In this document: positions 1 through 64,000 of the stretch, piece after piece
Numbering within the stretch: position 1 is the stretch's first letter
Layout of the letters: each line of letters opens with the position of its first letter
Source: Megasphaera coli
GTDB taxonomy: Bacteria; Bacillota; Negativicutes; Veillonellales; Megasphaeraceae
Direction of reading: 5' to 3'
Assembly: GCF_900095855.1 (NCBI RefSeq)
Contig: NZ_FMIY01000002.1
Coordinates: 611,322-675,321 of the forward strand
Length of the DNA: 64,000 nt
Program-made: the position numbers and the translations under genes
Notes under the pieces: generated by a model
Told to the model about the DNA's origin: nothing
Seen by the model: only the letters and a program-made list of their open reading frames with translations
Database searches by the model: none

Positions 1-439
1 TGCGCACCGCTCCGCTTCCGCCTGTAGGCGCACAAAGACAGCGGTGTCCGTCGGAAGGGAAAAAAACGACGAAAGTACGCTTTCGGCGCATGACGATTTT
101 CCGATCTTTTTCAACAGGCGGATTATAGAAGTAAGCATCCTTCGCGCCGTTATCTTCCGTCATCTCACCCAAGTCGCACAATGGCTGCCAGCCGATGATT
201 TCTTCTCCTTCCAGAAGAATCTGCACGTCCGCATATAAGCGGTGGCATTCTGTTTGCCGCCGCATTGCCGGCAGCGTTACGGCTTCATCAATATTCAGGT
301 AATTGCCGTTGCCTAGGTCGTACCGGTCCGGCGGCAGCGCATCCAGCCGGGCCGAAGCCAGTTTTTGCAGCCACGGCTTAATATAATCGGGTAAATTATG
401 TTTTTCCCGTTCCCACTGCTTTAAATCACCGATGTACAT
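1..439 (-). CDS. YhcH/YjgK/YiaL family protein (3' end outside window)
   Basis: Partial: the start is inside the window and the last codons lie beyond its left edge; about 146 residues are visible. The protein begins MYIGDLKQWE and carries the family hallmarks: an 'H-x-x-Y-x-D-x-Q' stretch (CHRLYADVQ), then E-K/E-I-G (GEEIIGW), and near the end a 'FFPxDxHR' metal-site motif (FFPSDGHR). Family members are cupin-like proteins (E. coli YiaL and NanQ, earlier 'beta-galactosidase subunit beta'); NanQ acts as a sialic-acid anomerase, but the substrate here is unknown. The ATG has an AGGAGG about 5 nt upstream. It sits 10 nt downstream of ftsY and probably ends the smc-ftsY transcript. Confidence 0.8.
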   Translation of the reverse strand, partial: MYIGDLKQWEREKHNLPDYIKPWLQKLASARLDALPPDRYDLGNGNYLNIDEAVTLPAMRRQTECHRLYADVQILLEGEEIIGWQPLCDLGEMTEDNGAKDAYFYNPPVEKDRKIVMRRKRTFVVFFPSDGHRCLCAPTGGSGAVR

Positions 440-449
440 ATTGGCCTCC

Positions 450-1415
450 TTACGTATCTTCTTTCCTTTCTCCGCTGCCGTCCTCTCCGTTCGCCGCCGT
501 ACCGGCTTTGTCGAAAAGGGCATCCGCAAACTGAGCCGCGTCAAAGGGACGCAAATCATCTGCACCTTCACCGACGCCGACCCAACGGACAGGCACGCCG
601 AGAACGCGCTTGACGGAAAGGACAATGCCTCCTTTGGCCGTGCCGTCGAGTTTGGTCAAAACAACGCCCGTAAGAGGTACGACTTCACCGAACAGTTTAG
701 CTTGATTGACGGCATTCTGGCCGGTCGTCGCATCGAGAACGAGGAGAGTTTCATGCGGCGCCCCTTCAATATTTTTTCCGGCAATACGCGCCATTTTACG
801 CAGTTCTTCCATGAGATTGCTCTTCGTGTGCAGCCTCCCTGCCGTATCGACGAGGAGGACGTCCATATGCCGGGCCTTGGCCGAAGTAGTCGCGTCAAAG
901 ACGACCGCCGCCGCGTCCGCCCCTTCTCTGTGCTTGACGATGGGCACGCCTGCGCGTTCGGCCCAAACAGTCAGCTGGTCCGATGCTGCCGCGCGGAACG
1001 TATCGCCGGCCGCAATCATAACGGATTTACCGTGATCCGTATAATACTTGGCCAGTTTACCGATGGTCGTCGTCTTGCCGACACCGTTTACACCGACAAT
1101 GAAGATAACTTCCGTACCTTCCCGTTCGGGCGCTTCTACATCGTTTTCTTTCAATATTTGAATGATAACTTTTTCCAAATAAGGAATGACATCTCTGCCG
1201 TCCTTGATTTCTCGCGATTTTACGCCCGTCCTGATTTGTGAAAGCAAATATTCCGTCATTTCCATGCCCATGTCGCCGGTCAACATAACCGCTTCCAGAT
1301 CTTCGTACATTTCTTCGTCAATGCGGGCATAACTGCGGACGACGTCTTCGATATTCTTAAACAAAGAGCCCTTCGTTTTTTCAAGACTCTTTTTTAATTT
1401 AGAAAAAAATCCCAT
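450..1415 (-). CDS. ftsY: Signal recognition particle receptor FtsY
   Basis: SRP-family GTPase that docks ribosome-nascent chain-SRP complexes at the inner membrane for co-translational insertion. At 321 residues it has a short basic N-terminus instead of the long acidic A domain of E. coli, as is usual in Firmicutes. Seen: N-helical domain 1-90, G1 GVNGVGKTT (108-116), DTFRAAA (138-144) of the insertion box, G3 DTAGR (190-194), G4 TKLDG (254-258) and the closing [10 protein letters not shown] (282-291). The ATG lies 2 nt after the smc stop, with its ribosome-binding site (GGAGG) inside the end of smc, so the two are translationally linked. smc-ftsY is a common Firmicute gene order. Confidence 0.97.
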
Positions 1416-1417
1416 CC

Positions 1418-4400
1418 TTACGCCTCCTCAATGAGTGAATCGACCTGCACCGTCAGCAGGCGGGATACACCTTTTTCTTCCATCGTCACTCCTTGCAGTG
1501 TGTTGGCCGCTTCCATGGACTTGCGGCGGTGCGTAATGACGATGAACTGCGTGTCGCCGCTGTAGTTCTTCAGATACTTTGCCATCCGGTCCACGTTTGC
1601 CTCGTCAAGGGCCGCATCCACTTCGTCGACGAGACAGAACGGGGCCGGGTGATAGGCGAGAAAAGCCAGAAGCAGGGCTATAACGGTAAGAGCCCGTTCG
1701 CCACCGGAAAAAAGCGTCAGTGGCTGCTGCTTTTTCCCGGGCGGGCGGATGAGAAAATCCACGCCGCTGTCGAGAACGCGCTCCGTATCGGTAAGCAGAA
1801 GCTTGGCCGTGCCGCCGCCGAAGAGGCGGCCGAAGACTTGCTGAAAATGAACGCCTATATCCCGAAAAGCACTGTTGAACTGCCTTTCCATAGCCCTGTC
1901 TATTTCTTTAATGACGCCTTCCAACTTGCTGCGCGATGCCAAGAGGTCGTCGCTTTGTTTTCTGTAAAGGGCCGTCTTTTCTTCTATTTCCGCGTATTCC
2001 GCTTCAGCGTTGGGATTTACCGTGCCCAGCCCGGCAATTTCCACTCTCAGAGAAGCAACCTTTTCCTGCAGCTCCTTGAGAGAACCGCCGCGGCGCCGCT
2101 CCATGGCTTCTTTTCGCGTCAAGCCTTGGGCCGCCAGCTTTTCTTCGCTTCGTGCGATTTCACCGCGATATTTTTCGATTTGAACATCCGCCGCGGTCAT
2201 GCGCTTCTGTCGGCCTTCCGCATCTTCGCGCCGGCGACGCAGTTCGTCCTCCAGTTCCCGGTGGGCTTTAAAATTTTTCTCACGCGAGCGGTAGAACGCT
2301 TCTTTTTTCTCTTCTTTATGACGTGCTTCCGCTTCTTTGCGGCTCAGGGTCTCACCTGTCGTTACGATGAGTGCTTCCGTTTCGGCAAGCTTATGCCGTG
2401 CTTCCGTCAGACGGCCTTTCAAGTTTTCCCCTTCACGTTTTTGTTCATTCAGCCATTCAATTTGCTGCTCCAATTGCGCCGTAAAATGGCGTTCTTCTTC
2501 TTCAATCTTCGTCAGAGCGATTTTGCGTTCCGTAAGGGCCGTGTCGTATTGCTCCGCTTCGGCTCGGCTGCGGGCGAGCTCTGCCTCAAGCTCTGTAAGC
2601 CCGCTGTCGTCTTCGCCCTTCTGCAAGCCTGCCAGAACATTCCTCTTTTCCGCAAGGACGCAGGTCATCTCTTCCTGCAGCTTGTGTAATTCGTCCGATT
2701 CCCGCTTCAGTGCCGCCAAGGAATTTTCCGCCTCTTTCAGGTCCTCTTCGTCTCTTGCACATTTCCATTCGCAGCGGTGCAGCTTTTCGGCGCACTCCGC
2801 CGCCGCATGCTGCCGCTTCTTTAAAGAAGCGGCGGCAGCCACCTCATCCTGCTGCAGGCGATTCAGCGCGGCGCCGAGATTTTCCCGTTTCTTTTCTGCA
2901 GCCGCCGCTTCACTCCGCAACGCTGCCGAAAGCGTCCTTCTGCCGATGAGAGATGATTCCTTTTGCTGCACGCTGCCGCCCGTAAGAGAGCCGCCGGCGT
3001 TAAAAACGGTCCCGTCAAGGCAGACGATACGCAGGCGATTGCCGAATTTACGAGCTGCAGCGGAAGCCGCCCCTGCAGTAGAAGCGACCAGTGTCTTTTC
3101 GAGAAGCGACGAAAAAATAACTTCATACGTCTCGTCATAAGTAATGAGGTCCTTCGCCGTACCTATAATTCCGTCTTCGCGAAGCGCTTCTTCTTCGTCC
3201 TTGCCGCGGCGGCGAGACCTCACTGTGTCGAGGGGCAAAAAAGTCACTCTCCCGGCATTCTTTCGTCTTAAATAGGCGATGGCCTCTTTAGCGGCACCTT
3301 CCGTGCGCAAGACGATATACCGCGATGCCGCACCTAAGGCGACGTCAACAGCCGTCGCATATTCAGCCGGCACGCCGCAAATATCACCGACGAGTCCGCA
3401 AATATCATTATGCCAACTTTCTTCAGCTTTTAAGACGGTCTTTACGGCTTTGCCGAGACCTTCGTATTCACCGATCAGGCCTTCAAGAACGCGCAGACGC
3501 TGCTGTAAGCCTGCCAAATACGCGTCCGTCTTGCGGCGCTGTTCTTCATACTCGGCCAAGGCGGCCCGTGCCGTTTTCAGTCGGTATTGCTCCTCTTCGC
3601 AGGTCTTTATATGAGCCGCCTTTTCACCGCGCAGCACCGACAGGGACATCGTCTCCGCCGTAAGACTTTGTCGCAGAGCGCGCACTTTTTCGGTCGCGGC
3701 TTCTATAGCTGCGATACTTGAGTTACGACGTTTGTCATTTTCTTCAAGGCGCTGCTTCAGGACCTCAATATCCCGTGTCAAAACATAGACACGCTCCTTG
3801 CGCAGATCTGCCGCCTGCGTTCGCTCGTACAGCCTTGTCTTCAGGGCTGCAGTTTTTTCCCGAACTTCACGGCGTACGCGCTCTGCAAGAGCCAGGCTGT
3901 CGTGAACCGTCTCTTTTTCTTTGCGGCATGCGGCAAGGCGTCGCTCCAGGTCAGCTGTTTTGGCGGTTACGGCTTCCCGTTTTTGTACCGCCTTCGGCTC
4001 CTCTGCCGCCAAGACGTTCAAAGTTTGCTTTAATTCTTCACGACGCAGCTCAATGGCTTCAAGGCGCGTTTTCATGCTTTCCGCTTCGGACCGGATCGCA
4101 CCGGCCGTTTCGTTGAGGAGTCTTCCGGCCGCCCCCTCCTTTTCCATAAAAGATAGGATTTCCAGCCGTTTCTTATCAATTTTTCCTATGGCTTCATTGA
4201 TTTCCGCCAGTTCCCGTCTTGCCTGCTGTGCCGTATTTTCCGCCTTGACGAGGAGCCGTTCAAAGTTGCGCAGCTCCTGCAGGGCCAGCGTTCCTTCATA
4301 TGATTGACGCTCCCTGTCGAGGCCGCGAAAGGTGCGCAGCTTTTCGGCCTGTTCTGCCGCCGGCTGCAGCCGTTCTTCCAAGAGGTTCGTCAAATCGCGG

Positions 4401-4972
4401 ATGCGGGCCAGATTATTTTCCGTTTCCTTCAGTTTCTTCAAGCCCTCTTCCTTGCGGCTCTTGAAACGGCTGATACCGGCCACTTCTTCAAAAATAATAC
4501 GGCGTTCTTCGGGTTTACTGTTTAAAATACGGTCCACCCTGTTTTGCCCGATAAGAGCCATGGAGTCGCGGCCGATGCCCGTATCGGCAAAGAGCGTGTG
4601 AATATCCTTTAAGCGGCACGGCCGCTTGTTAATGTAAAACTCACTGTCGCCGGAACGAAAATAGCGGCGCGTCACGACGACTTCCGTATAGTCCGTATCC
4701 AGCGTCCTGTCACTGTTATCAAAATAAAGTGACACCTCCGCCGCACCCTGCGGCCGGCGCGTATCCGTACCGGAAAAAATGATGTCTTCCGCTCGCTGCC
4801 CGCGCAGATGGCGCACATTCTGCTCGCCCAGAACCCAGCGGACGGCATCGGATATGTTGCTCTTGCCGCTGCCGTTGGGACCGACAATTGCCGTAATGCC
4901 CTTGTCAAAGAGAAGAATCGTTTTATCGGCGAAAGACTTGAAGCCTCTCAATTCCATTTTTAGAAGCTGCAC
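1418..4972 (-). CDS. smc: Chromosome segregation ATPase SMC
   Basis: Condensin subunit that compacts and individualises chromosomes with ScpAB. The 1184 residues match the usual 1180-1190. Walker A GPNGSGKS lies at 31-38; two long coiled-coil arms rich in E/K/R flank a hinge around residues 510-680; the C-terminal head has the signature LFSGGERAL and Walker B CLVDEVDAALD around 1088-1125. The start is GTG: the N-terminus (QLLKMELRGFKSF) aligns exactly with the usual SMC beginning, and a GAGG lies 8 nt upstream. First gene of a minus-strand smc-ftsY-yhcH transcript; divergent from the CorA gene. Confidence 0.97.
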   Translation of the reverse strand: MQLLKMELRGFKSFADKTILLFDKGITAIVGPNGSGKSNISDAVRWVLGEQNVRHLRGQRAEDIIFSGTDTRRPQGAAEVSLYFDNSDRTLDTDYTEVVVTRRYFRSGDSEFYINKRPCRLKDIHTLFADTGIGRDSMALIGQNRVDRILNSKPEERRIIFEEVAGISRFKSRKEEGLKKLKETENNLARIRDLTNLLEERLQPAAEQAEKLRTFRGLDRERQSYEGTLALQELRNFERLLVKAENTAQQARRELAEINEAIGKIDKKRLEILSFMEKEGAAGRLLNETAGAIRSEAESMKTRLEAIELRREELKQTLNVLAAEEPKAVQKREAVTAKTADLERRLAACRKEKETVHDSLALAERVRREVREKTAALKTRLYERTQAADLRKERVYVLTRDIEVLKQRLEENDKRRNSSIAAIEAATEKVRALRQSLTAETMSLSVLRGEKAAHIKTCEEEQYRLKTARAALAEYEEQRRKTDAYLAGLQQRLRVLEGLIGEYEGLGKAVKTVLKAEESWHNDICGLVGDICGVPAEYATAVDVALGAASRYIVLRTEGAAKEAIAYLRRKNAGRVTFLPLDTVRSRRRGKDEEEALREDGIIGTAKDLITYDETYEVIFSSLLEKTLVASTAGAASAAARKFGNRLRIVCLDGTVFNAGGSLTGGSVQQKESSLIGRRTLSAALRSEAAAAEKKRENLGAALNRLQQDEVAAAASLKKRQHAAAECAEKLHRCEWKCARDEEDLKEAENSLAALKRESDELHKLQEEMTCVLAEKRNVLAGLQKGEDDSGLTELEAELARSRAEAEQYDTALTERKIALTKIEEEERHFTAQLEQQIEWLNEQKREGENLKGRLTEARHKLAETEALIVTTGETLSRKEAEARHKEEKKEAFYRSREKNFKAHRELEDELRRRREDAEGRQKRMTAADVQIEKYRGEIARSEEKLAAQGLTRKEAMERRRGGSLKELQEKVASLRVEIAGLGTVNPNAEAEYAEIEEKTALYRKQSDDLLASRSKLEGVIKEIDRAMERQFNSAFRDIGVHFQQVFGRLFGGGTAKLLLTDTERVLDSGVDFLIRPPGKKQQPLTLFSGGERALTVIALLLAFLAYHPAPFCLVDEVDAALDEANVDRMAKYLKNYSGDTQFIVITHRRKSMEAANTLQGVTMEEKGVSRLLTVQVDSLIEEA

Positions 4973-5021
4973 TGCACTGACCTCATATTACTATACGGAA
5001 ATAAACTCATAATATTGCTTT

Positions 5022-5050
5022 ATTATATCACGTTATGCCCGCCGAAAAAA
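5022..5050 (-). promoter_or_regulatory. Possible promoter for smc-ftsY
   Basis: A perfect TATAAT reads on the minus strand at 5022-5027, 17 bp from a poor -35 (TTTTTT, 5045-5050). It lies about 50 bp upstream of the smc start. Only the -10 box is convincing. Confidence 0.35.
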
Positions 5051-5113
5051 CGCCTGCAGTGACGGCGCTTCCATACGCTCTGCCTTTGTGTGAGAAAAAT
5101 TCCTCCGCAAGTC

Positions 5114-5143
5114 TTGACTTGTCCCGTCTTGTATGATTATATT
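5114..5143 (+). promoter_or_regulatory. Sigma-A-type promoter of the CorA-family gene
   Basis: TTGACT (5114-5119) and TATATT (5138-5143) with an 18-bp spacer. It is 45 bp upstream of the start codon, which also has a strong AAAGGAGGGGG ribosome-binding site. Confidence 0.65.
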
Positions 5144-5187
5144 TAGTTTGGTATATAACAGGATTGTGCGAAAGGAGGGGGTATCAT

Positions 5188-6141
5188 ATGCTGCAGGTCT
5201 ACAAACACATTAACGGGCACCTGGAAGACGACCTGTCCTTGGCCACTGCCGAGAAAGGCTCGTGGATCAACATCGTGAACCCCGACTTTGACGATCTGCA
5301 AATCGTTTCCATGGTGACGGAAATCCCGACGGACGTCCTTAAGACCGCCCTGGACACGGAAGAACGTTCTCACGTCGAGCTGGAAGATGATTATATTTTC
5401 GTAGTTATCAACATCCCGATCATTCTGGAAACGGACAGCTACGACACCTTGCCTCTCGGTATCTTCATTACGCCCGACTTCATTGTCACCGTCTGCATTC
5501 AGGAATCCGATGTCATGAAGGCGTTTACACAAAACAAGTATCCGCTCTTTTATACTTTCAAAAAAACGCGCTTCCTCTTTCAGATTCTCTATCGCACGGC
5601 AACCCTCTTTCTGCGGTACTTACAGCAAATCAACCATCGCAGCGACGACATTGAAAATATTCTGCGCCATTCCATGCGAAACAGGGAATTTTTCATGCTC
5701 CTCGAATTACAGAAATCCTTAACCTTTTTCGCTTCCGCTCTCAAGGGCAACGGCGCAGTCATGGAAAAGCTGCTTCGCCTGCGGCGCAATCAGTCACTTC
5801 ATCACCTGCTCAAGCTCTATGAAGAAGACGAAGATCTCTTGGAAGACGTTATCATCGAAAACAAGCAGGCTATCGAAATGGTGGAAATGTACTCGAACAT
5901 TCTCATGAATATGTCCGATACGTTCGCCTCCATCATTTCCAACAACCTGAATATTGTCATGAAGTTCCTCGCCTCCATTACGATCATCCTTTCCGTGCCG
6001 ACGACCATCTTCAGTCTTTGGGGCGTAAACGTGCCTCTTCCCTTTGCGGAAAGCGAGTGGGGATTCTTCCTCGTCATCACGATTGCAATGATCGGTTCAG
6101 GCATTACGGTCGCCCTCTTGTGGCTGAAGAAATTATTCTGA
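5188..6141 (+). CDS. CorA-family divalent metal ion transporter with a GVN motif
   Basis: Predicted inner-membrane pentameric channel of the CorA/MIT superfamily, 317 residues from the ATG at 5188. This start is chosen over an upstream in-frame ATG because the AAAGGAGG lies just before it. The soluble alpha/beta and long-helix part occupies about residues 1-255, followed by two C-terminal membrane helices and a short basic tail (WLKKLF). The filter motif, normally GMN, reads GVN (SLWGVNVP) at the end of the first membrane helix. In characterised relatives GMN marks Mg2+/Co2+ transport and ZntB carries GIN, so the substrate here should not be assumed to be Mg2+. Single-gene transcript with its own promoter and terminator. 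Confidence 0.85.
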   Translation: MLQVYKHINGHLEDDLSLATAEKGSWINIVNPDFDDLQIVSMVTEIPTDVLKTALDTEERSHVELEDDYIFVVINIPIILETDSYDTLPLGIFITPDFIVTVCIQESDVMKAFTQNKYPLFYTFKKTRFLFQILYRTATLFLRYLQQINHRSDDIENILRHSMRNREFFMLLELQKSLTFFASALKGNGAVMEKLLRLRRNQSLHHLLKLYEEDEDLLEDVIIENKQAIEMVEMYSNILMNMSDTFASIISNNLNIVMKFLASITIILSVPTTIFSLWGVNVPLPFAESEWGFFLVITIAMIGSGITVALLWLKKLF

Positions 6142-6154
6142 TCCCTTGTACAGC

Positions 6155-6185
6155 AAAAACCGCTCCCGCAGGAGCGGCTTTTTTT
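6155..6185. terminator. Bidirectional intrinsic terminator between corA-like gene and rnhB
   Basis: Perfect 7-bp GC stem CCGCTCC/GGAGCGG (6160-6166 with 6171-6177), tetraloop CGCA, A-run before and T-run after, so it can stop transcription from both converging genes. Confidence 0.85.
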
Positions 6186-6978
6186 ATCTTTCAAAGTGTA
6201 CCATTGACTTGATCGGTTCAAAGCTCTTTCGGTGAATGGGACAGGGACCATAAGCCACAATGGCATCGCGATGGGCCTGCGTCAAATAGCCTTTATGTTC
6301 GCCAAAACCGTATTGCGGGTATTGTCCGTCGTATTCTTCCATAATTCTGTCGCGCGTGACCTTGGCAATAATCGATGCCGCCGCAACGGAAAGGCTCTTC
6401 CCGTCACCGCCTACGAGAGAAAGGTGCCGCATGGGTAAATCACGGAGAGGCATGGCGTCGACAATAACCGCATCGGGACGAACGGAAAGAGCTTCGACAG
6501 CCTCATACATAGCCGCCATGGTGGCATGATAAATATCAAGATTATCAATCTCCCGTTCCGACTTGGATACGCACGCAAGCGCGACGGCCTGCTCTGCAAT
6601 AATATTGTAGAGCACTTCACGCTTATGAGGCGGCACCTTCTTGCTGTCGTTAATACCGGCATACATCCAGCCTGCAGGCAAAATGACGGCCGCCACCGTG
6701 ACGGGTCCCGCCGCCGGGCCCCGTCCCGCTTCGTCGATACCCGCAATATAACGGGCTCCTTCTTTATAAAGTGCCTCTTCGTACTGCAGCATGACACGCA
6801 GGCGTTCTTCTTCGGCGCGGCGGCGAGCTTCCTTTTTCGCTTCCGCCGCGGCAAGACTGCGCACGGATTTACGGCTGTCCGCCGCCATAGCTGCAAGAAG
6901 GGGCATCATATGCGCCCCTTCTTGTGTAAGAAGTATCTTTATCTCCGCCAACGTAAGCTGCGCAATATCAGTCATCAT
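6184..6978 (-). CDS. rnhB: Ribonuclease HII
   Basis: Cleaves the RNA strand of RNA-DNA hybrids and removes single ribonucleotides from DNA. 264 residues, including an N-terminal helical extension of about 70 residues like that of B. subtilis RnhB. The catalytic GIDEAGRG lies at 80-87 with acidic residues D82 and E83; a later VDAMPL and the DGKS/AAASIIAKVTRDR block complete the RNase HII fold. Its start overlaps the end of rbgA by 11 bp. The rbgA-rnhB pairing is also found in B. subtilis (ylqF-rnhB). Confidence 0.97.
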   Translation of the reverse strand: MMTDIAQLTLAEIKILLTQEGAHMMPLLAAMAADSRKSVRSLAAAEAKKEARRRAEEERLRVMLQYEEALYKEGARYIAGIDEAGRGPAAGPVTVAAVILPAGWMYAGINDSKKVPPHKREVLYNIIAEQAVALACVSKSEREIDNLDIYHATMAAMYEAVEALSVRPDAVIVDAMPLRDLPMRHLSLVGGDGKSLSVAAASIIAKVTRDRIMEEYDGQYPQYGFGEHKGYLTQAHRDAIVAYGPCPIHRKSFEPIKSMVHFER

Positions 6979-7855
6979 CAGCTCCTGTATTCTCTTCGTC
7001 GGTCATGAAATCTTCGGGCCAATCCAAAGTAACGGCACCGATACGGCCTTCGCGGTAATCCTTTAAAATAAGTTTGTACGTCTTCTCGAAATCAAGCTTA
7101 CCGCCCGCCACGACAGCCCCCCGCTTTTGACCGATAGCACGAATCGTATCCTGCGGCGTATCCCCCAGGTTTGTCAGATTGAATCTCTTTTTCAGGGCTT
7201 CACCGTAACGCCGCGACAATTCGTCTACCAGGGCGGTCACAATTTCTTCCATATCGAACACCGTGTCGGAAATGGCGCCCGTTGCGGCTAAACGCGAAGC
7301 GCTGAGCTGGTTTTCCAGCTTAGGCCAGAGGACACCCGGCGTATCGAGTAAATCGAGATTATCCGCCAAGTGAACCCACTGCTTTCCCTTGGTCTCGCCG
7401 GGCTTGTCCGCAGTCTTTGCCGCATTGCGGCCGGCCAGGCGGTTGATGAGCGTTGACTTGCCCACATTGGGAATGCCGAGGATAATCGTGCGCACGGAAC
7501 GGTTCCCGAGCCCCCTCGCACGCCACCGCTCCAGCTTGGGCGCCGCCATCCCGCGTACGAGGGCGACAAGGTTCTTTACGCCCCTGCCGTCCTTGCTGCT
7601 GATAGCGATGACCGCCCTGCCGCACTCCCTGTAATAAGACTTCCATATGTCAAGAAGCTTCGGATCCGCCAGATCCGCCTTGTTGAGGACGACGACGGAC
7701 GGCTTATCACCTAAGAGCGCGGCAATCATAGGATTGGCGCTGCTCACGGGAATGCGTGCATCTACGAGTTCAATGGCCACGTCGATGACTTTTAAATTTT
7801 CTTCAATGAGGCGTCCGGCTTTTGCCATATGGCCGGGAAACCAGTTGATGAGCAT
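6968..7855 (-). CDS. rbgA: Ribosome biogenesis GTPase RbgA (YlqF)
   Basis: Circularly permuted GTPase needed for late assembly of the 50S subunit. The permuted order is visible: G4 NKAD at 58-61 precedes G1 GIPNVGKST at 127-135 and G3 DTPG at 171-174. The N-terminal NWFPGHMAKA is diagnostic of the family. 295 residues, near the usual 280-290. It starts 4 nt after the thrS stop with AAAGGA overlapping that stop, so it is co-transcribed with thrS and rnhB and probably shares T-box control by read-through. Confidence 0.95.
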   Translation of the reverse strand: MLINWFPGHMAKAGRLIEENLKVIDVAIELVDARIPVSSANPMIAALLGDKPSVVVLNKADLADPKLLDIWKSYYRECGRAVIAISSKDGRGVKNLVALVRGMAAPKLERWRARGLGNRSVRTIILGIPNVGKSTLINRLAGRNAAKTADKPGETKGKQWVHLADNLDLLDTPGVLWPKLENQLSASRLAATGAISDTVFDMEEIVTALVDELSRRYGEALKKRFNLTNLGDTPQDTIRAIGQKRGAVVAGGKLDFEKTYKLILKDYREGRIGAVTLDWPEDFMTDEENTGADDD

Positions 7856-7858
7856 TGT

Positions 7859-9766
7859 TTATCCTTTGCGTTCTGCCGTTAATTCGAGAATTTCCGCAAT
7901 AAATTCATCCACGTTCCTGGCTCCCATATCGCCTTGTGTGCGATGCCGTACGGAGACGGTGCCGCTCTGTGCCTCTTTATCGCCGATAACGGCCATGTAG
8001 GGAACCTTTTCCATTTGGGCCTTGCGAATTTTATAACCGATTTTTTCGTTGCTCTCATCCAGCTCGACGCGCACGCCGGCAGCTTTGAATTTCTTGCGCA
8101 GGGCAACGGCATAGTCCATGCGCTTTTCCGAAATAGGCAGGAGCTTGACCTGAACCGGAGCAAGCCATACGGGGAAAGCGCCGGCATAGTTTTCGATCAA
8201 AATACCGATGAACCGTTCGATACTGCCGAAGCAGGCGCGGTGAACCATAACGGGGCGATGCTTCTGGCCGTCTTCGCCGATGTAGGTCATATCGAAGCGT
8301 TCGGGCATGAGCATATCGAGCTGAATGGTGCCGCACTGCCAGGTACGGCCGATGGAATCTTTTACATGGAAATCGAGTTTCGGACCGTAAAAAGCGCCGT
8401 CTCCTTCATTGATCTGATAGGGCACGCCCTTTTCTTCAATAGCTTCCTGCAAGGTCTTCGTCGCCAGCTCCCAAATTTCGTCGCTGCCCATGGAATTTTC
8501 GGGCCGTGTAGAAAGTTCGACGTGATATTCCAGCCCGAAAGCACTGTACGCCTTGTGAAATAAATCAAGAACGCCCGTAATTTCTTCCTTCATCTGTTCG
8601 GGCAGCATGAAGATATGCGCATCGTCCTGTGTGAAGCTGCGGACTCGGAAGAGGCCGTGCAGGGCGCCGTGCAATTCATGACGGTGTACGAGGCCGAGTT
8701 CCGCCACGCGCATGGGGAAATCACGATAGCTGTGAACATTGCTCTTGTAGACGAGAATGCCGCCCGGGCAGTTCATGGGCTTAACGGCATACGGTTCATC
8801 GTCGATAGTCGTAAAGTACATGTTGTCGCGGTAGTGCTCCCAATGACCGGACTGTTCCCACAACCTGCGGTTCAGGATGATAGGCGTGCTGATCTGATCG
8901 TAGTCGGCTTCGTCATGCAGCCCGTTCCAGAATTTGAGCAGCGTCTGGCGCAAGACCATGCCCTTCGCATGGAAGAAAGGAAACCCCGGACCTTCTTCGT
9001 GAAAACTGAACAAATCCATTTCTTTTCCCAGCTTGCGGTGATCACGTTTTTCCGCTTCTTCCCGCATGCGGATGTATTCGTCCAGCTGGGACTGCTTTTC
9101 AAAAGCCGTCCCGTAAATGCGCTGCAGCATTTTGTTCTTTTCGTTACCGCGCCAATATGCGCCGGCAACGGAGAGAAGTTTAAAGGCCTTCACCTGACCT
9201 GTCGACATGACGTGCGGGCCGGCGCAGAGGTCATAAAACTCGCCCTGTCTGTAGAGGGAGATTTTTGTATGTGCCGGAAGCTCGTTGATTAATTCGACTT
9301 TATAAATTTCATCATCCTTGCCGAAGAGCTCCAACGCATCTTCGCGCGTAATTTCTTCATACGTTACGGGCAGGTTTTCTTTGACGATCTTGTGCATTTC
9401 CTTTTCTATAGCCGCAAAATCATCTTTCGTAAAACGATATTCCGTATCAAAGTCGTAGTAAAAACCGGTCTCAATGGCCGGACCGATGGCGACCTTGACA
9501 TTCTTAAAGAGGCGTCGTACGGCCTGTGCCATAATGTGAGAAGCCGTATGGCGCAGCGTATCCTTCCCTTCCTGCGAATCAAAGGTCAAAAATTCCACGT
9601 GCGATCCGTCGATGAGAGGCATGCGCAGATCCGTCACTTCATTGTTTACTTTAGCGACGAGAACTTTCCTGGCCAGGCTGTTGCTGATTTGTGCAACTGC
9701 TTCTCCTAAAGTGCAGTTGTCGGCAAATTGTTTTTTACTGCCGTCTTTCAATACTATTTCTACCAT
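7859..9766 (-). CDS. thrS: Threonine-tRNA ligase
   Basis: Class II aminoacyl-tRNA synthetase, 635 residues from MVEIVLKDGS. The frame stays open upstream through the leader, but this ATG has an AGGAGA 8 nt upstream and matches the family start. Visible: TGS domain (about 1-60), the editing domain with HTASHIMAQAV, a Zn-site cysteine in DLCAGPH, catalytic motif 2 (RHELHGALHGLFRVRSFTQDD) and motif 3, and the C-terminal anticodon-binding domain ending in the NVDEFIAEI region. A T-box leader precedes it; rbgA and rnhB follow in the same transcript. Confidence 0.97.
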   Translation of the reverse strand: MVEIVLKDGSKKQFADNCTLGEAVAQISNSLARKVLVAKVNNEVTDLRMPLIDGSHVEFLTFDSQEGKDTLRHTASHIMAQAVRRLFKNVKVAIGPAIETGFYYDFDTEYRFTKDDFAAIEKEMHKIVKENLPVTYEEITREDALELFGKDDEIYKVELINELPAHTKISLYRQGEFYDLCAGPHVMSTGQVKAFKLLSVAGAYWRGNEKNKMLQRIYGTAFEKQSQLDEYIRMREEAEKRDHRKLGKEMDLFSFHEEGPGFPFFHAKGMVLRQTLLKFWNGLHDEADYDQISTPIILNRRLWEQSGHWEHYRDNMYFTTIDDEPYAVKPMNCPGGILVYKSNVHSYRDFPMRVAELGLVHRHELHGALHGLFRVRSFTQDDAHIFMLPEQMKEEITGVLDLFHKAYSAFGLEYHVELSTRPENSMGSDEIWELATKTLQEAIEEKGVPYQINEGDGAFYGPKLDFHVKDSIGRTWQCGTIQLDMLMPERFDMTYIGEDGQKHRPVMVHRACFGSIERFIGILIENYAGAFPVWLAPVQVKLLPISEKRMDYAVALRKKFKAAGVRVELDESNEKIGYKIRKAQMEKVPYMAVIGDKEAQSGTVSVRHRTQGDMGARNVDEFIAEILELTAERKG

Positions 9767-9781
9767 ACTGAACATCTCCTT

Positions 9782-10030
9782 TAAAATAAAAAATGACCTT
9801 TCATCCACAAGGGACGAGAGGTCATTATTCACGCGGTTCCACCCTAATTGCCGAGATTATTTCGGCATCTCTGACGCTATAACGGCGCGACCGTATCTGT
9901 TTCAACAGTAAGCTCCGAGACGGTAATGAAAACGGCATTTATGAAGCACTCGCAGCAAATGTGCTCTTCTCTGAATAAATGTAATCAAATTCATCATGTT
10001 CTCATCAAAGCGGTTATATACTTGATGTAT
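9782..10030 (-). promoter_or_regulatory. T-box leader controlling thrS
   Basis: About 250 nt of leader between the promoter and thrS. The invariant T-box sequence AGGGTGGAACCGCG reads on the minus strand at 9832-9845. It is followed by a strong terminator hairpin (AATGACCTCTCGTCC and its complement, 9791-9826) and a T-run (9782-9790). Stem I lies at the 5' end; an ACC threonine codon at 9922-9924 on its 3' side is a candidate specifier, but I could not fix the stem I fold. Uncharged tRNA-Thr should favour the antiterminator and switch thrS on. Confidence 0.93.
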
Positions 10031-10036
10031 GTTGTC

Positions 10037-10065
10037 ATTATACGACCGTCGCTTATACCTGTCAA
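10037..10065 (-). promoter_or_regulatory. Consensus promoter of the thrS T-box transcript
   Basis: TTGACA (10060-10065), 17-bp spacer, TATAAT (10037-10042), both perfect. Transcription should start near 10030. Confidence 0.9.
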
Positions 10066-10108
10066 GCATAAAAAGCGGGCAAGTTCGAGCCGCCCCTTAA
10101 AAGAGCCG

Positions 10109-10492
10109 TTATTCAGCGTATGCCGTCACTTCCACTTCAACGAGAGCGCCCTTCGGCAATTCCGCGACGGCTACACAGGACCGTGCAGGCAGCGTATTGG
10201 TGAAGTATTTTCCGTATACGGCATTTACGGCGCCGAAGAAGTTCATATTCGTAATGTATACGGTTGTCTTAACGACATTATCGTACGACATGCCGGCAGC
10301 TTCGAGCAAGGCGCCGACATTCTTCATGCACTGTTCAGCCTGTGCCGTTACACCGCCGCCTGCGAGCCTGCCGCTTTCCGGGTCAAGCGCAATCTGTCCG
10401 GAAGCAAAAAGAACGTTTCCCGCTTTAATTGCCTGCGAATACGGGCCTACCGCACCCGGTGCCTTATCCGTTTTGATTACCTGTACTGCCAT
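10109..10492 (-). CDS. ridA: RidA (YjgF/YER057c/UK114) family enamine/imine deaminase
   Basis: Hydrolyses the reactive 2-aminoacrylate and iminobutyrate released by PLP-dependent threonine/serine dehydratases. 127 residues from the ATG at 10492; an in-frame GTG 9 nt earlier is rejected because it almost touches the AGGAG (10503-10507). Family marks: GPYSQAI near the N-terminus, FASGQIALDPESG, and the C-terminal RSCVAVAELPKGALVEVE with the substrate-binding arginine. It is the last gene of the ilvA-permease-ridA cluster, where its usual substrate is generated. Confidence 0.95.
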   Translation of the reverse strand: MAVQVIKTDKAPGAVGPYSQAIKAGNVLFASGQIALDPESGRLAGGGVTAQAEQCMKNVGALLEAAGMSYDNVVKTTVYITNMNFFGAVNAVYGKYFTNTLPARSCVAVAELPKGALVEVEVTAYAE

Positions 10493-10554
10493 GTAAACCA
10501 CTCTCCTTTTAAAAATACCGTATTCTCTGAGTGAGAGAAATAAACGTCTTTATA

Positions 10555-11964
10555 TTATTCGGCGCTTTCCCCTTCTTTTCCTGCAATGGGATTTCCTTCA
10601 CGGTCATACTTTTGGCGATGTAAACCGCAAATAAAATAAACGACCGTAATGAAAGCCATGTACACCCACGACGAGATGAGGGACATGCGCGTATCCGGAT
10701 TGAACCACATGCCTATGGTCACCAGGCCGAGGAAGACGATACAAAACCAGTTGGCATAGGGAAAAAGGGGCGACTTGAAGGTATGCTTCGCCATGACCTC
10801 TTCTCCCCAGCGCTTGCGGAAATTCTTCTGCGAGTACGCCAGAACGAACCAGGCAATCATGCCCGGGAAGACGGACGCGCTGTAAAGGTAGAGGAAGAGC
10901 TTTGAATGAGGAATCATGTAGTTTAAAATGACGCCGATAATAAGAAAGCTGATTGTAACGCCGATACCGATACGCGGCACGCCCGACCTGGAAAGGCGTT
11001 TGAAGATTGCCGGCGCCTGACCTCTTTGAGCGAGCGTATAGAGCATGCGGCCCGAGCTGTACAAACCGCTGTTGCAGCCCGACAGGGCCGCCGTGAGAAC
11101 GACAAAGTTTATAATACCCGCCGCCGTCGTAATGCCGACTTTCGTAAAGGTTGCCACAAAAGGGCTCGCTACGAAGCTGACCTGATTCCACGGGTAAATA
11201 CAGAGGATAATAAAGATAGAGCCGATATAAAAGATGAGAATGCGCCAAACAATATTTTTCGTTGCCTTGCGGAGCGTTTCCTTCGGTTCCTGCGCCTCAC
11301 CTGCCGTAATTCCGACGAGCTCCACACCCTGAAAAGCTGCCGCGACGACACACATGGCGGCGAGCATACCGCCGAAGCCGTTGGGCATGAAACCGCCGTG
11401 TACCCAAAGATTCTCAATGCCTACGGGAATTCCGCCGTTGCCGAAGCCGAAGATGATAACGCCGGCTCCGACGAGAAGCATGGCAACGATAGTCATGACT
11501 TTGATCAGGGCGAACCAGAATTCAAACTCACCGTAGTATTTAACGGCCGTCAGGTTGGCCGCCGCCACGATGACCATACCGCCGAAAGCGGCGACCCACT
11601 GCGGCAAGAGGGGAAACCAATATTTTACATAAATACCGACGGCCGTAATTTCGGAAAGGCCGATGACGACCCACATAAACCAATAACTCCACGCTGTTAA
11701 GTACCCTACATACGGGCTGATATACTTATGCCCATATGTAGCAAAAGATCCCGTAATCGGCTCCTGGTAAAGCATTTCCCCCATAATACGCATAATAAAA
11801 AACATGACGACGCCCGTTAATGCGTAGCAAAGCAGGACCGACGGACCGGCCATCATAATCGTGTCTGCAGAACCCATGAACAGACCGACGCCGATAGTAC
11901 CGCCGAGGGCAATCATTTCTACATGTCGCGGCCGTAAGCCGCGTTTCATCTCTTCAGAATTCAC
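10555..11964 (-). CDS. Amino-acid permease, APC superfamily
   Basis: Inner-membrane amino acid:H+ symporter-like protein, 469 residues, about 12 hydrophobic segments. The N-terminus has the family signature (IALGGTIGVGLFMGSA), and further blocks (GEMLYQEP, ELVGITAGEAQEP, SGCNSGLYSSGRMLYTLA) place it in the AAT group with CycA, ProY and GabP. Substrate cannot be read from sequence; lying between threonine deaminase and ridA it may import threonine or serine (inference). The start is GTG at 11964 with AGGAG 11 nt upstream, a slightly long spacing; an ATG five codons later has no ribosome-binding site. Confidence 0.9.
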   Translation of the reverse strand: MNSEEMKRGLRPRHVEMIALGGTIGVGLFMGSADTIMMAGPSVLLCYALTGVVMFFIMRIMGEMLYQEPITGSFATYGHKYISPYVGYLTAWSYWFMWVVIGLSEITAVGIYVKYWFPLLPQWVAAFGGMVIVAAANLTAVKYYGEFEFWFALIKVMTIVAMLLVGAGVIIFGFGNGGIPVGIENLWVHGGFMPNGFGGMLAAMCVVAAAFQGVELVGITAGEAQEPKETLRKATKNIVWRILIFYIGSIFIILCIYPWNQVSFVASPFVATFTKVGITTAAGIINFVVLTAALSGCNSGLYSSGRMLYTLAQRGQAPAIFKRLSRSGVPRIGIGVTISFLIIGVILNYMIPHSKLFLYLYSASVFPGMIAWFVLAYSQKNFRKRWGEEVMAKHTFKSPLFPYANWFCIVFLGLVTIGMWFNPDTRMSLISSWVYMAFITVVYFICGLHRQKYDREGNPIAGKEGESAE

Positions 11965-11990
11965 GTTTGTTTCTTCTCCTTTATGGGTGT

Positions 11991-13211
11991 TTATTTAACG
12001 AGTACATGATACTGCCGTTCTTTCAACGTTTCCGTCAACTGTTCCACATGTTTTTCGTTGGCCGTTTCCAATTCCAGCGAAACTGCCGTATGACCGATAC
12101 CCACACTGTGTTGACTTCGTTCGTGCGTAACCGACAAGACGTTGGCACCCGAGTCGGCAATAATGGACAGGAATTTGACGAGCTCGCCCGGCTGATCCGG
12201 CAGGACGGTACTCAAATAAACTTTCCGCCATGATTTGGTCAGACCGCGGTTAATAATACGCGTCATATTGTTGACGTCAATGTTGCCGCCGCTGACAAGG
12301 GAGACTACCTTCTTGTTGTGTACGCCCGATACTTTTTCGCTCATCAAGGCGGCTACGGAAACGGCGCCCGCCCCTTCGGCAACGGTCTTGACCCGTTCAA
12401 TGAGCCATAAAATGGCCTCCGCTATTTCGCCTTCATCTACAGTGACGATATCGTCTACATAACGGCTGCAAATATCAAAGGTCAGTTTGCCGGGCGTCTT
12501 CACGGCAATACCGTCGGCAAGAGTCGCCTTGCCGTTATACGTCTGAATGGCACCGCCTGCGACGGATTCCTTCATAGACGGCATGTTGGCCGTTTGGACA
12601 CCGATAATCTTGATTTTCGGATTAATACTTTTAGCCGCTACGGCAATACCCGAAATGAGACCGCCGCCGCCGACGGGAACGACAACGGCCTCCGTTTCGG
12701 GGAGCTGTTCCAACACTTCCAAGGCAATCGTTCCCTGACCGGCAATGACATAAGGATCGTCAAACGGATGGACGAACGTATAACCGTGCTCGTCGGCCAA
12801 TTCCTTCGCCTTCGCCGCGGCTTCGTCAAAGAATTCTCCGTGCAGGACGACATCCGCACCGTAGCCTCGCGTCGCCGCAATCTTCATGAGCGGTGCGTGC
12901 CTGGGCATGCAAATCGTCGCCTTGCAGCCGTAACTGCCTGCAGCCAAGGCAACACCCTGCGCATGGTTACCGGCCGAAGCGGCAATGACGCCCTTTTCCC
13001 GCTCGTCTTCCGTCAGGGCGGCTACCTTATTGTAGGCACCGCGCAGCTTGAAAGACCCCGTACGCTGCAGATTTTCCAGCTTCAAGTAGACGGAACACCC
13101 GGCCACCTTGCTCACCGAATTGGAGTAAGACAGCCCCGTTTGTTGCGCTACCCCTTGCAAGCGTTCCCGTGCGGTTTTAATCATTTGTAAATTTACATGA
13201 TCTTCTTTCAT
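11991..13211 (-). CDS. ilvA: Threonine ammonia-lyase with C-terminal ACT domain
   Basis: PLP enzyme converting threonine to 2-oxobutyrate and ammonia (and serine to pyruvate). 406 residues from MKEDHVNLQM; upstream in-frame codons lie within the promoter, and AGAGGTGA precedes this ATG. Seen: PLP-lysine motif GSFKLRGAYNK, SAGNHAQGVA, the phosphate-binding PVGGGGLISG, and an ACT-type C-terminus of about 75 residues (STVLPDQPGELVKFL). This size fits the single-ACT catabolic/short biosynthetic type rather than the 510-residue E. coli IlvA. First gene of a permease-ridA cluster, which favours a catabolic role. Confidence 0.93.
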   Translation of the reverse strand: MKEDHVNLQMIKTARERLQGVAQQTGLSYSNSVSKVAGCSVYLKLENLQRTGSFKLRGAYNKVAALTEDEREKGVIAASAGNHAQGVALAAGSYGCKATICMPRHAPLMKIAATRGYGADVVLHGEFFDEAAAKAKELADEHGYTFVHPFDDPYVIAGQGTIALEVLEQLPETEAVVVPVGGGGLISGIAVAAKSINPKIKIIGVQTANMPSMKESVAGGAIQTYNGKATLADGIAVKTPGKLTFDICSRYVDDIVTVDEGEIAEAILWLIERVKTVAEGAGAVSVAALMSEKVSGVHNKKVVSLVSGGNIDVNNMTRIINRGLTKSWRKVYLSTVLPDQPGELVKFLSIIADSGANVLSVTHERSQHSVGIGHTAVSLELETANEKHVEQLTETLKERQYHVLVK

Positions 13212-13259
13212 TTTGTCACCTCTTCTAAATTTACAAACAAAGATTTTACTTATACCTTT

Positions 13260-13289
13260 ACTATACGAGATTGGCTTGTCCATTGTCAA
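13260..13289 (-). promoter_or_regulatory. Promoter of the ilvA-permease-ridA cluster
   Basis: TTGACA (13284-13289), 18-bp spacer, TATAGT (13260-13265); about 40 nt of leader before the ilvA start. No riboswitch or attenuator is seen. Confidence 0.8.
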
Positions 13290-13445
13290 TGGATTTTTCT
13301 TATATTGCCAATATAGCAACCTCTTTTTAAGAATGGGCTTATGCCATGCCGATTCAGTAATTGTGTCATTTATCTGCAGTTGTCTTTATTTTTATCTGTC
13401 TTCTCTAATAGTACTTTTATTCTCTTCAAAAGATACTTCAACGAA

Positions 13446-13489
13446 AACAAAAAATCCCGCAACAGTATGTTTCCACACTGTTGCGGGAT
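13446..13489 (-). terminator. Intrinsic terminator after bcd-etfB-etfA
   Basis: 12-bp stem TCCCGCAACAGT/ACTGTTGCGGGA (13455-13466 with 13478-13489), followed on the minus strand by a long T-rich tail. It lies just beyond the etfA stop. Confidence 0.93.
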
Positions 13490-13504
13490 AAGGCGTGTAA
13501 TCTC

Positions 13505-14515
13505 TTAGAGACCTTTTGCCTTCTTAACAGCTTCAATCAACTTGGGCACGACCTCAAACGCATCGCCTACAATACCGTAGTCGCATACTTGGAAGATAGG
13601 TGCGTCTTCGTCTTTATTGATAGCAATAATGCAATCGGAACCGGTCATACCGGCCAAGTGCTGAATGGCACCGGAAATACCGACGGCAATATAAAGCTTC
13701 GGCCCTACAGTTTTACCTGTCTGACCGACCTGGTGGAGAGCGTCGATCCAGCCTGCGTCAACGGCAGCACGGGACGCGCCGACGGCACCGCCCAGGAGAT
13801 CCGCCAATTCTTTCAGCATGCCTGCAAAGGGGCCGCCGTCGTTCATACCGCGACCGCCGGCAACGATAACGTCGGCTTCTTCAATCTTAACACCGCCGCC
13901 GCCGAGCTTGATCATTTCAACGAAACGTGTTAAGAAATCTTTTTCCGTCAATTCGACATGCATATCGACGACTTCACCCTTGGCATTCGGATCCGCTTCG
14001 GGTTTCTTGAATACGTTCGGGCGAACCGTGCCCATTTGCGGACGGTTGTTGCGGCATACGATTTCAGCCATAATGTTGCCGCCCAAAGCGGGACGGGTCC
14101 ACACGATAGTCTTGCCGTCATCATCGACAAAGAGGTTCGTGCAGTCAGCCGTAAGGCCGGTCTGCAATGCGTTGGCAACGCGCGGGCCGAGGTCACGGCC
14201 GATATTGGTTGCGCCTACGAGATATACATTCGGTTTTACTTCATTGAAGAAGTGAACCAACGCATGCGTAAACGCCGTTGTATTGTAATGCTCGAACTTC
14301 GGATCGTCATAAACATAAACTTTGTGCGCACCGTGAGCGATGAGTTCTTGCGCCAAAGGTTTAACATTGTGACCGATAAGTACGGCACCGATTTCATCAC
14401 CGATCCCGTCAGCCAGTTGTTTGCCCTGACCCAACAGTTCTAAAGTTACGTTACGTAATTTGCCTTCAAATTCTTCAGCGATTACATATACGCCTTTGTA
14501 TTCTGCTAAATCCAT
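13505..14515 (-). CDS. etfA: Electron transfer flavoprotein, alpha subunit (bifurcating type)
   Basis: Carries one of the two FADs of EtfAB, which with butyryl-CoA dehydrogenase couples crotonyl-CoA reduction to ferredoxin reduction by NADH. 336 residues from MDLAEYKG; the GTG two codons upstream is only 3 nt from the GGAGG, so the ATG at 14515 is preferred. The C-terminal FAD domain has GGRGMN, SRAAVDAGW, QVGQTGKTVGP and ISGAIQHLAGM, followed by IAINKDEDAPIF. From memory the sequence is very close to Megasphaera elsdenii EtfA. Last gene of bcd-etfB-etfA. Confidence 0.96.
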   Translation of the reverse strand: MDLAEYKGVYVIAEEFEGKLRNVTLELLGQGKQLADGIGDEIGAVLIGHNVKPLAQELIAHGAHKVYVYDDPKFEHYNTTAFTHALVHFFNEVKPNVYLVGATNIGRDLGPRVANALQTGLTADCTNLFVDDDGKTIVWTRPALGGNIMAEIVCRNNRPQMGTVRPNVFKKPEADPNAKGEVVDMHVELTEKDFLTRFVEMIKLGGGGVKIEEADVIVAGGRGMNDGGPFAGMLKELADLLGGAVGASRAAVDAGWIDALHQVGQTGKTVGPKLYIAVGISGAIQHLAGMTGSDCIIAINKDEDAPIFQVCDYGIVGDAFEVVPKLIEAVKKAKGL

Positions 14516-14533
14516 TTTCACGTTCCTCCTTAG

Positions 14534-15340
14534 TTATATAATTTTCTGCGCAGTTAAATTTTCCATCAAGGCAGCAACTGCCGCACTCGGATCTTCTTCT
14601 TTAATGATGAGACCCTGAGTTCTCTGAGGCGGAGTGAAAATTTTACGAACAACCGTCGGTGAACCTTTCAAGCCGATCTTTGTTTCGTCAACCTTAATAT
14701 CTTCCGCAGACAGATGCGGGATTTCACGACGTTTAGCTTTCATCGTACCGCGAATGGTCGGAAAGCGCGGTTCGTTCAATTCTTTAACAGCCGTAATCAA
14801 AACGGGGAAATCCGCTTCCGTTACGATATAACCTTCTTCGTTCTGCTGTTTTACACGAACGGCGGAACCGTTAACCGTGATTTCAGCGGCATAGGTAATC
14901 TGCGGAATGCCGAGAGCCGTCGCAATTTGCGGGCCGACCTGAGCCGTATCGCCGTCAATAGCCTGTTTGCCGCAAAGAATGATATCAAACTGTTCAACAC
15001 CCTGTAATTCGGCAACTTTTTTAACAGCCTGTGCCAAAGCGTACCCCGTAGCAAGTGTATCGGAGCCGCCGAGTTTTCTGTCCGTAAGGAGATATGCATC
15101 GTCAGCACCCATAGCTAAGCCTTCACGTAAAACTTCTTCTGCCTGATTCGGACCCATCGAAAGCAGTGTAACACGCACTCCTTCCTGGCTGTCCTTCAAC
15201 TGAAGTGCCGCTTCGAGCGCATTTTGGTCAAACGGATTAAATATATTGGGAACGCCGGCGCGAATAACCGTATGCTTTTCGGGATCGATCTTGACTTCCG
15301 CCGTGTCCGGAACCTGTTTGACACACACTAATATTTCCAT
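14534..15340 (-). CDS. etfB: Electron transfer flavoprotein, beta subunit (bifurcating type)
   Basis: Binds the bifurcating FAD and NADH side of the complex. 268 residues beginning MEILVCVKQVPDT, with the family blocks GADDAYLL, GSDTLATGYALA, CGKQAIDGDTAQVGPQIA and EPRFPTIRGTMKAKRREI. GGAGG precedes the ATG. The distance to bcd is 79 bp and contains a hairpin; etfA follows within 20 bp. In M. elsdenii, EtfAB passes electrons to BCD while reducing ferredoxin or flavodoxin (family knowledge). Confidence 0.96.
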   Translation of the reverse strand: MEILVCVKQVPDTAEVKIDPEKHTVIRAGVPNIFNPFDQNALEAALQLKDSQEGVRVTLLSMGPNQAEEVLREGLAMGADDAYLLTDRKLGGSDTLATGYALAQAVKKVAELQGVEQFDIILCGKQAIDGDTAQVGPQIATALGIPQITYAAEITVNGSAVRVKQQNEEGYIVTEADFPVLITAVKELNEPRFPTIRGTMKAKRREIPHLSAEDIKVDETKIGLKGSPTVVRKIFTPPQRTQGLIIKEEDPSAAVAALMENLTAQKII

Positions 15341-15375
15341 ATTATGTCTACCTCCTAATAAAGTATTATTATATC

Positions 15376-15408
15376 ACACGGGCCCGGCACAAAAGGCCGG
15401 ACCCGTGT
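15376..15408. other. Hairpin between bcd and etfB
   Basis: Stem ACACGGG/CCCGTGT plus inner CCGGC/GCCGG, loop ACAAAAG. On the minus strand no T-run follows, so it is more likely an mRNA processing or stability structure or a partial terminator setting the BCD:Etf ratio than a full stop. Confidence 0.5.
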
Positions 15409-15419
15409 CATAAACAAAT

Positions 15420-16559
15420 TTACCGTAAGACTGCGCCGGATACAACCATGCGCTGTACTTCGTTAGTACCTTCGTAAATCTGAGTGATCTTGGCGTCGCG
15501 CATATGACGGGCAACCGGATATTCTTCGCTGTATCCGTAGCCGCCGAAAATTTGGACCGCTTCCGTAGTAACTTCCATAGCGATATCGGACGCGAACATC
15601 TTAGCCATAGCGGCATCGACAGAATAGGGCTTGCCTTCCTGTTTCTTCATGGCAGCTTTGTACACAAGGTGACGAGCCGCTTCGATCTTCGTTGCCATGT
15701 CGGCAAGTTTGAAGGAAATCGTCTGGAATTTGCAAATCGGCCGGCCGAACTGAGCACGCTGCTTCGAATACTCGACGGCATCCGCCAATGCAGCTTCGGC
15801 AATACCGAGGGCCTGTGCGGCAACGCCGATACGACCGCCGTCCAGCGTCATCATTGCAATCTTAAAGCCTTTACCTTCCTGACCGAGGAGATTTTCTGCC
15901 GGAACTTTAACGTTCTGGAATACCAATTCCATCGTTTGGGAAGTATTGATACCCATTTTATCTTCTTTTTTACCGAAAGTAAAGCCTTCCATTCCTTTTT
16001 CAAGGATGAATGCGCTGATACCTTTCGTTCCCTGCGATTTATCAGTCATGGCAAAGACAATGTAAACATCGGCGGCACCGCCGTTGGTGATAAAAATCTT
16101 GGAGCCGTTCAATACATAATGGTCGCCTTCTTTAGCTGCAACAGTCTGCTGTCCTGCAGCATCCGTGCCGGCATTGGGCTCGGTCAAGGCGAACGCGCCC
16201 AACATCGTGCCTTCGCAAAGGGGTTTTAAATATTTTTCCTTCTGAGCATCCGTGCCGAATTCATAAATCGGGTTGGCACAGAGAGAAACATCGGCAGACA
16301 GCGTAATGGATACGCCGGCATCGTATTTAGCCAATTCTTCGACCGTCATGATGTAGCTCAATATGTCGGCACCGGCACCGCCGTATGCTTCGGGGAAATA
16401 GGTTCCTGCCAAACCCATTTCAAGCATTTCCTTAACAATCGCTTCATCATACTCATGCTTGTGATCGCGTTCCGACACGGTCGGCAACAACCGTTTTTCA
16501 CCAAAATCCTTCGCTAATTTTACAAACATTTGTTGATCTTCAGTCATGTTAAAATCCAT
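15420..16559 (-). CDS. bcd: Butyryl-CoA dehydrogenase (short-chain acyl-CoA dehydrogenase)
   Basis: FAD enzyme reducing crotonyl-CoA to butyryl-CoA, the electron-accepting end of butyrate and longer-chain fatty acid formation. 379 residues from MDFNMTEDQQ; a GTG three codons upstream sits 1 nt from the AGGAG and is rejected. Hallmarks: LTEPNAGTDA, SKIFITNGG, TSQTMELVFQNV, GGRIGVAAQALGIAE, and QIFGGYGYSEEYPVARHMRDAKITQIYEGTNE in segments, with the catalytic glutamate in IYEGT near residue 367. Very like M. elsdenii BCD from memory. A long, about 160-nt, leader precedes it. Confidence 0.96.
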   Translation of the reverse strand: MDFNMTEDQQMFVKLAKDFGEKRLLPTVSERDHKHEYDEAIVKEMLEMGLAGTYFPEAYGGAGADILSYIMTVEELAKYDAGVSITLSADVSLCANPIYEFGTDAQKEKYLKPLCEGTMLGAFALTEPNAGTDAAGQQTVAAKEGDHYVLNGSKIFITNGGAADVYIVFAMTDKSQGTKGISAFILEKGMEGFTFGKKEDKMGINTSQTMELVFQNVKVPAENLLGQEGKGFKIAMMTLDGGRIGVAAQALGIAEAALADAVEYSKQRAQFGRPICKFQTISFKLADMATKIEAARHLVYKAAMKKQEGKPYSVDAAMAKMFASDIAMEVTTEAVQIFGGYGYSEEYPVARHMRDAKITQIYEGTNEVQRMVVSGAVLR

Positions 16560-16726
16560 CTCTGCCACGCTCCTTTAGTTTGTGTAAAAATGTACATATA
16601 AGTAATGCTTATTCACACCGCCTACATTTCATTTTTCGCAACCTCTTCTCCGTGGATTTCGGAGTCGTAACCATAAAACATAGACTAAATGTGTAGAGAA
16701 TAGACAGCCCTATTCCTCTTGTTTCG

Positions 16727-16755
16727 ATTGTATATCTTTTCACATTTTAAATCAA
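16727..16755 (-). promoter_or_regulatory. Probable promoter of bcd-etfB-etfA
   Basis: TTGATT (16750-16755), 17-bp spacer, TACAAT (16727-16732). It implies a leader of about 160 nt. Confidence 0.5.
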
Positions 16756-16938
16756 TACCAAAGTTATAATTCTCCTTATAAATACATTGCTTTTTTATTA
16801 TTGCTTTTTAAATAGTTATTACTTTTTGTAATTTTGTTTCTTCCCTTTCACCTCCATTCGTTCCCTTTGTCACGTAGTTTTTCAACCTGCCTTCCTTGCT
16901 TGTGGGCCATTTTCATTTATGCTAAAATAAATTGTTAT

Positions 16939-16966
16939 TTGCGCATATAAAATAAGTATCTATATT
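16939..16966 (+). promoter_or_regulatory. Weak candidate promoter of the flippase gene
   Basis: TTGCGC (16939-16944), 16-bp spacer, TATATT (16961-16966), 31 bp before the ATG. The surroundings are very AT-rich, so other -10 boxes are possible. Confidence 0.35.
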
Positions 16967-16996
16967 ATATATAAGAATCCTGCGAAACGAGGTATT

Positions 16997-18553
16997 ATGG
17001 CTAATAAGTTTGTTTCCGGCACGCTTATCCTCACCTTGTCCGGCTTTGTCGTCAAGGCCATTGGCAGCGTCAACTGGATTATTTTATCGAGAATATTGGG
17101 AGGTGAAGGCATCGGCATCTATCAAATGGCCTTTCCCATTTATCTCTTGGCACTGGAAATTTCCAGTGCCGGCTTGCCCATTGCTATTTCCATCATTACG
17201 GCGGAAAAGGCGGCACGCGAAGACTACGGCAATTGCCAACGCGTCTTTCACGTCTCTCTGACACTTTTAATGACGACAGCCGTCATTCTCAGCATTATCG
17301 TCTACTTCGCCTCGTCTTTTCTCATTGAATATCACGTCATTCGCGACGGACGCGCCTATTATTCCCTCATCGCCCTCGTGCCGGCAATCTTTTTTACAAC
17401 GGTTATTGCCGGTTACCGCGGCTACTTGCAAGGATGGCAGCAAATGACGCCGACGGCCCTCTCTCAAATCGTTGAACAGCTCGTACGCGTTGTGACGATG
17501 CTCGCCTTCGCCTACATCCTCTTGCCGTACGGACTTGATTACGCCGCCGGCGGAGCCAGTCTCGGCGCCGGCCTGGGCGGTATATCGGCCCTGCTCGTCC
17601 TTCTCTGTTTCTACTATAAATTGAAGCGGACTATTCCGTCAGCGACGGCGGGTTTTCCGAAAGAACCGGTAACGACGATTCTAAAGCGGTTGGTGGTCCT
17701 CGCCGTTCCCATTTCCATGGCGAGCATCATGCTGCCCGTCGTATCCAACCTGGATCTCATAATCGTCCCGTACCGGCTGGAAGTGGCAGGTTTTGCAACA
17801 CACAAGGCAACGGAACTCTTCGGTTATTTGACAGGCATGTCCGTCCCTCTCATCAACTTGGCGACTATCCTCACTGCGGCCATGGCCATGAGCCTCGTAC
17901 CGGCTGTCAGTCACAGCTTTACGCTGGGAGATAAAAACGGGATTTACGAACAGACTGCCGGTGCCGCCCGCATAACGCTTCTCGTAACGATCCCTTTCAG
18001 CGTTATGCTCTACGTTCTGGCCGGGCCCGTCGTCTCCTTTATTTACAACGCCCCGGCGGCGACGGAAGCGACTGCCGCCATTGCACCGGCCATTTGCTTC
18101 CTCGGCATGCACCAAATTACGACGGCCATTCTCCAGGGTCTGAAAAAGCCGAAAATACCGGTTATCAACATGTTTATTGCCTGCATTGTAAAAGTTATAT
18201 GCAACTGGTTCCTCGTTGCCGTTCCCTCCTTCGGCATTACGGGCGCCGCTTATGCGACGGTTGCCGACATCGGTGTGGCCGCCGGACTGAACCTCATTTT
18301 CATTTATAAGTACACCGGCTATATACTGGATCTGCGTGTCGTCGTGCGCAACACGATTATTGCCGCCGTCATGGGCGTGTCCATGTACTTTATACACGCC
18401 TCTCTTGCAGCCGTCCCGACAAGCCTCTTTATCGGACTCCTCGTAACAACGGCCGCCGGCTCCGCCGTTTACCTTGTCCTCATGTCTCTTTCAGGCGGCC
18501 TGACGCGACGAGATGCGCAGAAGCTGCCTTTCTTCGGAAAGTATTTTTATTAA
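16997..18553 (+). CDS. SpoVB/YtgP-type polysaccharide (lipid II) flippase family protein
   Basis: MOP-superfamily membrane protein of 518 residues with about 14 hydrophobic segments, beginning ANKFVSGTLILTLSGFVVKAIG. The N-terminal pattern (SRILGGEGIGIYQMAFPIYLLALEIS in parts) and GYRGYLQGWQQMTPTALSQIVEQLVR are typical of the SpoVB/YtgP/MurJ-like subgroup that moves lipid-linked sugar precursors across the inner membrane. Whether it handles lipid II or another polysaccharide precursor cannot be told. Single gene with its own terminator; the convergent neighbour is a polysaccharide deacetylase, another wall-related gene. Confidence 0.88.
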   Translation: MANKFVSGTLILTLSGFVVKAIGSVNWIILSRILGGEGIGIYQMAFPIYLLALEISSAGLPIAISIITAEKAAREDYGNCQRVFHVSLTLLMTTAVILSIIVYFASSFLIEYHVIRDGRAYYSLIALVPAIFFTTVIAGYRGYLQGWQQMTPTALSQIVEQLVRVVTMLAFAYILLPYGLDYAAGGASLGAGLGGISALLVLLCFYYKLKRTIPSATAGFPKEPVTTILKRLVVLAVPISMASIMLPVVSNLDLIIVPYRLEVAGFATHKATELFGYLTGMSVPLINLATILTAAMAMSLVPAVSHSFTLGDKNGIYEQTAGAARITLLVTIPFSVMLYVLAGPVVSFIYNAPAATEATAAIAPAICFLGMHQITTAILQGLKKPKIPVINMFIACIVKVICNWFLVAVPSFGITGAAYATVADIGVAAGLNLIFIYKYTGYILDLRVVVRNTIIAAVMGVSMYFIHASLAAVPTSLFIGLLVTTAAGSAVYLVLMSLSGGLTRRDAQKLPFFGKYFY

Positions 18554-18557
18554 ACCC

Positions 18558-18605
18558 GAAAGACGCCGAAATCTCACTTTTTTCGCGAGTTTTCGACGTC
18601 TTTTA
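18558..18605. terminator. Bidirectional terminator between flippase and deacetylase genes
   Basis: Imperfect long stem (AAAGACG-C-CGAAA-TCTC with GAG-T-TTTCG-A-CGTCTTT; 18559-18575 and 18587-18603) flanked by A and T runs, between converging genes. Confidence 0.75.
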
Positions 18606-18615
18606 ATGTGCCCGG

Positions 18616-19470
18616 TTACGGTTCGGGAATACAATTTGCAATAGGCTTGGTGAATTCCATGTGTTCAAAAAATTTATGGGTCTTCCATAAAAAAGCGCTG
18701 AAGGCGCTGAAAGTCAGGCGGAACCGAAAGTGTTCAAAGCTGATGGGACCTTCAAACATGGCTATACGGTCGAGATCGTACGGATTATCCCACGGAAAGT
18801 CGCGTCCCGCGTCAATTGTAAAACCGTACTTGTATCCGGCATTTTGTGTTTCTTCCAGAACCGTATCCGTAAACTTTCCTTCCGGAAAAGCAATGAAGTC
18901 ACACGGCCTGTTAAGGTGCCATTCGACGGCCTTCTTCGAACCGACGAGCTCATGGCGCATGTCGGCACGGTTAAAACTGTCCAAGGGGCGATGGCTGAGC
19001 GTATGGCTGCCGAATTCCATGCCGGCATTGCTCATTTCCTTCACCTGGTCCCAGTTTAAATACCCCGGCCGACCGACGAAATCCGTAATCAGAAAAATCG
19101 TACCGACCATATTATATTTCTTTAATATAGGATAAGCATATTCATAATTGTCGACATAGCCGTCATCAAAGGTGATGAGTATGGGCCGGTCCGGTAAGTT
19201 TGACGTGTTACCTTCCATATACTGTTCAAATTGCTCCAATGTAATGGAGTGGTAGCCGTTTTCACTGAGATAGCGAATTTGTTCTTCAAAATTCTCCGGC
19301 TTCATGGTCAGAACCGTATGAAACTTATTATTAACCTGATGATAATTTAAAACAGGCATGCCTGTAAGGTGATAATTGGTAGACGCAAAATACCAATAAA
19401 TTAAGGCTCCCGACAACAAAACGATGAATGCCAGGACTATCCCCAGAATCCATGTGCAAATCTTTTTCAT
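18616..19470 (-). CDS. Membrane-anchored polysaccharide deacetylase
   Basis: NodB-fold (CE4) metal-dependent deacetylase, 284 residues from MKKICTW. One N-terminal membrane helix (about 6-28) anchors the enzyme outside the inner membrane. The metal-binding ITFDDGY motif, the GSHTLSHRPL motif with two histidines, and the late FPEGKF block are visible. The PVLNYHQV opening resembles the IcaB/PgaB-like subgroup acting on N-acetylglucosamine polymers; the actual substrate is not known. An in-frame GTG two codons upstream is only 4 nt from the GAGGA, so the ATG is preferred. Confidence 0.88.
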   Translation of the reverse strand: MKKICTWILGIVLAFIVLLSGALIYWYFASTNYHLTGMPVLNYHQVNNKFHTVLTMKPENFEEQIRYLSENGYHSITLEQFEQYMEGNTSNLPDRPILITFDDGYVDNYEYAYPILKKYNMVGTIFLITDFVGRPGYLNWDQVKEMSNAGMEFGSHTLSHRPLDSFNRADMRHELVGSKKAVEWHLNRPCDFIAFPEGKFTDTVLEETQNAGYKYGFTIDAGRDFPWDNPYDLDRIAMFEGPISFEHFRFRLTFSAFSAFLWKTHKFFEHMEFTKPIANCIPEP

Positions 19471-19671
19471 GAACACGACTTCCTCTCGGAGAAATTACGT
19501 ATGTAGCATATCATATTCGCCGAAAGGCCGCAACAACGCCACTTCACTGACGTTTTGTCATTTTTCCGTCACGTCAAATCCGTTTTCTTCAAGCTTTCTG
19601 CCGGTAACTAAATTCGTCTTCACTCATGCAAAAACGGCCGAACTCATCTGTATTGACTATTCATGCAAACG

Positions 19672-19703
19672 CAGCTGCTCTTTTTAAACCCAAAGAGCAG
19701 CTG
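19672..19703. terminator. Perfect 12-bp hairpin after the aldo/keto reductase gene
   Basis: CAGCTGCTCTTT/AAAGAGCAGCTG with an 8-nt loop, 45 bp beyond the reductase stop. The T-run is inside the loop side on plus and weak on minus, so termination efficiency is uncertain. The remaining bases 19477-19747 show nothing else clear. Confidence 0.55.
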
Positions 19704-19747
19704 TCGACATTTTTCAGTTCAGAACTTTCTCGGGCATTCCGTTCCCA

Positions 19748-20599
19748 TTACTCATGGATTCGCCATTCATTAAGCCATTTGGCGGTCTTTGCGGTATGAT
19801 GGTCGACAATGTCGCTATGCCCCGAATCAAGACCGGAAATTTCGGCCATTTCGGCATCGGTTAAGGAAAAATCCCAAATATCAATATTCGCTTTCATCCG
19901 TTCTTTTTTAACGGATTTCGGGATAACGACGACACCGCGCTGTACATTCCAGCGCAAGACGACCTGTGCCACGGACTTCCCGTGTTTCTCCGCAATGGCA
20001 AGCAGCTCGGTATTGGTAAATATATTGTGACCGCCCCGTGCAAGAGGTCCCCACGCCTGTGGTACAACGCCCAATTCCTTCATTACTTTAATCGCTTCTT
20101 CCTGCGCGAAGAAGGGATGAATTTCCACTTGGTTGACCATGGGCGCAATTTTTGCATTGATGCAGAGATCGGTGAGCCGATCGGGATAGAAATTGGAAAC
20201 ACCGATGGCGCGTATTTTCCCTGCTTCATACAATTCCTCCATGGCACGCCATGCACCGTAGTAATCATTAAAAGGTTGATGAATCAGGTAGAGATCCAAA
20301 TAGTCAAGCCCCAGTTTTTTCAGCGATGTCTCAAAGGCCTTCTTAGCACCTTCATAGCCGGCATCCTGTACCCAAAGCTTCGTTGTAATAAAAAGTTCGT
20401 CACGGGAAATCCCGCATTTTCGAATAGCCGCGCCGACGGCTTCTTCATTAAAATATGCCGCCGCCGTATCAATCAACCTGTACCCCGAAGCAACAGCATC
20501 CAGCACGACTTGCTCACACTGAGCCAAGTCTTCCACTGTAAAAACTCCGAAACCTTCCATAGGCATTTGAACACCGTTCTTTAATGTTACATTTTCCAT
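19748..20599 (-). CDS. Aldo/keto reductase
   Basis: NADPH-dependent (beta/alpha)8 oxidoreductase, 283 residues from MENVTLKNGV, chosen because AGGAGG lies just upstream. The catalytic tetrad is visible: D in LIDTAAAY, Y in the same block, K in TTKLWV and H in LIHQPF. The NADPH-binding end has GPLARGG and IPKSVKKERM. It belongs to the 2,5-diketogluconate reductase/YvgN-like group (AKR5) that reduces small aldehydes; the natural substrate is unknown. A LysR-type regulator is divergently encoded and may control it. Confidence 0.9.
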   Translation of the reverse strand: MENVTLKNGVQMPMEGFGVFTVEDLAQCEQVVLDAVASGYRLIDTAAAYFNEEAVGAAIRKCGISRDELFITTKLWVQDAGYEGAKKAFETSLKKLGLDYLDLYLIHQPFNDYYGAWRAMEELYEAGKIRAIGVSNFYPDRLTDLCINAKIAPMVNQVEIHPFFAQEEAIKVMKELGVVPQAWGPLARGGHNIFTNTELLAIAEKHGKSVAQVVLRWNVQRGVVVIPKSVKKERMKANIDIWDFSLTDAEMAEISGLDSGHSDIVDHHTAKTAKWLNEWRIHE

Positions 20600-20648
20600 C
20601 GTACAGTCCTCCTGTTCTTGTCGTCGCATTTAATAAACACTGCTACTC

Positions 20649-20678
20649 ATTATGATATCCGGTAAAGATTGATTTCAA
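20649..20678 (-). promoter_or_regulatory. Candidate promoter of the aldo/keto reductase gene
   Basis: TTGAAA (20673-20678), 18-bp spacer, CATAAT (20649-20654), 50 bp upstream of the start. Confidence 0.5.
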
Positions 20679-20739
20679 CTATGCGGCCGTTCGCTCAGCT
20701 TTCCATAGAAATAAGAAAAACTGTAAAAATAACCTTCCT

Positions 20740-20868
20740 TTATGCCGTAAATCCGTCCAGCCAATTGAGCGGCTCCGATGCTGCGACACTGCCGCCGTGA
20801 ACGGGAAATCCTTTGTCTATACGCGCCTTCGCAGCGAAGCGGGCAATATCCTTTTCACTCATACCCAT
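20740..20868 (-). CDS. Possible 42-residue small protein or gene remnant
   Basis: An ATG at 20868 preceded by AGGAAG opens a 42-codon frame (begins MGMSEKDIARFAAK, ends NWLDGFTA). It lies between the divergent reductase and LysR genes, upstream of the reductase promoter. The codon choice (GCC, CGC, GGC, GCG) resembles the neighbours, and the composition looks protein-like, without cysteines or membrane segments. I do not recognise it. It may be a true small gene, the tail of a decayed gene, or chance. Confidence 0.3.
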   Translation of the reverse strand: MGMSEKDIARFAAKARIDKGFPVHGGSVAASEPLNWLDGFTA

Positions 20869-20927
20869 GCCGCTTCCTTTTATGTGCCTCCTTTTTTCTT
20901 TCTGTACATATCATACAGCAGAGGCCG

Positions 20928-20956
20928 TTGACTGAGAATCTCCAAAATGTTACATT
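20928..20956 (+). promoter_or_regulatory. Candidate promoter of the LysR-type gene
   Basis: TTGACT (20928-20933), 17-bp spacer, TACATT (20951-20956), 35 bp upstream of the start, which has a CGGAGG site. Confidence 0.55.
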
Positions 20957-20990
20957 GGTTTTAACTTTAAGTTCATATCGGAGGTTTAAA

Positions 20991-21872
20991 ATGATCAGCA
21001 CACAGCTCTCCATATTCATCACAACGGCAGACTGCGGCAGCTTCAGCAAGGCGGCCGAACGGCTGTTTATTTCGCCTACGGCCGTAATGAAACAGATTAA
21101 CACACTGGAAGCCCGGCTTTCCCTTCCCCTTTTTAAACGCAGTGCCCACGGTGTCCGCCTCACACCGGCAGGCGAGGTAATCTATAAAGACGCGCGCTTT
21201 CTCACGGATTATGCTGCTCAATCTGTCGAAAAGGCCCGTCATTCCATGACGACGAACACACAGGTGTTTCGTGTAGGAACATCTATACTCAACCCGGCAA
21301 AGCCCTTCATGGATTTATGGTATCAGGCAAGTTCAATCTTCCCGAATTACGCACTTAATCTCGTCCCCTTCGAAGATAATCACGACGGAATTCTTGCGGA
21401 AATTACACAACTCGGGGAAAAATTCGACTTTCTCGTCGCCGCCTGCGAATCCGATATGTGGCTGGAAAAATGTAATATGCTGCCACTGGGTCATTTTGAG
21501 GTTATGTGTGCCGTATCACGTACGCACCGTCTCGCCCGCAAGGAGCGGCTGATGCCGTCCGACCTCCGCGGGGAAACACTGCTCATGGTTGCCAAAGGTG
21601 ATTCCAAGACAAACGACGCCGTACGGCGCACCTTGGAAAAGCATAAGGTACATATAGAAGATACGGCATATTTTTATGATATCTCCGTCTTTAACAAATG
21701 TGCAAAATCGGAAAAGGTACTGCTTACGCTTTCCTGCTGGAAAGACGTGCATCCCGCCCTTATCACAATTCCTGTAGAGTGGGATTATGCCGTTCCATAC
21801 GGTCTCCTTTATTCCCTTCATCCGCCGGCACATATTGAAAAATTTATTGAAACCCTGAGTCGGCCAAAATAG
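20991..21872 (+). CDS. LysR-type transcriptional regulator
   Basis: 293 residues from MISTQLSIFI; the frame is open far upstream but CGGAGG lies just before this ATG and the helix-turn-helix starts at the expected place. Winged HTH at about 5-62: SFSKAAERLFISPTAVMKQINTLEARLSLPLFKR in segments. The effector-binding domain follows and lacks any recognisable ligand signature. Divergent orientation to the aldo/keto reductase, with 391 bp between them, suggests that the regulator controls that gene and itself (inference from the usual LTTR arrangement). Confidence 0.9.
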   Translation: MISTQLSIFITTADCGSFSKAAERLFISPTAVMKQINTLEARLSLPLFKRSAHGVRLTPAGEVIYKDARFLTDYAAQSVEKARHSMTTNTQVFRVGTSILNPAKPFMDLWYQASSIFPNYALNLVPFEDNHDGILAEITQLGEKFDFLVAACESDMWLEKCNMLPLGHFEVMCAVSRTHRLARKERLMPSDLRGETLLMVAKGDSKTNDAVRRTLEKHKVHIEDTAYFYDISVFNKCAKSEKVLLTLSCWKDVHPALITIPVEWDYAVPYGLLYSLHPPAHIEKFIETLSRPK

Positions 21873-21981
21873 CATAATTATATATGCAGTCTTTCCGGTT
21901 ATAACGGAGTTGATACCGAAACGCCTCCGTAAGGAATAATTCCGCCGGAGATTTCGTGTTCATTGCCGAAACAAACATGCA

Positions 21982-22007
21982 AAAAAGCTGCCTTCCGGCA
22001 GCTTTTT
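21982..22007. terminator. Bidirectional terminator between LysR gene and ECF gene
   Basis: Perfect 11-bp stem AAAAAGCTGCC/GGCAGCTTTTT with loop TTCC. Confidence 0.9.
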
Positions 22008-22050
22008 CCCATAATCCGAAAACTACGGTGATACTCACGTAATTCGTATT

Positions 22051-22680
22051 TTATGAATGCATAATACCGGCCCTGCGCAGAGCCGTAATGACGGGCGTAA
22101 TCAAAAGCCCCGAAACGACAGCTTCAGGAAGGCCGTTCGTTATTGTAACGGCAACCATAATATTGATGACGTTGCCGAAGGGAATCCCCTTGGCTGCAGC
22201 ATACGTATTGCCGATGAGTAAGGTATACGCGCCAAGGAAGAGGAACGTATGTAAAATCGTCGCTCCTACGGCAGTTCCCATGGAACGAATCCAAAGAGAA
22301 CATCCCCGCTTCTTGAGAAACAGGTACAGTTCGTAAGCCGCAAGGCCCAGAAGAATGCGCGGTATAATGCACACGAAAGCATCATAGATAATGCTCGTCT
22401 GTACGGCAAAAAGCATAAGTGCGCTCGGAGCCCGTAACGACTGGACAAAGGAAAAGACGCCGAACATAAAGCCCACCGTCATACCGACCCGTCTGCCGCC
22501 CGTAATTGCCGCAATAATCGTCGGTATGTGCAGAATAGTCGCATCGACGACAAGCAGCGGGATAAAGCCGTATCCCGTAGCACCTAAAAAGACCGTAATA
22601 GCCGACAAGAGTCCGGCAATCGTCAATTGCCGGACATTCATAAAATTGCGCCGCAAGGGCATTTGGCTTACTTTTTCCAT
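22051..22680 (-). CDS. ECF transporter S component (vitamin-binding membrane subunit)
   Basis: 209 residues, about six membrane helices, beginning MEKVSQMPLRRNF then NVRQLTIAGLLSAITVFL. The ATILHIPTIIAAITGGRRVG block matches the PF12822-like S components (folate/pantothenate-type, PanT-like). The S subunit binds a vitamin or precursor and must share EcfA1A2T encoded elsewhere, since no ATPase or T component is adjacent. Substrate is not decidable from sequence. GGAGGA precedes the ATG. A 120-nt leader with a good promoter suggests regulation by a metabolite. Confidence 0.85.
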   Translation of the reverse strand: MEKVSQMPLRRNFMNVRQLTIAGLLSAITVFLGATGYGFIPLLVVDATILHIPTIIAAITGGRRVGMTVGFMFGVFSFVQSLRAPSALMLFAVQTSIIYDAFVCIIPRILLGLAAYELYLFLKKRGCSLWIRSMGTAVGATILHTFLFLGAYTLLIGNTYAAAKGIPFGNVINIMVAVTITNGLPEAVVSGLLITPVITALRRAGIMHS

Positions 22681-22842
22681 AATAATTCCTCCGTTCTCGT
22701 TCCCATTCAGAGATACAAGGCGTATTTAACATATGCAGGAAATCTGCCTGTCCGGTGCACTTCCGCAGAGATAATGCCCATATTGAACAGTAACTTTCCT
22801 CTATGTCTTGTTCAGTATATCACAATCTTTTTTGTTTGCCAA
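22681..22842 (-). promoter_or_regulatory. Promoter and long leader of the ECF S-component gene
   Basis: TTGGCA (22837-22842), 17-bp spacer, TATACT (22814-22819), implying a leader of about 127 nt. The leader does not match riboswitch consensus motifs I know (THF, TPP, cobalamin, preQ1). It contains short complementary segments, such as GGAAA and TTTCC, and could fold. Confidence 0.6.
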
Positions 22843-22868
22843 TACATTAATTTGAAATAAATAGACAC

Positions 22869-22906
22869 AAAAGACCTGCAACACGCACAGGTGTTACAGG
22901 TCTTTT
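22869..22906 (-). terminator. Terminator after rplU-prp-rpmA
   Basis: Stem AAAAGACCTG-C-AACAC with GTGTT-A-CAGGTCTTTT, tetraloop-like GCACAG, 10 bp beyond the rpmA stop. Confidence 0.9.
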
Positions 22907-22916
22907 CTCTGTATTC

Positions 22917-23201
22917 TTATGCTTCTACGGGATATACGCTTACCTTCCGTTTGTAACGGCCGGCACATTCGTACGCAACCTTTCCCGCCGCCTTGGCAAA
23001 CAATGTGTCATCTTTACCGATACCTACATTGGTGCCGGGATGAAAATGCGTACCGCGCTGACGAACGAGAATATTGCCTGCCTTGCAGATAACGCCGTCA
23101 TGGCATTTAACGCCAAGGCGTTTGGATTCGCTGTCACGACCGTTACGCGTACTGCCCATCCCTTTTTTATGAGCGAAGAGCTGTAAATCGAAATTGAACA
23201 T
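22917..23201 (-). CDS. rpmA: 50S ribosomal protein L27 with cleavable N-terminal extension
   Basis: 94 residues from [14 protein letters not shown]. The ATG at 23201 is preferred to a GTG at 23210 that lies inside the GGAGGTG ribosome-binding site. The N-terminus carries the Firmicute-type extension ending in LQLFA, the site cut by Prp protease after the phenylalanine, leaving the mature AHKKGMGST end that reaches the peptidyl-transferase centre. Conserved [12 protein letters not shown] and [23 protein letters not shown] follow in parts. prp is the next gene upstream in the same operon. Confidence 0.97.
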
Positions 23202-23219
23202 TTTCTTCACCTCCCGATC

Positions 23220-23531
23220 TTATGAATAAAGCACGACATACTCAGGATATTGCCGCGCAATACGTTCCATTCCCAATATCATGGTTTCCAACAGAACACG
23301 CGCTTCGGCTGCATCTTCCTGCGTGTATGCGGAAAGAAACCCTTCTTTCTGTTCATACACGACATTGTCTTCACCGACATACTGCAGCATGCCGAGTAAA
23401 GTTGTCTGTGCCAAAGCGGATACGGCGGCACAAATGATGTCATTTCCCGATTCACTCCAACCGGCATGACCGGAAACGGTAAATCCGCAAAGACTTTTAT
23501 TTGCACGCCTTTTCATATTAATTCGTATCAT
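23220..23531 (-). CDS. prp: Ribosomal-processing cysteine protease Prp
   Basis: 103 residues (YsxB family). Removes the N-terminal extension of L27, an essential step in Firmicutes with this L27 form. The catalytic His lies in the VSGHAGW segment and the Cys in DIICAAVSALAQ. The start codon overlaps the rplU stop (TGATG). Its position between rplU and rpmA is the classic arrangement. Confidence 0.95.
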   Translation of the reverse strand: MIRINMKRRANKSLCGFTVSGHAGWSESGNDIICAAVSALAQTTLLGMLQYVGEDNVVYEQKEGFLSAYTQEDAAEARVLLETMILGMERIARQYPEYVVLYS

Positions 23532-23842
23532 CAGCCTTCAATCTTTTCGATAACAACTTTTGTGAACGGCTGACGATGGCCTTGACGGCGACGGTAGTTG
23601 GATTTCGATTTGTATTTGAAGACGAGAATCTTCTTTTCCTTGCCTTGCGCGATTACTTTACCCGTAACCTTTGCACCTGCAACAACGGGAGTACCGATTT
23701 TTAAATCGCCTTCTCCGCCTACTGCCAATACTTCATCAAATATGACGGCAGAATCAACATCGTTTTCCAGTTTTTCGACAAAAATGCTGTCGCCTTCCTG
23801 AACGCGATACTGTTTTCCGCCCGTTTTAATAATAGCGTACAT
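23531..23842 (-). CDS. rplU: 50S ribosomal protein L21
   Basis: 103 residues beginning [18 protein letters not shown], the canonical start; ends with [26 protein letters not shown] in parts, the rRNA-binding C-terminal block. GGAGG lies just upstream. First gene of rplU-prp-rpmA. Confidence 0.98.
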
Positions 23843-23976
23843 GGTGACACCTCCTCATCACTGGACTCGCTGAATACGGCGCCCTGCGGGCTTACGGCCT
23901 CTTCATGCGGCTTTTGCACAGCCACGTATGTATGCTATGACTTTTATATTCTATATGACAATACACGCCTTGTCAA
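23843..23976 (-). promoter_or_regulatory. Promoter and probable L21 autoregulatory leader of rplU
   Basis: TTGACA (23971-23976), 17-bp spacer, TAGAAT (23948-23953), start near 23941. The leader of about 98 nt contains the segments CCGCATGAAGAGG and GTAAGCCCGCAGGGCGCC before the ribosome-binding site. Position and content fit the L21 leader known ahead of Firmicute rplU; the fold was not computed. Confidence 0.7.
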
Positions 23977-24032
23977 ATTTTTCTTCCCAAGGAAGTGCAA
24001 TAAAAGCACCGCTTGCCCGGCTACGGCATATA

Positions 24033-25151
24033 CTAACTGAAATAACGGCTCAAGCCGTCGACAATGCTTTCGGCGAAATTCTGCTGCTGTGCGTCCGTAT
24101 TAAGTGTCCTTTCTTCCTGCGGATTGGAAATAAAGCCCAATTCAAGAAGAGTTGCCGGCATAACCGTGTGCAGAAGAACGTAGAAGTTGGCCGCATGAAC
24201 ACCGCGATCACCGAAGTTCGTAGCCTTCATGTTTTCCCTGTGCAAGGCCGTAGCAAGCTGCAGTCCTTCTTTCGAACCCGTACCGTAGTAGGCCGTTACA
24301 CCGCCCGGTTCAGCCTGATCGCTTGCGTCGATGTGAATGGAGATGAAGACGTCGGCAGCAGCAATATTGGCCACGTTGCACCGTGCCTGCAATTCTTCAA
24401 CGGCACCTGCATGAGGGCCGTATACGTCCACATCGGCCGTACGCGTCATGACAACCGTCGCGCCCTGAGCCGATAAGAGAGCCTGCGCTTTCTTGGCAAT
24501 AGCGAAAGTAATATTCTTTTCCTGAGAATATGAACCGACAGCGCCGGAATCCGTGCCGCCATGCCCCGGGTCGAGGCAAATTACCTTCCCTTTCAGACCT
24601 TTCGCAGTAGACCGCTTGTACGCCGGAATCGAGGTAACGGGCTTATTGGCCGGCTTCGAGGCCTTGTCATTGCCATAAGTCCCCATATTCAAGTGTTTCC
24701 ATTTGTGCCACTGCCTGACCTTGCCCGACTTATCGTTAATATCGATGACGACGCGGCTCGCCGCACTTCCCGTCGGTCCGAGGGTAAAAACCTTGATATC
24801 GTCGGTTGTCACCTTGTAAGGCAAGCGAAAATTGATATCCGTATTATTCAAGCGCTTGGCAAGCGTAATCTTGGAGACAATATTTTCATCAGCCTTATAA
24901 TCGGTTTGTAAATCGGCCGCTACTTTCGTTCCGGGTAAGGTTACGGTTACATATTGACCGCTCTTGTCAACAAAAAGCTTCGGCGTTACTTTATTATTTA
25001 CGTCCAGTACAGTGCGTACGAATGGTATATTCGCATCATTGCGTGTCGCAACACGCACAGCGCTGATTTCCGTCGCCTCTGCCGCCGCAACCTGATAAAG
25101 CGGCAATATGCACAGAATCACCAGAAAAGGGAATAACAACAATTTTTTCAT
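24033..25151 (-). CDS. N-acetylmuramoyl-L-alanine amidase with AMIN domain
   Basis: Exported zinc amidase (Amidase_3) cutting the stem peptide from MurNAc during septum or wall remodelling. 372 residues: signal peptide about 1-23 (hydrophobic, ending VAAAEA), AMIN-type beta domain about 27-140 that targets peptidoglycan, a linker with KP-rich repeats (about 160-180), and the catalytic domain from about 188. Zinc ligands and catalytic residues: H in DPGHGG, E in SQEK, H in SIHIDAS, E in LLELGFISN. Two-domain AmiC-like architecture common in diderms. Own promoter; nnr lies upstream. Confidence 0.95.
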   Translation of the reverse strand: MKKLLLFPFLVILCILPLYQVAAAEATEISAVRVATRNDANIPFVRTVLDVNNKVTPKLFVDKSGQYVTVTLPGTKVAADLQTDYKADENIVSKITLAKRLNNTDINFRLPYKVTTDDIKVFTLGPTGSAASRVVIDINDKSGKVRQWHKWKHLNMGTYGNDKASKPANKPVTSIPAYKRSTAKGLKGKVICLDPGHGGTDSGAVGSYSQEKNITFAIAKKAQALLSAQGATVVMTRTADVDVYGPHAGAVEELQARCNVANIAAADVFISIHIDASDQAEPGGVTAYYGTGSKEGLQLATALHRENMKATNFGDRGVHAANFYVLLHTVMPATLLELGFISNPQEERTLNTDAQQQNFAESIVDGLSRYFS

Positions 25152-25180
25152 GCTTTCACGCTCCTTCTCAGCAATGCTTT

Positions 25181-25210
25181 ATTATAGCACGTTGCCAAAA
25201 CATGCGTAAA
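25181..25210 (-). promoter_or_regulatory. Promoter of the amidase gene
   Basis: TTTACG (25205-25210), 18-bp spacer, perfect TATAAT (25181-25186), 30 bp upstream of the start codon. No terminator is seen after nnr, so read-through is possible. Confidence 0.6.
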
Positions 25211-25249
25211 ACACGGAAAGCACCGTCCTTTATCAATTTCAGCACATGT

Positions 25250-26878
25250 TCATAACAGGTTGCGGTTCTCAACTGCAGCCCGAAATCCGGTCTTTTCCAA
25301 CTGTGCCCATATCTGCGGTACCGCATCGGCAACCTCTACGGGCGTATATCCGTACGGGCCTATCCGCCGGCTGCAATAATCACCGGCCGCCCCGTGCACA
25401 TAGACGGCGGCACAGGCGGCCGTACAAAGATTATCCATGCCGTCATGGCAAATCATGGCAGCTGCAAGACCGCTCAAAATATCGCCCATGCCGCCGGCGG
25501 CCATACCGGCATTTCCCGTCGGGTTCAGACATATCTTCCCCGTTTCTGCAGAGACAACGAGCGTCGGCGCCCCCTTGAGGATGAGGTTGACGCCGTATAA
25601 AGCGACGAAGTTTTTTGCCGCACTTATTAAGTCGCTTCTGATATCCGCAACGGAAAGACCGCCGAGACGGGAAAATTCCGCCAAATGTGGCGTAATGATC
25701 GTTCGACTGCCGTAAGTATGAAAGAAATCCATATGGCCGCAAAGCGCGTTTAGGCCGTCCGCGTCGATAACGAGGGGGCACTTCGTGCCGGCCGCTACGG
25801 TATAAATAAATTCGGTTAAGCCCGGCCCCTTGCCCATACCCGGTCCCATGACGATAACCGACCAGTTTTTACTCGCCTCAATGATTTCGGCCGCATTTTC
25901 CGCCGTAAACGACGCCGTCTCTGCAGGACCGACGGCGTGAACCATGATTTCCGGCTGTCTGCCTATACAGTAAGGCGCTGTTCCGGCCGGCACGCAGAGG
26001 AAGACCTTGCCTGCGCCGCCGCGTACGGAACCGTGCGCCGTCATGAGAGCCGCTCCGGCCATATCGCTGCAGCCCGTGACGACACCGACCGTTCCGTGCG
26101 TTCCTTTATGACTGTCCGCACGGCGAGGCGGTACATGAGCAGCTATATATTCTTTATCTAAAAGGCGGACGTCGCCTTCTTCCGTCTTTTGCAAAAGCCT
26201 TACGGGCAGCCCGATGGCATCGAGTTCCGCATGACCGGTATATGCTTTCCCGGGATAGAGGAATTGACCGCATTTATAGGCGCCGAAGGTGACCGTCAAA
26301 TCCGCCCGTACAGCCGTACCTTCTACGGCTCCCGTATCACTGTTTACACCGGTAGGCATATCGACGGCTATAACCGTTCTCCCGCCGTGACCGGAGCGGC
26401 CGTTGACGGCAGCGACAACACCTGCGAAGGGCTCACGCAATTTTCCTGAAAAGCCCGTCCCCGTGAGGGCATCTATGACGACATGAGCCGCCTCCAGCTC
26501 ACGTAGAAACCGTTTTTCTTCACTGCCGTCACGGTAAAGTCTGAAGTCGCACGTACGGTCTTCATGCAGTCTGCACAGAGTCTGTAAATGGGCACCGCTT
26601 TCCGGGCTGTAGCCGTCCGCAGCAAAGGCATACACCGTTACCGAGCCGCCTGCCGCCGCAATATGCCGGGCCGCTGCAAATCCGTCGCCGCCGTTATTTC
26701 CCCTGCCGCAGAGGATCAGTACTTTTTTATTGCTCCAGCCGCCGACAAATAGGCCGCCCCGGTCCGCAACGGCGCGGCCGGCGTTTTCCATTAACACGGC
26801 AGGAGCAATTTTATACTTACCGTCCATGGCCGTCCTGTCGATCTGCTTCATTTGCGCAGCTTTCTTCAGCACATTCAT
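25250..26878 (-). CDS. nnr: Bifunctional NAD(P)H-hydrate epimerase / ADP-dependent dehydratase
   Basis: Repairs damaged hydrated NAD(P)H. The 542 residues have two domains: an N-terminal YjeF_N epimerase (about 1-215; VLILCGRGNNGGDGFAAARH in parts and the metal-binding VIDALTGTGFSG) and a C-terminal ribokinase-like dehydratase (about 225-530; VVTGCSDMAGAALMTAHGSVRGGAGKV, GPGMGKGPG, and NAGMAAGGMGDILSG, equivalent to the usual GTGDVL motif). acpS lies 9 nt upstream, a common pairing. Confidence 0.95.
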   Translation of the reverse strand: MNVLKKAAQMKQIDRTAMDGKYKIAPAVLMENAGRAVADRGGLFVGGWSNKKVLILCGRGNNGGDGFAAARHIAAAGGSVTVYAFAADGYSPESGAHLQTLCRLHEDRTCDFRLYRDGSEEKRFLRELEAAHVVIDALTGTGFSGKLREPFAGVVAAVNGRSGHGGRTVIAVDMPTGVNSDTGAVEGTAVRADLTVTFGAYKCGQFLYPGKAYTGHAELDAIGLPVRLLQKTEEGDVRLLDKEYIAAHVPPRRADSHKGTHGTVGVVTGCSDMAGAALMTAHGSVRGGAGKVFLCVPAGTAPYCIGRQPEIMVHAVGPAETASFTAENAAEIIEASKNWSVIVMGPGMGKGPGLTEFIYTVAAGTKCPLVIDADGLNALCGHMDFFHTYGSRTIITPHLAEFSRLGGLSVADIRSDLISAAKNFVALYGVNLILKGAPTLVVSAETGKICLNPTGNAGMAAGGMGDILSGLAAAMICHDGMDNLCTAACAAVYVHGAAGDYCSRRIGPYGYTPVEVADAVPQIWAQLEKTGFRAAVENRNLL

Positions 26879-26887
26879 CTTCTTCTC

Positions 26888-27256
26888 CTATTCTTCCCAA
26901 AGGACCTGAGCGACGGCATAATCGCCGTCATGGGAAAGCGAAAGGACAGGGCTATGCGGCGAGATTTGCCGCGCCGTGTCCGCATACGTACCGTAAAGCT
27001 TCAGATACGGTGCGCCGAAATCATTATGACACACTTCAACGTCGCGCCACAAACCTTCGCGAAAGCCCGTACCCAGGGCTTTGTAAAAAGCCTCCTTGGC
27101 CGCATAATGACCGGCAAAGGCTGCCGGAGCCCCCTTGCCCTTACTGCGGCAGTAGGCGATTTCGCCGGGCGAAAAAAGGCGTTCTTTTTTGAAAAAGGGC
27201 TTCTTCATCACTGCCTCTATACGACTGATTTGAACCAAATCAATACCCAAACGCAT
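26888..27256 (-). CDS. acpS: Holo-[acyl-carrier-protein] synthase
   Basis: Transfers 4'-phosphopantetheine from CoA to acyl carrier protein. 122 residues from MRLGIDLVQI; GGAGGA lies just upstream, which rules out the longer in-frame start. Mg-binding residues sit in GIDLVQISRIE and AAKEAFYKALGTG; the closing LSLSHDGDYAVA is also typical. Followed by nnr. Confidence 0.95.
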   Translation of the reverse strand: MRLGIDLVQISRIEAVMKKPFFKKERLFSPGEIAYCRSKGKGAPAAFAGHYAAKEAFYKALGTGFREGLWRDVEVCHNDFGAPYLKLYGTYADTARQISPHSPVLSLSHDGDYAVAQVLWEE

Positions 27257-27270
27257 GATCTCCTCCATAT

Positions 27271-27299
27271 AAAAACAACCTGCAACAAAGTTACAGGTT
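27271..27299 (-). terminator. Terminator after the lysC-hypothetical pair
   Basis: Stem AACCTG-C-AAC / GTT-A-CAGGTT, followed on the minus strand by GTTTTTAT. It separates this transcript from acpS-nnr. Confidence 0.8.
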
Positions 27300-27310
27300 A
27301 TTTTTCATAT

Positions 27311-27610
27311 TTACCATTTTTGCATACGAATACATACGGACAGCCCTTCCAAAAGAACTCGAAAGGTTTGAAAGGATACGGTCATATCCGAATACACGCC
27401 CTCCGCCGGCTTATACGACAGCGTCACGGTGCTTTTCTGATAATCATATATAAAACCGTGTAAATTACTTTCATAAGTATATTTTTTTACGGGTACTTCA
27501 AAGCGAGGCGGTTTTTCTTCATCCAAGCCGTGCAGTAATTTTGTAATGAGCACGTCCTTCGGCAGCCCGCTTTGCAGCATTTCTTCCGTAAAATTATCGA
27601 GTACAGACAT
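27311..27610 (-). CDS. Hypothetical protein, 99 residues
   Basis: Not recognised. Soluble, slightly acidic N-terminus (MSVLDNFTEEMLQSG), then LPKDVLITKLLHGLDEEKPP and a beta-rich second half (KKYTYESNLHGFIYDYQKSTVTLSY in parts) ending CIRMQKW. GGAG precedes the start, 8 nt after the lysC stop, so it is expressed with lysC and ended by its own terminator. No signal peptide or membrane segment. Confidence 0.75.
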   Translation of the reverse strand: MSVLDNFTEEMLQSGLPKDVLITKLLHGLDEEKPPRFEVPVKKYTYESNLHGFIYDYQKSTVTLSYKPAEGVYSDMTVSFQTFRVLLEGLSVCIRMQKW

Positions 27611-27618
27611 GACGGCTC

Positions 27619-28842
27619 CTAGTCCTGATCAAAGAAGTGCGCATGAATGGCGCGTACGGCCGTATCGACATGTTCTTCGCCGATAAGGCAGGTAATACTG
27701 ATTTCGGACGTCGAAATAATTTCGATATTTATGCCGTTGTCTCCCATAAGGCCGAACATGCTGGCCGCAATTCCGGGGTGACCTGCCATGCCGGCACCGA
27801 CGACAGAAACCTTACCCATCTTTTCATCAATGAGTATATCTTCAATATCCATATCGCGGCGAATATCGCCGAGAACGTCGCATACGAGGGCCGAGTCGTC
27901 ACGGCTGACCGTAAAGGTAATGTCCGTTACGCCTTCGTTGGCAACGCGCACGCTCTGCACGATCATGTCGACATCAATATTTCGGTCCGCCAATTCCGCG
28001 AAAATACGATATGCGTGGCCCGGTTTGTTGGGTACACCCAAGACCGTGACCTTGGCGACATTTTTATCTTCCGCTACGCCGCGAATCAAGTACTGCTTTA
28101 CTTCCATGGAATAATCCTCCTGTATCATCGTCCCTTCCGTTTCGGCAAAGGTGGAGCGTACGTGAATGGGTACATTAAAGCGGCTGCCCATTTCTACGGC
28201 CCGCGGCTGCATAACGCCCGCACCGAGTTTGGCCATTTCCAACATTTCACCGTACGTAATTTCTTCCATCTTTTTCGCGTCCGGAACAACACGAGGATCG
28301 GACGTGTAAATACCGTCCACATCCGTATATATTTCACACGCGTCCGCATGAATGGCGCCGGCAACGGCAACGGCTGTCGTATCGGAGCCGCCGCGGCCGA
28401 GCGTCGTTATATCGCCGCCGTCGGTCATGCCCTGGAAACCGGCAACAATGACAATATTTCCTTCATCAAGAGCATTAATGACGCGCTGTGCATTAATTTC
28501 CAAAATGCGGCCTTTATTGAAGGCATCGCTCGTAACTATTCCGGCCTGCGCACCCGTAAAGGAAACGGATTTGCGGCCGGCTTCTTTAAAAGCCATAGCC
28601 ATAAGGGCAATGGAGATTTGTTCGCCCGTTGAAAGGAGCATATCCATTTCGCGGCCATACGGCTTGGACGTAATTTGACCTGCCAAAGAAACGAGTTCGT
28701 CAGTCGTATCGCCCATAGCGGAGACGACTAAGACGATTTTATCTTCCTCTTTCATGTCCTTTAGGACGCGCCGCACAATGGCACGCATTTTATCCGGAGT
28801 GGCAACGGAGCTGCCGCCAAACTTCTTAACGATTAATGCCAA
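27619..28842 (-). CDS. lysC: Aspartate kinase (TTG start)
   Basis: Phosphorylates aspartate, first step to lysine, threonine, methionine and diaminopimelate. The start is taken as TTG at 28842: it gives the classic ALIVKKFGGSS N-terminus and has GAGGG 7 nt upstream, while more distal ATGs would read through the promoter. 407 residues: kinase domain with FGGSSV, STGEQISIALMA, AGFQG and GRGGSDTTAVA; then two ACT domains (about 265-400; VLGVPNKPGHAYRIF and VSVVGAGMAGHPGIAASMFG in parts) for feedback by amino acids. No lysine riboswitch is visible upstream. Confidence 0.94.
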   Translation of the reverse strand: MALIVKKFGGSSVATPDKMRAIVRRVLKDMKEEDKIVLVVSAMGDTTDELVSLAGQITSKPYGREMDMLLSTGEQISIALMAMAFKEAGRKSVSFTGAQAGIVTSDAFNKGRILEINAQRVINALDEGNIVIVAGFQGMTDGGDITTLGRGGSDTTAVAVAGAIHADACEIYTDVDGIYTSDPRVVPDAKKMEEITYGEMLEMAKLGAGVMQPRAVEMGSRFNVPIHVRSTFAETEGTMIQEDYSMEVKQYLIRGVAEDKNVAKVTVLGVPNKPGHAYRIFAELADRNIDVDMIVQSVRVANEGVTDITFTVSRDDSALVCDVLGDIRRDMDIEDILIDEKMGKVSVVGAGMAGHPGIAASMFGLMGDNGINIEIISTSEISITCLIGEEHVDTAVRAIHAHFFDQD

Positions 28843-28862
28843 TGTAATTCCCTCGCTTTTAG

Positions 28863-28941
28863 AATTATCTGTGTGAAGATAATTTGCTTCTATATGGACC
28901 GTACATAGGAAAATAATAGCATGCCGGGCGGCAAAAGTAAA
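28863..28941 (-). promoter_or_regulatory. lysC promoter and start-proximal hairpin
   Basis: TTTACT (28936-28941), 17-bp spacer, TATTAT (28913-28918). In the leader a perfect 8-bp stem AATTATCT/AGATAATT (28863-28884, loop of 6) sits right before the GAGGG and TTG start, and could modulate initiation. The region up to 29083 holds nothing else I can identify. Confidence 0.5.
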
Positions 28942-29083
28942 GAAAACGAGCCTGTCAAACGGCTGACTCATGCTGTTTTCCCTATTCCCAAGTTCGCAAT
29001 AACCATTAACTATACAAAAAAGGAATGATCGCATAAAACCTTATTTTATCTTTGCAATCACGCCGGTTTGCGGTATTAAGTTA

Positions 29084-29112
29084 TTTATTTCACTAGCTTT
29101 CTGCGGTATAAT
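29084..29112 (+). promoter_or_regulatory. Candidate promoter of the pyruvate-kinase-like gene
   Basis: Perfect TATAAT (29107-29112), with a poor TTTATT 17 bp upstream. AGGAGG precedes the gene start. Confidence 0.5.
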
Positions 29113-29163
29113 AAATATACAGACCGTAATGACGGCTTACGACAGACAAAGGAGGCAAATACC

Positions 29164-30681
29164 ATGAGAAGCGTACCGAAAGAAGTATACGCCTTGTACG
29201 ATAAGTTATTCCGTTTAAGAGAAGAAGTGATGACTGACGGCGAACGACTCTTTGCAGAATGGCTGCCGTATATTGAACGGCGCCCCTTCCGCTTCAGTGC
29301 CCTCAACTTGGCATATTATCTCTCCGTCCGCTGCCATGACCTGCGCCCTCTTCAGGAGGAGCTGGTTCCCCTCGGCCTCTCCTCTCTCGGCCGCAGCGAA
29401 GCCCGGACAATGGCCAATCTCGATGCCGTCATGGCCACGCTTGGCCGCCTGTGCGGCAAAGAAGACAATCTTATCGACTATCCCTCGTCCAAGTGGTTTT
29501 TTCACGGTGACAGACTTTTGGCGCATAATACGGGCCTTATTTTCGGCAGCCATGCCGAACATCACACGCACATCATGGTAACCTTGCCTACTGAAGCGGC
29601 AACGGACTATAAACTGGTCCGTAACCTTCTCCTTGCCGGTACCGATACGGTACGCATCAACTGCGCTCACGACGATCAAACCGTTTGGAAGGCTATGCTG
29701 GCAAATCTGGAAAAGGCGAAAAAAGAAACACAAAGAGACTGTCGCATCTATATGGATTTGGCCGGGCCGAAAATTCGCATCTCTCAAATCCTTTTTACAG
29801 GTGATGCGGATAAACTTTATAACGGTGATACCTTCTTCCTGGCCAGGGGAAATATCTCCGATTATCCTGCCGACGCGGCGGGAAAGATCATTCTTACCTG
29901 CAGCATTCCGATTGTCTTCTCCGCCTTAAAAGAGGGAGATCCCGTTCTTATCGACGACGGCAAGCTGACCGCCCGGGTCAGCTTGATCACGGAGCACGGT
30001 GCATATCTCACCGTGGCGGCAACAAAAGAAAAAGGCTTCCGCATTAAAAGTAAAAAGAGTCTCAATTTCCCGGACACCTCCTTGGATATTACACCGCTTA
30101 CGAAAAAAGACCTTGCCGATTTGGATTTTATGATTCAATATGCCGACAGCATCGGTTATTCCTTTGTCCGCAATGCCGACGATATCAGGCTTCTCCAGAA
30201 GGAGCTGAAAAAACGGCTCGGCAAAAAAGCTTCGTCTCTTGCAATCATTGCCAAGATTGAAACGAAGGACAGTGTCAAAAACCTGCCTGAGATCATTATG
30301 CAAGCCGCTTCCAAGCAGCCTTTCGGCGTTATGATCGCCCGCGGAGATCTGGCTGTGGAAGCAGGGTATCATCGCCTGTCCGAACTTCAGGAAGAAATTC
30401 TTTGGATTTGCGAAGCTGCTCACGTTCCCGTGATTTGGGCAACACAGGTTCTGGAAACGATGGTCAAAACGGGAATGCCTACACGAGCGGAAATTACTGA
30501 CGCCTCCATGAGTGAGCGGGCCGAATGCGTCATGCTCAACAAAGGACCGTACATCGTAAAAGCGGTCTCCGTGCTCGTTGACATTTTATGGCGCATGAAA
30601 CAGCATCAATACAAAAAAGCGGCCCAACTGCGGGCCTTAAACATCGCCATCATCACGGTAAAAAAGGAATCGTCCGAATAA
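29164..30681 (+). CDS. Pyruvate-kinase-like protein with divergent active site
   Basis: 505 residues. Residues about 135-480 follow the pyruvate kinase barrel: RINCAH (164-169; canonical RLNFSH), MDLAGPK (197-203), FVRNADDI (335-341), IIAKIE (361-366, keeps the catalytic lysine and metal-binding glutamate), IARGDLAVE (392-400, keeps the aspartate) and ATQVLETM with PTRAEITDAS. The ADP-side block, normally MLSGETA, is MLNKGPY (457-463). A 130-residue N-terminal extension of unknown function replaces the usual start, and the C-terminal regulatory domain is absent. It may be a kinase of altered specificity or a non-enzymatic homologue. Own promoter and terminator. Confidence 0.8.
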   Translation: MRSVPKEVYALYDKLFRLREEVMTDGERLFAEWLPYIERRPFRFSALNLAYYLSVRCHDLRPLQEELVPLGLSSLGRSEARTMANLDAVMATLGRLCGKEDNLIDYPSSKWFFHGDRLLAHNTGLIFGSHAEHHTHIMVTLPTEAATDYKLVRNLLLAGTDTVRINCAHDDQTVWKAMLANLEKAKKETQRDCRIYMDLAGPKIRISQILFTGDADKLYNGDTFFLARGNISDYPADAAGKIILTCSIPIVFSALKEGDPVLIDDGKLTARVSLITEHGAYLTVAATKEKGFRIKSKKSLNFPDTSLDITPLTKKDLADLDFMIQYADSIGYSFVRNADDIRLLQKELKKRLGKKASSLAIIAKIETKDSVKNLPEIIMQAASKQPFGVMIARGDLAVEAGYHRLSELQEEILWICEAAHVPVIWATQVLETMVKTGMPTRAEITDASMSERAECVMLNKGPYIVKAVSVLVDILWRMKQHQYKKAAQLRALNIAIITVKKESSE

Positions 30682-30689
30682 AGACAAAG

Positions 30690-30728
30690 AAAAAACGGTA
30701 GGAGAAACTTTCTCTTACCGTTTTTTTT
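30690..30728. terminator. Terminator after the pyruvate-kinase-like gene
   Basis: AAAAACGGTA-G-GAGAAA pairs with TTTCTC-T-TACCGTTTTT, followed by a T-run; it sits between that gene and the 3' end of rnpB. Confidence 0.9.
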
Positions 30729-30734
30729 CAATGT

Positions 30735-31082
30735 GACGAGTAATCAATAAGCCGAGTTTTGTTCTGCCTGTGCAGCGGTAATCATCTATCTGGGCAGGCC
30801 GTTGCCGGCCTGCTCGAGCGACACAACCCGGAAGATCAGCGGGCCGCTTCATCCCTTCCCTATTCGGTCTTGCTCCGGATGGGGTTTACCTAGCCGATAA
30901 GTTACCTTACCGCTGGTGCGCTCTTACCGCACCGTTCCACCCTTACCACTTGCGTGGTGGTACACATTTCTGTGGCACTGTCCCTAAAGTCGCCTTCGCC
31001 GGACGTTATCCGGCATCCTGCCCTGCGGAGCTCGGACTTTCCTCCAATACTGTCGTATCAGCGATTACCTTTCATACTCGTC
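30735..31082 (-). ncRNA. rnpB: RNase P RNA, bacterial type A
   Basis: Catalytic RNA that matures tRNA 5' ends. The minus strand shows GACGAGTA at the 5' end pairing with TACTCGTC at the 3' end (P1), the near-universal GGAGGAAAGTCCGAGCTCC, the CR-II/III core AAGGCGAC...AGGGACAGTGCCACAGAAA, GGTAAGGGTGGAA, GTAAGAGCGCACCAG, GGTAAACCCCATC and the closing AGATAGATGATTACCG, all in order. Length is about 348 nt. Own strong promoter. Confidence 0.97.
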
Positions 31083-31089
31083 ACCCGCT

Positions 31090-31118
31090 ATGATACGCTG
31101 CCGTTTACGTACCGTCAA
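31090..31118 (-). promoter_or_regulatory. Promoter of rnpB
   Basis: TTGACG (31113-31118), 17-bp spacer, TATCAT (31090-31095), immediately upstream of the RNA 5' end. Confidence 0.8.
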
Positions 31119-31145
31119 GAGTGAAACCGAAACACGGCCTCCGGC

Positions 31146-31790
31146 CTATTCCTTTAGGGCCCGGCGCAGAGCCGCCACGGCAGCGGCTATATCAGTCTGC
31201 GAAACAACGGCGCTGATCATGGCGAAGGAACGAAAGCCTTCTCTGTAAAGGGCACCGATATTGCCGAGTCCGATGCCGCCTATAGTGACGACAGGCAATG
31301 GAAAATCGAGGGCAAAGCGCTTCGCATCTTCGCTCACCACTTCATGGGCATCCTTTTTCGATTCCGTCGGAAAGAGAGGGCCGAAACCGACATAATCGGC
31401 ATCATCCGCCAGAGCCGCCTTCATTTCGTCAATCGTGTTAACCGAAATTCCTATAAAGATATCTTCCCCTGCAAGAGTACGCGCAATAGAAACAGGCGCA
31501 TCGTCCTGCCCTACGTGAATGCCGTCGGCACCGCAGGCCAACGCAATATCGACGGAGTCGTTCATAATAAAAGTGGCGCCATGAGCCCTGCACATGGCGG
31601 CAATATCTTTCGCTTCCGCATATTTCTCGCGCCATGTCTTATGTTTTTCCCTATACTGAATGATCCGCACTCCTGCAGCCAACAGCAGTTTAGCCACGTC
31701 CCGGTTTTTTCGCCCCTGCGACAGTTCTTCACCCATTACGGCATATATGGGATCCGTCCGTAATTGTTGTATATGTTCCGCTTTCGTCAT
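31146..31790 (-). CDS. thiE: Thiamine-phosphate synthase
   Basis: Joins HMP-pyrophosphate and thiazole phosphate to thiamine phosphate. 214 residues from MTKAEHIQQL, chosen over a longer frame because GAGG lies just before. Motifs: IQYREKHKTWRE, FIMNDSVDIALACGADGIHVGQDD in parts, GFGPLFPTESKK and VVTIGGIGLGNI. The last gene of trmK-nif3-thiE; no TPP riboswitch precedes it and no other thiamine gene is nearby. Confidence 0.94.
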   Translation of the reverse strand: MTKAEHIQQLRTDPIYAVMGEELSQGRKNRDVAKLLLAAGVRIIQYREKHKTWREKYAEAKDIAAMCRAHGATFIMNDSVDIALACGADGIHVGQDDAPVSIARTLAGEDIFIGISVNTIDEMKAALADDADYVGFGPLFPTESKKDAHEVVSEDAKRFALDFPLPVVTIGGIGLGNIGALYREGFRSFAMISAVVSQTDIAAAVAALRRALKE

Positions 31791-31801
31791 GGTATGCCTC
31801 T

Positions 31802-32593
31802 CTAAAAATAACCGATAAAATCTCTGCTCGTCGGGTCGACGGCAAAAACCGTCTGCCAATTGCGTTCCGCTCCGGCAGCGGAGAGAATACGCTGCAGCTC
31901 AAAGACAACGGGAAATTCCGTGCCGTAATGACCGCCGTCGACAAGGAGAATCCCCTGTTTTACGGCTTCTTGGGCATCATGGTACTTTACATCGCCGGTC
32001 AGATATAAGTCGGCACCCGCTTCTACGGCGGCAGGCAGGAAGCCCGCGCCCGACCCGCCGCAAAGGGCAACGGTACGAATATCTTTATCACATGCGCCGC
32101 TATAGGGGAGGACGGAGCGATTTAATTTTGTCTTAATAAAGCTCAGGATCTCCGCCGCTTCAAGGGTTTCCGCAAAAATACCGACACGGCCCATTGCCGC
32201 CTCCCCCTCTCCCATGGGCCGGACATCGTTGAGCTCAAGCAAAGACGCAAGTACGTCGTTTACGCCGCCGGCGGCGCTGTCCAAATTAGTATGGGCACAA
32301 TAAACACCGATGTCGTTTTCCAAAAGTGTGCGGAACATGCGTCCGTCATACGTGTCGGTCCGCAAAGCCCTGAGCCCCGAAAAGATAACCGGGTGATGAC
32401 TGATAATGGCATCAAAGCCCTTCTCCGCCGCATAGACCGTATTTTCTTCCGTCACGTCGAGGGTCAGTAAGACAGACCTCACTTCTTTTTCCGGCTCACC
32501 TACGAGGAGCCCCGGATTGTCCCATGCTTCCTTTAAATTTAAAGGCGCCAGACGCTCCATTTCCGCAATTATTTCTTTGAAAGGCACTGCCAT
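31802..32593 (-). CDS. Nif3-like dinuclear metal centre protein (DUF34/YqfO)
   Basis: 263 residues from MAVPFKEIIA; GGGAGGG precedes this ATG and would be inside the coding region if the earlier ATG were used. Metal ligands: HH in ISHHPVIFSG, H in CAHTNLD, and H/E in DGGHYGTE. This is the short form without the PII-like insert. Proposed as a GTP cyclohydrolase-like or metal-handling protein, function unsettled. It overlaps the trmK end by 25 bp; trmK-nif3 adjacency is conserved in Firmicutes (yqfN-yqfO). Confidence 0.92.
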   Translation of the reverse strand: MAVPFKEIIAEMERLAPLNLKEAWDNPGLLVGEPEKEVRSVLLTLDVTEENTVYAAEKGFDAIISHHPVIFSGLRALRTDTYDGRMFRTLLENDIGVYCAHTNLDSAAGGVNDVLASLLELNDVRPMGEGEAAMGRVGIFAETLEAAEILSFIKTKLNRSVLPYSGACDKDIRTVALCGGSGAGFLPAAVEAGADLYLTGDVKYHDAQEAVKQGILLVDGGHYGTEFPVVFELQRILSAAGAERNWQTVFAVDPTSRDFIGYF

Positions 32594-33267
32594 TTTCGTC
32601 CCTCCCATTCTTCAATTTCAGCTGCCAACATTTCCGTGCGCTCCGACCGGCCGGTCCTGCTCTTTAACAGGCCGTCGCGCAGCCGTTTTTTCTTGCGTAT
32701 AATCTCTTCAATCAAGTCTCGTAAAAAGGGCGGCTTTTCTTCCCAATTGCGCGGGCCCGTTTCATACTGCCATTCGGGCACGGCCCTTTCTTCACCGCGC
32801 ACGGCCTTGATTATCTCATAGAGCTTATGCCCTTCTTTGACGATTCGTTCCGCTTCGATGCGATACCCCGCCGAAACAACATACTTACGTACCTCGGCAG
32901 CTTCACTCATGGGCTGCAGGACGAGAAATTCCAAGCTCTCCCGCACATCCGGCGACGCCGCCAGTATGTCCGTCATAAGCGCTCCGCCCATGCCGCAAAT
33001 AACGGCGCCGTCCGCTTCGCCCGGCCTGATCCCTTTTAATCCGTCTGCAAGACGGCAGTCTATTTTCCCCGCAAACTCGGACTGTACGGCATGTCGTTTT
33101 GCCGACTCGAGGGGTCCCACGGCCACGTCCGTCGCAATGACGGCCGGACAGGTGCCGGCTTCACAGAGCCATACGGGCAAATAAGCATGATCCGTGCCCA
33201 CATCGGCAATGACTGCGCCTTGCGGCACAAGAGCGGCAACGGCGGCAAGGCGTTTACTGAGTTTCAT
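32569..33267 (-). CDS. trmK: tRNA (adenine(22)-N1)-methyltransferase
   Basis: SAM-dependent methyltransferase for m1A22 in tRNA. 232 residues from MKLSKRLAAV with AAGGAGA upstream; the open frame further up would run through the tRNA gene. SAM-binding IADVGTDHAYLP, then ICGMGGALM and LQPMSEAAEVRKY are typical. The C-terminus has a basic coiled region (IIRKKKRLRDGLL). First of trmK-nif3-thiE. Confidence 0.93.
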   Translation of the reverse strand: MKLSKRLAAVAALVPQGAVIADVGTDHAYLPVWLCEAGTCPAVIATDVAVGPLESAKRHAVQSEFAGKIDCRLADGLKGIRPGEADGAVICGMGGALMTDILAASPDVRESLEFLVLQPMSEAAEVRKYVVSAGYRIEAERIVKEGHKLYEIIKAVRGEERAVPEWQYETGPRNWEEKPPFLRDLIEEIIRKKKRLRDGLLKSRTGRSERTEMLAAEIEEWEGRKWQCLSKK

Positions 33268-33303
33268 CGGTATCTCCTTTTTACTGTCGCGAAGCCGGCA
33301 GTT

Positions 33304-33338
33304 ATAAAAAAAGCTATTCCGCAAGGTTGCGAAATAGC
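33304..33338 (-). terminator. Terminator after the CAU tRNA
   Basis: Stem GCTATTTCGCAA/TTGCGGAATAGC with a T7 tail on the minus strand, 14 bp beyond the tRNA 3' end. Confidence 0.9.
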
Positions 33339-33351
33339 ATGGTCTGCAATG

Positions 33352-33426
33352 TGGTGGGCCTACTTGGGTTCGAACCAAGGACCAACCGGTTATGAGCCGG
33401 TGGCTCTACCGCTGAGCTATAGGCCC
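33352..33426 (-). tRNA. tRNA with CAU anticodon (probably elongator Met)
   Basis: 75 nt including encoded CCA. Acceptor GGGCCTA pairs with TAGGCCC; D arm TAGCTCAGCGGTAGAGC; anticodon stem ACCGG/CCGGT with loop CTCATAA, anticodon CAT; T arm CTTGG-TTCGAAC-CCAAG. A CAU anticodon can be elongator Met or Ile2 (lysidine-modified); the sequence fits elongator tRNA-Met in related bacteria better, but only comparison can settle it. Confidence 0.93.
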
Positions 33427-33457
33427 GGAAAGCAAGGGCTGGCAACCTTGCCTGCTT

Positions 33458-33487
33458 ATTATACGATAAAAGGCGAAGAACCGTCAA
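33458..33487 (-). promoter_or_regulatory. Promoter of the CAU tRNA
   Basis: TTGACG (33482-33487), 18-bp spacer, TATAAT (33458-33463). The -35 box directly abuts the hairpin that ends the etfB2-etfA2 transcript. Confidence 0.85.
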
Positions 33488-33521
33488 GATAGGGCCGGCT
33501 GCCGCGGCAGCCGGCCCTATC
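33488..33521. terminator. 16-bp palindromic hairpin after the second etfA
   Basis: GATAGGGCCGGCTGCC and its exact complement, very GC-rich, essentially without loop. No T-run follows, because the tRNA promoter starts there; it may block transcription by its stability alone. Confidence 0.6.
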
Positions 33522-33538
33522 ACGGATTTTGCTTATTT

Positions 33539-34537
33539 CTAAGGCTTTAATTTTTTTAATTCTTCCGTCAAAGCGGGCAATGCTTTAAAGAGATCGCCTA
33601 CAATACCGTAGTGGGCAAATTCAAAAATAGGCGCTTCCGGATCTTTGTTGACCGCAATTATCATGGGCGCTTCCTGGAGCCCCAGCTTATGCTGAATAGC
33701 GCCGGAAATGCCGAGGGCAATATAAATTTTGGGTGCGATTTTCTTGCCTGTAATGCCGATTTGCTGATCGTGCGTTGCCCAACCGTTGTCGACAAGGGGC
33801 TTCGATACGCCGAGAGCGGCACCGATCGATGCGGCAAAGGCGGCTACTTTAGCCAAGCCTTCTTCATCGCCTACGCCGCGGCCTGCACCGACGACGATAT
33901 CCGCCGTTTCCAGCGTGAGTTCCTGCCGTTCCGCCGGTACCGGTTCGAAGGAAATTACCTTCTGCTTCGCTACGACTCCCTTCAGGTCCACCGTTTCATG
34001 AACGATTTCACCGCTGCGGCTGCCGTTGAAAGTATTGCCGCGGAAAATCTTATCACTGATCGTCGCGAGCTGCGGCCTTGTCGTAGTCAGAATCTTGACA
34101 TAGACCTTACCCGTAAAGGCCGGGCGAATCCAGGTGAGCGAATCGTCCTCTCCTTCGTAAGAGCAGTTGATGCAGTCCGCCACCAGGCCCAAGTCCATTG
34201 CCGCCGAAAGACGTCCGCCCAAATCGCGGCCGTTATAGGAAGCACCGATGAGAAACACATTGGGCTCATACTTCTTAATAACTTCTTCCGCCGCCTGTGT
34301 ATAAAGCGTCGAATCGTAAGCTGCAAGCTCCGTATTATCAAGGACAAGGGCAATATCGGCGCCGTAACCGATCGCGTCTTTGGCGGCAGCCTCGCCGCCG
34401 GACGGCAAAAAGGCCACCAAGGCTTTTTGCTTGCTGTCGGCAAGTTCTCTCCCTTTACCGAGCAATTCCTGACTGAGCTGACCGACTTTTCCTTCCGTTG
34501 CTTCCGTATATACCCATACACCTTGTTTCATATCCAT
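33539..34537 (-). CDS. etfA: Second electron transfer flavoprotein, alpha subunit
   Basis: 332 residues from MDMKQGVWVY; GGAGGG lies 7 nt upstream. The FAD domain shows GAGRGVGDEEGL, SKPLVDNGW, QIGITGKKIAP, ISGAIQHKLGLQ and IAVNKDPEAPIF. It is clearly diverged from the first EtfA (for example GSRSGEIVHETVDL replaces the corresponding segment). Paired with its own EtfB and no dehydrogenase gene, so its partner (lactate, acyl-CoA or another dehydrogenase) is encoded elsewhere. Confidence 0.94.
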   Translation of the reverse strand: MDMKQGVWVYTEATEGKVGQLSQELLGKGRELADSKQKALVAFLPSGGEAAAKDAIGYGADIALVLDNTELAAYDSTLYTQAAEEVIKKYEPNVFLIGASYNGRDLGGRLSAAMDLGLVADCINCSYEGEDDSLTWIRPAFTGKVYVKILTTTRPQLATISDKIFRGNTFNGSRSGEIVHETVDLKGVVAKQKVISFEPVPAERQELTLETADIVVGAGRGVGDEEGLAKVAAFAASIGAALGVSKPLVDNGWATHDQQIGITGKKIAPKIYIALGISGAIQHKLGLQEAPMIIAVNKDPEAPIFEFAHYGIVGDLFKALPALTEELKKLKP

Positions 34538-34550
34538 TTGCCAGCCCTCC

Positions 34551-35333
34551 TTAAAGTACTTTGTCGGCAACGAGTTTGCCGATTAATTCATGTACAGCCG
34601 CCTCTTCGTCGGCACCTTCCACCATGACGCCGACGGCGTGTTTTTCCGGCGCGAATACGCCTGATACGGCAGTTGCCGAACCGGCTTTACCTACTGCCGA
34701 GGCTTCAAGCCCCAAGTCTTCCAACCGCCACGTATCGAAGACCGCCTTCTTCGCGTTCATTTTACCGCGAATCGTAGCGGATCGGGGCGCGTTGGCTTTT
34801 TCCGTTACGGAGCATACTGCAGGCAGCTTCGCTTCCAACGTCTCGACACCGCCGTTGTGACGTACGATTTTTACCGTATCGCCGTCGACGGAAACCTGAT
34901 CCGCATAAGTCAGCAGGCTCATGCCCAAACGCTGCGCAACAGCCGGCGGAATCTGTCCCGTGTCGCCGTCCGTCGACTGTCTGCCCGTAAATACGAGGTC
35001 GACATCACCGATTTTTTCAACGGCTTCAGCCAATATCTTACCTGTTGCCAACGTATCGGAACCTGCCATTCGTTCGTCCGAAACAAGCACGCCTCCGTCG
35101 GCCCCCATGGCAACGCCGTCGCGCATGGCATCGGCAGCCGTAGCCATACCCATGGACACAAGTGTCACCGTGCCGCCTGCAGCATCTTTTACGGCCAGAG
35201 CCGCTTCTATGGCATGCATATCGACGGGATTCAACATAGACGGAGCGCCGATACGGACGAGATTGTTCGTCTTCGGATCGAGCTCAATATCGGAAACGGA
35301 CGGTACTTGCTTGACTAATACTACTATCTTCAT
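34551..35333 (-). CDS. etfB: Second electron transfer flavoprotein, beta subunit
   Basis: 260 residues beginning MKIVVLVKQVPSVSD. Family blocks: GSDTLATGKILAEAV, FTGRQSTDGDTGQIPPAVAQRLG and PRSATIRGKMNAKKA. The paralogue at 14534-15340 has NAL and CGKQAIDGDTAQ where this has HAI and TGRQSTDGDTGQ, so they serve different complexes or conditions. First gene of a two-gene transcript, with an AGGAGGA site. Confidence 0.94.
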   Translation of the reverse strand: MKIVVLVKQVPSVSDIELDPKTNNLVRIGAPSMLNPVDMHAIEAALAVKDAAGGTVTLVSMGMATAADAMRDGVAMGADGGVLVSDERMAGSDTLATGKILAEAVEKIGDVDLVFTGRQSTDGDTGQIPPAVAQRLGMSLLTYADQVSVDGDTVKIVRHNGGVETLEAKLPAVCSVTEKANAPRSATIRGKMNAKKAVFDTWRLEDLGLEASAVGKAGSATAVSGVFAPEKHAVGVMVEGADEEAAVHELIGKLVADKVL

Positions 35334-35377
35334 CTTCCATTCCTCCTCTTGTTGTGACTTTCAACCTTTATAATGAC

Positions 35378-35406
35378 AGTATATATTATTTTTCTTTTTA
35401 TATCAA
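35378..35406 (-). promoter_or_regulatory. Promoter of the second etfBA
   Basis: TTGATA (35401-35406), 17-bp spacer, TATACT (35378-35383), in a strongly AT-rich region (35370-35460) that may act as an UP element. Confidence 0.65.
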
Positions 35407-35486
35407 CTAATAATAATTACTTTTTATTAATTATACTCATTTAGAATATTTACCTATAAAAGATGAGCGAAAGGCATATATGCGAA

Positions 35487-35515
35487 ACGGGACGTATTGC
35501 AACAGCTCGTCCCGT
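35487..35515. terminator. Hairpin after the amino-acid ABC transporter genes
   Basis: ACGGGACG/CGTCCCGT with a 13-nt loop, just past the ATPase stop on the minus strand. No good T-run, so a weak terminator or stability element. Confidence 0.5.
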
Positions 35516-35520
35516 ATTCC

Positions 35521-36240
35521 TTATAATATTTTTGATAAAAATTCTTTCGTTCTTTCTTCCTGCGGATTCATAAAAAGATCTTCCGGCTTGCCTTCTTCCA
35601 GAACAACACCTTCGTCAATAAAAAGGATCCGGTCGGCCACTTCGCGGGCAAAACCCATTTCATGCGTGACGATGGCCATGGACATACCTTCTTCGGCGAG
35701 CTCTTTTATGACATCCAAAACTTCCCGCACCATTTCCGGATCCAAGGCGGACGTCGGTTCGTCAAAGAGCATAAACTTCGGCTTCATGGCCAGGGCTCTG
35801 GCAATGGCCACACGCTGCTGCTGGCCGCCGGACAAAGTGCCGGGATAGGCATCCTTCTTATCAACCAGTCCGACTTTTGCGAGAAGCTGCACCGCCGTTT
35901 CGACGGCTTCCTCTTTTCCTGTATGACGTCCCTTCATGGGAGCGAGAATAATATTTTCCAGAACCGTCATGTGCGGAAAGAGATTGAAGCGCTGAAATAC
36001 CATGCCCACTTCCATGCGCACTTCATTTATTTTTTTCGCCGAATCCATGCTGATACCGTCGACTATAATTTCGCCGGACGTCGGTTCTTCCAAGTAATTA
36101 ATACAACGCAGAATCGTACTCTTGCCGGAACCGGACGGACCGATAATGACGACTACTTCTTTATCGTGAATGGTCAGATTGACGCCTTTTAAGATCTCAT
36201 GCTTACCGAATGATTTTTTTAAGTCCTTAATTTCTATCAT
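35521..36240 (-). CDS. Polar amino-acid ABC transporter ATP-binding protein
   Basis: GlnQ/HisP-type ATPase, 239 residues: Walker [10 protein letters not shown] near 34-42, Q-loop [17 protein letters not shown], signature [16 protein letters not shown], Walker [14 protein letters not shown], and H-loop [14 protein letters not shown]. It overlaps the permease gene by 14 bp. Powers uptake of a polar amino acid; the substrate cannot be stated because no binding protein is encoded here. Confidence 0.95.
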
Positions 36241-36886
36241 CTACTGCAAACCTCCGTTCCAAGTATGTGACCAGCCGGGCGATGCCGAGCGTCATAATCA
36301 GGTAAATTACGGCGACGGACACCCAGATTTCCAAGGCGCCGTACGTCTTGGAGATGATCAACTGGCCGCGGCGCGTAAGCTCTTCGAAACCGATAACCGA
36401 TACCTGTGACGTTTCTTTGGTCATGGAAATAAACTCGTTTCCCAGAGGCGGAATGACGTGCTTAAAGGCTTGCGGCAAAATGATGTACAGCATGGTCTGC
36501 ATCCACGACAGACCGAGAGAACGGCCCGCTTCCATTTGTCCTTTGTCGACGGACTGGATGCCGGCGCGGAAAATTTCCGACACATAAGCGCCGCTGTTGA
36601 TGGAACACGCCGAAACGGCAGCCACAAAGGGATTGATCTGCTGGCCGATGATGCGCGGTAAGGCGAAATAAATGAGAAATATTTGCACCAGTATGGGCGT
36701 ACCGCGAATAATATTCACATAGCAAACGCAAACGGCGTTCAGTATTTTATTGCCCGACAGGCGGCAGACGCTGACAATGAGGCCCAAAATAAAGCCGAGT
36801 CCTACGGACATGGCCGTAATTTTAATGGTCACGCCTGCACCCATTAACAGTAACGGCAAAGAATTTACGATTAAATCAACATTCAT
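36227..36886 (-). CDS. Polar amino-acid ABC transporter permease
   Basis: HisM/GlnP family inner-membrane subunit, 219 residues, about five helices. Contains [17 protein letters not shown], the EAA-loop stretch [26 protein letters not shown] in parts, and the [17 protein letters not shown] block. A single permease implies a homodimer. GGAG lies upstream; pfkA ends 15 nt before. Confidence 0.95.
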
Positions 36887-36901
36887 TCTCTCCCCACTCC
36901 T

Positions 36902-37864
36902 CTATTTTCCCAGCTGATGTATAAGTTTATATATGTTTGTATCGAATTTAAGGCGAACCGTATGCGCCTCTTCGTACGGTACGGCGGCAATTTTTTGCCC
37001 GACAGAGCCGATAATACAGTTATACTGCCCCGCAATAAGGGTATCTACGGCCTTTTGCGCAAAAAGTCCCGCCATAATCGAGTCGTACGCCGTCGGCGAA
37101 CCGCCGCGCTGAATATAGCCGAGAACGGTCAAATTCGCTTCCAGGTACGTGTGTTCCCGTATGTAATCGACGACGGTGCCGCTGTTTGCCGCTCCTTCGG
37201 CAACAATAATAATACTGCTGCGTTTCTTCATACCGTGCGATGCCAGGAGATCGCCGCAGAGGGCCGCCAAATCGACGGGCTTTTCCGGCGTCAATACCGC
37301 TTCGGCACCGACTGCCAGACCCGAATAGAGGGCGATGAATCCCGCATGGCGCCCCATGACCTCTACGACGGCCACGCGGTCATGAGAAACGGCAGTGTCG
37401 CGAATTTTGTTGACCGACACGAGAACCGTATTGACGGCCGTATCCAGTCCGACGGTGTATTCCGTACCGATCATGTCGCCGTCAATGGTACCGGGAATAA
37501 CAACTGTCGGCATACCGAAAGAGCTGAGGGCCTGCGCCCCCTTCATGGAGCCGTCACCGCCAATGACGACGAGGGCGTCTATCTGTCGTCGCCGCAAAAA
37601 TTTTGCAGCCCGTTCCTGCACGTTGCGGTCAAAAAACTCCTTACAGCGGGCCGTACGCAAAAATGTGCCGCCCCGCTGAATCGTCTCACCGACGGCACGC
37701 CTGTCGAGGGGACGCATTTCTTCCTCTATGAGGCCGGCATAGCCGTGGGCAATGCCTTCCACGGCGATCCCCTTGCAGTCGGCATAGCGCGTAACACCGC
37801 GAATAGCCGCATTCATGCCCGGCGCGTCACCGCCGCTTGTCAGTACCGCTATTTTTTGTATCAT
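36902..37864 (-). CDS. pfkA: ATP-dependent 6-phosphofructokinase
   Basis: Committing step of glycolysis. 320 residues from MIQKIAVLTS, the usual size; this start overlaps aroK by 38 bp and has only a weak AAGAG site, so a nearby GTG (37882) is possible. GGDGS (102-106) and a glycine before TID mark ATP rather than pyrophosphate use. The catalytic motif, usually TIDND, is TIDGD (126-130), keeping both aspartates. GRHAGFIAL and QRGGSPTAYD are intact. Lies downstream of aroK. Confidence 0.94.
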   Translation of the reverse strand: MIQKIAVLTSGGDAPGMNAAIRGVTRYADCKGIAVEGIAHGYAGLIEEEMRPLDRRAVGETIQRGGTFLRTARCKEFFDRNVQERAAKFLRRRQIDALVVIGGDGSMKGAQALSSFGMPTVVIPGTIDGDMIGTEYTVGLDTAVNTVLVSVNKIRDTAVSHDRVAVVEVMGRHAGFIALYSGLAVGAEAVLTPEKPVDLAALCGDLLASHGMKKRSSIIIVAEGAANSGTVVDYIREHTYLEANLTVLGYIQRGGSPTAYDSIMAGLFAQKAVDTLIAGQYNCIIGSVGQKIAAVPYEEAHTVRLKFDTNIYKLIHQLGK

Positions 37865-38423
37865 TTCGCTTCTCTTCACCCCCTGTGCCGCGTTTGACAA
37901 AATATATGTTTGCATTCTTAATATGTTCAACGATCATGTCCACAATTTGTGACGCACCGCCGCGCGTCGTGTCAACAGTAAAATCACAGTACGGATATAC
38001 GGCCTTCCACTGTTCCATCATGGTGTGCACGAAGTTCTGTAAATCATCGTAGTCCACAGTGGGCCGTTTCCCGATGTGGCGTCCGACGCGCTCCGTTACG
38101 CGATACGGCTCGGACACAAGTGCGACGATAATGCCGTGACGATGAAGAATGCGGTAGGTCTCAATATTCATGGGAAAATTCCCGCCTACGGAAATAACGG
38201 CCTCGTGATAACGGCTCACTTGATGCAGAATGGCAATTTCTTTTTCGCGAAAGGCCTTTACTCCGAAAGACCCGTAGTATTCGGCAATGGACATGGCCGT
38301 ATCCCGCTCCAGACGACGATCCGTATCGACGAATTGCCAGTTCATACGCTGTGCCAATTTACGGCCGATATGACTCTTACCGCTTCCCATCATACCGACG
38401 AGAACGATATTTCGCTTTACCAT
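37827..38423 (-). CDS. aroK: Shikimate kinase family protein
   Basis: Phosphorylates shikimate in aromatic amino-acid synthesis. 198 residues: P-loop GMMGSGKS (10-17), shikimate-binding DTD (33-35), FREKE with the binding arginine at 59, and a lid segment GKRPTVDYDD. The second binding motif, normally GGG, reads GGN (80-82). The basic C-terminal tail (about 20 residues, rich in K, R, G) extends beyond the usual 165-175 residues. Kinase function is likely, shikimate specificity less sure. Confidence 0.8.
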   Translation of the reverse strand: MVKRNIVLVGMMGSGKSHIGRKLAQRMNWQFVDTDRRLERDTAMSIAEYYGSFGVKAFREKEIAILHQVSRYHEAVISVGGNFPMNIETYRILHRHGIIVALVSEPYRVTERVGRHIGKRPTVDYDDLQNFVHTMMEQWKAVYPYCDFTVDTTRGGASQIVDMIVEHIKNANIYFVKRGTGGEEKRNDTKNSGTDKRR

Positions 38424-38511
38424 TGCTTCCCCCCTTATGCCGAATTTGAAAATCTATACGTGTTGTGGGCTATATTATAACAGAAAAAATCAGCAAATAA
38501 CAGTATAAACA

Positions 38512-38566
38512 TAAAAAAAATAGCTCATTTTATGCATTATTTATGATAAATCTGCATAATATGAGC
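38512..38566 (-). terminator. Terminator of the type IV pilus operon
   Basis: GCTCATATTATGCA pairs with TGCATAAAATGAGC across a loop of 16, followed by TATTTTTTTT on the minus strand, 24 bp beyond the pilO-like stop. A TATAAT at 38474-38479 on the minus strand probably belongs to the aroK promoter. Confidence 0.8.
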
Positions 38567-38589
38567 ATTTTGGCAGTATATATGAAGTT

Positions 38590-39051
38590 TTATTTTCTCT
38601 CGTCGTTGCCGTAAGGAACAATGAGAAAGGTTAATTGCAAAGCTTCACCGGTCCGTTTGATTTCTTTCAGCTCCGTTCGCACGGGCGGAAAGGCTTCGTC
38701 AAGGACATCGAAAAAACGGATGATATCACTGTACGAACCTTCAGCCGTACCTTCGTATCCGCCTTCTTTCGCTCCGCTTTGCCGTAAAGACAAAAGCTGT
38801 ACCTTACAAACTGCAGCCCGCTCTTCCAAGAGGCCGGGAAAGTCCGTTTTTTCACCTATGGCAAAGGGCCGGCTTTCGCCGCCGTCACGGTCGTCCGTGT
38901 CATACGCCGCCAAGAGACGATTGGTTTCACGCCAATTGCGGCAAAGATCGTAGAGAGCCGCATCACGACAGAATAAAAAGAAGAGGACACAGCTTGTAAG
39001 ACCTATAATGAAAGGCATGTATTTTTCTTTTATGTCATTGATGCATATCAC
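38590..39051 (-). CDS. PilO-like type IV pilus assembly protein
   Basis: 153 residues with a GTG start at 39051 and GGAG 7 nt upstream; it overlaps the previous gene by 17 bp. One membrane helix (about 12-28), then a coiled stretch and a small alpha/beta domain ending LTFLIVPYGNDERK. SYSDIIRFFDVLDEAFPP resembles the PilO/GspM 'Y-x-x-I-x-x-F-L' helix. Gene order after a PilN-like domain supports PilO, which in diderms links the inner-membrane platform to the outer part. Confidence 0.65.
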   Translation of the reverse strand: MICINDIKEKYMPFIIGLTSCVLFFLFCRDAALYDLCRNWRETNRLLAAYDTDDRDGGESRPFAIGEKTDFPGLLEERAAVCKVQLLSLRQSGAKEGGYEGTAEGSYSDIIRFFDVLDEAFPPVRTELKEIKRTGEALQLTFLIVPYGNDERK

Positions 39052-40297
39052 CGTTTATCTCCACCGTCAACTCAAAGCGGGCCGCCTTTTCTTTTCCCTC
39101 GACGCGACGCACGTCGACACGTGCCTTATCCATTGCCTTCGTCAGCCTCCCCTGCCAGACGGCAATATCTTCTTTTCTTTCCGTCTTTGCCGTGACGGTA
39201 AAAACGTTGCGCGTACAGGACAAGGATTCAACTTCTACGCCGGCCGGCTTAGTCCCGCTGAGAGCTACGAGCAGGGACGTAATATGCGTTCGCCCGTCAA
39301 GGCGCCTCTTCAGTTCCTTGGCGGCCCGTTCGGCCTCCCGCCCTTTCCCGTTGGCCGCAGCCACACGTTCCGCCACGGCCCGGCCGTCTGTGCAATAAGC
39401 GGTGTATTCACGTTGCAGAACGCGTTCCGTAACCTGCCCTGCTATAGCCGTTAATACGCAGGCGCTGATGAGGATGATTTCCACGGCGGGAGCATATTTC
39501 TTCAGCGTTCTTTTACCAATTTCTTCAGTCTCTTCTTTTTCAAGTAAATTGAAGCGCATATGCCGTGCGTACAACCCGGTCACGAGCAGAGCCGCCGTAC
39601 CGGAACAACCGGCATAAACGGCCTTTTGCAGCCACTTCGAATCGCCATGAACCTGCAGCGAGTCTGCCGCATCGGCGTCATCACCGTTTTTTTTCTCTTC
39701 GCAGACATAAGCCTCGACGGAACGAGGTTTTAAGACGACAGTATGGCGAAAGGCGCCGTCATCAATGAACACGGTACCTTCATAAGCGGAGCAAAAATCC
39801 CGTACCGCCGCCGGCAAAACGTCTACCGCCAAAAGAGTCACTCCCTTTTTGACACAACAAGCGTGCAAAGCCGCTATGAAGTCCTGCGGATAGGCGGCGG
39901 CAAGCCATTCGTACTCGTTACTGCCCGCATCTTTTTTCACGCACCGTACATCAAAGAGATAGCCGTCACCGCTGTCCAACATAATGCCGCTCCAGGCGAC
40001 GGACTGCTTCGCTTCTTTGCGGCTTCTTGTCGGCAGAGAGACCGTGCGCATGACAAGACGCTCATCACCGATGATTATATAAATACCGTAGTCCGCAAGA
40101 CCGTAAACGTCAATACAATCGGCCAAGGCAAGGAGCATTCGCCCGTCGCCGGCCCTACGCTGTGCCGGCGTATAATCGTACTGCAGGTATTGGCACATAT
40201 TCGTACGATAAAAGCGCGTCTTTTCTTCCTTTAATATATATAAACCATTTTTCCCCGGCCAGATGACGGCCTTGCGCCTGCAAAAACTGTTCATCAT
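39035..40297 (-). CDS. PilM-PilN fusion-like pilus assembly protein
   Basis: About 420 residues; ATG at 40297 is preferred over a TTG eleven codons earlier. The first 200 residues look like the actin-like PilM/HofM fold (GLYILKEEKTRFY, IIIGDERLVMRTVSLP, LLAVDVLPAAVRDF), although shortened. After a charged linker comes a PilN-like part: RHMRFNLLEKEE resembles the conserved N-terminal 'NLLP' motif, then a membrane helix (IILISACVLTAIAG), a coiled coil with several KELKRR repeats, and a ferredoxin-like end. In most bacteria these are two proteins; here the interaction is covalent. Confidence 0.7.
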   Translation of the reverse strand: MMNSFCRRKAVIWPGKNGLYILKEEKTRFYRTNMCQYLQYDYTPAQRRAGDGRMLLALADCIDVYGLADYGIYIIIGDERLVMRTVSLPTRSRKEAKQSVAWSGIMLDSGDGYLFDVRCVKKDAGSNEYEWLAAAYPQDFIAALHACCVKKGVTLLAVDVLPAAVRDFCSAYEGTVFIDDGAFRHTVVLKPRSVEAYVCEEKKNGDDADAADSLQVHGDSKWLQKAVYAGCSGTAALLVTGLYARHMRFNLLEKEETEEIGKRTLKKYAPAVEIILISACVLTAIAGQVTERVLQREYTAYCTDGRAVAERVAAANGKGREAERAAKELKRRLDGRTHITSLLVALSGTKPAGVEVESLSCTRNVFTVTAKTERKEDIAVWQGRLTKAMDKARVDVRRVEGKEKAARFELTVEINGDMHQ

Positions 40298-40310
40298 ATT
40301 ACAAATTCCG

Positions 40311-40721
40311 TCAATATCGAACCCAATCAATGAGAAGGTCGCCGTTTTCGGCGCGTTTATCCGGCACTACCCGTATAGAGCAAGTCTTGGCGACGGCCCC
40401 GTCGGCCGTCACGCCGTAACCGCTAAGCATAATACCTTCGTAAAAGGATGAAATTCGAATGCCCAAGACATCCCCGGGCTCGGTCAATCCATATGAATCC
40501 GGCAGAGCCGCAGCAGTAAATTTTCCGTCGGCCTTACATTTTTCATAGCCTATGGCCAAAGCGCTTTCCGCCAAATACGCAGCTTGTGCCGCACGGTAAT
40601 AATCCTTTGCCGCCTTGATCTCAAAGAAGGTGAACCGCGCCGTCATAACGGCTGCCGCCAGAAGCCCCGTGCCCATGGCAAGGACTGCATACGTCAAAAA
40701 TCCGTTCTCACGTCTCTCCAT
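40311..40721 (-). CDS. Pseudopilin-like protein, PilX/GspK type
   Basis: 136 residues from MERRENG, 7 nt after a GGAGG. The N-terminus ENGFLTYAVLAMGTGLLAAAV has a glycine-phenylalanine junction and a long hydrophobic helix, but the +5 glutamate typical of prepilins is missing, as in GspK/PilX-like minor pilins. The helix continues into EIKAAKDYYRAAQAAYLAESAL, matching the 'A-x-Y-x-A-E-S' pattern of PilX-like proteins. Confidence 0.65.
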   Translation of the reverse strand: MERRENGFLTYAVLAMGTGLLAAAVMTARFTFFEIKAAKDYYRAAQAAYLAESALAIGYEKCKADGKFTAAALPDSYGLTEPGDVLGIRISSFYEGIMLSGYGVTADGAVAKTCSIRVVPDKRAENGDLLIDWVRY

Positions 40722-41253
40722 GGTCATTCCTCCAAATCCTTGCCAGCGGCAAGGCGCGCACGGCACAGATCTGCTCGTCGCCGGTGCGCCTGTTTACAAG
40801 GACGAACCGCATGCAAATCGTATCGCCGTCCTCCGAAAAGTAAGGCTCCTTGCCGTAGTGTGCAATATAAACATTCGTATATCCTTCGCCGTTGTCGTTG
40901 CCCGTAAGGGGCTGGCGATTGCCATGGTCAAGCCGCCTGTACAGATGCCGTCCGCTGATGAAATACCCCGACTCTTCGCCGGCGGCATTTTTAAACAGGA
41001 TCTGTGACGGCGTAACGCGGCAGTCCGCAGCATAACGCAAATCCGCATAGACGATTTCTTCACAGGCCATGGTCTGACGAAGCAGATTATGCCGTGCTCC
41101 CGCTCTTACATAAAGTCTCGTTCCCTGTGCAACGATACTGAAGAAGAGGACAATCATAACAAGAGCCGCTGTCGTATACATAAGTATCTCCGTCAATAAA
41201 AAACCGTTCTTATTTCGTTCTCTCCAGGAGGGCAAATCTGTATACTTCCCCAT
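40708..41253 (-). CDS. Minor pseudopilin with prepilin signal
   Basis: 181 residues. Short basic leader ending RNKNG then FLLTEILMYTTAALVMIVLFF: the G|F cleavage site and glutamate at +5 are present. The globular part (about 45-180) includes YADLRYAADCRV and LYRRLDHGNRQPLTG, similar to PilW/GspJ-like minor pilins. Overlaps both neighbours, so it is tightly coupled. Confidence 0.7.
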   Translation of the reverse strand: MGKYTDLPSWRERNKNGFLLTEILMYTTAALVMIVLFFSIVAQGTRLYVRAGARHNLLRQTMACEEIVYADLRYAADCRVTPSQILFKNAAGEESGYFISGRHLYRRLDHGNRQPLTGNDNGEGYTNVYIAHYGKEPYFSEDGDTICMRFVLVNRRTGDEQICAVRALPLARIWRNDHGET

Positions 41254-41569
41254 ATTCGTCCCTAACCGTTACGATTCGTTTTCTGAAAGGACCTGTCCGC
41301 TCCGTTTCAGCCGCAACCGTAAGACCGTATTTTTTCTGAAGCATGTTGTCATGTTGCGGGGACAACCCGGCACTGCGCTCCATGACATCCTTTCCGACTG
41401 TTGTCGCCGCCCGTATGGCCTCGGCCCGTTTCATGCTGTACATTGCCTGACGAAAGCAGGTAAAGGCTGCGCCGAAAAGAATAAGACCCACGGCCGCCGC
41501 TATGAGCACTTCGCAGAGCATGAAGCCCTTTTCCCTATTCCAGACGCACGCGTCCGGTCTGGGCGGCAA
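41210..41569 (-). CDS. Minor pseudopilin with prepilin signal (start uncertain)
   Basis: The diagnostic segment EKG|FMLCEVLIAAAVGLILFG has the prepilin cleavage site with glutamate at +5, so the start must lie upstream of it. The only plausible upstream codon is TTG at 41569, inside the previous gene, giving about 119 residues with an 18-residue leader; an ATG at the methionine of FMLCE would lose the leader. GspI/PilV-like. Ends EVYRFALLERTK. Confidence 0.6.
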   Translation of the reverse strand: MPPRPDACVWNREKGFMLCEVLIAAAVGLILFGAAFTCFRQAMYSMKRAEAIRAATTVGKDVMERSAGLSPQHDNMLQKKYGLTVAAETERTGPFRKRIVTVRDEYGEVYRFALLERTK

Positions 41570-41984
41570 TAATGATCTCACGTCTGTATGACTTGTCTTT
41601 CGTCTGCACAATAATGCGCATTTCCTTGTCTTCCGGCCTACCTTGGGCATCAAAAGACATAGAGCCGCCCACGGCGACGATATTCGGGCCGAATTTTCTT
41701 CTTTTAACCCTCGTAAAGACGTTACGCGCAATTGTATATTCCCTTTCCCGCACATGCAATCGCCATTTTTCTCTGCTTGCGCTGCCGTTGGCAACGGCAC
41801 GAATGCGCATATTCTCCAAATCCGTGACAAGCTCCTGCACCGCCGTGTCAACAGCATACCGTTCATGGCGACGCTGCAGAGCCGTCGGCACGGCCGCCGT
41901 CAGTACAAGCATAAAAATAAAGACGCATACGAGCAGCTCCGTCAGCATATAACCGCCGGTCAGAGACTTACGGGCAGTACGCAC
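41535..41984 (-). CDS. Pseudopilin, GspH/FimT type
   Basis: 149 residues from a GTG at 41984 with AAGGAG 8 nt upstream, which gives a leader of about 11 residues ending in GG before YMLTELLVCVFIFML; glutamate at +5 is present. A C-terminal segment MRIIVQTKDKSYRREIIIAAQTGRVRLE (in parts) has the GspH-like 'GRV' ending. Its start overlaps the prepilin peptidase gene. Confidence 0.7.
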   Translation of the reverse strand: MRTARKSLTGGYMLTELLVCVFIFMLVLTAAVPTALQRRHERYAVDTAVQELVTDLENMRIRAVANGSASREKWRLHVREREYTIARNVFTRVKRRKFGPNIVAVGGSMSFDAQGRPEDKEMRIIVQTKDKSYRREIIIAAQTGRVRLE

Positions 41985-42427
41985 TGCACCCACTCCTTGT
42001 AGAAAATAAGCGATACCCACCATCCGGCCAATAAGAAAGGCGCAAAAGGTACGTATCCGCTCCCCCGTACAAACCGCTGCGGCACGGCAATGACAAGGGC
42101 TGACGCGAAGGCGAAAAGAACCATACCGTAAGCACCTATGCCGGTGCATCCGATACTGAGGACGACCCCCAGCTTTACGTCACCGCTGCCCATACCGCCG
42201 CGCGAGAAGACATATATAAGGATAAAGAAGAGGGACACGCCGGCGGAGACGGCAAGATCCGGCTCTACGAGGTGCATACCGAGGGCAAAGGCCTGCACTG
42301 CGGCCAAGCAGAGAACGCCGACGTCAGGCACCCAATACCAACGTAAATCCGTATAGGCTATGACAAGTGTAAGCGTGGCGACAGCCGCCAAATATATTGC
42401 ACCGCCGACGCCGGCAAATTGTCCCAT
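41960..42427 (-). CDS. Short prepilin peptidase (A24 family)
   Basis: 155 residues, six hydrophobic segments; aspartyl protease of the inner membrane that cuts prepilin leaders. Catalytic aspartates: D in IAYTDLRWYWVPD and D in the GMGSGDVKLG motif. The N-terminal cytoplasmic methyltransferase domain with its CxxC motifs is absent, so N-methylation of the pilins is not expected from this enzyme. Perfect AAGGAGGT site. It lies directly after the major pilin gene. Confidence 0.88.
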   Translation of the reverse strand: MGQFAGVGGAIYLAAVATLTLVIAYTDLRWYWVPDVGVLCLAAVQAFALGMHLVEPDLAVSAGVSLFFILIYVFSRGGMGSGDVKLGVVLSIGCTGIGAYGMVLFAFASALVIAVPQRFVRGSGYVPFAPFLLAGWWVSLIFYKEWVQCVLPVSL

Positions 42428-42438
42428 TTCGTACCTCC

Positions 42439-42834
42439 TTAGGATCCGCCGTTTTTAATGTCTTCCATTTGTGACGTGTACGTCTTGCCGTCAAAGGTAC
42501 CGGACACGACACCGTCGGCGCTTATCGTATAATTCGTATTGTCCGGCAGCTTCGGTTCAAACTGCAAGTACGCCTTGCCCTCACTGTCCTTCTCAGCCAG
42601 TGCGGCCACGCTGTCCGGATACTTGCCTTTATCAATTTCATAGAGAGCCGCCGCATTGTCGATGGTACGAATATCCGCACTGATTTTAGCGAGCTTTGCC
42701 GTCTTGCCGGCGGACATGAACTTCGGTACGGCAACGGTGGCGAGAATTAAGATAATACTGACGACAACCAACATTTCAAGCAGAGAAAAACCGTTGCGCA
42801 CAGGTTTTTTCCAAGTTTTTTTCAAGCGAATCAT
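42439..42834 (-). CDS. Major type IV pilin-like protein
   Basis: 131 residues from MIRLKKTWKKPVRNG; AAGGAGAG precedes. The leader is 15 residues, cut G|FSLLEMLVVVSIILILATVAVP, with glutamate at +5 and the typical pilin helix. The short globular part (ADIRTIDNAAALYEIDKGKYPDS in parts) resembles ComGC/GspG-like pilins with the 'Y-P' motif and lacks the C-terminal disulfide loop of classic PilA. It is closest to GspG/short type IVa pilins. Confidence 0.88.
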   Translation of the reverse strand: MIRLKKTWKKPVRNGFSLLEMLVVVSIILILATVAVPKFMSAGKTAKLAKISADIRTIDNAAALYEIDKGKYPDSVAALAEKDSEGKAYLQFEPKLPDNTNYTISADGVVSGTFDGKTYTSQMEDIKNGGS

Positions 42835-42853
42835 AAATACTCTCCTTTCCCGG

Positions 42854-44056
42854 CTATTCACCGACGGCCGTAACCATGTCCAAAAGGGGCAATAAGAGCC
42901 CAAGCACAAGGGCACCCGTCACGAGGCCGACGAAAACCAGTATAAGCGGCTCCGTCACCTTCCGTATAAGTGACATCAGTTGCTGCAGCCGCCAACCGTA
43001 GTAAGTGGAAATTGTCCGGAGAACCTTGTCATAGTCTCCCGTCGTTTCGCCGACTTTCAGCATTGTTTCTACGTAAGATGTCCCGAATCTTCCCGTTTTA
43101 ACGGCATCACTGAAAGACATGCCGTTCTCCAGACAACGAGCCATACGATGCACGTGGCCGCGAAAGGTCAAAAGCGGAATAACGGCAGCGGCATCCTGAA
43201 TGGCGTCTAAAATCGGGATGCCCCCGGCCATTTGCACGGATAAAATCAAGCTGAACCGCTGCCAAGACCAAAGCAGACAGACGTGCCGTATCCACGCGGC
43301 TCTGAAAAGTAAGTTTTCTCCTATTTCCCTATACCGCCTCCTTCGTAATGCCGAATATATTGAAATACCTGCGGCGACGAGGGCGCTGAAGACGAAGGCG
43401 CCGTAATCGCGCAGGAAATTTCCCGTTGCAAGTAAAATGCGCGTACCTTTCGGCAAGGGCGTTCCCATTTCGGAAAAAAGTTCCGCAAAGACCGGGAGTA
43501 TGAAAAAAACGGCGCCGAAGAAAAGAAGTGTAATACAGATAAACAGAAAAGCAGGATAAATAAAAATGCCGCGAATCCGCGCCTGCTGTTCCTGCGACGC
43601 CTTATAATATTCACCGAGAAGACACAGCATTTCTTCTACATGTCCGGACCGCTCCCCGGCGCGTATAATATTACACGCCAGCGGCGGAAAGAGGCCCGTC
43701 TCTTCCATGGAAGCCGCTGCGCTCTTACCGCTTTCCATGGCGGCAATACAGTTTTTGAGACGCATGGCGTCCTTTTTGTCGCGCACATCCGATAAAAGAA
43801 GCTTCCATGCTTCGACAAAAGAAATGCCCGTCGCCGCAAGCAGGGCTGTCTGATTGAAGAAAAAGGACAACCGTTCGGCGGTCATGCTTTTCTCTTTTTC
43901 CCGGCTGCCGAAAAGTCCGTATTTCTCCTGCACGGACAGAACCCGCTTTTTTTCCCGCTTCAATTTTTCCCGTACCGCCGAAGCGGACGGCGCAAAGAGA
44001 ATATACTCCCGCTCCCTGCCGTCGACATCTGTCATATGGACGGAAAATCGTCTCAT
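42854..44056 (-). CDS. pilC: Type IV pilus inner-membrane platform protein PilC (GspF family)
   Basis: 400 residues with two GspF repeats: the first about 60-190 (AERLSFFFNQTALLAATGISFVEAW in parts, RSGHVEEMLCLLGEYY), the second about 260-395 (LWSWQRFSLILSVQMAGGIPILDAI, MLKVGETTGDYDKVL). Three membrane helices. It forms the rotating platform driven by PilB/PilT. Its ATG overlaps the pilT stop by 4 bp. Confidence 0.93.
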   Translation of the reverse strand: MRRFSVHMTDVDGREREYILFAPSASAVREKLKREKKRVLSVQEKYGLFGSREKEKSMTAERLSFFFNQTALLAATGISFVEAWKLLLSDVRDKKDAMRLKNCIAAMESGKSAAASMEETGLFPPLACNIIRAGERSGHVEEMLCLLGEYYKASQEQQARIRGIFIYPAFLFICITLLFFGAVFFILPVFAELFSEMGTPLPKGTRILLATGNFLRDYGAFVFSALVAAGISIYSALRRRRYREIGENLLFRAAWIRHVCLLWSWQRFSLILSVQMAGGIPILDAIQDAAAVIPLLTFRGHVHRMARCLENGMSFSDAVKTGRFGTSYVETMLKVGETTGDYDKVLRTISTYYGWRLQQLMSLIRKVTEPLILVFVGLVTGALVLGLLLPLLDMVTAVGE

Positions 44057-45015
44057 TCCCGTACACCGTCTTTCCTGAGAGCCTGTTCCATCGTGCGCAT
44101 GCCCTCGGCACCGCCCGTCTGCATGAGTGTTTGCAGTTGGTGTTCCTTGCCGCTGCGGATGAGCTGGGCCACGGCAGGCGTACGTGTAAGGATTTCTCTA
44201 TAAATATGCGTCGTACCGTTCACAAAGCGGCGCTGTTGCGCCAGGACCGCCTGCAAGGATAGAGAGAGGCGGTAACGCAGAAAGTTTTCCTGACCGCTTT
44301 CGGCCATGCCGATAATACGCGTAATTGTCTGAGCCGCCGACTGCGTGTGCAAAGACGAAAAGACGAGGTGCCCCGTCTCGGCTGCAGTCAAGGCCGCTTC
44401 CATCGTGGCGGCATCACGCATTTCACCGACCAGAATGACGTCCGGGTCCTGACGCAGAGCCTCTTTAACAGCTGCCGCAAAGGATGTGAAGTGGCGTTTC
44501 CACTCACGCTGTGCAATGAGGGCTTTCTCACCGGACACGACATACTCCACGGGGTCTTCGAGCGTAATGATGTGACAGGCTCTGTGCGTATTCAAATAGG
44601 TCAGCATACGCCAGAGCGTCGTCGTCTTGCCGCTGCCCGTTGCACCGACGGCGAGAACGAGGCCGGCCCTCAGACGGCTGAGCCTTGTCAAAATATCCAT
44701 GTCCTCGTCGTCAGGCAGACTGCCGAGCGGATACAGGAGGCGCAGAACGCCGTGAATTCCGGCAAGCTCCGTCGACCAGTGGGCGCGGCAACGCAGACCG
44801 TCGGTCGTGACGAAGGAAAAGGACAGGCATTCGCCGTTCCGCAATCCTTCGTGCCGCGACGCAAGCCAGGAAAGCATATCTTCTTTTTCGATCGGGTCCG
44901 CCGCAACGGGGACGAGGTCATCGTTGCAGCGCGCCAAAGGCTGCCGTCCTTCCTGAAGGTGTAAGTCTCCGGCCCTCATTTCCGCTGCAGTCCTCAATAA
45001 AGCGTCAATATCCAT
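44053..45015 (-). CDS. pilT: Pilus retraction-type ATPase PilT
   Basis: 320 residues. Begins DIDALLRTAAEMRAGDLHLQEGR, the PilT-like N-domain; Walker A AVGATGSGKTTT near 123-131, Asp-box LEDPVEY, Walker B DPDVILVGEMRD and His-box FSSLHTQSA. The AIRNLIRE motif of genuine PilT is degenerate here (VAQLIRSGKEHQL). Likely powers retraction, though a comparison is needed to exclude a PilU- or extension-type role. GGAG site; pilB ends 5 nt upstream. Confidence 0.9.
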   Translation of the reverse strand: MDIDALLRTAAEMRAGDLHLQEGRQPLARCNDDLVPVAADPIEKEDMLSWLASRHEGLRNGECLSFSFVTTDGLRCRAHWSTELAGIHGVLRLLYPLGSLPDDEDMDILTRLSRLRAGLVLAVGATGSGKTTTLWRMLTYLNTHRACHIITLEDPVEYVVSGEKALIAQREWKRHFTSFAAAVKEALRQDPDVILVGEMRDAATMEAALTAAETGHLVFSSLHTQSAAQTITRIIGMAESGQENFLRYRLSLSLQAVLAQQRRFVNGTTHIYREILTRTPAVAQLIRSGKEHQLQTLMQTGGAEGMRTMEQALRKDGVRE

Positions 45016-45020
45016 AACCC

Positions 45021-46133
45021 TTACTCCGTGTAAACGCGATGAATTTCCGCTTCCGTCGTCACGGCCTCATTCAGGGCCTGACGGACGGCGTCATCAAAAA
45101 ATAAGGCATCCTCCCCAGCGGTATGTTTCATTTCTTCGGCACCGCCCATATTGCGGATAACCTTACGCAAGACCTTTCCGACGGGAACAACTTCGGCCAG
45201 GCAGATGCGCCCTCTGTAACCGCTGCCGTGACAGGCATCACAGCCCTTGCCGGCGCAGCCCGTACAAAGCCTGCGCACAAGGCGCTGTGCCGTCACGCCG
45301 ATTAACGCGTCGGCTACAAGATAGGCCTCCACACCCATATCGACGAGGCGGCCCGGCACGTCCAGAGCCGACGAAGTATGGAGCGTGCTGAAGACGAGGT
45401 GCCCCGTGAGGGCGGCACGCACTGCGATGGCCGCCGTCTCGGCATCACGAATCTCACCGACGACGAGAATATCCGGATCCTGCCGCAGAAGGGCGCGCAG
45501 GCCGTTATGAAACTCGACGCCTCCTTTCGGATTAATCTGGCTTTGACAAAATCCGTCACACTTATACTCCACCGGGTCCTCCAGAGTGGCAATGCTGACG
45601 TTATCCACCGCAATCTCCCGCAAAGCCGCGTACAAGGTCGTCGTCTTGCCGCTCCCCGTCGGACCGCAGACGAGAAACAGGCCGTTTTTGCCGCCGATGA
45701 TACGGCGTATGAGACGGATCGCCTTTTCCTGTAAGCCCAGTCCGTCCAAACGCAAATCCGGCGTGTTTTCACCAAGCATGCGGATGACCGCTTTCTCGCC
45801 GCGTACAGTGGGCATCGTGCTGAGACGCAGGTCGATATTTCGTCCGTCTTGCCGCCAAAGCATGCGCCCGTCCTGAGGCTGCCGCTTGTTGGCAATGTCA
45901 AGGGCCGCCATGATTTTGAGACGAATGAGGACGGCTTCAGCCTTTTCCTTCGGGAGCGTCCCGACGACATGGAGAACACCGTCTATGCGGCAGCGCGCAC
46001 GCAGGACATCATCCAAGGGCTCAATGTGAATATCGCTGGCCTTATGATGCAGGCTGTAGCTCAAAAGTAAGTCAACCAATTCCTGGGCCGTTCCCGTCGC
46101 CCGCTCTCTATCGTGCCAGACAAAGGACTGCAT
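45021..46133 (-). CDS. pilB: Pilus assembly ATPase PilB (short form)
   Basis: 370 residues from MQSFVWHD with GGCGGTG just upstream. GspE/PilB hexameric ATPase: SDIHIEPLDD near the N-terminus, Walker A CGPTGSGKTTT, Asp-box LEDPVEY, Walker B DPDILVVGEIRD, and a zinc site formed by CTGCAGKGCDACHGSG. The N1/MshEN domain found in the 560-residue PilB is missing, so nucleotide or c-di-GMP control through it is not possible. First gene of the pilus operon; no clear promoter is seen upstream. Confidence 0.92.
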   Translation of the reverse strand: MQSFVWHDRERATGTAQELVDLLLSYSLHHKASDIHIEPLDDVLRARCRIDGVLHVVGTLPKEKAEAVLIRLKIMAALDIANKRQPQDGRMLWRQDGRNIDLRLSTMPTVRGEKAVIRMLGENTPDLRLDGLGLQEKAIRLIRRIIGGKNGLFLVCGPTGSGKTTTLYAALREIAVDNVSIATLEDPVEYKCDGFCQSQINPKGGVEFHNGLRALLRQDPDILVVGEIRDAETAAIAVRAALTGHLVFSTLHTSSALDVPGRLVDMGVEAYLVADALIGVTAQRLVRRLCTGCAGKGCDACHGSGYRGRICLAEVVPVGKVLRKVIRNMGGAEEMKHTAGEDALFFDDAVRQALNEAVTTEAEIHRVYTE

Positions 46134-46252
46134 CACATCACCGCCTTTTGTCTTCATCATACGGCAGAAATATGAAAAAAGAAGGGTTTTCAGCTCTTTC
46201 TAACGAAGAGTAAAACAGAATTAATCTTTTTTTAAGCCCTGCCGCCATGTGG

Positions 46253-46258
46253 TATAAT
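46253..46258 (+). promoter_or_regulatory. Extended -10 promoter element for the AsmA-like gene
   Basis: TGGTATAAT (46250-46258) is a perfect extended -10; the -35 (TTTTAA) is weak. Because it overlaps an upstream in-frame ATG, the coding start is placed further on at 46296. Confidence 0.6.
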
Positions 46259-46295
46259 GAAGCAGTCAAGCATTTTCAGAAAGATCGTGAAAATC

Positions 46296-47846
46296 ATGAA
46301 AAATCCTTTTGCAAAAAAAAATAAACGCGCCCGTACATGGGCGCAGCGAACAGGTATATTCTTTTGTACTGCCGCCGCCGTCCTCCTTCTCTTGGCGGTC
46401 TCCGCATCTCACGGTGCGGCATACATGTTTAACCGCATCGCCGCAAATCAGGACGTCGTCAAAGGAAGTCTGACCGTCAACACTATCGCCGCAGATCTGC
46501 AGGGCCGCATTACCTTTACGGATCTTGTCTGGGACGATGCGTCAGGCAACCGCATTCTTTACGTACCAAGCGGCAGCCTCCGTGTCAACCCGTGGGATTT
46601 TATTCTGCACCGCCGCATAAAGACGACGACCCTCCGTGAAGTTACACTCAACGATTCAACCGTCACGGCCTACTTCGACAAGGATATGCAGGCCGACCTT
46701 ATCGGCCAGGACGAGGCGGAACGACTGTCAAAGGGACAAAAGCGCAGCCTTGACGAAAAGGTACGCAACCTGAACGTAAGCGGCAAAAAATTCAACGTTC
46801 GCCTGTGCCTGAACAACTGCCGCTTCGAAGCATACCATCAAAATAATCACTACATTATGTCATCCGTCGATGCGGCGATTGCCTTGAAGTCGAACGAATA
46901 CATGAATATCGACTTCTCTTCCGGCCCCTTTGCGGGAACCTCCGTCGGCGACGGTATTACCGTATCCGGGACGATCGACCTCAAGCCGGAATTGCCCGAA
47001 ATGGATTTAGCCGTCAATATCCTCAAGGTCGATCCGTCCTCTCTCGGCTTCGGCCAATCCATTCACGATCCGCTCACCTTAAAGACCTACGCTGCGGGGC
47101 CGGTTACACGGCCGACGGCGCAGGGCAAACTTTCTATGGAAAAACTCTCTCTGCCGGCCTTGGACTTTACGGATGTGACCGGCGACGTTACCTACAGCAA
47201 CGGACTCTTCACCTTTACGAACGTTCGGGCGGATGTATATAACGGCAAGCTCACGGCGCACGGCGACTACGATATAAACACCAGAGCCTATCATATTTAC
47301 GGCACCGGTACGGATCTGGACAGCCGCATTGCCTTAAAGCGTATAGAATTTTCCTGTCTCGTTGCCTTGGATATCAATATGGAATGCGACGGCGACCCGA
47401 AAAATGTACTCACGTACGGCTCTTTCCGCTCCGGCAAAGGCTCGTACTTCCCGCTCCGTTTTAACTTCATCAGGGGCAATTTCAGCAACAGACGCAATGT
47501 GCTGGAATTTTACGACGTCGCCATTGACACGAAATTCGGCCTCTTTACGACGGACGCCCTGCGCATTGAAAGAGGGCAGGTTATTTTGGGCGATATTAAC
47601 GTCGTTTTCCCAGGCTCGACGAATGCTTTCAATATTTTTTCTCCCAACCCGTCGGACAACAGATGGTCCGAAACAAAGGAGAATATGGCGCAAATCAAAA
47701 AAAATATGGCTTCCCTTAACGAGGCATCCGGACACATGCGGGAATCTGCACCGGCCATGAAGGAAAGTATAGCCGCCATTAAGGAAAATGCAAGGCGCAT
47801 TAAAGAGAGTGCGGGCCGCACTAAAGGAGCTATAATTAGACCTTAA
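46296..47846 (+). CDS. AsmA/TamB-like envelope protein
   Basis: 516 residues from MKNPFAKKNKRAR; an ATG 13 codons earlier lies inside the -10 element. Basic N-terminus, one membrane helix (about 17-37), then a long beta-rich periplasmic part with repeated short strands (SLTVNTIAADLQGRITFTDL, LTAHGDYDINTRAYHI), typical of AsmA/DUF748/TamB bridges that carry lipids or assist outer-membrane assembly. Its last 70 residues form an amphipathic coil with repeats (KENMAQIKKNMA, MKESIAAIKENARRIKES). It sits between the pilus operon and the outer-membrane porin cluster. Exact family and partner are not certain. Confidence 0.7.
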   Translation: MKNPFAKKNKRARTWAQRTGIFFCTAAAVLLLLAVSASHGAAYMFNRIAANQDVVKGSLTVNTIAADLQGRITFTDLVWDDASGNRILYVPSGSLRVNPWDFILHRRIKTTTLREVTLNDSTVTAYFDKDMQADLIGQDEAERLSKGQKRSLDEKVRNLNVSGKKFNVRLCLNNCRFEAYHQNNHYIMSSVDAAIALKSNEYMNIDFSSGPFAGTSVGDGITVSGTIDLKPELPEMDLAVNILKVDPSSLGFGQSIHDPLTLKTYAAGPVTRPTAQGKLSMEKLSLPALDFTDVTGDVTYSNGLFTFTNVRADVYNGKLTAHGDYDINTRAYHIYGTGTDLDSRIALKRIEFSCLVALDINMECDGDPKNVLTYGSFRSGKGSYFPLRFNFIRGNFSNRRNVLEFYDVAIDTKFGLFTTDALRIERGQVILGDINVVFPGSTNAFNIFSPNPSDNRWSETKENMAQIKKNMASLNEASGHMRESAPAMKESIAAIKENARRIKESAGRTKGAIIRP

Positions 47847-47857
47847 ACTTTGCATGC

Positions 47858-47903
47858 AAAAACGAAAAGGCAGTCTGAAAAAACAAGCTGTCTTTTTTCG
47901 TTT
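47858..47903 (+). terminator. Terminator after the AsmA-like gene
   Basis: AAAAACGAAAAGGCAG pairs imperfectly with CTGTCTTTTTTCGTTT, 11 bp after the stop. Confidence 0.75.
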
Positions 47904-47973
47904 GGAAAGGATTAAATATGAAATCCGCATTTCGACTACACCGGAGCATCGTCAGGTGTTTGTAAGCTTGGCC

Positions 47974-48003
47974 TTGACGGCTGCAAGCAAAGCATGCTAG
48001 ACT
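47974..48003 (+). promoter_or_regulatory. Promoter of tRNA-Ser
   Basis: TTGACG (47974-47979), 18-bp spacer, TAGACT (47998-48003), 15 bp before the tRNA. Confidence 0.7.
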
Positions 48004-48018
48004 AGTAAGGTATGATAC

Positions 48019-48107
48019 GGAGCGGTATCGAAGTGGTCATAACGGGGCTGACTCGAAATCAGTTAGGCCGCAAGGTCTCGTGGGTTCGAATCCCACCCGC
48101 TCCGCCA
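48019..48107 (+). tRNA. tRNA-Ser (CGA anticodon)
   Basis: 89 nt with encoded CCA. Acceptor GGAGCGG pairs with CCGCTCC; anticodon stem-loop CTGACTCGAAATCAG gives anticodon CGA (reads UCG); a long variable arm (GGCCGCAAGGTCT) typical of class II tRNA; T arm GTGGG-TTCGAAT-CCCAC. Confidence 0.97.
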
Positions 48108-48141
48108 TTTTTATTTTCTCACAAAACTATGATACCACGGC

Positions 48142-48180
48142 AAAAACGGCAGCAATGACAATGTCATTACTGCCGTTTTT
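48142..48180. terminator. Bidirectional terminator between tRNA-Ser and ompM1
   Basis: 18-bp stem with one mismatch (AAAAACGGCAGCAATGAC with GTCATTACTGCCGTTTTT), loop AAT, runs of A and T on both sides. Confidence 0.92.
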
Positions 48181-48197
48181 TTGCTTTACAGACATAC

Positions 48198-48226
48198 AAA
48201 GAGCCGCTCCGAAGAGCGGCCTCTTT
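48198..48226 (-). terminator. Second hairpin after ompM1
   Basis: AAAGAG-CCGCTC/GAGCGG-C-CTCTTT with loop CGAA, 20 bp past the ompM1 stop on the minus strand; the tail is not T-rich. It stands before the stronger hairpin, so the ompM1 mRNA ends with two stem-loops. Confidence 0.6.
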
Positions 48227-48245
48227 GCCATATCCCGCGTCGGGA

Positions 48246-49517
48246 TTAGAATACGAATACGAACTGTGCACGTGTGAGTTCTTCCGGATCCTTCGTGTCG
48301 TCTTTTGCTTTGGACGAGAAAGACTGGAATACCTGGAACTGCGCGTTCTTAGCGAAGGTGTAGTCGGCACCGACACCCCACGTTTCAATTCCGTTCGTTT
48401 TGCCGAGAAGGGCATCCGTTCTCCAGTTGCCAGTAGAACCGTAGATACCGTTCTTTTCAGCATTCAAGTAGTCGACCCAGAGATCCCAAGACTTGGGTTG
48501 CGTAAATTTAGCCTTGCCGTACTGCAGTTTAGCGAGGAATACGTCGGCATCGGATGTGGATCCCATGTTGTTTACTTTTTCATATTCACCGAAGACGTTC
48601 CACTTCTTGCCGAAGTTAATGCTTGCATAGGCACCCCAGAGGTCGTCGGGACGGTCATTGTTCACTGCCGGAGCCGTATGGAAGCTGTTGTAGTATGCAC
48701 CCAGAGCGGAACCTGCCGCGGAGCCGCCGCCGAAGAAGCCTTCCAATTCACCGTAACCGGTCTTGACATTGTTCAAGTTGCCTTCTTTGAACTTACCGTA
48801 GCCGGCTGTAGCGGCAAACTTGTCGTTAGCGTATTTGAGCTGAGCGCCGTCGAAGTTATCGCCGAACTGAATGCCGGAAGCGTTGCCCAGTTCATAGTCG
48901 TAACGGCCGACCATGACATCCCAGTTCTTGTCGCCGCCGAGCTTATAATCCACATACGCGCGGTCAACGAAGAATTTGTCTTTGTCGCTGTCAGATGCGG
49001 CATCCTCGTTGGCAAAATTGGTGTTGAAATTTACGCCCAATACGGCCGTTGCGCGGTCGTTAATTCTCGCGTTAGCGCGGAGACGCGTACGGAACTGCCA
49101 GGAACCGTCATTTTTGTTGGACGTGTCGTTCTGGTTCATGTAACGGAGACGAGCGTCGCCCGTCAGTTTTACGTTACCTACGCGTTCTTCCAGGTTGGAT
49201 ACGCGAACGCCGAGGTTGTTGAGTTCATCGGAAAATTCGTCGGCCAACTTGTTGATGAGAGCGCGCTGTTCCGCATTGGCACGGTCTTCGTGAGCCATAG
49301 CCTTGGCTACGATTTCAGCCGCTTCATAGCGGGTGATGTTGCGGTCACCTTCAAAATGAACGCCGTCAACGCCCTGGATGATGCCGGAATTTGCCAATTC
49401 CACTACGGAATTGTACGCCCAGCTGTCGGCCGGTACGTCGACAAACGGGTTGGCAGCAAATGCCGTAGCACCTACAGCCATGGATGCAACTAATGTTGCG
49501 AGTACTTTCTTTTTCAT
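48246..49517 (-). CDS. ompM: OmpM-type outer-membrane porin with SLH domain, copy 1
   Basis: 423 residues. Signal peptide about 1-21 (cut after TAFA), SLH domain about 22-80 (NPFVDVPADSWAYNSV, GIIQGVDG, ITRYEAAEIVAKAM) that binds pyruvylated or polyamine-modified peptidoglycan, a short coiled coil (about 80-115, ADEFSDELNNLGVRVSNLEERV in parts), then a 16-strand-type beta-barrel to the terminal phenylalanine (FVFVF), the usual BAM signal. In Negativicutes OmpM tethers outer membrane to wall and forms pores. The barrel contains KNWDVMVGRYDYELGN and KFAATAGYGKFKEG shared with copy 2. Confidence 0.94.
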   Translation of the reverse strand: MKKKVLATLVASMAVGATAFAANPFVDVPADSWAYNSVVELANSGIIQGVDGVHFEGDRNITRYEAAEIVAKAMAHEDRANAEQRALINKLADEFSDELNNLGVRVSNLEERVGNVKLTGDARLRYMNQNDTSNKNDGSWQFRTRLRANARINDRATAVLGVNFNTNFANEDAASDSDKDKFFVDRAYVDYKLGGDKNWDVMVGRYDYELGNASGIQFGDNFDGAQLKYANDKFAATAGYGKFKEGNLNNVKTGYGELEGFFGGGSAAGSALGAYYNSFHTAPAVNNDRPDDLWGAYASINFGKKWNVFGEYEKVNNMGSTSDADVFLAKLQYGKAKFTQPKSWDLWVDYLNAEKNGIYGSTGNWRTDALLGKTNGIETWGVGADYTFAKNAQFQVFQSFSSKAKDDTKDPEELTRAQFVFVF

Positions 49518-49730
49518 TGTAAATACCCCTTTTCAAAAATATATTTTCTTGTGCCGGTACAGGTCGGAAAATATATGCACTGCCGTCAGGGGTCACAGGC
49601 GAGTTGTCCATGTTTCCTCTCTCTTACTGCCTGACTGCGTATGCCCTATTTTCCTTTACATCCGTTGCCTGCATACGAGTACACCAACGGATTTGTTAAA
49701 AGTATACAACCTATTCGGAAAACTTGTCAA
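49518..49730 (-). promoter_or_regulatory. ompM1 promoter and structured leader
   Basis: TTGACA (49725-49730), 18-bp spacer, TATACT (49701-49706), start near 49694. The mRNA opens with a hairpin (49660-49692): stem ATCCGTTG/CAACGGAT, loop GTGTACTCGTATGCAGG. Further down, GTCAGG/CCTGAC encloses a conserved box (49598-49624) reading GAGAGGAAACATGG-ACAACTCGCC, with a Shine-Dalgarno and ATG that open an 81-codon frame overlapping ompM1 out of frame. Total leader is about 175 nt. Nearly identical ahead of ompM2. Confidence 0.75.
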
Positions 49731-49832
49731 GCTCTTAAAGTTTTCTCTTTTGTCCGCCTTTTATGGCAGCTCCGTAGCGGTTATTCCGTCATTTTTCAGC
49801 TCCGTGCCGTAACGGAGCTGTTACGGGAATGC

Positions 49833-49861
49833 AAAAAAGACCGCTCAAAAGAACGGTCTTT
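49833..49861 (-). terminator. Terminator after ompM2
   Basis: AAAGACCG/CGGTCTTT with a 10-nt loop and a T6 tail on the minus strand. Another hairpin, AGCTCCGT/ACGGAGCT, lies next to it at 49798-49820. Confidence 0.9.
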
Positions 49862-49885
49862 CCTGCAACATTTCTCTTATTCAGC

Positions 49886-51121
49886 TTAGAATACGAATAC
49901 GAATTGCGCACGCGTGAGTTCATCGCGGTCTTCGCTCGTGCTCTTAACTTTATTATTGAAGGTCTGGAATACCTGGAACTGCGCGTTCTTGGCAAACGTA
50001 TAGTCTGCACCGACGCCCCAGCTCTTCGTATCGTTAACGTTGTTTCTCCAGCTTCCCGTTGCATCATCATCTGCCGCGTTAGCGTCAACATTAATGTAGT
50101 CAACCCAGAGATCCCAAGTTTTAGGCTGAGAAAACATTGCCTTGCCGTACTGCAATTTGCCGCCATAGCCGTTGGCATGTCCGGAATCGCCTTTTACGCG
50201 ATATCCTTCAAAATTGAAGTTCCACTTCTTCGCGAAGTTGATGCTCGTGTATGCGCCCCAAAGACTATCCAAATCAGCAACATTGCTGAAGTCATTGTAG
50301 TACACACCTATAGCGGAACCTGCCGCGGAGCCGCCGCCGAAGAAGCCTTCCAATTCGCCGTAACCGGTCTTGACGTTGTTCAAGCCACCTTCTTTGAACT
50401 TACCATAGCCGGCTGTAGCGGCAAATTTGTCGTTAGCGTATTTGAGCTGAGCACCGTCAAAGGTTTCACCGTACGGAAGAGCCATGTTGTTGCCCAATTC
50501 ATAGTCGTAACGACCGACCATGATATCCCAGTTCTTGTCACCGCCGAGTTTATAATCTACATATGCGCGGTCGACATAGAATTTGTCTTTGTCTTCAGAT
50601 GCGGCGTTCGTGTTGGAGAATTTGGTGTTGAAGTTTACACCCAATACGGCCGTTGCGCGGTCGTTAATCATGGCATTGGCACGAAGACGTGTACGGAACT
50701 GCCAGGAGTTGTCGTTTTTCTGTCCGGCATCTTTTTGATGCATGTAACGGATACGAGCGTCGCCCGTCAGTTTTACGTTGCCGACACGTTCTTCCAGGTT
50801 GGATACGCGAACGCCGAGGTTGTTGAGTTCATCGGAAAATTCGTCGGCCAACTTGTTGATGAGAGCACGCTGTTCCGCATTGGCACGGTCTTCGTGAGCC
50901 ATAGCCTTGGCCACGATTTCAGCCGCTTCATAACGGGTGATGTTGCGGTCACCCTGGAAGTGAACGCCGTCAACGCCCTGAATGATGCCGGAATTTGCCA
51001 ATTCCACTACGGAATTGTACGCCCAGCTGTCGGCCGGTACGTCGACAAACGGGTTGGCTGCAAATGCCGTAGCGCCTACAGCCATGGTTGCGACTAAAGT
51101 TGCGAGTACTTTCTTTTTCAT
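49886..51121 (-). CDS. ompM: OmpM-type outer-membrane porin with SLH domain, copy 2
   Basis: 411 residues. Signal peptide, SLH domain and coiled coil are almost identical to copy 1 through about residue 120 (it has HFQGDR where copy 1 has HFEGDR, and RIRYMHQKD for RLRYMNQND). Many barrel strands are shared (GDKNWDIMVGRYDYELGN, NNVKTGYGELEGFFGGGSAAGSA in parts), and the ends are alike (FVFVF), while surface loops differ (FSNVADLDSLWGAY against a longer loop in copy 1). A recent duplication with diverging loops. Own promoter, leader and terminator. Confidence 0.94.
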   Translation of the reverse strand: MKKKVLATLVATMAVGATAFAANPFVDVPADSWAYNSVVELANSGIIQGVDGVHFQGDRNITRYEAAEIVAKAMAHEDRANAEQRALINKLADEFSDELNNLGVRVSNLEERVGNVKLTGDARIRYMHQKDAGQKNDNSWQFRTRLRANAMINDRATAVLGVNFNTKFSNTNAASEDKDKFYVDRAYVDYKLGGDKNWDIMVGRYDYELGNNMALPYGETFDGAQLKYANDKFAATAGYGKFKEGGLNNVKTGYGELEGFFGGGSAAGSAIGVYYNDFSNVADLDSLWGAYTSINFAKKWNFNFEGYRVKGDSGHANGYGGKLQYGKAMFSQPKTWDLWVDYINVDANAADDDATGSWRNNVNDTKSWGVGADYTFAKNAQFQVFQTFNNKVKSTSEDRDELTRAQFVFVF

Positions 51122-51334
51122 TGTAAATACCCCTTTTCAAAAATATATTTTCTTGTACCGGTACAGGTCGGAAAATATATGCACTGCCGTCAGGGGTCAC
51201 AGGCGAGTTGTCCATGTTTCCTCTCTCTTACTGCCTGACTGCGTATGCCCTATTTTCCTTTATATCTGTTGCCTGCACACGAGTACACCAACGGATTTGT
51301 TAAAAGTATACAACCTATTCGGAAAACTTGTCAA
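51122..51334 (-). promoter_or_regulatory. ompM2 promoter and structured leader
   Basis: TTGACA (51329-51334), 18-bp spacer, TATACT (51305-51310). The 5' hairpin (51264-51296) has stem ATCCGTTG/CAACAGAT with one C-A mismatch and loop GTGTACTCGTGTGCAGG. The conserved box with SD and ATG is at 51202-51228 and opens an 81-codon frame overlapping ompM2. The leader differs from that of ompM1 at only a few positions. Confidence 0.75.
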
Positions 51335-51343
51335 GCAATAATA

Positions 51344-51376
51344 CAAAAAGCGACGGGATAAAAAATTCCCATCGCT
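51344..51376 (-). terminator. Terminator after ompM3
   Basis: AGCGA-C-GGGA / TCCC-A-TCGCT with T-run on the minus strand; it ends 10 bp before the -35 box of ompM2. Confidence 0.88.
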
Positions 51377-51392
51377 CTTGTATTCATTCTTT

Positions 51393-52703
51393 TTAGAAGA
51401 AGAAGTCCAGTTCCGCACTGGTGTATTCTTTTTGTTTGACATTCGAATTGTCGGCATTTTTCGTGCCGAAAGTCTGGCCTACTGCAAGGACGACATTTTT
51501 AGCCAGTGCATAGTCGAAGCCTACGCCCCAGCCTTTAACACCGTGTTCATAACCGAGGTAGCCGTTGTCGCGCCAGTTGGCCGTATTGCCGTAGAATGCA
51601 CCTTTGTCAGCCTTTACGTAGTCGACCCATACATCCCAGCTGCCCTTTTCTTCGGGATCTGCAGCGCCATACTGAAGTTTAGCGCCCCAGAGGTTGCCGT
51701 CCGGATTTGTGGCCGTTTCTTTGTCCTTTGTAACGCGTTGGTAGTCGCCGGTGAGATTCCACTTCTTGCCGAAGTTGAAGGACAGGTAACCGCCGAAGAG
51801 ATGGTCAAGGTTCTTCGCTTTCGCTTCGCCGTCTACAAAGTTGTTGTAGTAAACGCCTGCACCGACCTTATCCCACATGCCGTCCAGGCTTACATACGCC
51901 GTTTTAACGTTGAGGAGGTCACCCCAAGTATTTACATATCCGTCATTACCCGGAGTCGTTTCTTCGTTGTCGCCTTCTTTAAATTTACCGTAACCGGCAG
52001 TCAAAGCAACGTGGTCCGTAAAATATTTCATCTGTGCGCCGTCAAAGGTATCGCCATATTGGAGTCCCAAGCCGTTGCCGATTTGGTAATCATAGCGGCC
52101 GACGAGGAAATTGAAGTGGCTGCCCGCGCTGTAGTCAACGTTTGCATGGTCCACATAGAGCTTGTGGTCTTCGCCGCTCGAAGCGGAATTGGAGTCGGCA
52201 AAGCTCATATCGTCCGTGCTGATACCGAAGTTGACCTTCGTACGGTCGTTAACGGTTGCCGTAGCAAGGAGGTGAACTGCATATTCCCAGGAAGCATCGT
52301 TTTCAATGTTCCCCTTCTGATGCTGATAATGGATATTTGCGTCACCTGTAAGTTTTACATTACCTACGCGGTTTTCCAAATTGGCAACGCGAACGCCGAG
52401 GTTGTTGAGTTCATCGGAAAATTCGTCGGCCAATTTGTTGATGAGAGCGCGCTGTTCCGCATTGGCACGGTCTTCGTGAGCCATAGCCTTGGCTACGATT
52501 TCAGCCGCTTCATAACGGGTAATGTTGCGTTCGCCTTCAAAGTGAACGCCGTCAACGCCCTGGATGATGCCGGAATTTGCCAATTCCACTACGGAATTGT
52601 ACGCCCAGCTGTCGGCCGGTACGTCGACAAACGGGTTGGCCGCAAATGCCGTAGCGCCTACAGCCATGGTTGCGACTAAAGTTGCGAGTACTTTCTTTTT
52701 CAT
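51393..52703 (-). CDS. ompM: OmpM-type outer-membrane porin with SLH domain, copy 3
   Basis: 436 residues. The first about 115 residues match copies 1 and 2 almost exactly (HFEGERN, and GVRVANLENRVGNVKLTGDA). The barrel is clearly different: SWEYAVHLLATATVNDRTKVNFGISTDD in parts, HFNFLVGRYDYQIGNGLG, and the ending SAELDFFF rather than FVFVF. It therefore seems an older paralogue whose 5' half has stayed uniform with the others. Highly charged linker and loop (KFKEGDNEETTPGNDG). Own promoter and leader of a different sequence but similar design. Confidence 0.94.
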   Translation of the reverse strand: MKKKVLATLVATMAVGATAFAANPFVDVPADSWAYNSVVELANSGIIQGVDGVHFEGERNITRYEAAEIVAKAMAHEDRANAEQRALINKLADEFSDELNNLGVRVANLENRVGNVKLTGDANIHYQHQKGNIENDASWEYAVHLLATATVNDRTKVNFGISTDDMSFADSNSASSGEDHKLYVDHANVDYSAGSHFNFLVGRYDYQIGNGLGLQYGDTFDGAQMKYFTDHVALTAGYGKFKEGDNEETTPGNDGYVNTWGDLLNVKTAYVSLDGMWDKVGAGVYYNNFVDGEAKAKNLDHLFGGYLSFNFGKKWNLTGDYQRVTKDKETATNPDGNLWGAKLQYGAADPEEKGSWDVWVDYVKADKGAFYGNTANWRDNGYLGYEHGVKGWGVGFDYALAKNVVLAVGQTFGTKNADNSNVKQKEYTSAELDFFF

Positions 52704-52902
52704 TTAAATTACCTCTTTTCGTGTGTATACTTTTTCCTGCTTCGTAACGTAACGACAGTATACATGCGAATCGGCCTTCCGGGCGAGTTGACCATGTTTC
52801 CTCTCTTCCGGCTCGATTACTTTTTACACTGCCGCGGCAATACCGCCTGCATGAGCACCGATATTGCGCCTACATTTTAACGTAATTAATAAAACCTGTC
52901 AA
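52704..52902 (-). promoter_or_regulatory. ompM3 promoter and structured leader
   Basis: TTGACA (52897-52902), 17-bp spacer, TAAAAT (52874-52879), start near 52867. The mRNA begins with a hairpin (52837-52867): 9-bp stem GCAATATCG/CGGTATTGC, loop GTGCTCATGCAGG, which keeps the loop motif of ompM1/2 on an unrelated stem. The conserved box (52782-52806, GAGAGGAAACATGG-TCAACTCGCC) opens a 28-codon frame that stops 5 nt before the ompM3 start. CCGG/CCGG segments flank the box. The AT-rich stretch 52905-53035 upstream shows no gene. Confidence 0.75.
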
Positions 52903-53041
52903 CGACAATTTTGATAAGGAATCCCATTTACTGATGGCTGTCCAAATACACTGTTTCGCAATTTTTCAGATATATTTTATTAATAAAGTTAATTATTTTA
53001 TTTATACTTATTTTGCAATTATGCTTATTCCAAACGCATAA

Positions 53042-53070
53042 AGAGGACTGTCCGTCATGGACAGTCCTCT
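53042..53070 (-). terminator. 12-bp hairpin after the Nudix gene
   Basis: AGAGGACTGTCC/GGACAGTCCTCT with loop GTCAT, directly before the Nudix stop on the plus map; tail on the minus strand only moderately T-rich. Confidence 0.65.
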
Positions 53071-53075
53071 GCGCA

Positions 53076-53696
53076 TTACATAGTTTGTATCAAGTCGATG
53101 AAGTGTTTCGTAATCTGAGCGGTCATGCCCCAAATACGGTGATTGCCGTAGCGATAGATGTAAACGAAACAGGTCTTGCGCGGCCGCCATTCCATGGGAT
53201 TGCCCGGAAAGGGGACGTCTGCCGGGAAGTGAGCGCCCGGCCGGGTAGCCAAGTCCATTTCCGCCTGCTGCGGCGGATTTTCCGCGAGCCACTTAAGGGG
53301 TACCGTAAAAAGATACTCCACTTCGGACGTACGGCACAAGTGCGGCACCACGTCAAGTCGGGCCGCAAAAGGATAGAGCGTAAAGCCCGTAATGGATTCG
53401 ACGTAATCCAAGGCCCCGAGAATCTGTATGTGTTCTTTTTTGAGGTAGAGCTCTTCCATGGCTTCCCTGACGGCCGCCGCCTGTGGCGACATGTCGCCGG
53501 CTTCTATTTTTCCGCCGGGGAAGGAAATGTCGCAGGGCTGCCACTTGAGCTCGGCACTGCGCACTTCATAGAGAAGGTGCAATTCTCCATCCGCCTTGAC
53601 AATGGGCACAAGGACGGCACACCGTATGTTGTGAAAACCCGGCAAGTGATGCACGTCCCGAGCAGGCCAGGGCGATAAGAGAGTATGTTCGTCCAT
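53076..53696 (-). CDS. Nudix hydrolase, probable CoA pyrophosphatase
   Basis: 206 residues. The Nudix box is complete: GGKIEAGD, then AAAVREAMEELY (G-x5-E-x7-R-E-x2-E-E). The upstream DISFPGGK and the SEVEYLFTVPLKWL stretch match the NudL/CoAse subgroup (UPF0035-like), which cuts CoA and acyl-CoA to phosphopantetheine derivatives and adenosine nucleotides. 15 bp downstream of leuS and probably co-transcribed with it. Confidence 0.88.
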   Translation of the reverse strand: MDEHTLLSPWPARDVHHLPGFHNIRCAVLVPIVKADGELHLLYEVRSAELKWQPCDISFPGGKIEAGDMSPQAAAVREAMEELYLKKEHIQILGALDYVESITGFTLYPFAARLDVVPHLCRTSEVEYLFTVPLKWLAENPPQQAEMDLATRPGAHFPADVPFPGNPMEWRPRKTCFVYIYRYGNHRIWGMTAQITKHFIDLIQTM

Positions 53697-53711
53697 AACT
53701 GATCCTTTACC

Positions 53712-56198
53712 CTACTTCACGACGAGGTTGATGATCTTGCCGGGAACGACGATGAACTTGATAACGTTCTTTCCTTCAAGGAGTCCGGCAATGCGCGGCA
53801 AAGCAAGTGTTCGGGCCTTAATTTCGTCAGTCGTCGCCGAGATACTCACGGTCAGGTGTTCCCGCACTTTGCCGTTAATCTGAACAGGCAGTTCAACGGT
53901 GTCGACAGCGAGAGCGGATGTATCCGTTTGGGGCCACCCCTGTTCGTGCACACTGCCGTCCATACCGACGGCATGCCATAATTCTTCCGCAATATGCGGC
54001 GTAAAGGGTGCCAGGAGACGGAGGAGGTTCTTATTCGCTTCTGCCGCTACACCGGCACGAGGAGTTTTATTTTCATCGCCAAGGTAGGCATACATGGCGT
54101 TGACAAATTCCATGATTGCGCTGACTGCCGTATTGAGGGCGTAGTCGCCGTCCGCACCGGTTACGTCGGTTGTAATTTTCTTGACGGACGTATATTCGAC
54201 GAAGCGTAATTTTTTGTCGGCTGCCGAGTACCTGCCGTCCGCTTTTTCACCCGTTGCGGCAATATCCGCAAATTGCCGGACAATACGCCAAACGCGGTTC
54301 AGAAAGCGGTATGCCCCTTCGACGCCCCTGTCGGACCATTCCAGATCCCGTTCGGGCGGCGCCGCAAAGAGGATAAAGAGACGGGCCGTATCGGCACCGT
54401 AGCGTTCAATAATTTCTTCCGGCGAGACGACGTTACCCTTGGACTTGGACATCTTGCTGCCGTCCTTTAAAACCATACCCTGCGTCAAAAGGCGTTCGAA
54501 GGGCTCGGAAGCTTCAACGAGACCGGCGTCACGGAAAACCTTCATAAAAAAGCGCGAATAGAGGAGATGTAAGATGGCGTGCTCAATACCGCCGATATAT
54601 TGATCCACGTTCATCCAGCGGTTTGCCTTCTTCGGCTCCCACGGCACCCTTGTATTGCGCGCATCCGTATAGCGCAGATAATACCATGACGAGCAGACGA
54701 AGGTATCCATCGTGTCCGTTTCTCTATGTGCCGGACCGCCGCATTTCGGACATGTGCAACGAATGAAATGCTCACTCGTCGCCAGTGGCGAGACGGCACC
54801 TGCCGTAAATTTCACGTCCGCCGGCAGCTCTACTGGCAAATCTTCTTCCGGCACAAGCTGTTCGCCGCACTTGTCGCAATAAATAACGGGAATGGGCGCC
54901 CCCCAATAGCGCTGCCGTGAAATAAGCCAGTCGCGGAGGCGGAAATTAATCATCCCCTTACCGAACTTGTGCTCTTCAAGCCACTTCGTAATGGCTTTCT
55001 TCGCTTCCTCCACCGTAAGGCCGTCGAACTCACCGGAGTTCATGAGGCGGCCGTCGCCGATATATGCCTCCGAACCGGAAGCGCTGTAATCATATTGTCC
55101 TGTCGGATCTTCAATGACGTAATGAATAGGAATATCGTACTTCTTACAGAACTCGTAGTCCCGCTGGTCGTGGCCGGCAACGCCCATGACGGCGCCCGTG
55201 CCGTAGTCTGCAAGGACGTAATTGGCAATCCAGACGGGAACCTTTTCGCCGTTTACGGGATTTACGGCGTAAGCTCCCGTAAACATGCCGACCTTTTCCG
55301 CTTCCGTCGACGTCCGTTCCATGTCGCTCTGATTCTTAACGCGTTCAATAAAGGCGCGCAATTCCGCTTCGTTCGGCTTGCCCGCAATAAGGCGTTCGAC
55401 AAAACGGTGTTCCGGCGCAAGCACGACAAAGGTCGTGCCGCAAATCGTATCGACACGGGTCGAGAACATTTCCAGCTTTTCACCGATTTCCGGCAAGTCA
55501 AAAGCAAAATTCGTCCCTTCGCTGCGGCCGATCCAGTTCTTTTGCATCGTCTTGACCCGTTCGGGCCAGCCCGGCAGCAATGCCAAATCGTCCAGAAGCT
55601 GCTCGGCGTAGTCCGTGATCTTGAAGAACCACTGCTTCAAATCCTTCTTCGTCACCTCATTGTCACAACGCCAGCACTTGCCGTCGATGACCTGTTCGTT
55701 CGCAAGCACGGTGTTGCAGGTTCGGCACCAGTTTACCTTCGCTTCCTTGCGGTACGCGAGGCCGCGCTTATAGAGGAGCTCAAAAATCCATTGCGTCCAG
55801 CGGTAATATTCACGATGGCACGTAGCCACTTCCCGGTCCCAGTCATATGACAGGCCCAGCTCCCGCTGCTGCCGCTCCATATTCTTAATATTATCGTACG
55901 TCCAGTCGGCAGGCGGAATATTCCGTTTAATGGCCGCGTTTTCCGCAGGCATGCCGAAGGCATCGAACCCCATGGGATGAAGAACATTATACCCATTCAT
56001 GCGGCGATATCGGGCAATGACGTCGCCAATCGTATAATTGCGTACATGCCCCATGTGCAGATTGCCCGACGGATAAGGAAACATTTCCAGTACATAATAC
56101 GGCGGCCTGCCGTTATCGTCAGGAGTTTTGTCGACCTGCGACTCCGCCCAGCGGCGTTGCCATTTCTTTTCAATTTCCTGCGGAATATATTTTTCCAT
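53712..56198 (-). CDS. leuS: Leucine-tRNA ligase
   Basis: Class I synthetase, 828 residues from [15 protein letters not shown] just upstream rules out the ATG six codons earlier. HIGH motif as HMGH in [19 protein letters not shown] in [13 protein letters not shown]; the editing (CP1) domain occupies about 220-420 ([20 protein letters not shown] in parts, [11 protein letters not shown]); zinc-type CTCPKCGG and CDKCGEQ sites are present. The anticodon domain and C-terminal tail end INLVVK. No T-box precedes it. Confidence 0.97.
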
Positions 56199-56245
56199 GA
56201 GAGAGCCTCCTACCATACGCTGCAGGGCAGCAATAAATTATTTTT

Positions 56246-56274
56246 ATTATAGATTTCCTGTGCAGGCAAGTCAA
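56246..56274 (-). promoter_or_regulatory. Promoter of leuS
   Basis: TTGACT (56269-56274), 17-bp spacer, TATAAT (56246-56251), about 40 nt of leader. Confidence 0.85.
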
Positions 56275-56295
56275 TCAGAGGAACGCAAAACAACA

Positions 56296-56423
56296 CATCC
56301 CGGTATACAGTCACCGGAACAGTTCCGACAGTATGAGACGGGGTTTCTCATGGAGCCGACTTACAAACGGCACGTTTGTCGGAGGTGAAGGAGAGGCCCC
56401 GTCTCATACACCCAAGCCGGCAG
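56296..56423. repeat. Intergenic repeat, copy A, with a large palindromic insert
   Basis: Shares CATCCCGG-ATAC-GTCA-CGGAACAGT (56296-56323) and CATACACCCA-A-CCGGCAG (56405-56423) with copy B at 57361-57410. Between these parts, copy A has about 80 extra bases, bounded by a perfect 12-bp inverted repeat TATGAGACGGGG/CCCCGTCTCATA (56332-56343, 56397-56408); nested inside is another hairpin with ACAAACG/CGTTTGT (56356-56382). Not part of the leuS leader, which starts beyond its promoter. Confidence 0.7.
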
Positions 56424-56499
56424 AAATCTTTATTTACTGCCGTCAGATTATTGGACTCTGCGGCTACCATAATCATGGCCACCAAGTAATTGGTCATGC

Positions 56500-56529
56500 A
56501 AAAAGACCCGGCATAAAAGTACTGCCGGG
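56500..56529 (-). terminator. Terminator of the toxin-antitoxin operon
   Basis: CCCGGCA/TGCCGGG (56507-56513, 56523-56529) with loop of 9, followed on the minus strand by TCTTTTT. The bases from 56424 to 56499 and 56530 to 56602 show nothing else clear. Confidence 0.88.
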
Positions 56530-56602
56530 CCGGCTGCCAAATACCTTACTTCAGCATACATCCAATCAAACAAATCCTTGAAAACCGGAACATAAGTACA
56601 TA

Positions 56603-56881
56603 CTAGCCGACAGCAGCAACTTGAAGCTTCAAGTCAAGAGCTTGCATAAGCTTAATAAGAGTATCAAGCTTAGGCGTTGTCTTAAGAGTTTCAATGCGAG
56701 CAACTGATGACTGCGGAATACCGCAGCGTTCCGCAAGAGCGCGCTGACTGATACCAAGCTCCTGCCGTCTTTTGATAATAGAAGAAACAATGGTTGTTAC
56801 CTCTTCAATTCTTTCCATATTGCAACGTTCTTCAAAACTGACAGCTTTTACATGTGCCTTATACTCTCCCCAAGTTCTCAT
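56603..56881 (-). CDS. higA: HigA-type antitoxin, XRE helix-turn-helix
   Basis: 92 residues. An Xre HTH (about 38-90): RRQELGISQRALAERCGIPQSSVARIETLKTTPKLDTLIKLMQAL in segments. The N-terminal part (WGEYKAHV...CNMERIEEVTTIVSSIIKRR) is the usual extension that may wrap the toxin. It overlaps the toxin gene by 4 bp (ATGA) with AAGGAGG in the toxin end, so it is translated from the same mRNA. Antitoxins of this type repress their own promoter (family knowledge). Confidence 0.9.
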   Translation of the reverse strand: MRTWGEYKAHVKAVSFEERCNMERIEEVTTIVSSIIKRRQELGISQRALAERCGIPQSSVARIETLKTTPKLDTLIKLMQALDLKLQVAAVG

Positions 56882-57246
56882 AATCGGACCTCCTTCCGCC
56901 TAATATAATCATCCCGTTCCGCCTTTGCAAGAGATATTTCCCTTTTCGGCGTCTTCTGTGACTTTTTGCGAAAATGATGAAGCAGTACATACCGGTGTCT
57001 ATCATAATAAAAATAAAAAATTCTGTTATTTCCGGGTCTCAATTCCCAAATATCTTCTTCTATGTGTTTTGTAATATTTGTTGGCAGACTTGTACCATTT
57101 CGGGAAAGCAGATCAATGTAAAAAATAGCCTGATTATATTGAATCCGCGCATCTTTATTAGATATACCCTTAATACGCAAAGATTCCAAAAAATCCCATA
57201 CGTCAGATTCGCCATTCTGCTTTTCATAAAATTCAATCTCGTACAT
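56878..57246 (-). CDS. higB: RelE/HigB-type toxin (phage Gp49-like family)
   Basis: 122 residues beginning MYEIEFYEKQNGES, ending in a basic tail (RRKEVRL). The WDFLESLRIKG start, KHIEEDIWELRPGNNRIFYFYYDRHRYVLLHHFRKKSQKTP (in segments) and AKAERDDYIRR match PF05973 (Gp49/HigB-like), ribosome-dependent mRNA interferases. Toxin-first order is characteristic of higBA. The pair has lower GC than its neighbours and lies between copies of an intergenic repeat, signs of horizontal arrival. Confidence 0.92.
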   Translation of the reverse strand: MYEIEFYEKQNGESDVWDFLESLRIKGISNKDARIQYNQAIFYIDLLSRNGTSLPTNITKHIEEDIWELRPGNNRIFYFYYDRHRYVLLHHFRKKSQKTPKREISLAKAERDDYIRRKEVRL

Positions 57247-57272
57247 AATCGCCTTTCTATAATTCTATTATT

Positions 57273-57301
57273 ACGATAGCATAAACGCCATCATTAATCA
57301 A
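57273..57301 (-). promoter_or_regulatory. Candidate promoter of higBA
   Basis: TTGATT (57296-57301), 17-bp spacer, TATCGT (57273-57278), 27 bp upstream of the toxin start. TA-rich around the start, probably also the operator. Confidence 0.45.
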
Positions 57302-57360
57302 TGTATATTTCTTAAACAATATCTCTATCCAGGCCGGCAAGCCATCTCCGTCAAAATCCT

Positions 57361-57410
57361 CATCCCGGCATACCGTCATCGGAACAGTCCCATACACCCA
57401 AACCGGCAGG
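57361..57410. repeat. Intergenic repeat, copy B (without palindromic insert)
   Basis: CATCCCGG-ATAC-GTCA-CGGAACAGT (57361-57388) runs straight into CATACACCCA-A-CCGGCAG (57391-57409), lacking the 80-base palindromic part present in copy A. It lies just after the GH18 stop and on the far side of higBA from copy A, in the same orientation. Confidence 0.65.
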
Positions 57411-57422
57411 GATCAGATTTGC

Positions 57423-58625
57423 CTATTTTTTAACAGACTCAAAAGCCGCAAAATCCTGCCAAAATCCCTCTCCTTCAAATCCTTTTCGCCAAAAAGCCAC
57501 ACTCTTCAAATGATACAGATCGGCAACGGCGAGCTTTTCACGCAGCGTCTCTTCATCTTCAAACCATATCTTCACGGTTCCCGTCTTCAAAGGCAGGTGA
57601 AGATAAGACAAGTGCAGCTTCTCGTCCCAACGAATAAATTCCTTATACTGCTCCCGAATGGCGGCGCTGTCTTTGAGCGTCAGCGTGCGGGCCTTCCACT
57701 TACCGCCGACGGCGGCGGTCATGTCGGGCACTTTCTTTCCCGCTGCATCCGTCTTCATGATGACAGGCGGCCAGTCGGCCGGATTTTCGGGCAATTCCGT
57801 CCCGTCCCGGGAACAGTACCAAATACGCATATACAGCGGCATGCCGAGGATGAGTTTTTCCTTGCCGATGAGGGGCAGCGAAAGCTGCACGGCCCGCAGG
57901 ACCCACGGATACGACGCTGTCGGACCGCCGACAGACGACATGCGCCCCACTTCATCATAAGCCATGAGCATAACATAATCCAAATGCTTGGCCAGGGATC
58001 GGCGATCATAGACCTTGGACCAGTTTTCACTGTCCGAGACAGGCGTCACATCCATGGAGAGGCACAGCTTATTTTCACGCGCCGCCGTGCCGAAACGCTC
58101 GACAAACCTCGTCAGCCTGTCCCTGTCGGTGTAATCGATATTCTCGAAGTCGAGATTATATCCTTCAAGGCCGTAACGACGAGCGTAGTCGATGAGCGTC
58201 TTAACGGCCATATCCTGCGCCTTTTCGTCGGACAAAAAGGTATGCGTCGCCTCAGGGTCGAAGTTATTGTCCACCAGGGGCCATACAACATATCCTGACG
58301 CCTTATAAGCGTCCACATATTCCTTAAAATCCGCCTTGTGCAGAGTCACGCCCTCTTTGGAGACGCGAAAGGCCGTCGGCGAAATGACGACCCGCTCAGC
58401 CGCAGGCTTTACGGGCGGCACTTCCGTCTTCATGAGCGGATCCCAGATGAGGATCGTCTCCAAGTGTCTCTTCTCCGGCACGGATTCTTCCAGGTGCCAT
58501 TTACGGTGAATGTTCTTCTCCGCCTCGGGCAGATCTTCTTTTTTTTCATGCTGCGCCGCTGCAGCGCCGGCCGTGAACATGCAGACACTCAGTGCGGCAA
58601 GGGCTATAATTTTTACAACCTTCAT
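57423..58625 (-). CDS. Exported GH18-like glycosidase
   Basis: 400 residues. Signal peptide about 1-23 (ending AGAAAA), a lysine/glutamate-rich linker with LPEAEKNIHRKWHLEE, then a glycoside hydrolase 18 barrel (about 75-395). The catalytic block LEGYNLDFENID keeps the D-x-E pair of the DxxDxDxE motif. Also typical: VMLMAYDEVGRMSSVGGP, KLILGMPLYMRIWY and KSVAFWRKGFE. Related to YaaH/YvbX-type wall-associated glycosidases. Probably acts in the periplasm on peptidoglycan or another glucosamine polymer. No clear operon partner. Confidence 0.85.
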   Translation of the reverse strand: MKVVKIIALAALSVCMFTAGAAAAQHEKKEDLPEAEKNIHRKWHLEESVPEKRHLETILIWDPLMKTEVPPVKPAAERVVISPTAFRVSKEGVTLHKADFKEYVDAYKASGYVVWPLVDNNFDPEATHTFLSDEKAQDMAVKTLIDYARRYGLEGYNLDFENIDYTDRDRLTRFVERFGTAARENKLCLSMDVTPVSDSENWSKVYDRRSLAKHLDYVMLMAYDEVGRMSSVGGPTASYPWVLRAVQLSLPLIGKEKLILGMPLYMRIWYCSRDGTELPENPADWPPVIMKTDAAGKKVPDMTAAVGGKWKARTLTLKDSAAIREQYKEFIRWDEKLHLSYLHLPLKTGTVKIWFEDEETLREKLAVADLYHLKSVAFWRKGFEGEGFWQDFAAFESVKK

Positions 58626-58716
58626 GGTGAACTCCTGTTCATTCCGTACTTCCCTAATGTATAATAGAGATTGAGCATTACAGCTTGCATTATATCATGT
58701 AAAGGAGTATTTTCAC

Positions 58717-59505
58717 ATGCACCAGTACCTTTTCCGTATAGGCTCTTTCCCGGTTCGCGCCTACGGACTGCTCTTTATGCTCGGCATCATTTCCTCAGGT
58801 CTTGCGGCTTACTATATCATGAAAAAGGACGGGCGCCGCTGGCACGAGCACATCTTCGACTTTACGCTCTACTGCGGCCTGGCGGGTATTGTCGGCGGCA
58901 GACTTTGGGACGTTTTTTTCTTCGATTGGGCATACTATCACGACCACCTTTCCGAAATCCCCTATATCTGGCAGGGGGGTATGGCCATTCAGGGCGGTCT
59001 TCTCTTCGGTGCCGTTGCCGGCGTCATTTACACGAAGGTTCATCATATAGATACTTGGGCCTTCGGAGACCTCCTGGCACCGGCCATTATTCTCGGCCAA
59101 TCCGTCGGCAGAATGGCCAATCTCATGAACGGCGACGCATTCGGCCGCCCGACGGGAGAAAACTTCGGCATCGTCTACCCGGACACGACCTTAGCCTACC
59201 GAACCTACGGCGACCAGCCCCTTTGGCCGGCAGAAGTATGGGAAGGGCAAATCGATATTCTCCTCTTTGTCTTCCTTCTCTTTTACAGTGTCCTGCCCCA
59301 CAAAAAGGGACAGGTTTTCTGCGTCTATGTCATGCTCTATGCAATAGAGCGCTTCTTTCTCGAATTCCTGCGCGGCGACTACATAAGCCTCCTTGCCGGC
59401 TTCAAATCGGCCCAGTGGACGAGTATCATCGCCTTTACCGCCGCCTTCGTCATCTTTCTGTTCCTGCAATTTAAAGGAACGACGGACGAAAAGGCGCTCC
59501 AATAA
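58717..59505 (+). CDS. lgt: Prolipoprotein diacylglyceryl transferase
   Basis: First enzyme of lipoprotein maturation, in the inner membrane: moves diacylglyceryl from phosphatidylglycerol to the lipobox cysteine. 262 residues, about seven helices. The Lgt signature appears as GRMANLMNGDAFGRPTGE, with aspartate where most homologues have glutamate; the early R/Y-containing FPVRAYGLLFMLGI and the late RFFLEFLRGDY are also present. AAAGGAG before the ATG. A TATAAT at 58660-58665 may be its -10, but no good -35 is seen. Confidence 0.95.
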   Translation: MHQYLFRIGSFPVRAYGLLFMLGIISSGLAAYYIMKKDGRRWHEHIFDFTLYCGLAGIVGGRLWDVFFFDWAYYHDHLSEIPYIWQGGMAIQGGLLFGAVAGVIYTKVHHIDTWAFGDLLAPAIILGQSVGRMANLMNGDAFGRPTGENFGIVYPDTTLAYRTYGDQPLWPAEVWEGQIDILLFVFLLFYSVLPHKKGQVFCVYVMLYAIERFFLEFLRGDYISLLAGFKSAQWTSIIAFTAAFVIFLFLQFKGTTDEKALQ

Positions 59506-59523
59506 TATACACACATGCACAAA

Positions 59524-59560
59524 AGGCGCTTTGCCGTATACGGCAAAGCGCCTCTCTTTA
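59524..59560. terminator. Bidirectional terminator between lgt and suf operon
   Basis: 15-bp perfect palindrome AGGCGCTTTGCCG-TA/TA-CGGCAAAGCGCCT, A-rich before and T-rich after, between converging genes. Confidence 0.88.
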
Positions 59561-59577
59561 TACCCTTTTACGGGAGC

Positions 59578-60018
59578 TTATTTATTCTCTTTTTCCAACG
59601 CTTCCTTCAATGTATGCCAGGCAAGAACGGCACACTTAACGCGGGCCGGCATGTTGGAAATATTCTTTAACGCAATAGCGTCTTCCAATTCTTCCAGCTC
59701 ATCTTCGTCCGTCACGTCCCTCTTGATCATATCAAGAAAGAGGCCGGTCAACCGCATCGCTTCAGCAACGGTCTTGCCCTTGATGACATCGATCATCATA
59801 TCGGCCGATGCCTGGCTGATAGCACAGCCGTGGCCCGTATAGGCCGCGTCTTTGACGATACCGTCTTCAAGCTTCACTTGAAGAGTAATATCATCGCCGC
59901 AGCTCGGATTGTGGCCGTGCTCGGATAAGGTGAAGTCGGACAGTTCCTTTTTATTTTCCTGATTCTGATTGTGTTCCAAAATAATATCGGAATATAATTG
60001 ATCCATTTCCATTCCCAT
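59578..60018 (-). CDS. sufU: SufU-type Fe-S cluster scaffold/sulfur acceptor
   Basis: 146 residues from MGMEMDQLYS, with AGGTG 7 nt upstream. Three conserved cysteines: NPSCGD, GHGCAIS and VKCAVLAWHTL, plus the aspartate of the zinc site in CGDD. The 18-20 residue insertion typical of SufU (GLFLDMIKRDVTDEDELEELEDA) is present, distinguishing it from IscU. In Firmicutes SufU takes sulfur from SufS. Last gene of sufCBDSU. Confidence 0.94.
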   Translation of the reverse strand: MGMEMDQLYSDIILEHNQNQENKKELSDFTLSEHGHNPSCGDDITLQVKLEDGIVKDAAYTGHGCAISQASADMMIDVIKGKTVAEAMRLTGLFLDMIKRDVTDEDELEELEDAIALKNISNMPARVKCAVLAWHTLKEALEKENK

Positions 60019-60028
60019 GTGCCGCACC

Positions 60029-61249
60029 TCAGTCCTTAAATCCCATTTGTTTGCGCACAAGGGGAAGTTTCTCGAGGAAGTAGTCCACTTCTTCGACAGT
60101 ATTATAAATATAGAAGCTTACGCGGTTGGACGCTTCCGCCTGAATGTAGGCACCGTAGGGCTGTGCACAATGGTGGCCCGAACGGATGGCAATGCCGAAG
60201 CTGTCGAGGATGGTAGCCGCGTCGTGCGGGTGGACGCCGTCAATGGTAAAGGCAATGACGCCCGTCTTTTCGCCCGCATCGGTGGAGCCGATAATATGGA
60301 TGTACGGCAGCTTCTTCATGCCTTCGAGACAGCGGACGGTCAATTCATGCTCATGTTTGTCGATTTCATCAAAGCCGATGCCGTTCAGGTAGTCGATGGC
60401 CGCATGGAGCATAACGGCGCCTTCCACATTTTCCGTACCCGCTTCAAACTTGAAGGGCAGGACGTTGAAGGTCGTCGTCTGTTCCTGCACGTATTCAATC
60501 ATGTCGCCGCCTAAAAGGAAGGGCTCCATGTCGTTTAAAATATCCCGCTTGCCGTAGAGAACACCTGTCCCGGCGGAAGCGCACATTTTATGGCCCGAGA
60601 AGACGAGAAAATCGCAGTCCCAGTCCCGGACGTCGCATTTCATGTGCGGCACGGCCTGAGCGGCGTCGACGATGGCGACGGCACCGACGGCGTGAGCCCG
60701 GGCGACGAGCTTCTTAACGGGACGCTTCATGCCGAGAACGTTGCTGACGGCGGCAAAGGAGACGATTTTCGTTCGTTCGTCGATTTTCGCCAGGTCGTCT
60801 TCCGTAAAATGGCCTTCATTATCGAGGTACATATAGACCAGTTCCGCACCCGTAACGCGACAGACGCGCTGCCATGTAACGAGGTTCGCATGGTGCTCCG
60901 AAATGGGAATGACGATTTTATCGCCCTTCTTGAGGTTCGTTTCCGCATAGCTGCGGGCAATGAGGTTCAGCCCTTCCGTGGCGTTGCGCACGAAAATGAC
61001 TTCTTCATTGTATTTTGCATTAATCAGCTTGCGCACGGCTTCGCGCGCGTCGTCGTAAAGCTTCGATGCTTCGACGCTGAGAATATGGGCGCCTCTGTGA
61101 GGATTGCCGTTATGATGTTCCAACAGGTCGACGACCGCGTCGATTACCTGTTTCGGCTTCTGCGTCGTCGCCGCGTTGTCAAAATAGACGATTTGATGTC
61201 CATTATGGACTTTCTTTAAAATAGGAAAATCTTCGCGAATATCTTTCAT
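60029..61249 (-). CDS. sufS: Cysteine desulfurase SufS
   Basis: PLP enzyme releasing sulfur from cysteine as persulfide. 406 residues from MKDIREDFPI; AGGTGA upstream. Seen: YFDNAATTQKP, ATEGLNLIARSY, ISEHHANLVTWQ, VDAAQAVPHMKCDV, the PLP lysine in FSGHKMCASAGTGVLYG, and the active-site cysteine in IRSGHHCAQP. Placed between sufD and sufU. Confidence 0.96.
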   Translation of the reverse strand: MKDIREDFPILKKVHNGHQIVYFDNAATTQKPKQVIDAVVDLLEHHNGNPHRGAHILSVEASKLYDDAREAVRKLINAKYNEEVIFVRNATEGLNLIARSYAETNLKKGDKIVIPISEHHANLVTWQRVCRVTGAELVYMYLDNEGHFTEDDLAKIDERTKIVSFAAVSNVLGMKRPVKKLVARAHAVGAVAIVDAAQAVPHMKCDVRDWDCDFLVFSGHKMCASAGTGVLYGKRDILNDMEPFLLGGDMIEYVQEQTTTFNVLPFKFEAGTENVEGAVMLHAAIDYLNGIGFDEIDKHEHELTVRCLEGMKKLPYIHIIGSTDAGEKTGVIAFTIDGVHPHDAATILDSFGIAIRSGHHCAQPYGAYIQAEASNRVSFYIYNTVEEVDYFLEKLPLVRKQMGFKD

Positions 61250-61262
61250 GGCAATCACCTTT

Positions 61263-62336
61263 CTATTCCTGTGTTCGCATTTTTTGACGCGCCGCAGCGA
61301 GGACACGCTCAATGAGCGCCTCATCGCCGAGGCCGTCGATGACGGGGCGTATATTCGATTCGACGATAATCAGCTGGGCGCCCTTTTCACTGAAGCCGCG
61401 ACTCATGAGGTAATAGAGTTTATCCTTGTCAATCTGGCCGGCGCTGCTGGCGTGATCGCCTTCGAGGTCATCTTCCTTGCAAAGAAGCAGCGGCAGCGAC
61501 ACGGAGTGTACATGAGGGCTCAAAAGCAGGCATTCGTCCGTTTCCGAACCGACGGCCTTGCGGCAGCCCCGCAAGAAGTCGAGAGTGCCGCGGAAATTTT
61601 TCTTCGACCGGTCACAGAGAGCGCCTGTCGTCAAAATATCGGCGTGAGATTTCTCCCCTTTTTGCAGAACCCAATAAGAAAAGTCAAGGACCTGATCCTC
61701 GCTGCCTACATACATGGCATGGCTTTTGAACTTGCTTTCCGCCTCATCCAAATCCGTGCGGTAATAAAGAACGGCTTCTTTCGCACCCATTTCGGCACTT
61801 ACATAGTTCACTTCGCTGTCTTTAGCCGAGCGCACATAGCGGTGCTCAATATGGCGGACTGCCGGACCGTTGAACTGAACTTTCTTGACGGTGACCTTCG
61901 CTCTTGCGGCGGCTTCAATGTATTCGGCAATGTTCACGTAGCCGTCGGGAGCATCTCCTTCAAAGAGGATGTATACCTCCACCTCGCTGTCTTCAGCCGC
62001 TTCTATTTTGAGCTGGCCCATAAGAGCGGGCATGTCTTTACTTATTTCATAGGTCAGACGAACCGTACCCTTACCGTTCTCGGGCACCGTAATGACACAG
62101 CCGTTCATACTGTGATTCAGCGCTTCGCGCAGCGCCTCCCGGCCGGCACCGGTGAAATCGCCCAAATCGTCCAGGCCGTTGCCCCGATAAAAGGAGACCT
62201 TTACGTCGCCTTCATGTGTTTCCTTTATGTCAACTGACGGAAGATACGGCACGTCGTACCCGTCCAGTTCCAAATGATTGACCTTCATCCAACGAAAGGT
62301 GGGACGAGGAAGTTCGTTGTAATTTACCTTACGCAT
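61263..62336 (-). CDS. sufD: Fe-S cluster assembly protein SufD
   Basis: 357 residues, right-handed beta-helix paralogue of SufB; part of the SufBC2D scaffold. The C-terminal block HSVSLPLLLCKEDDLEGDHASSAGQIDKDKLYYLMSRGFSEKGAQLIIVE (in segments) is typical of SufB/SufD. Shorter than E. coli SufD (423), mainly in the N-terminal helical region. The start follows sufB by 11 nt. Confidence 0.93.
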   Translation of the reverse strand: MRKVNYNELPRPTFRWMKVNHLELDGYDVPYLPSVDIKETHEGDVKVSFYRGNGLDDLGDFTGAGREALREALNHSMNGCVITVPENGKGTVRLTYEISKDMPALMGQLKIEAAEDSEVEVYILFEGDAPDGYVNIAEYIEAAARAKVTVKKVQFNGPAVRHIEHRYVRSAKDSEVNYVSAEMGAKEAVLYYRTDLDEAESKFKSHAMYVGSEDQVLDFSYWVLQKGEKSHADILTTGALCDRSKKNFRGTLDFLRGCRKAVGSETDECLLLSPHVHSVSLPLLLCKEDDLEGDHASSAGQIDKDKLYYLMSRGFSEKGAQLIIVESNIRPVIDGLGDEALIERVLAAARQKMRTQE

Positions 62337-62347
62337 CGTGCCACTCC

Positions 62348-63778
62348 TTATTTCAGGGAACCTTTCAGTTCCAAATTAATCAAATTATTCATTTCTACGG
62401 CATATTCCAAGGGCAGGGCCTTGGAGACCGGTTCGACAAAGCCGCGTACCAGCATGGCTCTCGCTTCGTCCTCACTGAGGCCGCGGCTCATGAGATAATA
62501 AACGGCTTCGTCCGAAATACGGCCGATTTTCGCTTCGTGCCCCAAGTCAATGTTGTCGTTGCGCACGTCGATGACGGGAATTGTATCGGACTGGGAAATT
62601 TCATCCAACATGAGCGATTCGCAGCTGACGTTGGATTTGGCGCCTTCCGCCTTTTCACCGATGACGACGGCACCGCGGTAGATACAGACACCGCCGCCCT
62701 TGGAAAGAGATTTGGAATCGATATTGCTCGTCGTATTCGGCGCATTGTGGACAACCTTGGAGCCGGTGTCGAGAAACTGACCTGCCCCGGCAAAGGTAAC
62801 GCCCGTAAATTCGCAGTGTGCCCCTTCCCCCTGGAGGATAGTCATGGGATAGAGGCAGGACGTATGTGAGCCGAAGGAACCCGTGACCCAGTTCATAGTC
62901 CCGTTTTTGCCGACAATGGAGCGTTTTGTGTTCATGTTATACATATTCTTCGACCAGTTCTCAATGGTCGAATACGTCAAGGTCGCGTCGTCGCCGATGA
63001 AGAGTTCTACAGCGCCGGCATGCAGGTTGGCCACGTTGTATTTCGGTGCCGAACAGCCTTCGATAAAGTGCACCTTCGCACCCTTTTCAACAATGATCAG
63101 CGTGTGCTCGAACTGGCCCGCACCGGGAGCATTGAGGCGAAAATAGCTTTGCAGCGGAATTTCCACATTTACACCTTCAGGCACGTAAACGAAAGATCCG
63201 CCCGACCAGACGGCGCCGTGCAGGGCTGCGAATTTGTGGTCCGTCGGCGGAATAAGCTTCATAAAATGCTTGCGCACAATGTCTTCGTATTCCCTCAAAG
63301 CCGCATCAAAGTCCGTATATATGACGCCCTGCCTGACCAGCTCTTCTTGAATGCTGTGGTAGACCACTTCCGAGTCGTACTGGGCACCGACGCCGGCAAG
63401 GGACGTCTTTTCCGCTTCGGGAATGCCCAGGCGGTCGAAGGTATCGCGAATATCTTCGGGCACGTCTTCCCATCTGGCTTTCATATCCGAGTTGGGGCGC
63501 ACATAGGTAACGATATTGTCCATTTCGAGTTCGCTGATGTCCGGCCCCCATTCGGGATAGTCAATTTTATAGAAAAGTTCCAGCGACTGAAGGCGCTTTT
63601 GCAGCATCCAGTCTGGCTCGTCTTTTTGGGCCGATATTTCCCGCACGATTTTTTCGGTCAAACCGGCCTGCGTTTTATAGGAATAGTTGAAGTCTTTTTT
63701 AAAGTTATACACATTGCCGAAGTCGGAAAAAGCCTCTACTTTTTCCCGTGCCTTCGCAAATCGCTTTTCTTCCGCCAT
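62348..63778 (-). CDS. sufB: Fe-S cluster assembly scaffold SufB
   Basis: 476 residues, close to the standard size. Contains HFMKLIPPTDHKFAALHGAVWSGGSFVYVPEGV in parts, VHFIEGCSAPKYNVANLHAGAVEL, the CESLMLDEISQSDTIPVIDVRN segment with the conserved cysteine, and SRGLSEDEARAMLVRGFVEP. The main scaffold on which Fe-S clusters are built, with SufC as ATPase. It begins 3 nt after the sufC stop. Confidence 0.97.
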   Translation of the reverse strand: MAEEKRFAKAREKVEAFSDFGNVYNFKKDFNYSYKTQAGLTEKIVREISAQKDEPDWMLQKRLQSLELFYKIDYPEWGPDISELEMDNIVTYVRPNSDMKARWEDVPEDIRDTFDRLGIPEAEKTSLAGVGAQYDSEVVYHSIQEELVRQGVIYTDFDAALREYEDIVRKHFMKLIPPTDHKFAALHGAVWSGGSFVYVPEGVNVEIPLQSYFRLNAPGAGQFEHTLIIVEKGAKVHFIEGCSAPKYNVANLHAGAVELFIGDDATLTYSTIENWSKNMYNMNTKRSIVGKNGTMNWVTGSFGSHTSCLYPMTILQGEGAHCEFTGVTFAGAGQFLDTGSKVVHNAPNTTSNIDSKSLSKGGGVCIYRGAVVIGEKAEGAKSNVSCESLMLDEISQSDTIPVIDVRNDNIDLGHEAKIGRISDEAVYYLMSRGLSEDEARAMLVRGFVEPVSKALPLEYAVEMNNLINLELKGSLK

Positions 63779-63781
63779 CGC

Positions 63782-64000
63782 CTACGCCCCCCGGTTCACT
63801 TGCGCTCTGAAGCCGTCGTACCCGTTCGCTTCAATAGCCGCGATGAGAGACGCATCACCGGTCTTGACGATCTTGCCGTCAATGAGAATGTGGACGAAGT
63901 CGGGATGCAGTCGCTGCAGGATTTCGCTGTGATGCGTGATGACCATAACGGCGTTGTCGGCGTTATGATACTTCGACACGGTTTCCGATACGATGCGAAC
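63782..64000 (-). CDS. sufC: Fe-S assembly ATPase SufC (5' part outside window)
   Basis: The last 72 codons only; the gene continues past the right edge. Visible: the H-loop region VMVITHHSEILQRLHPDFVHIL and the closing GKIVKTGDASLIAAIEANGYDGF, both typical of SufC. First gene, as far as can be seen, of sufCBDSU; this order differs from B. subtilis sufCDSUB. Confidence 0.93.
   Translation of the reverse strand, partial: VRIVSETVSKYHNADNAVMVITHHSEILQRLHPDFVHILIDGKIVKTGDASLIAAIEANGYDGFRAQVNRGA

Follow-up and report, generated by a model that had tools for sequence, protein, structure and literature searches.

The window, the whole stretch of 64 kb analysed here, contains three genes for SLH-domain porins on the minus strand: ompM1 (48246..49517, an open reading frame with PF00395), ompM2 (49886..51121; PF00395), and ompM3 (51393..52703; PF00395). 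The predicted leader of ompM1 extends over 177 nt to the ATG at 49517 (49518..49694, minus strand), downstream of a promoter-like site whose -10 hexamer TATACT ends at 49701. Each of the three copies has a promoter-like site that matches at 11 of 12 positions, and in all three a hairpin, P1, starts 7-9 nt past the end of the -10 hexamer. The scan found 7 promoter-like sites against 6.5 (sd 2.6) in shuffles. Because this is chance frequency overall, the transcription starts of the ompM genes are predictions only.

The three P1 hairpins lie on the minus strand where the preliminary description had placed them: 49660..49692 (copy 1), 51264..51296 (copy 2), and 52837..52867 (copy 3). Copies 1 and 3 are also backed by a strict pattern in relatives. 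Copy 3 has a different stem with the same loop ends, as had been described. The single change reported in the stem of copy 2 is present but uncompensated; it breaks a C-G pair to C.A, and the minimum-energy fold of the copy 2 leader is without the P1 hairpin. Over 215 nt, promoter included, copy 1 matches copy 2 at 98% identity. Thus, copy 3 alone is independent within the window.

The reasoning that a conserved loop on a changed stem reflects selection holds in relatives. The strict P1 pattern consists of an outer helix of at least 5 pairs, RG, an inner helix of at least 3 pairs (starting with U and ending with A), and then GGY. It was sought within the leaders of the own family, in a 90-nt stretch per leader, and was found in 13 of 29, which is a lower bound; dinucleotide shuffles (200 rounds) gave a mean of 0.06 and a maximum of 1. 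Of the 13 strict cases, 10 have G-C as the second inner pair and 3 have A-U. The other 16 leaders lack strict P1 and retain the tip hairpin described below; some of them were lost to a cut or one mismatch. The two segments of the proposed pseudoknot between the P1 loop and a downstream site, CGTATGC/GCATACG, occur in copy 1, and copy 2 keeps the pairing as G-U. Equally long complements nevertheless occur in 52 and 65 of 300 shuffles, and the proposal is not upheld. Among 14 tested leaders, a complement of at least 7 nt was found in 5 (11 to 65 of 300 shuffles), with no consistent segment. The claim that selection acts on RNA structure where the ompM mRNAs begin was correct but incomplete: the main conserved element is a second hairpin, which had been missed. 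P1 is accessory to this downstream element and is perhaps a family-specific add-on for stability.

The main element, 33-40 nt downstream of P1, is a tip hairpin on a variable outer stem (P2). The tip has a nearly fixed loop of 12-13 nt, GAAAC-NN-GG-(1-3 nt)-A, closed by a RAG/CUY helix, and the conserved part amounts to ~18 nt of a single hairpin. For several analyses the tips were picked by a pattern in which the RAG/CUY helix and most of the loop are fixed, and this invariance is therefore partly built in. The GG in the loop is fixed and the next base is variable across leaders. The NN bases vary within one genome (CA, AA, and AC in G041; TA, AT, and AA in G229). In the window, the tip pattern has 3 matches against 0.00 expected: GAG-GAAACATGGACAA-CTC in copy 1 (49601..49619), copy 2 (51205..51223), and GAG-GAAACATGGTCAA-CTC in copy 3 (52785..52803), all on the minus strand and all found by the covariance model as well. 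On the same strand, P2 of copy 1 is a long imperfect stem bearing the tip (49566..49654), with GGAAAATA/TATTTTCC outside and GTCAGG/CCTGAC inside, and it shows covariation in relatives. P2 of copy 2 (51170..51258) and of copy 3 (52754..52833; outside GGCAGTGTA / TATACTGTC) are seen in the fold. A likeness of the P2 internal loop to loop-E or a kink-turn, noticed by eye, was dropped because several leaders have ordinary pairs there instead.

Homologous leaders, a covariance model, and a covariation analysis, the check suggested in the preliminary description, yielded covarying pairs in the tip/P2 element. The covariation sum of nine pairs class-wide was 390.1 against 3.3 ± 28.9 in a tree-based null (null maximum 178 of 300), a test that takes the proposed pairs only and in which pair 25-44 is biased, being demanded by the tip pattern. 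In the family alignment, from which a diverged copy (L057) was left out, covariation was 103.6 against 0.5 ± 10.6 in the tree-based null. Covariation was also set against shuffle and slide controls. A G-test over all 2211 column pairs placed only u2-d3 under E 0.05 (E 0.03); the next were u1-d1 (E 0.055), which is not a proposed pair, and u15-d15 (E 0.345). In alignment A3, the 9 pairs with two-sided change showed no excess over shuffles (8.4). The alignment rows came from 138 pattern tips, of which 133 had an OMP-like frame and 129 were distinct and usable, with 126 left after near-identical rows were removed.

The covariance model R2 has matches in 245 of 330 Negativicutes genomes and 80 of 100 genera at E 0.01; the weak matches (E 5e-7 to 0.01) were inspected for one genome subset only, so that part of the 245 may have been counted on a chance match. 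At 1e-4, about 167 Negativicutes genomes remain (hand count). In a second Bacillota class, 27 of 59 genomes have R2 matches. The matches are associated with genes for outer membrane proteins. Among 55 inspected loci of a first set (5 already known and 40 hand-picked among the matches listed with E ≤5e-7), the match precedes an SLH-porin or porin gene in 53, and a truncated or degraded version of such a gene in the other 2. In a second set, 43 of 50 inspected matches precede an OMP gene (of 57 in total, 3 of those inspected being repeats; L183 is at a contig end). The same is true of 11 of 15 Bacillota matches outside Negativicutes, and of all 26 loci with an exact tip in the second Bacillota class (28 inspected; L248 and L260, without the exact tip, were not judged). 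Some of the tip-bearing OMP genes encode porins without an SLH domain, and several OMP genes of one genome carry the same tip. Ten R2 matches are in unrelated contexts (L188, L209, L211, L214, L220, L221, L233, L238, L240, and L241), and two such matches reach E 1.4e-5 and 9.5e-7. By hand count, an R2 match accompanies 18 of 23 OmpM genes in five Megasphaera-type genomes and 20 of the 53 listed in eight larger genomes, where more than half are without one. On viral contigs, 99 stretches fit the tip pattern; these are assumed to be background.

The 3' strand of P2 has a second possible partner. In copy 1, its anti-SD segment ACCCCT (49588..49593, minus strand) pairs with the Shine-Dalgarno (SD) region AGGGGT of ompM1 (49525..49530, minus strand; sequence and fold) when the P2 5' strand is held open. 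In copy 2, ACCCCT is at 51192..51197 on the minus strand and its partner AGGGGT at 51129-51134. Copy 3 has no simple SD-core complement, and its alternative helix is just upstream of the SD. Across leaders, pairing of the P2 3' strand is at -10.6 kcal/mol with the leader's own SD and at -8.0 with the SDs of other leaders, and 0 of 2000 permutations were as good. The result was again 0 of 2000 when the permutation was done inside protein-similarity clusters at three cut-offs, and the own SD was better than the median of the others in 34 of 41 clusters. The clusters were made by average linkage, single linkage having given one cluster of 116. The leaders within the set spacer range numbered 127 of 133, and 162 of 165 in the cluster test. 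SD specificity is not seen in one family, f42 (own -7.2, others -7.0, n=5).

When the P2 5' strand is held open, 112 of 127 leaders have at least 5 bases of the SD region paired with the post-tip region. In these folding models, the P2 stem and the SD-blocking helix are mutually exclusive, which is the layout of a switch. P2 is predicted to be more stable than the alternative by a median of 8 kcal/mol, and by more than 3 in 115 of 127 leaders; blocking of the SD may therefore be rare as long as P2 is left undisturbed. Free folds include at least 4 arm-SD bases in 34 of 127 leaders. The SD of copies 1 and 2 is predicted to be paired in the P2 fold too, with the first codons, and so in both folds. 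This lowers the confidence in a switch.

Computation shows the element with its conservation and covariation, its association with OMP genes, and the presence of two complementarities that compete. It is moderately probable that the ompM leaders are cis-regulatory members of a widespread class of structured RNAs before OMP genes of two-membraned Bacillota, with a P2/SD switch. The variable P2 stem would present the tip hairpin with its nearly fixed loop. The P2 3' strand would pair with either the P2 5' strand or the SD of the same mRNA, and the latter pairing would block the ribosome. The choice between the two folds would set OMP translation. The fixed loop may be read by a factor common to these cells that stabilises or disrupts P2; this could be a small RNA, a ligand, or an RNA-binding protein. 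In the Yersinia ompA RNA thermometer, leader structure is able to block ribosome access to an OMP mRNA (PMC8245352), and the ompM leader structure could do likewise. In contrast to the thermometer as portrayed there, the block and a competing stem would be mutually exclusive here, and the structure carries a fixed loop.

In two-membraned Firmicutes, OmpM serves as the tether and is also a main porin. If the proposed cis-regulatory class is real, a single small RNA element labels OMP genes in several classes and controls them, OMP genes become recognisable from sequence through it, and it gives a handle for finding the loop-reading factor. Distant two-membraned relatives have almost the same loop, and this suggests an old shared control of OMP production. 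It is a tentative possibility that the tip is an ancestral outer-membrane regulon signal, through which one conserved trans-acting factor would have kept the translation of OmpM and other porins coordinated from the two-membraned ancestor of the Bacillota onwards, and which was lost together with the outer membrane. Among 63 Omp85-positive Bacillota genomes, 16 have an R2 match at 1e-4 and 47 do not, and less weight is therefore placed on this possibility. If true, it would provide a new character for the question of the ancestral outer membrane in Firmicutes.

The mRNA of E. coli ompA also has a structured 5' end, a stem-loop on an abundant OMP mRNA. The ompM leaders differ in a second hairpin with a fixed loop common to many OMP genes and lineages. 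The leader might mainly protect abundant OMP mRNAs from decay as in ompA, P2 and the tip being further structure with no switch. In its favour, only 0-2 unpaired bases separate P1 from the predicted 5' end, and OmpM proteins and transcripts are reported to be very abundant in Veillonella (PMC5491611). However, such protection needs neither a loop nearly fixed over several classes nor complementarity to the own SD, and strict P1 is missing in 16 of 29 tip-bearing leaders. It is considered an unlikely account.

The closest known RNA is the SLH motif, a small riboswitch candidate that is thought to be cis-regulatory (Stav et al. 2019, PMC6429828). In that paper, 80 examples are given, starting from the genome of Thermovirga lienii (Synergistetes), with ~60% before SLH genes and the rest before genes of unknown function, and cyclic-di-GMP is the guess for the ligand. 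Both RNAs are upstream of genes for SLH-domain proteins; the motif was reported from Negativicutes and Clostridia, and the present element occurs in Negativicutes and other Firmicutes. By gene and taxon association, rather than by consensus, the ompM leader element is probably the same RNA. Relative to the motif as described there, what appears new from the sequences is the wider spread (245 of 330 Negativicutes genomes, the second Bacillota class, and other families), the porins without SLH, the own-SD complementarity, and the added P1. A literature search returned no description of post-transcriptional OMP control in two-membraned Firmicutes beyond this candidate. If the proposed class is real, a little-noticed riboswitch candidate thought to be S-layer-related is recast as an outer-membrane signal. 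A metabolite riboswitch, sensing cyclic-di-GMP or another cell-wall signal, is given a similarly low probability. The earlier classification (PMC6429828) and a conserved loop adjoining two exclusive folds are consistent with it, but the conserved part is small, and Rfam 15 gave no family, riboswitches included, at gathering or relaxed threshold at the window leaders and the further loci given; sub-threshold matches were away from the tips.

Pairing of the tip with a trans-acting small RNA is quite improbable. Such an RNA would carry GUUUCCUC to pair with GAGGAAAC, giving OMP control similar to that by MicA and RybB, small RNAs that provide one post-transcriptional signal common to several OMP genes. 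The loop does show a short fixed stretch common to several OMP genes per genome. However, NN between GAAAC and GG varies within a genome, so that pairing across the loop is not continuous, and unlike MicA and RybB this signal is known from leaders alone.

A CsrA/RsmA site, which would be a GGA-containing hairpin loop close to the SD, was rejected. The loop is AAACANGGA in many leaders, which is near the CsrA consensus, but a search for CsrA (PF02599) that was positive in E. coli, B. subtilis, and T. maritima gave a match in 0 of 20 related genomes, and the A after GG is not conserved, so that GGA is not invariant. An upstream reading frame as the conserved core, GAGAGG then AUG, was also rejected: the loop AUG after this SD-like run opens 81-codon frames at 49611 and 51215, but TAG, AAG, or CAG replaces ATG in many relatives.

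The main conserved element of the ompM leaders is a small hairpin, the tip, together with P2, the long imperfect stem that it caps. In the window, three tandem ompM genes on the minus strand encode SLH-domain porins (PF00395). The genome is 1.71 Mb; among the named genome contigs scanned, Anaeroglobus geminatus gave the best OmpM match (83%), followed by Megasphaera micronuciformis (78%). The sequence GAGGAAACATGG(A/T)CAACTC is common to all three copies, 33-40 nt downstream of the 5' hairpin P1. The tip hairpins are at 49601-49619, 51205-51223 and 52785-52803 on the minus strand, three matches in the window with 0.00 expected, and other family members also have the tip core upstream of their ompM genes. 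The P2 strands vary between leaders yet remain paired. In the gapless family alignment (70 columns, 28 distinct sequences), 8 of 11 pairs show change in both partners. Paired cells make up 91.2%, whereas shuffles give 75.3 ± 1.4 and slid alignments 30-54%. In the wider leader alignment A3, 75.9% of cells are paired against 61.3 ± 1.2 in shuffles; pairs with two-sided change show no excess there (9 vs. 8.4 in shuffles).

Of 165 leaders, 129 have a tip loop of 12 nt and 36 one of 13 nt. Its GAAAC and GG hardly vary, the two bases between them are mostly AT, AA or TA, and the flanking columns carry 0.0-0.8 bits. GAG/CUC closes the loop in 160 leaders and AAG/CUU in 5; this invariance of loop and helix is partly imposed by the selection pattern. 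Class-wide, the outer stem of P2 stays ~10 nt away from the tip on either side. The covariation of the nine proposed pairs sums to 390.1, against 3.3 ± 28.9 (maximum 178 of 300) under a null in which columns were simulated independently on a FastTree tree. The paired cells are 0.708 against 0.447 ± 0.034 under the same null. The stricter test of all column pairs gave one pair with E < 0.05.

At E 0.1, the covariance model R1 of the tip element matched 22 of the 61 genomes from the order; E-values are rough, as the models were short-calibrated. The 22 R1 places examined, some of them duplicates, are upstream of SLH-porin genes, save L100, where an intact frame is lacking. A second model, R2, came from 44 leaders; at E 0.01 it matched 80 of 100 Negativicutes genera and 245 of 330 genomes, of which about 167, counted by hand, reach 1e-4 or lower with their best match. 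In a sample of 55 R2 loci (5 seen before, 40 hand-picked from the stronger listed matches), 53 are upstream of an SLH-porin or porin gene and two (L134, L175) upstream of a truncated or degraded one. A second sample, 50 of 57 listed matches, includes 43 upstream of an OMP gene, six in unrelated contexts (five with E > 0.001, one with 1.4e-5) and one at a contig end. Porins without the SLH domain follow the tip at L137/L177, L189, L190, L195, L202, L208 and L213. At L100/L175 (G217:C19, ~8050), the leader hairpin is retained ahead of an apparently degraded or truncated ompM frame. Larger genomes commonly have OmpM genes that lack the tip element. Among the OmpM genes listed, a hand count puts the element at 20 of 53 in G020, G024, G036, G056, G059, G083, G127 and G131, and at 18 of 23 in G035, G043, G080, G172 and the window's genome G000.

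In a draw of Bacillota, 19 of 249 genomes matched at E 1e-4. Fifteen of them are outside Negativicutes, with 11 matches upstream of OMP genes and four elsewhere. An Omp85 search in the same kind of draw was positive in 63 of 249 genomes. Sixteen of the 19 element-matched genomes are Omp85-positive, and the other three (G359, G389, G558) carry three of the four chance matches; in 47 of the 63 genomes with Omp85, the element is unmatched at E 1e-4. The class of genome G550 is likely to be Halanaerobiia, because of its SLH porins and passages in PMC5007114. The element matched 27 of 59 genomes of this class, and among 28 loci examined (one seen before), all 26 with the exact tip are upstream of an OMP-like gene. 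The passages in PMC5007114 make the case for a homologous, inherited outer membrane in Negativicutes and Halanaerobiales, and a shared OMP leader element is plausible on that view. In the small class of genome G336, all five genomes matched, and the gene downstream is porin-like, without SLH. The leader family f42 (L227, L229, L232, L235, L236) precedes OMP-like proteins with no evident SLH domain, and its tips end in ATGCTC.

No Rfam family matched at the leaders searched. Literature searches returned one review on OmpM with untranslated regions, and no paper on conserved RNA motifs of Negativicutes or on post-transcriptional control in diderm Firmicutes; term searches within PMC10628300, PMC8040213, PMC2864571 and PMC8632094 showed no such leader. 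Passages in Stav et al. 2019 (PMC6429828) describe the SLH motif, a riboswitch candidate with 80 examples from Synergistaceae, Clostridia and Negativicutes, ~60% of them before SLH genes. The gene and taxon associations described there agree with those of the tip element, which on this basis is probably of the same class and not categorically new. Relative to the motif as those passages present it, the class becomes much wider here and gains a proposed, testable mechanism.

Within each mRNA, the SD region and the 3' strand of P2 are complementary, in many leaders past the SD core (CCUUCUUAGG with CCUAAGGAGG); at L137 the helix has ~14 pairs. In 127 leaders, the mean duplex energy of this strand is -10.6 with its own SD, -8.0 with those of others and -6.2 for shuffled strands, a preference reached by 0 of 2000 permutations. 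When permutation was confined to protein-similarity clusters (162 leaders), the own value was -11.6 against -10.5 to -10.9, and none of 2000 permutations reached it at any of three cut-offs. Taken singly, 34 of 41 clusters did better than the median for other SDs. Leader family f42 showed no own-SD specificity in this cluster test, and its SD regions misfit the switch layout. In leader L225, a UGAUUG lying 3' of the tip stem forms pairs with a CAAUCA right before the SD AAGGGGG, within a longer SD-blocking duplex; L249, L257 and L263 have related helices.

P2 and the SD helix are mutually exclusive, since both use one strand. P2 is predicted to be the more stable, by >3 kcal/mol in 115 of 127 leaders. 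With the P2 5' strand of copy 1 held open, ACCCCU is predicted to pair with the SD AGGGGU and UAUAUUUUC with GAAAAUAUA, at -34.8 vs. -50.6 kcal/mol. For copies 1 and 2, however, the predicted P2 fold has the SD paired with the first codons, and thus this fold is not plainly open. P2 is probably the default state, and whatever prevents or undoes it, such as a bound factor or loss of the 5' arm through cleavage, may close the ribosome site.

P1 begins at the transcription starts of all three ompM genes, as first proposed, where these starts are themselves predictions. A promoter-like site with 11/12 matches is upstream of each gene; the promoter scan overall gave 7 sites against 6.5 ± 2.6 in shuffles, no excess. 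By a strict definition, P1 is present in 13 of 29 leaders of family f1 (dinucleotide shuffles, 200 rounds: mean 0.06, maximum 1). The proposal of a conserved loop on a changing stem holds among relatives: the stems vary freely, and RG and GGY are kept on the 5' and 3' sides, respectively, of a short inner helix (UG...CA in 10 and UA...UA in 3 of the 13). This excess over shuffles, the free stems and the retained RG/GGY argue that P1 is under selection. By the same strict definition, f1 leaders with the downstream element can lack P1. The stem change reported for copy 2 is present, but it breaks a C-G pair, and the pseudoknot proposed from the P1 loop failed its test.

From promoter through leader, ompM1 and ompM2 share 98% identity across 215 nt (49518-49740 and its counterpart in copy 2), which points to a recent duplication or to gene conversion. 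Comparison within the window is therefore effectively one against one. Two 81-codon frames on the minus strand (49366-49611 and 50970-51215) start at the AUG of the tip loop and extend across the ompM starts; they are probably accidental, as this AUG is not kept in relatives. The Rfam pan motif (RF01749) is found at 22688-22780 on the minus strand, where it scores 42.5 bits (gathering score, 36.2).
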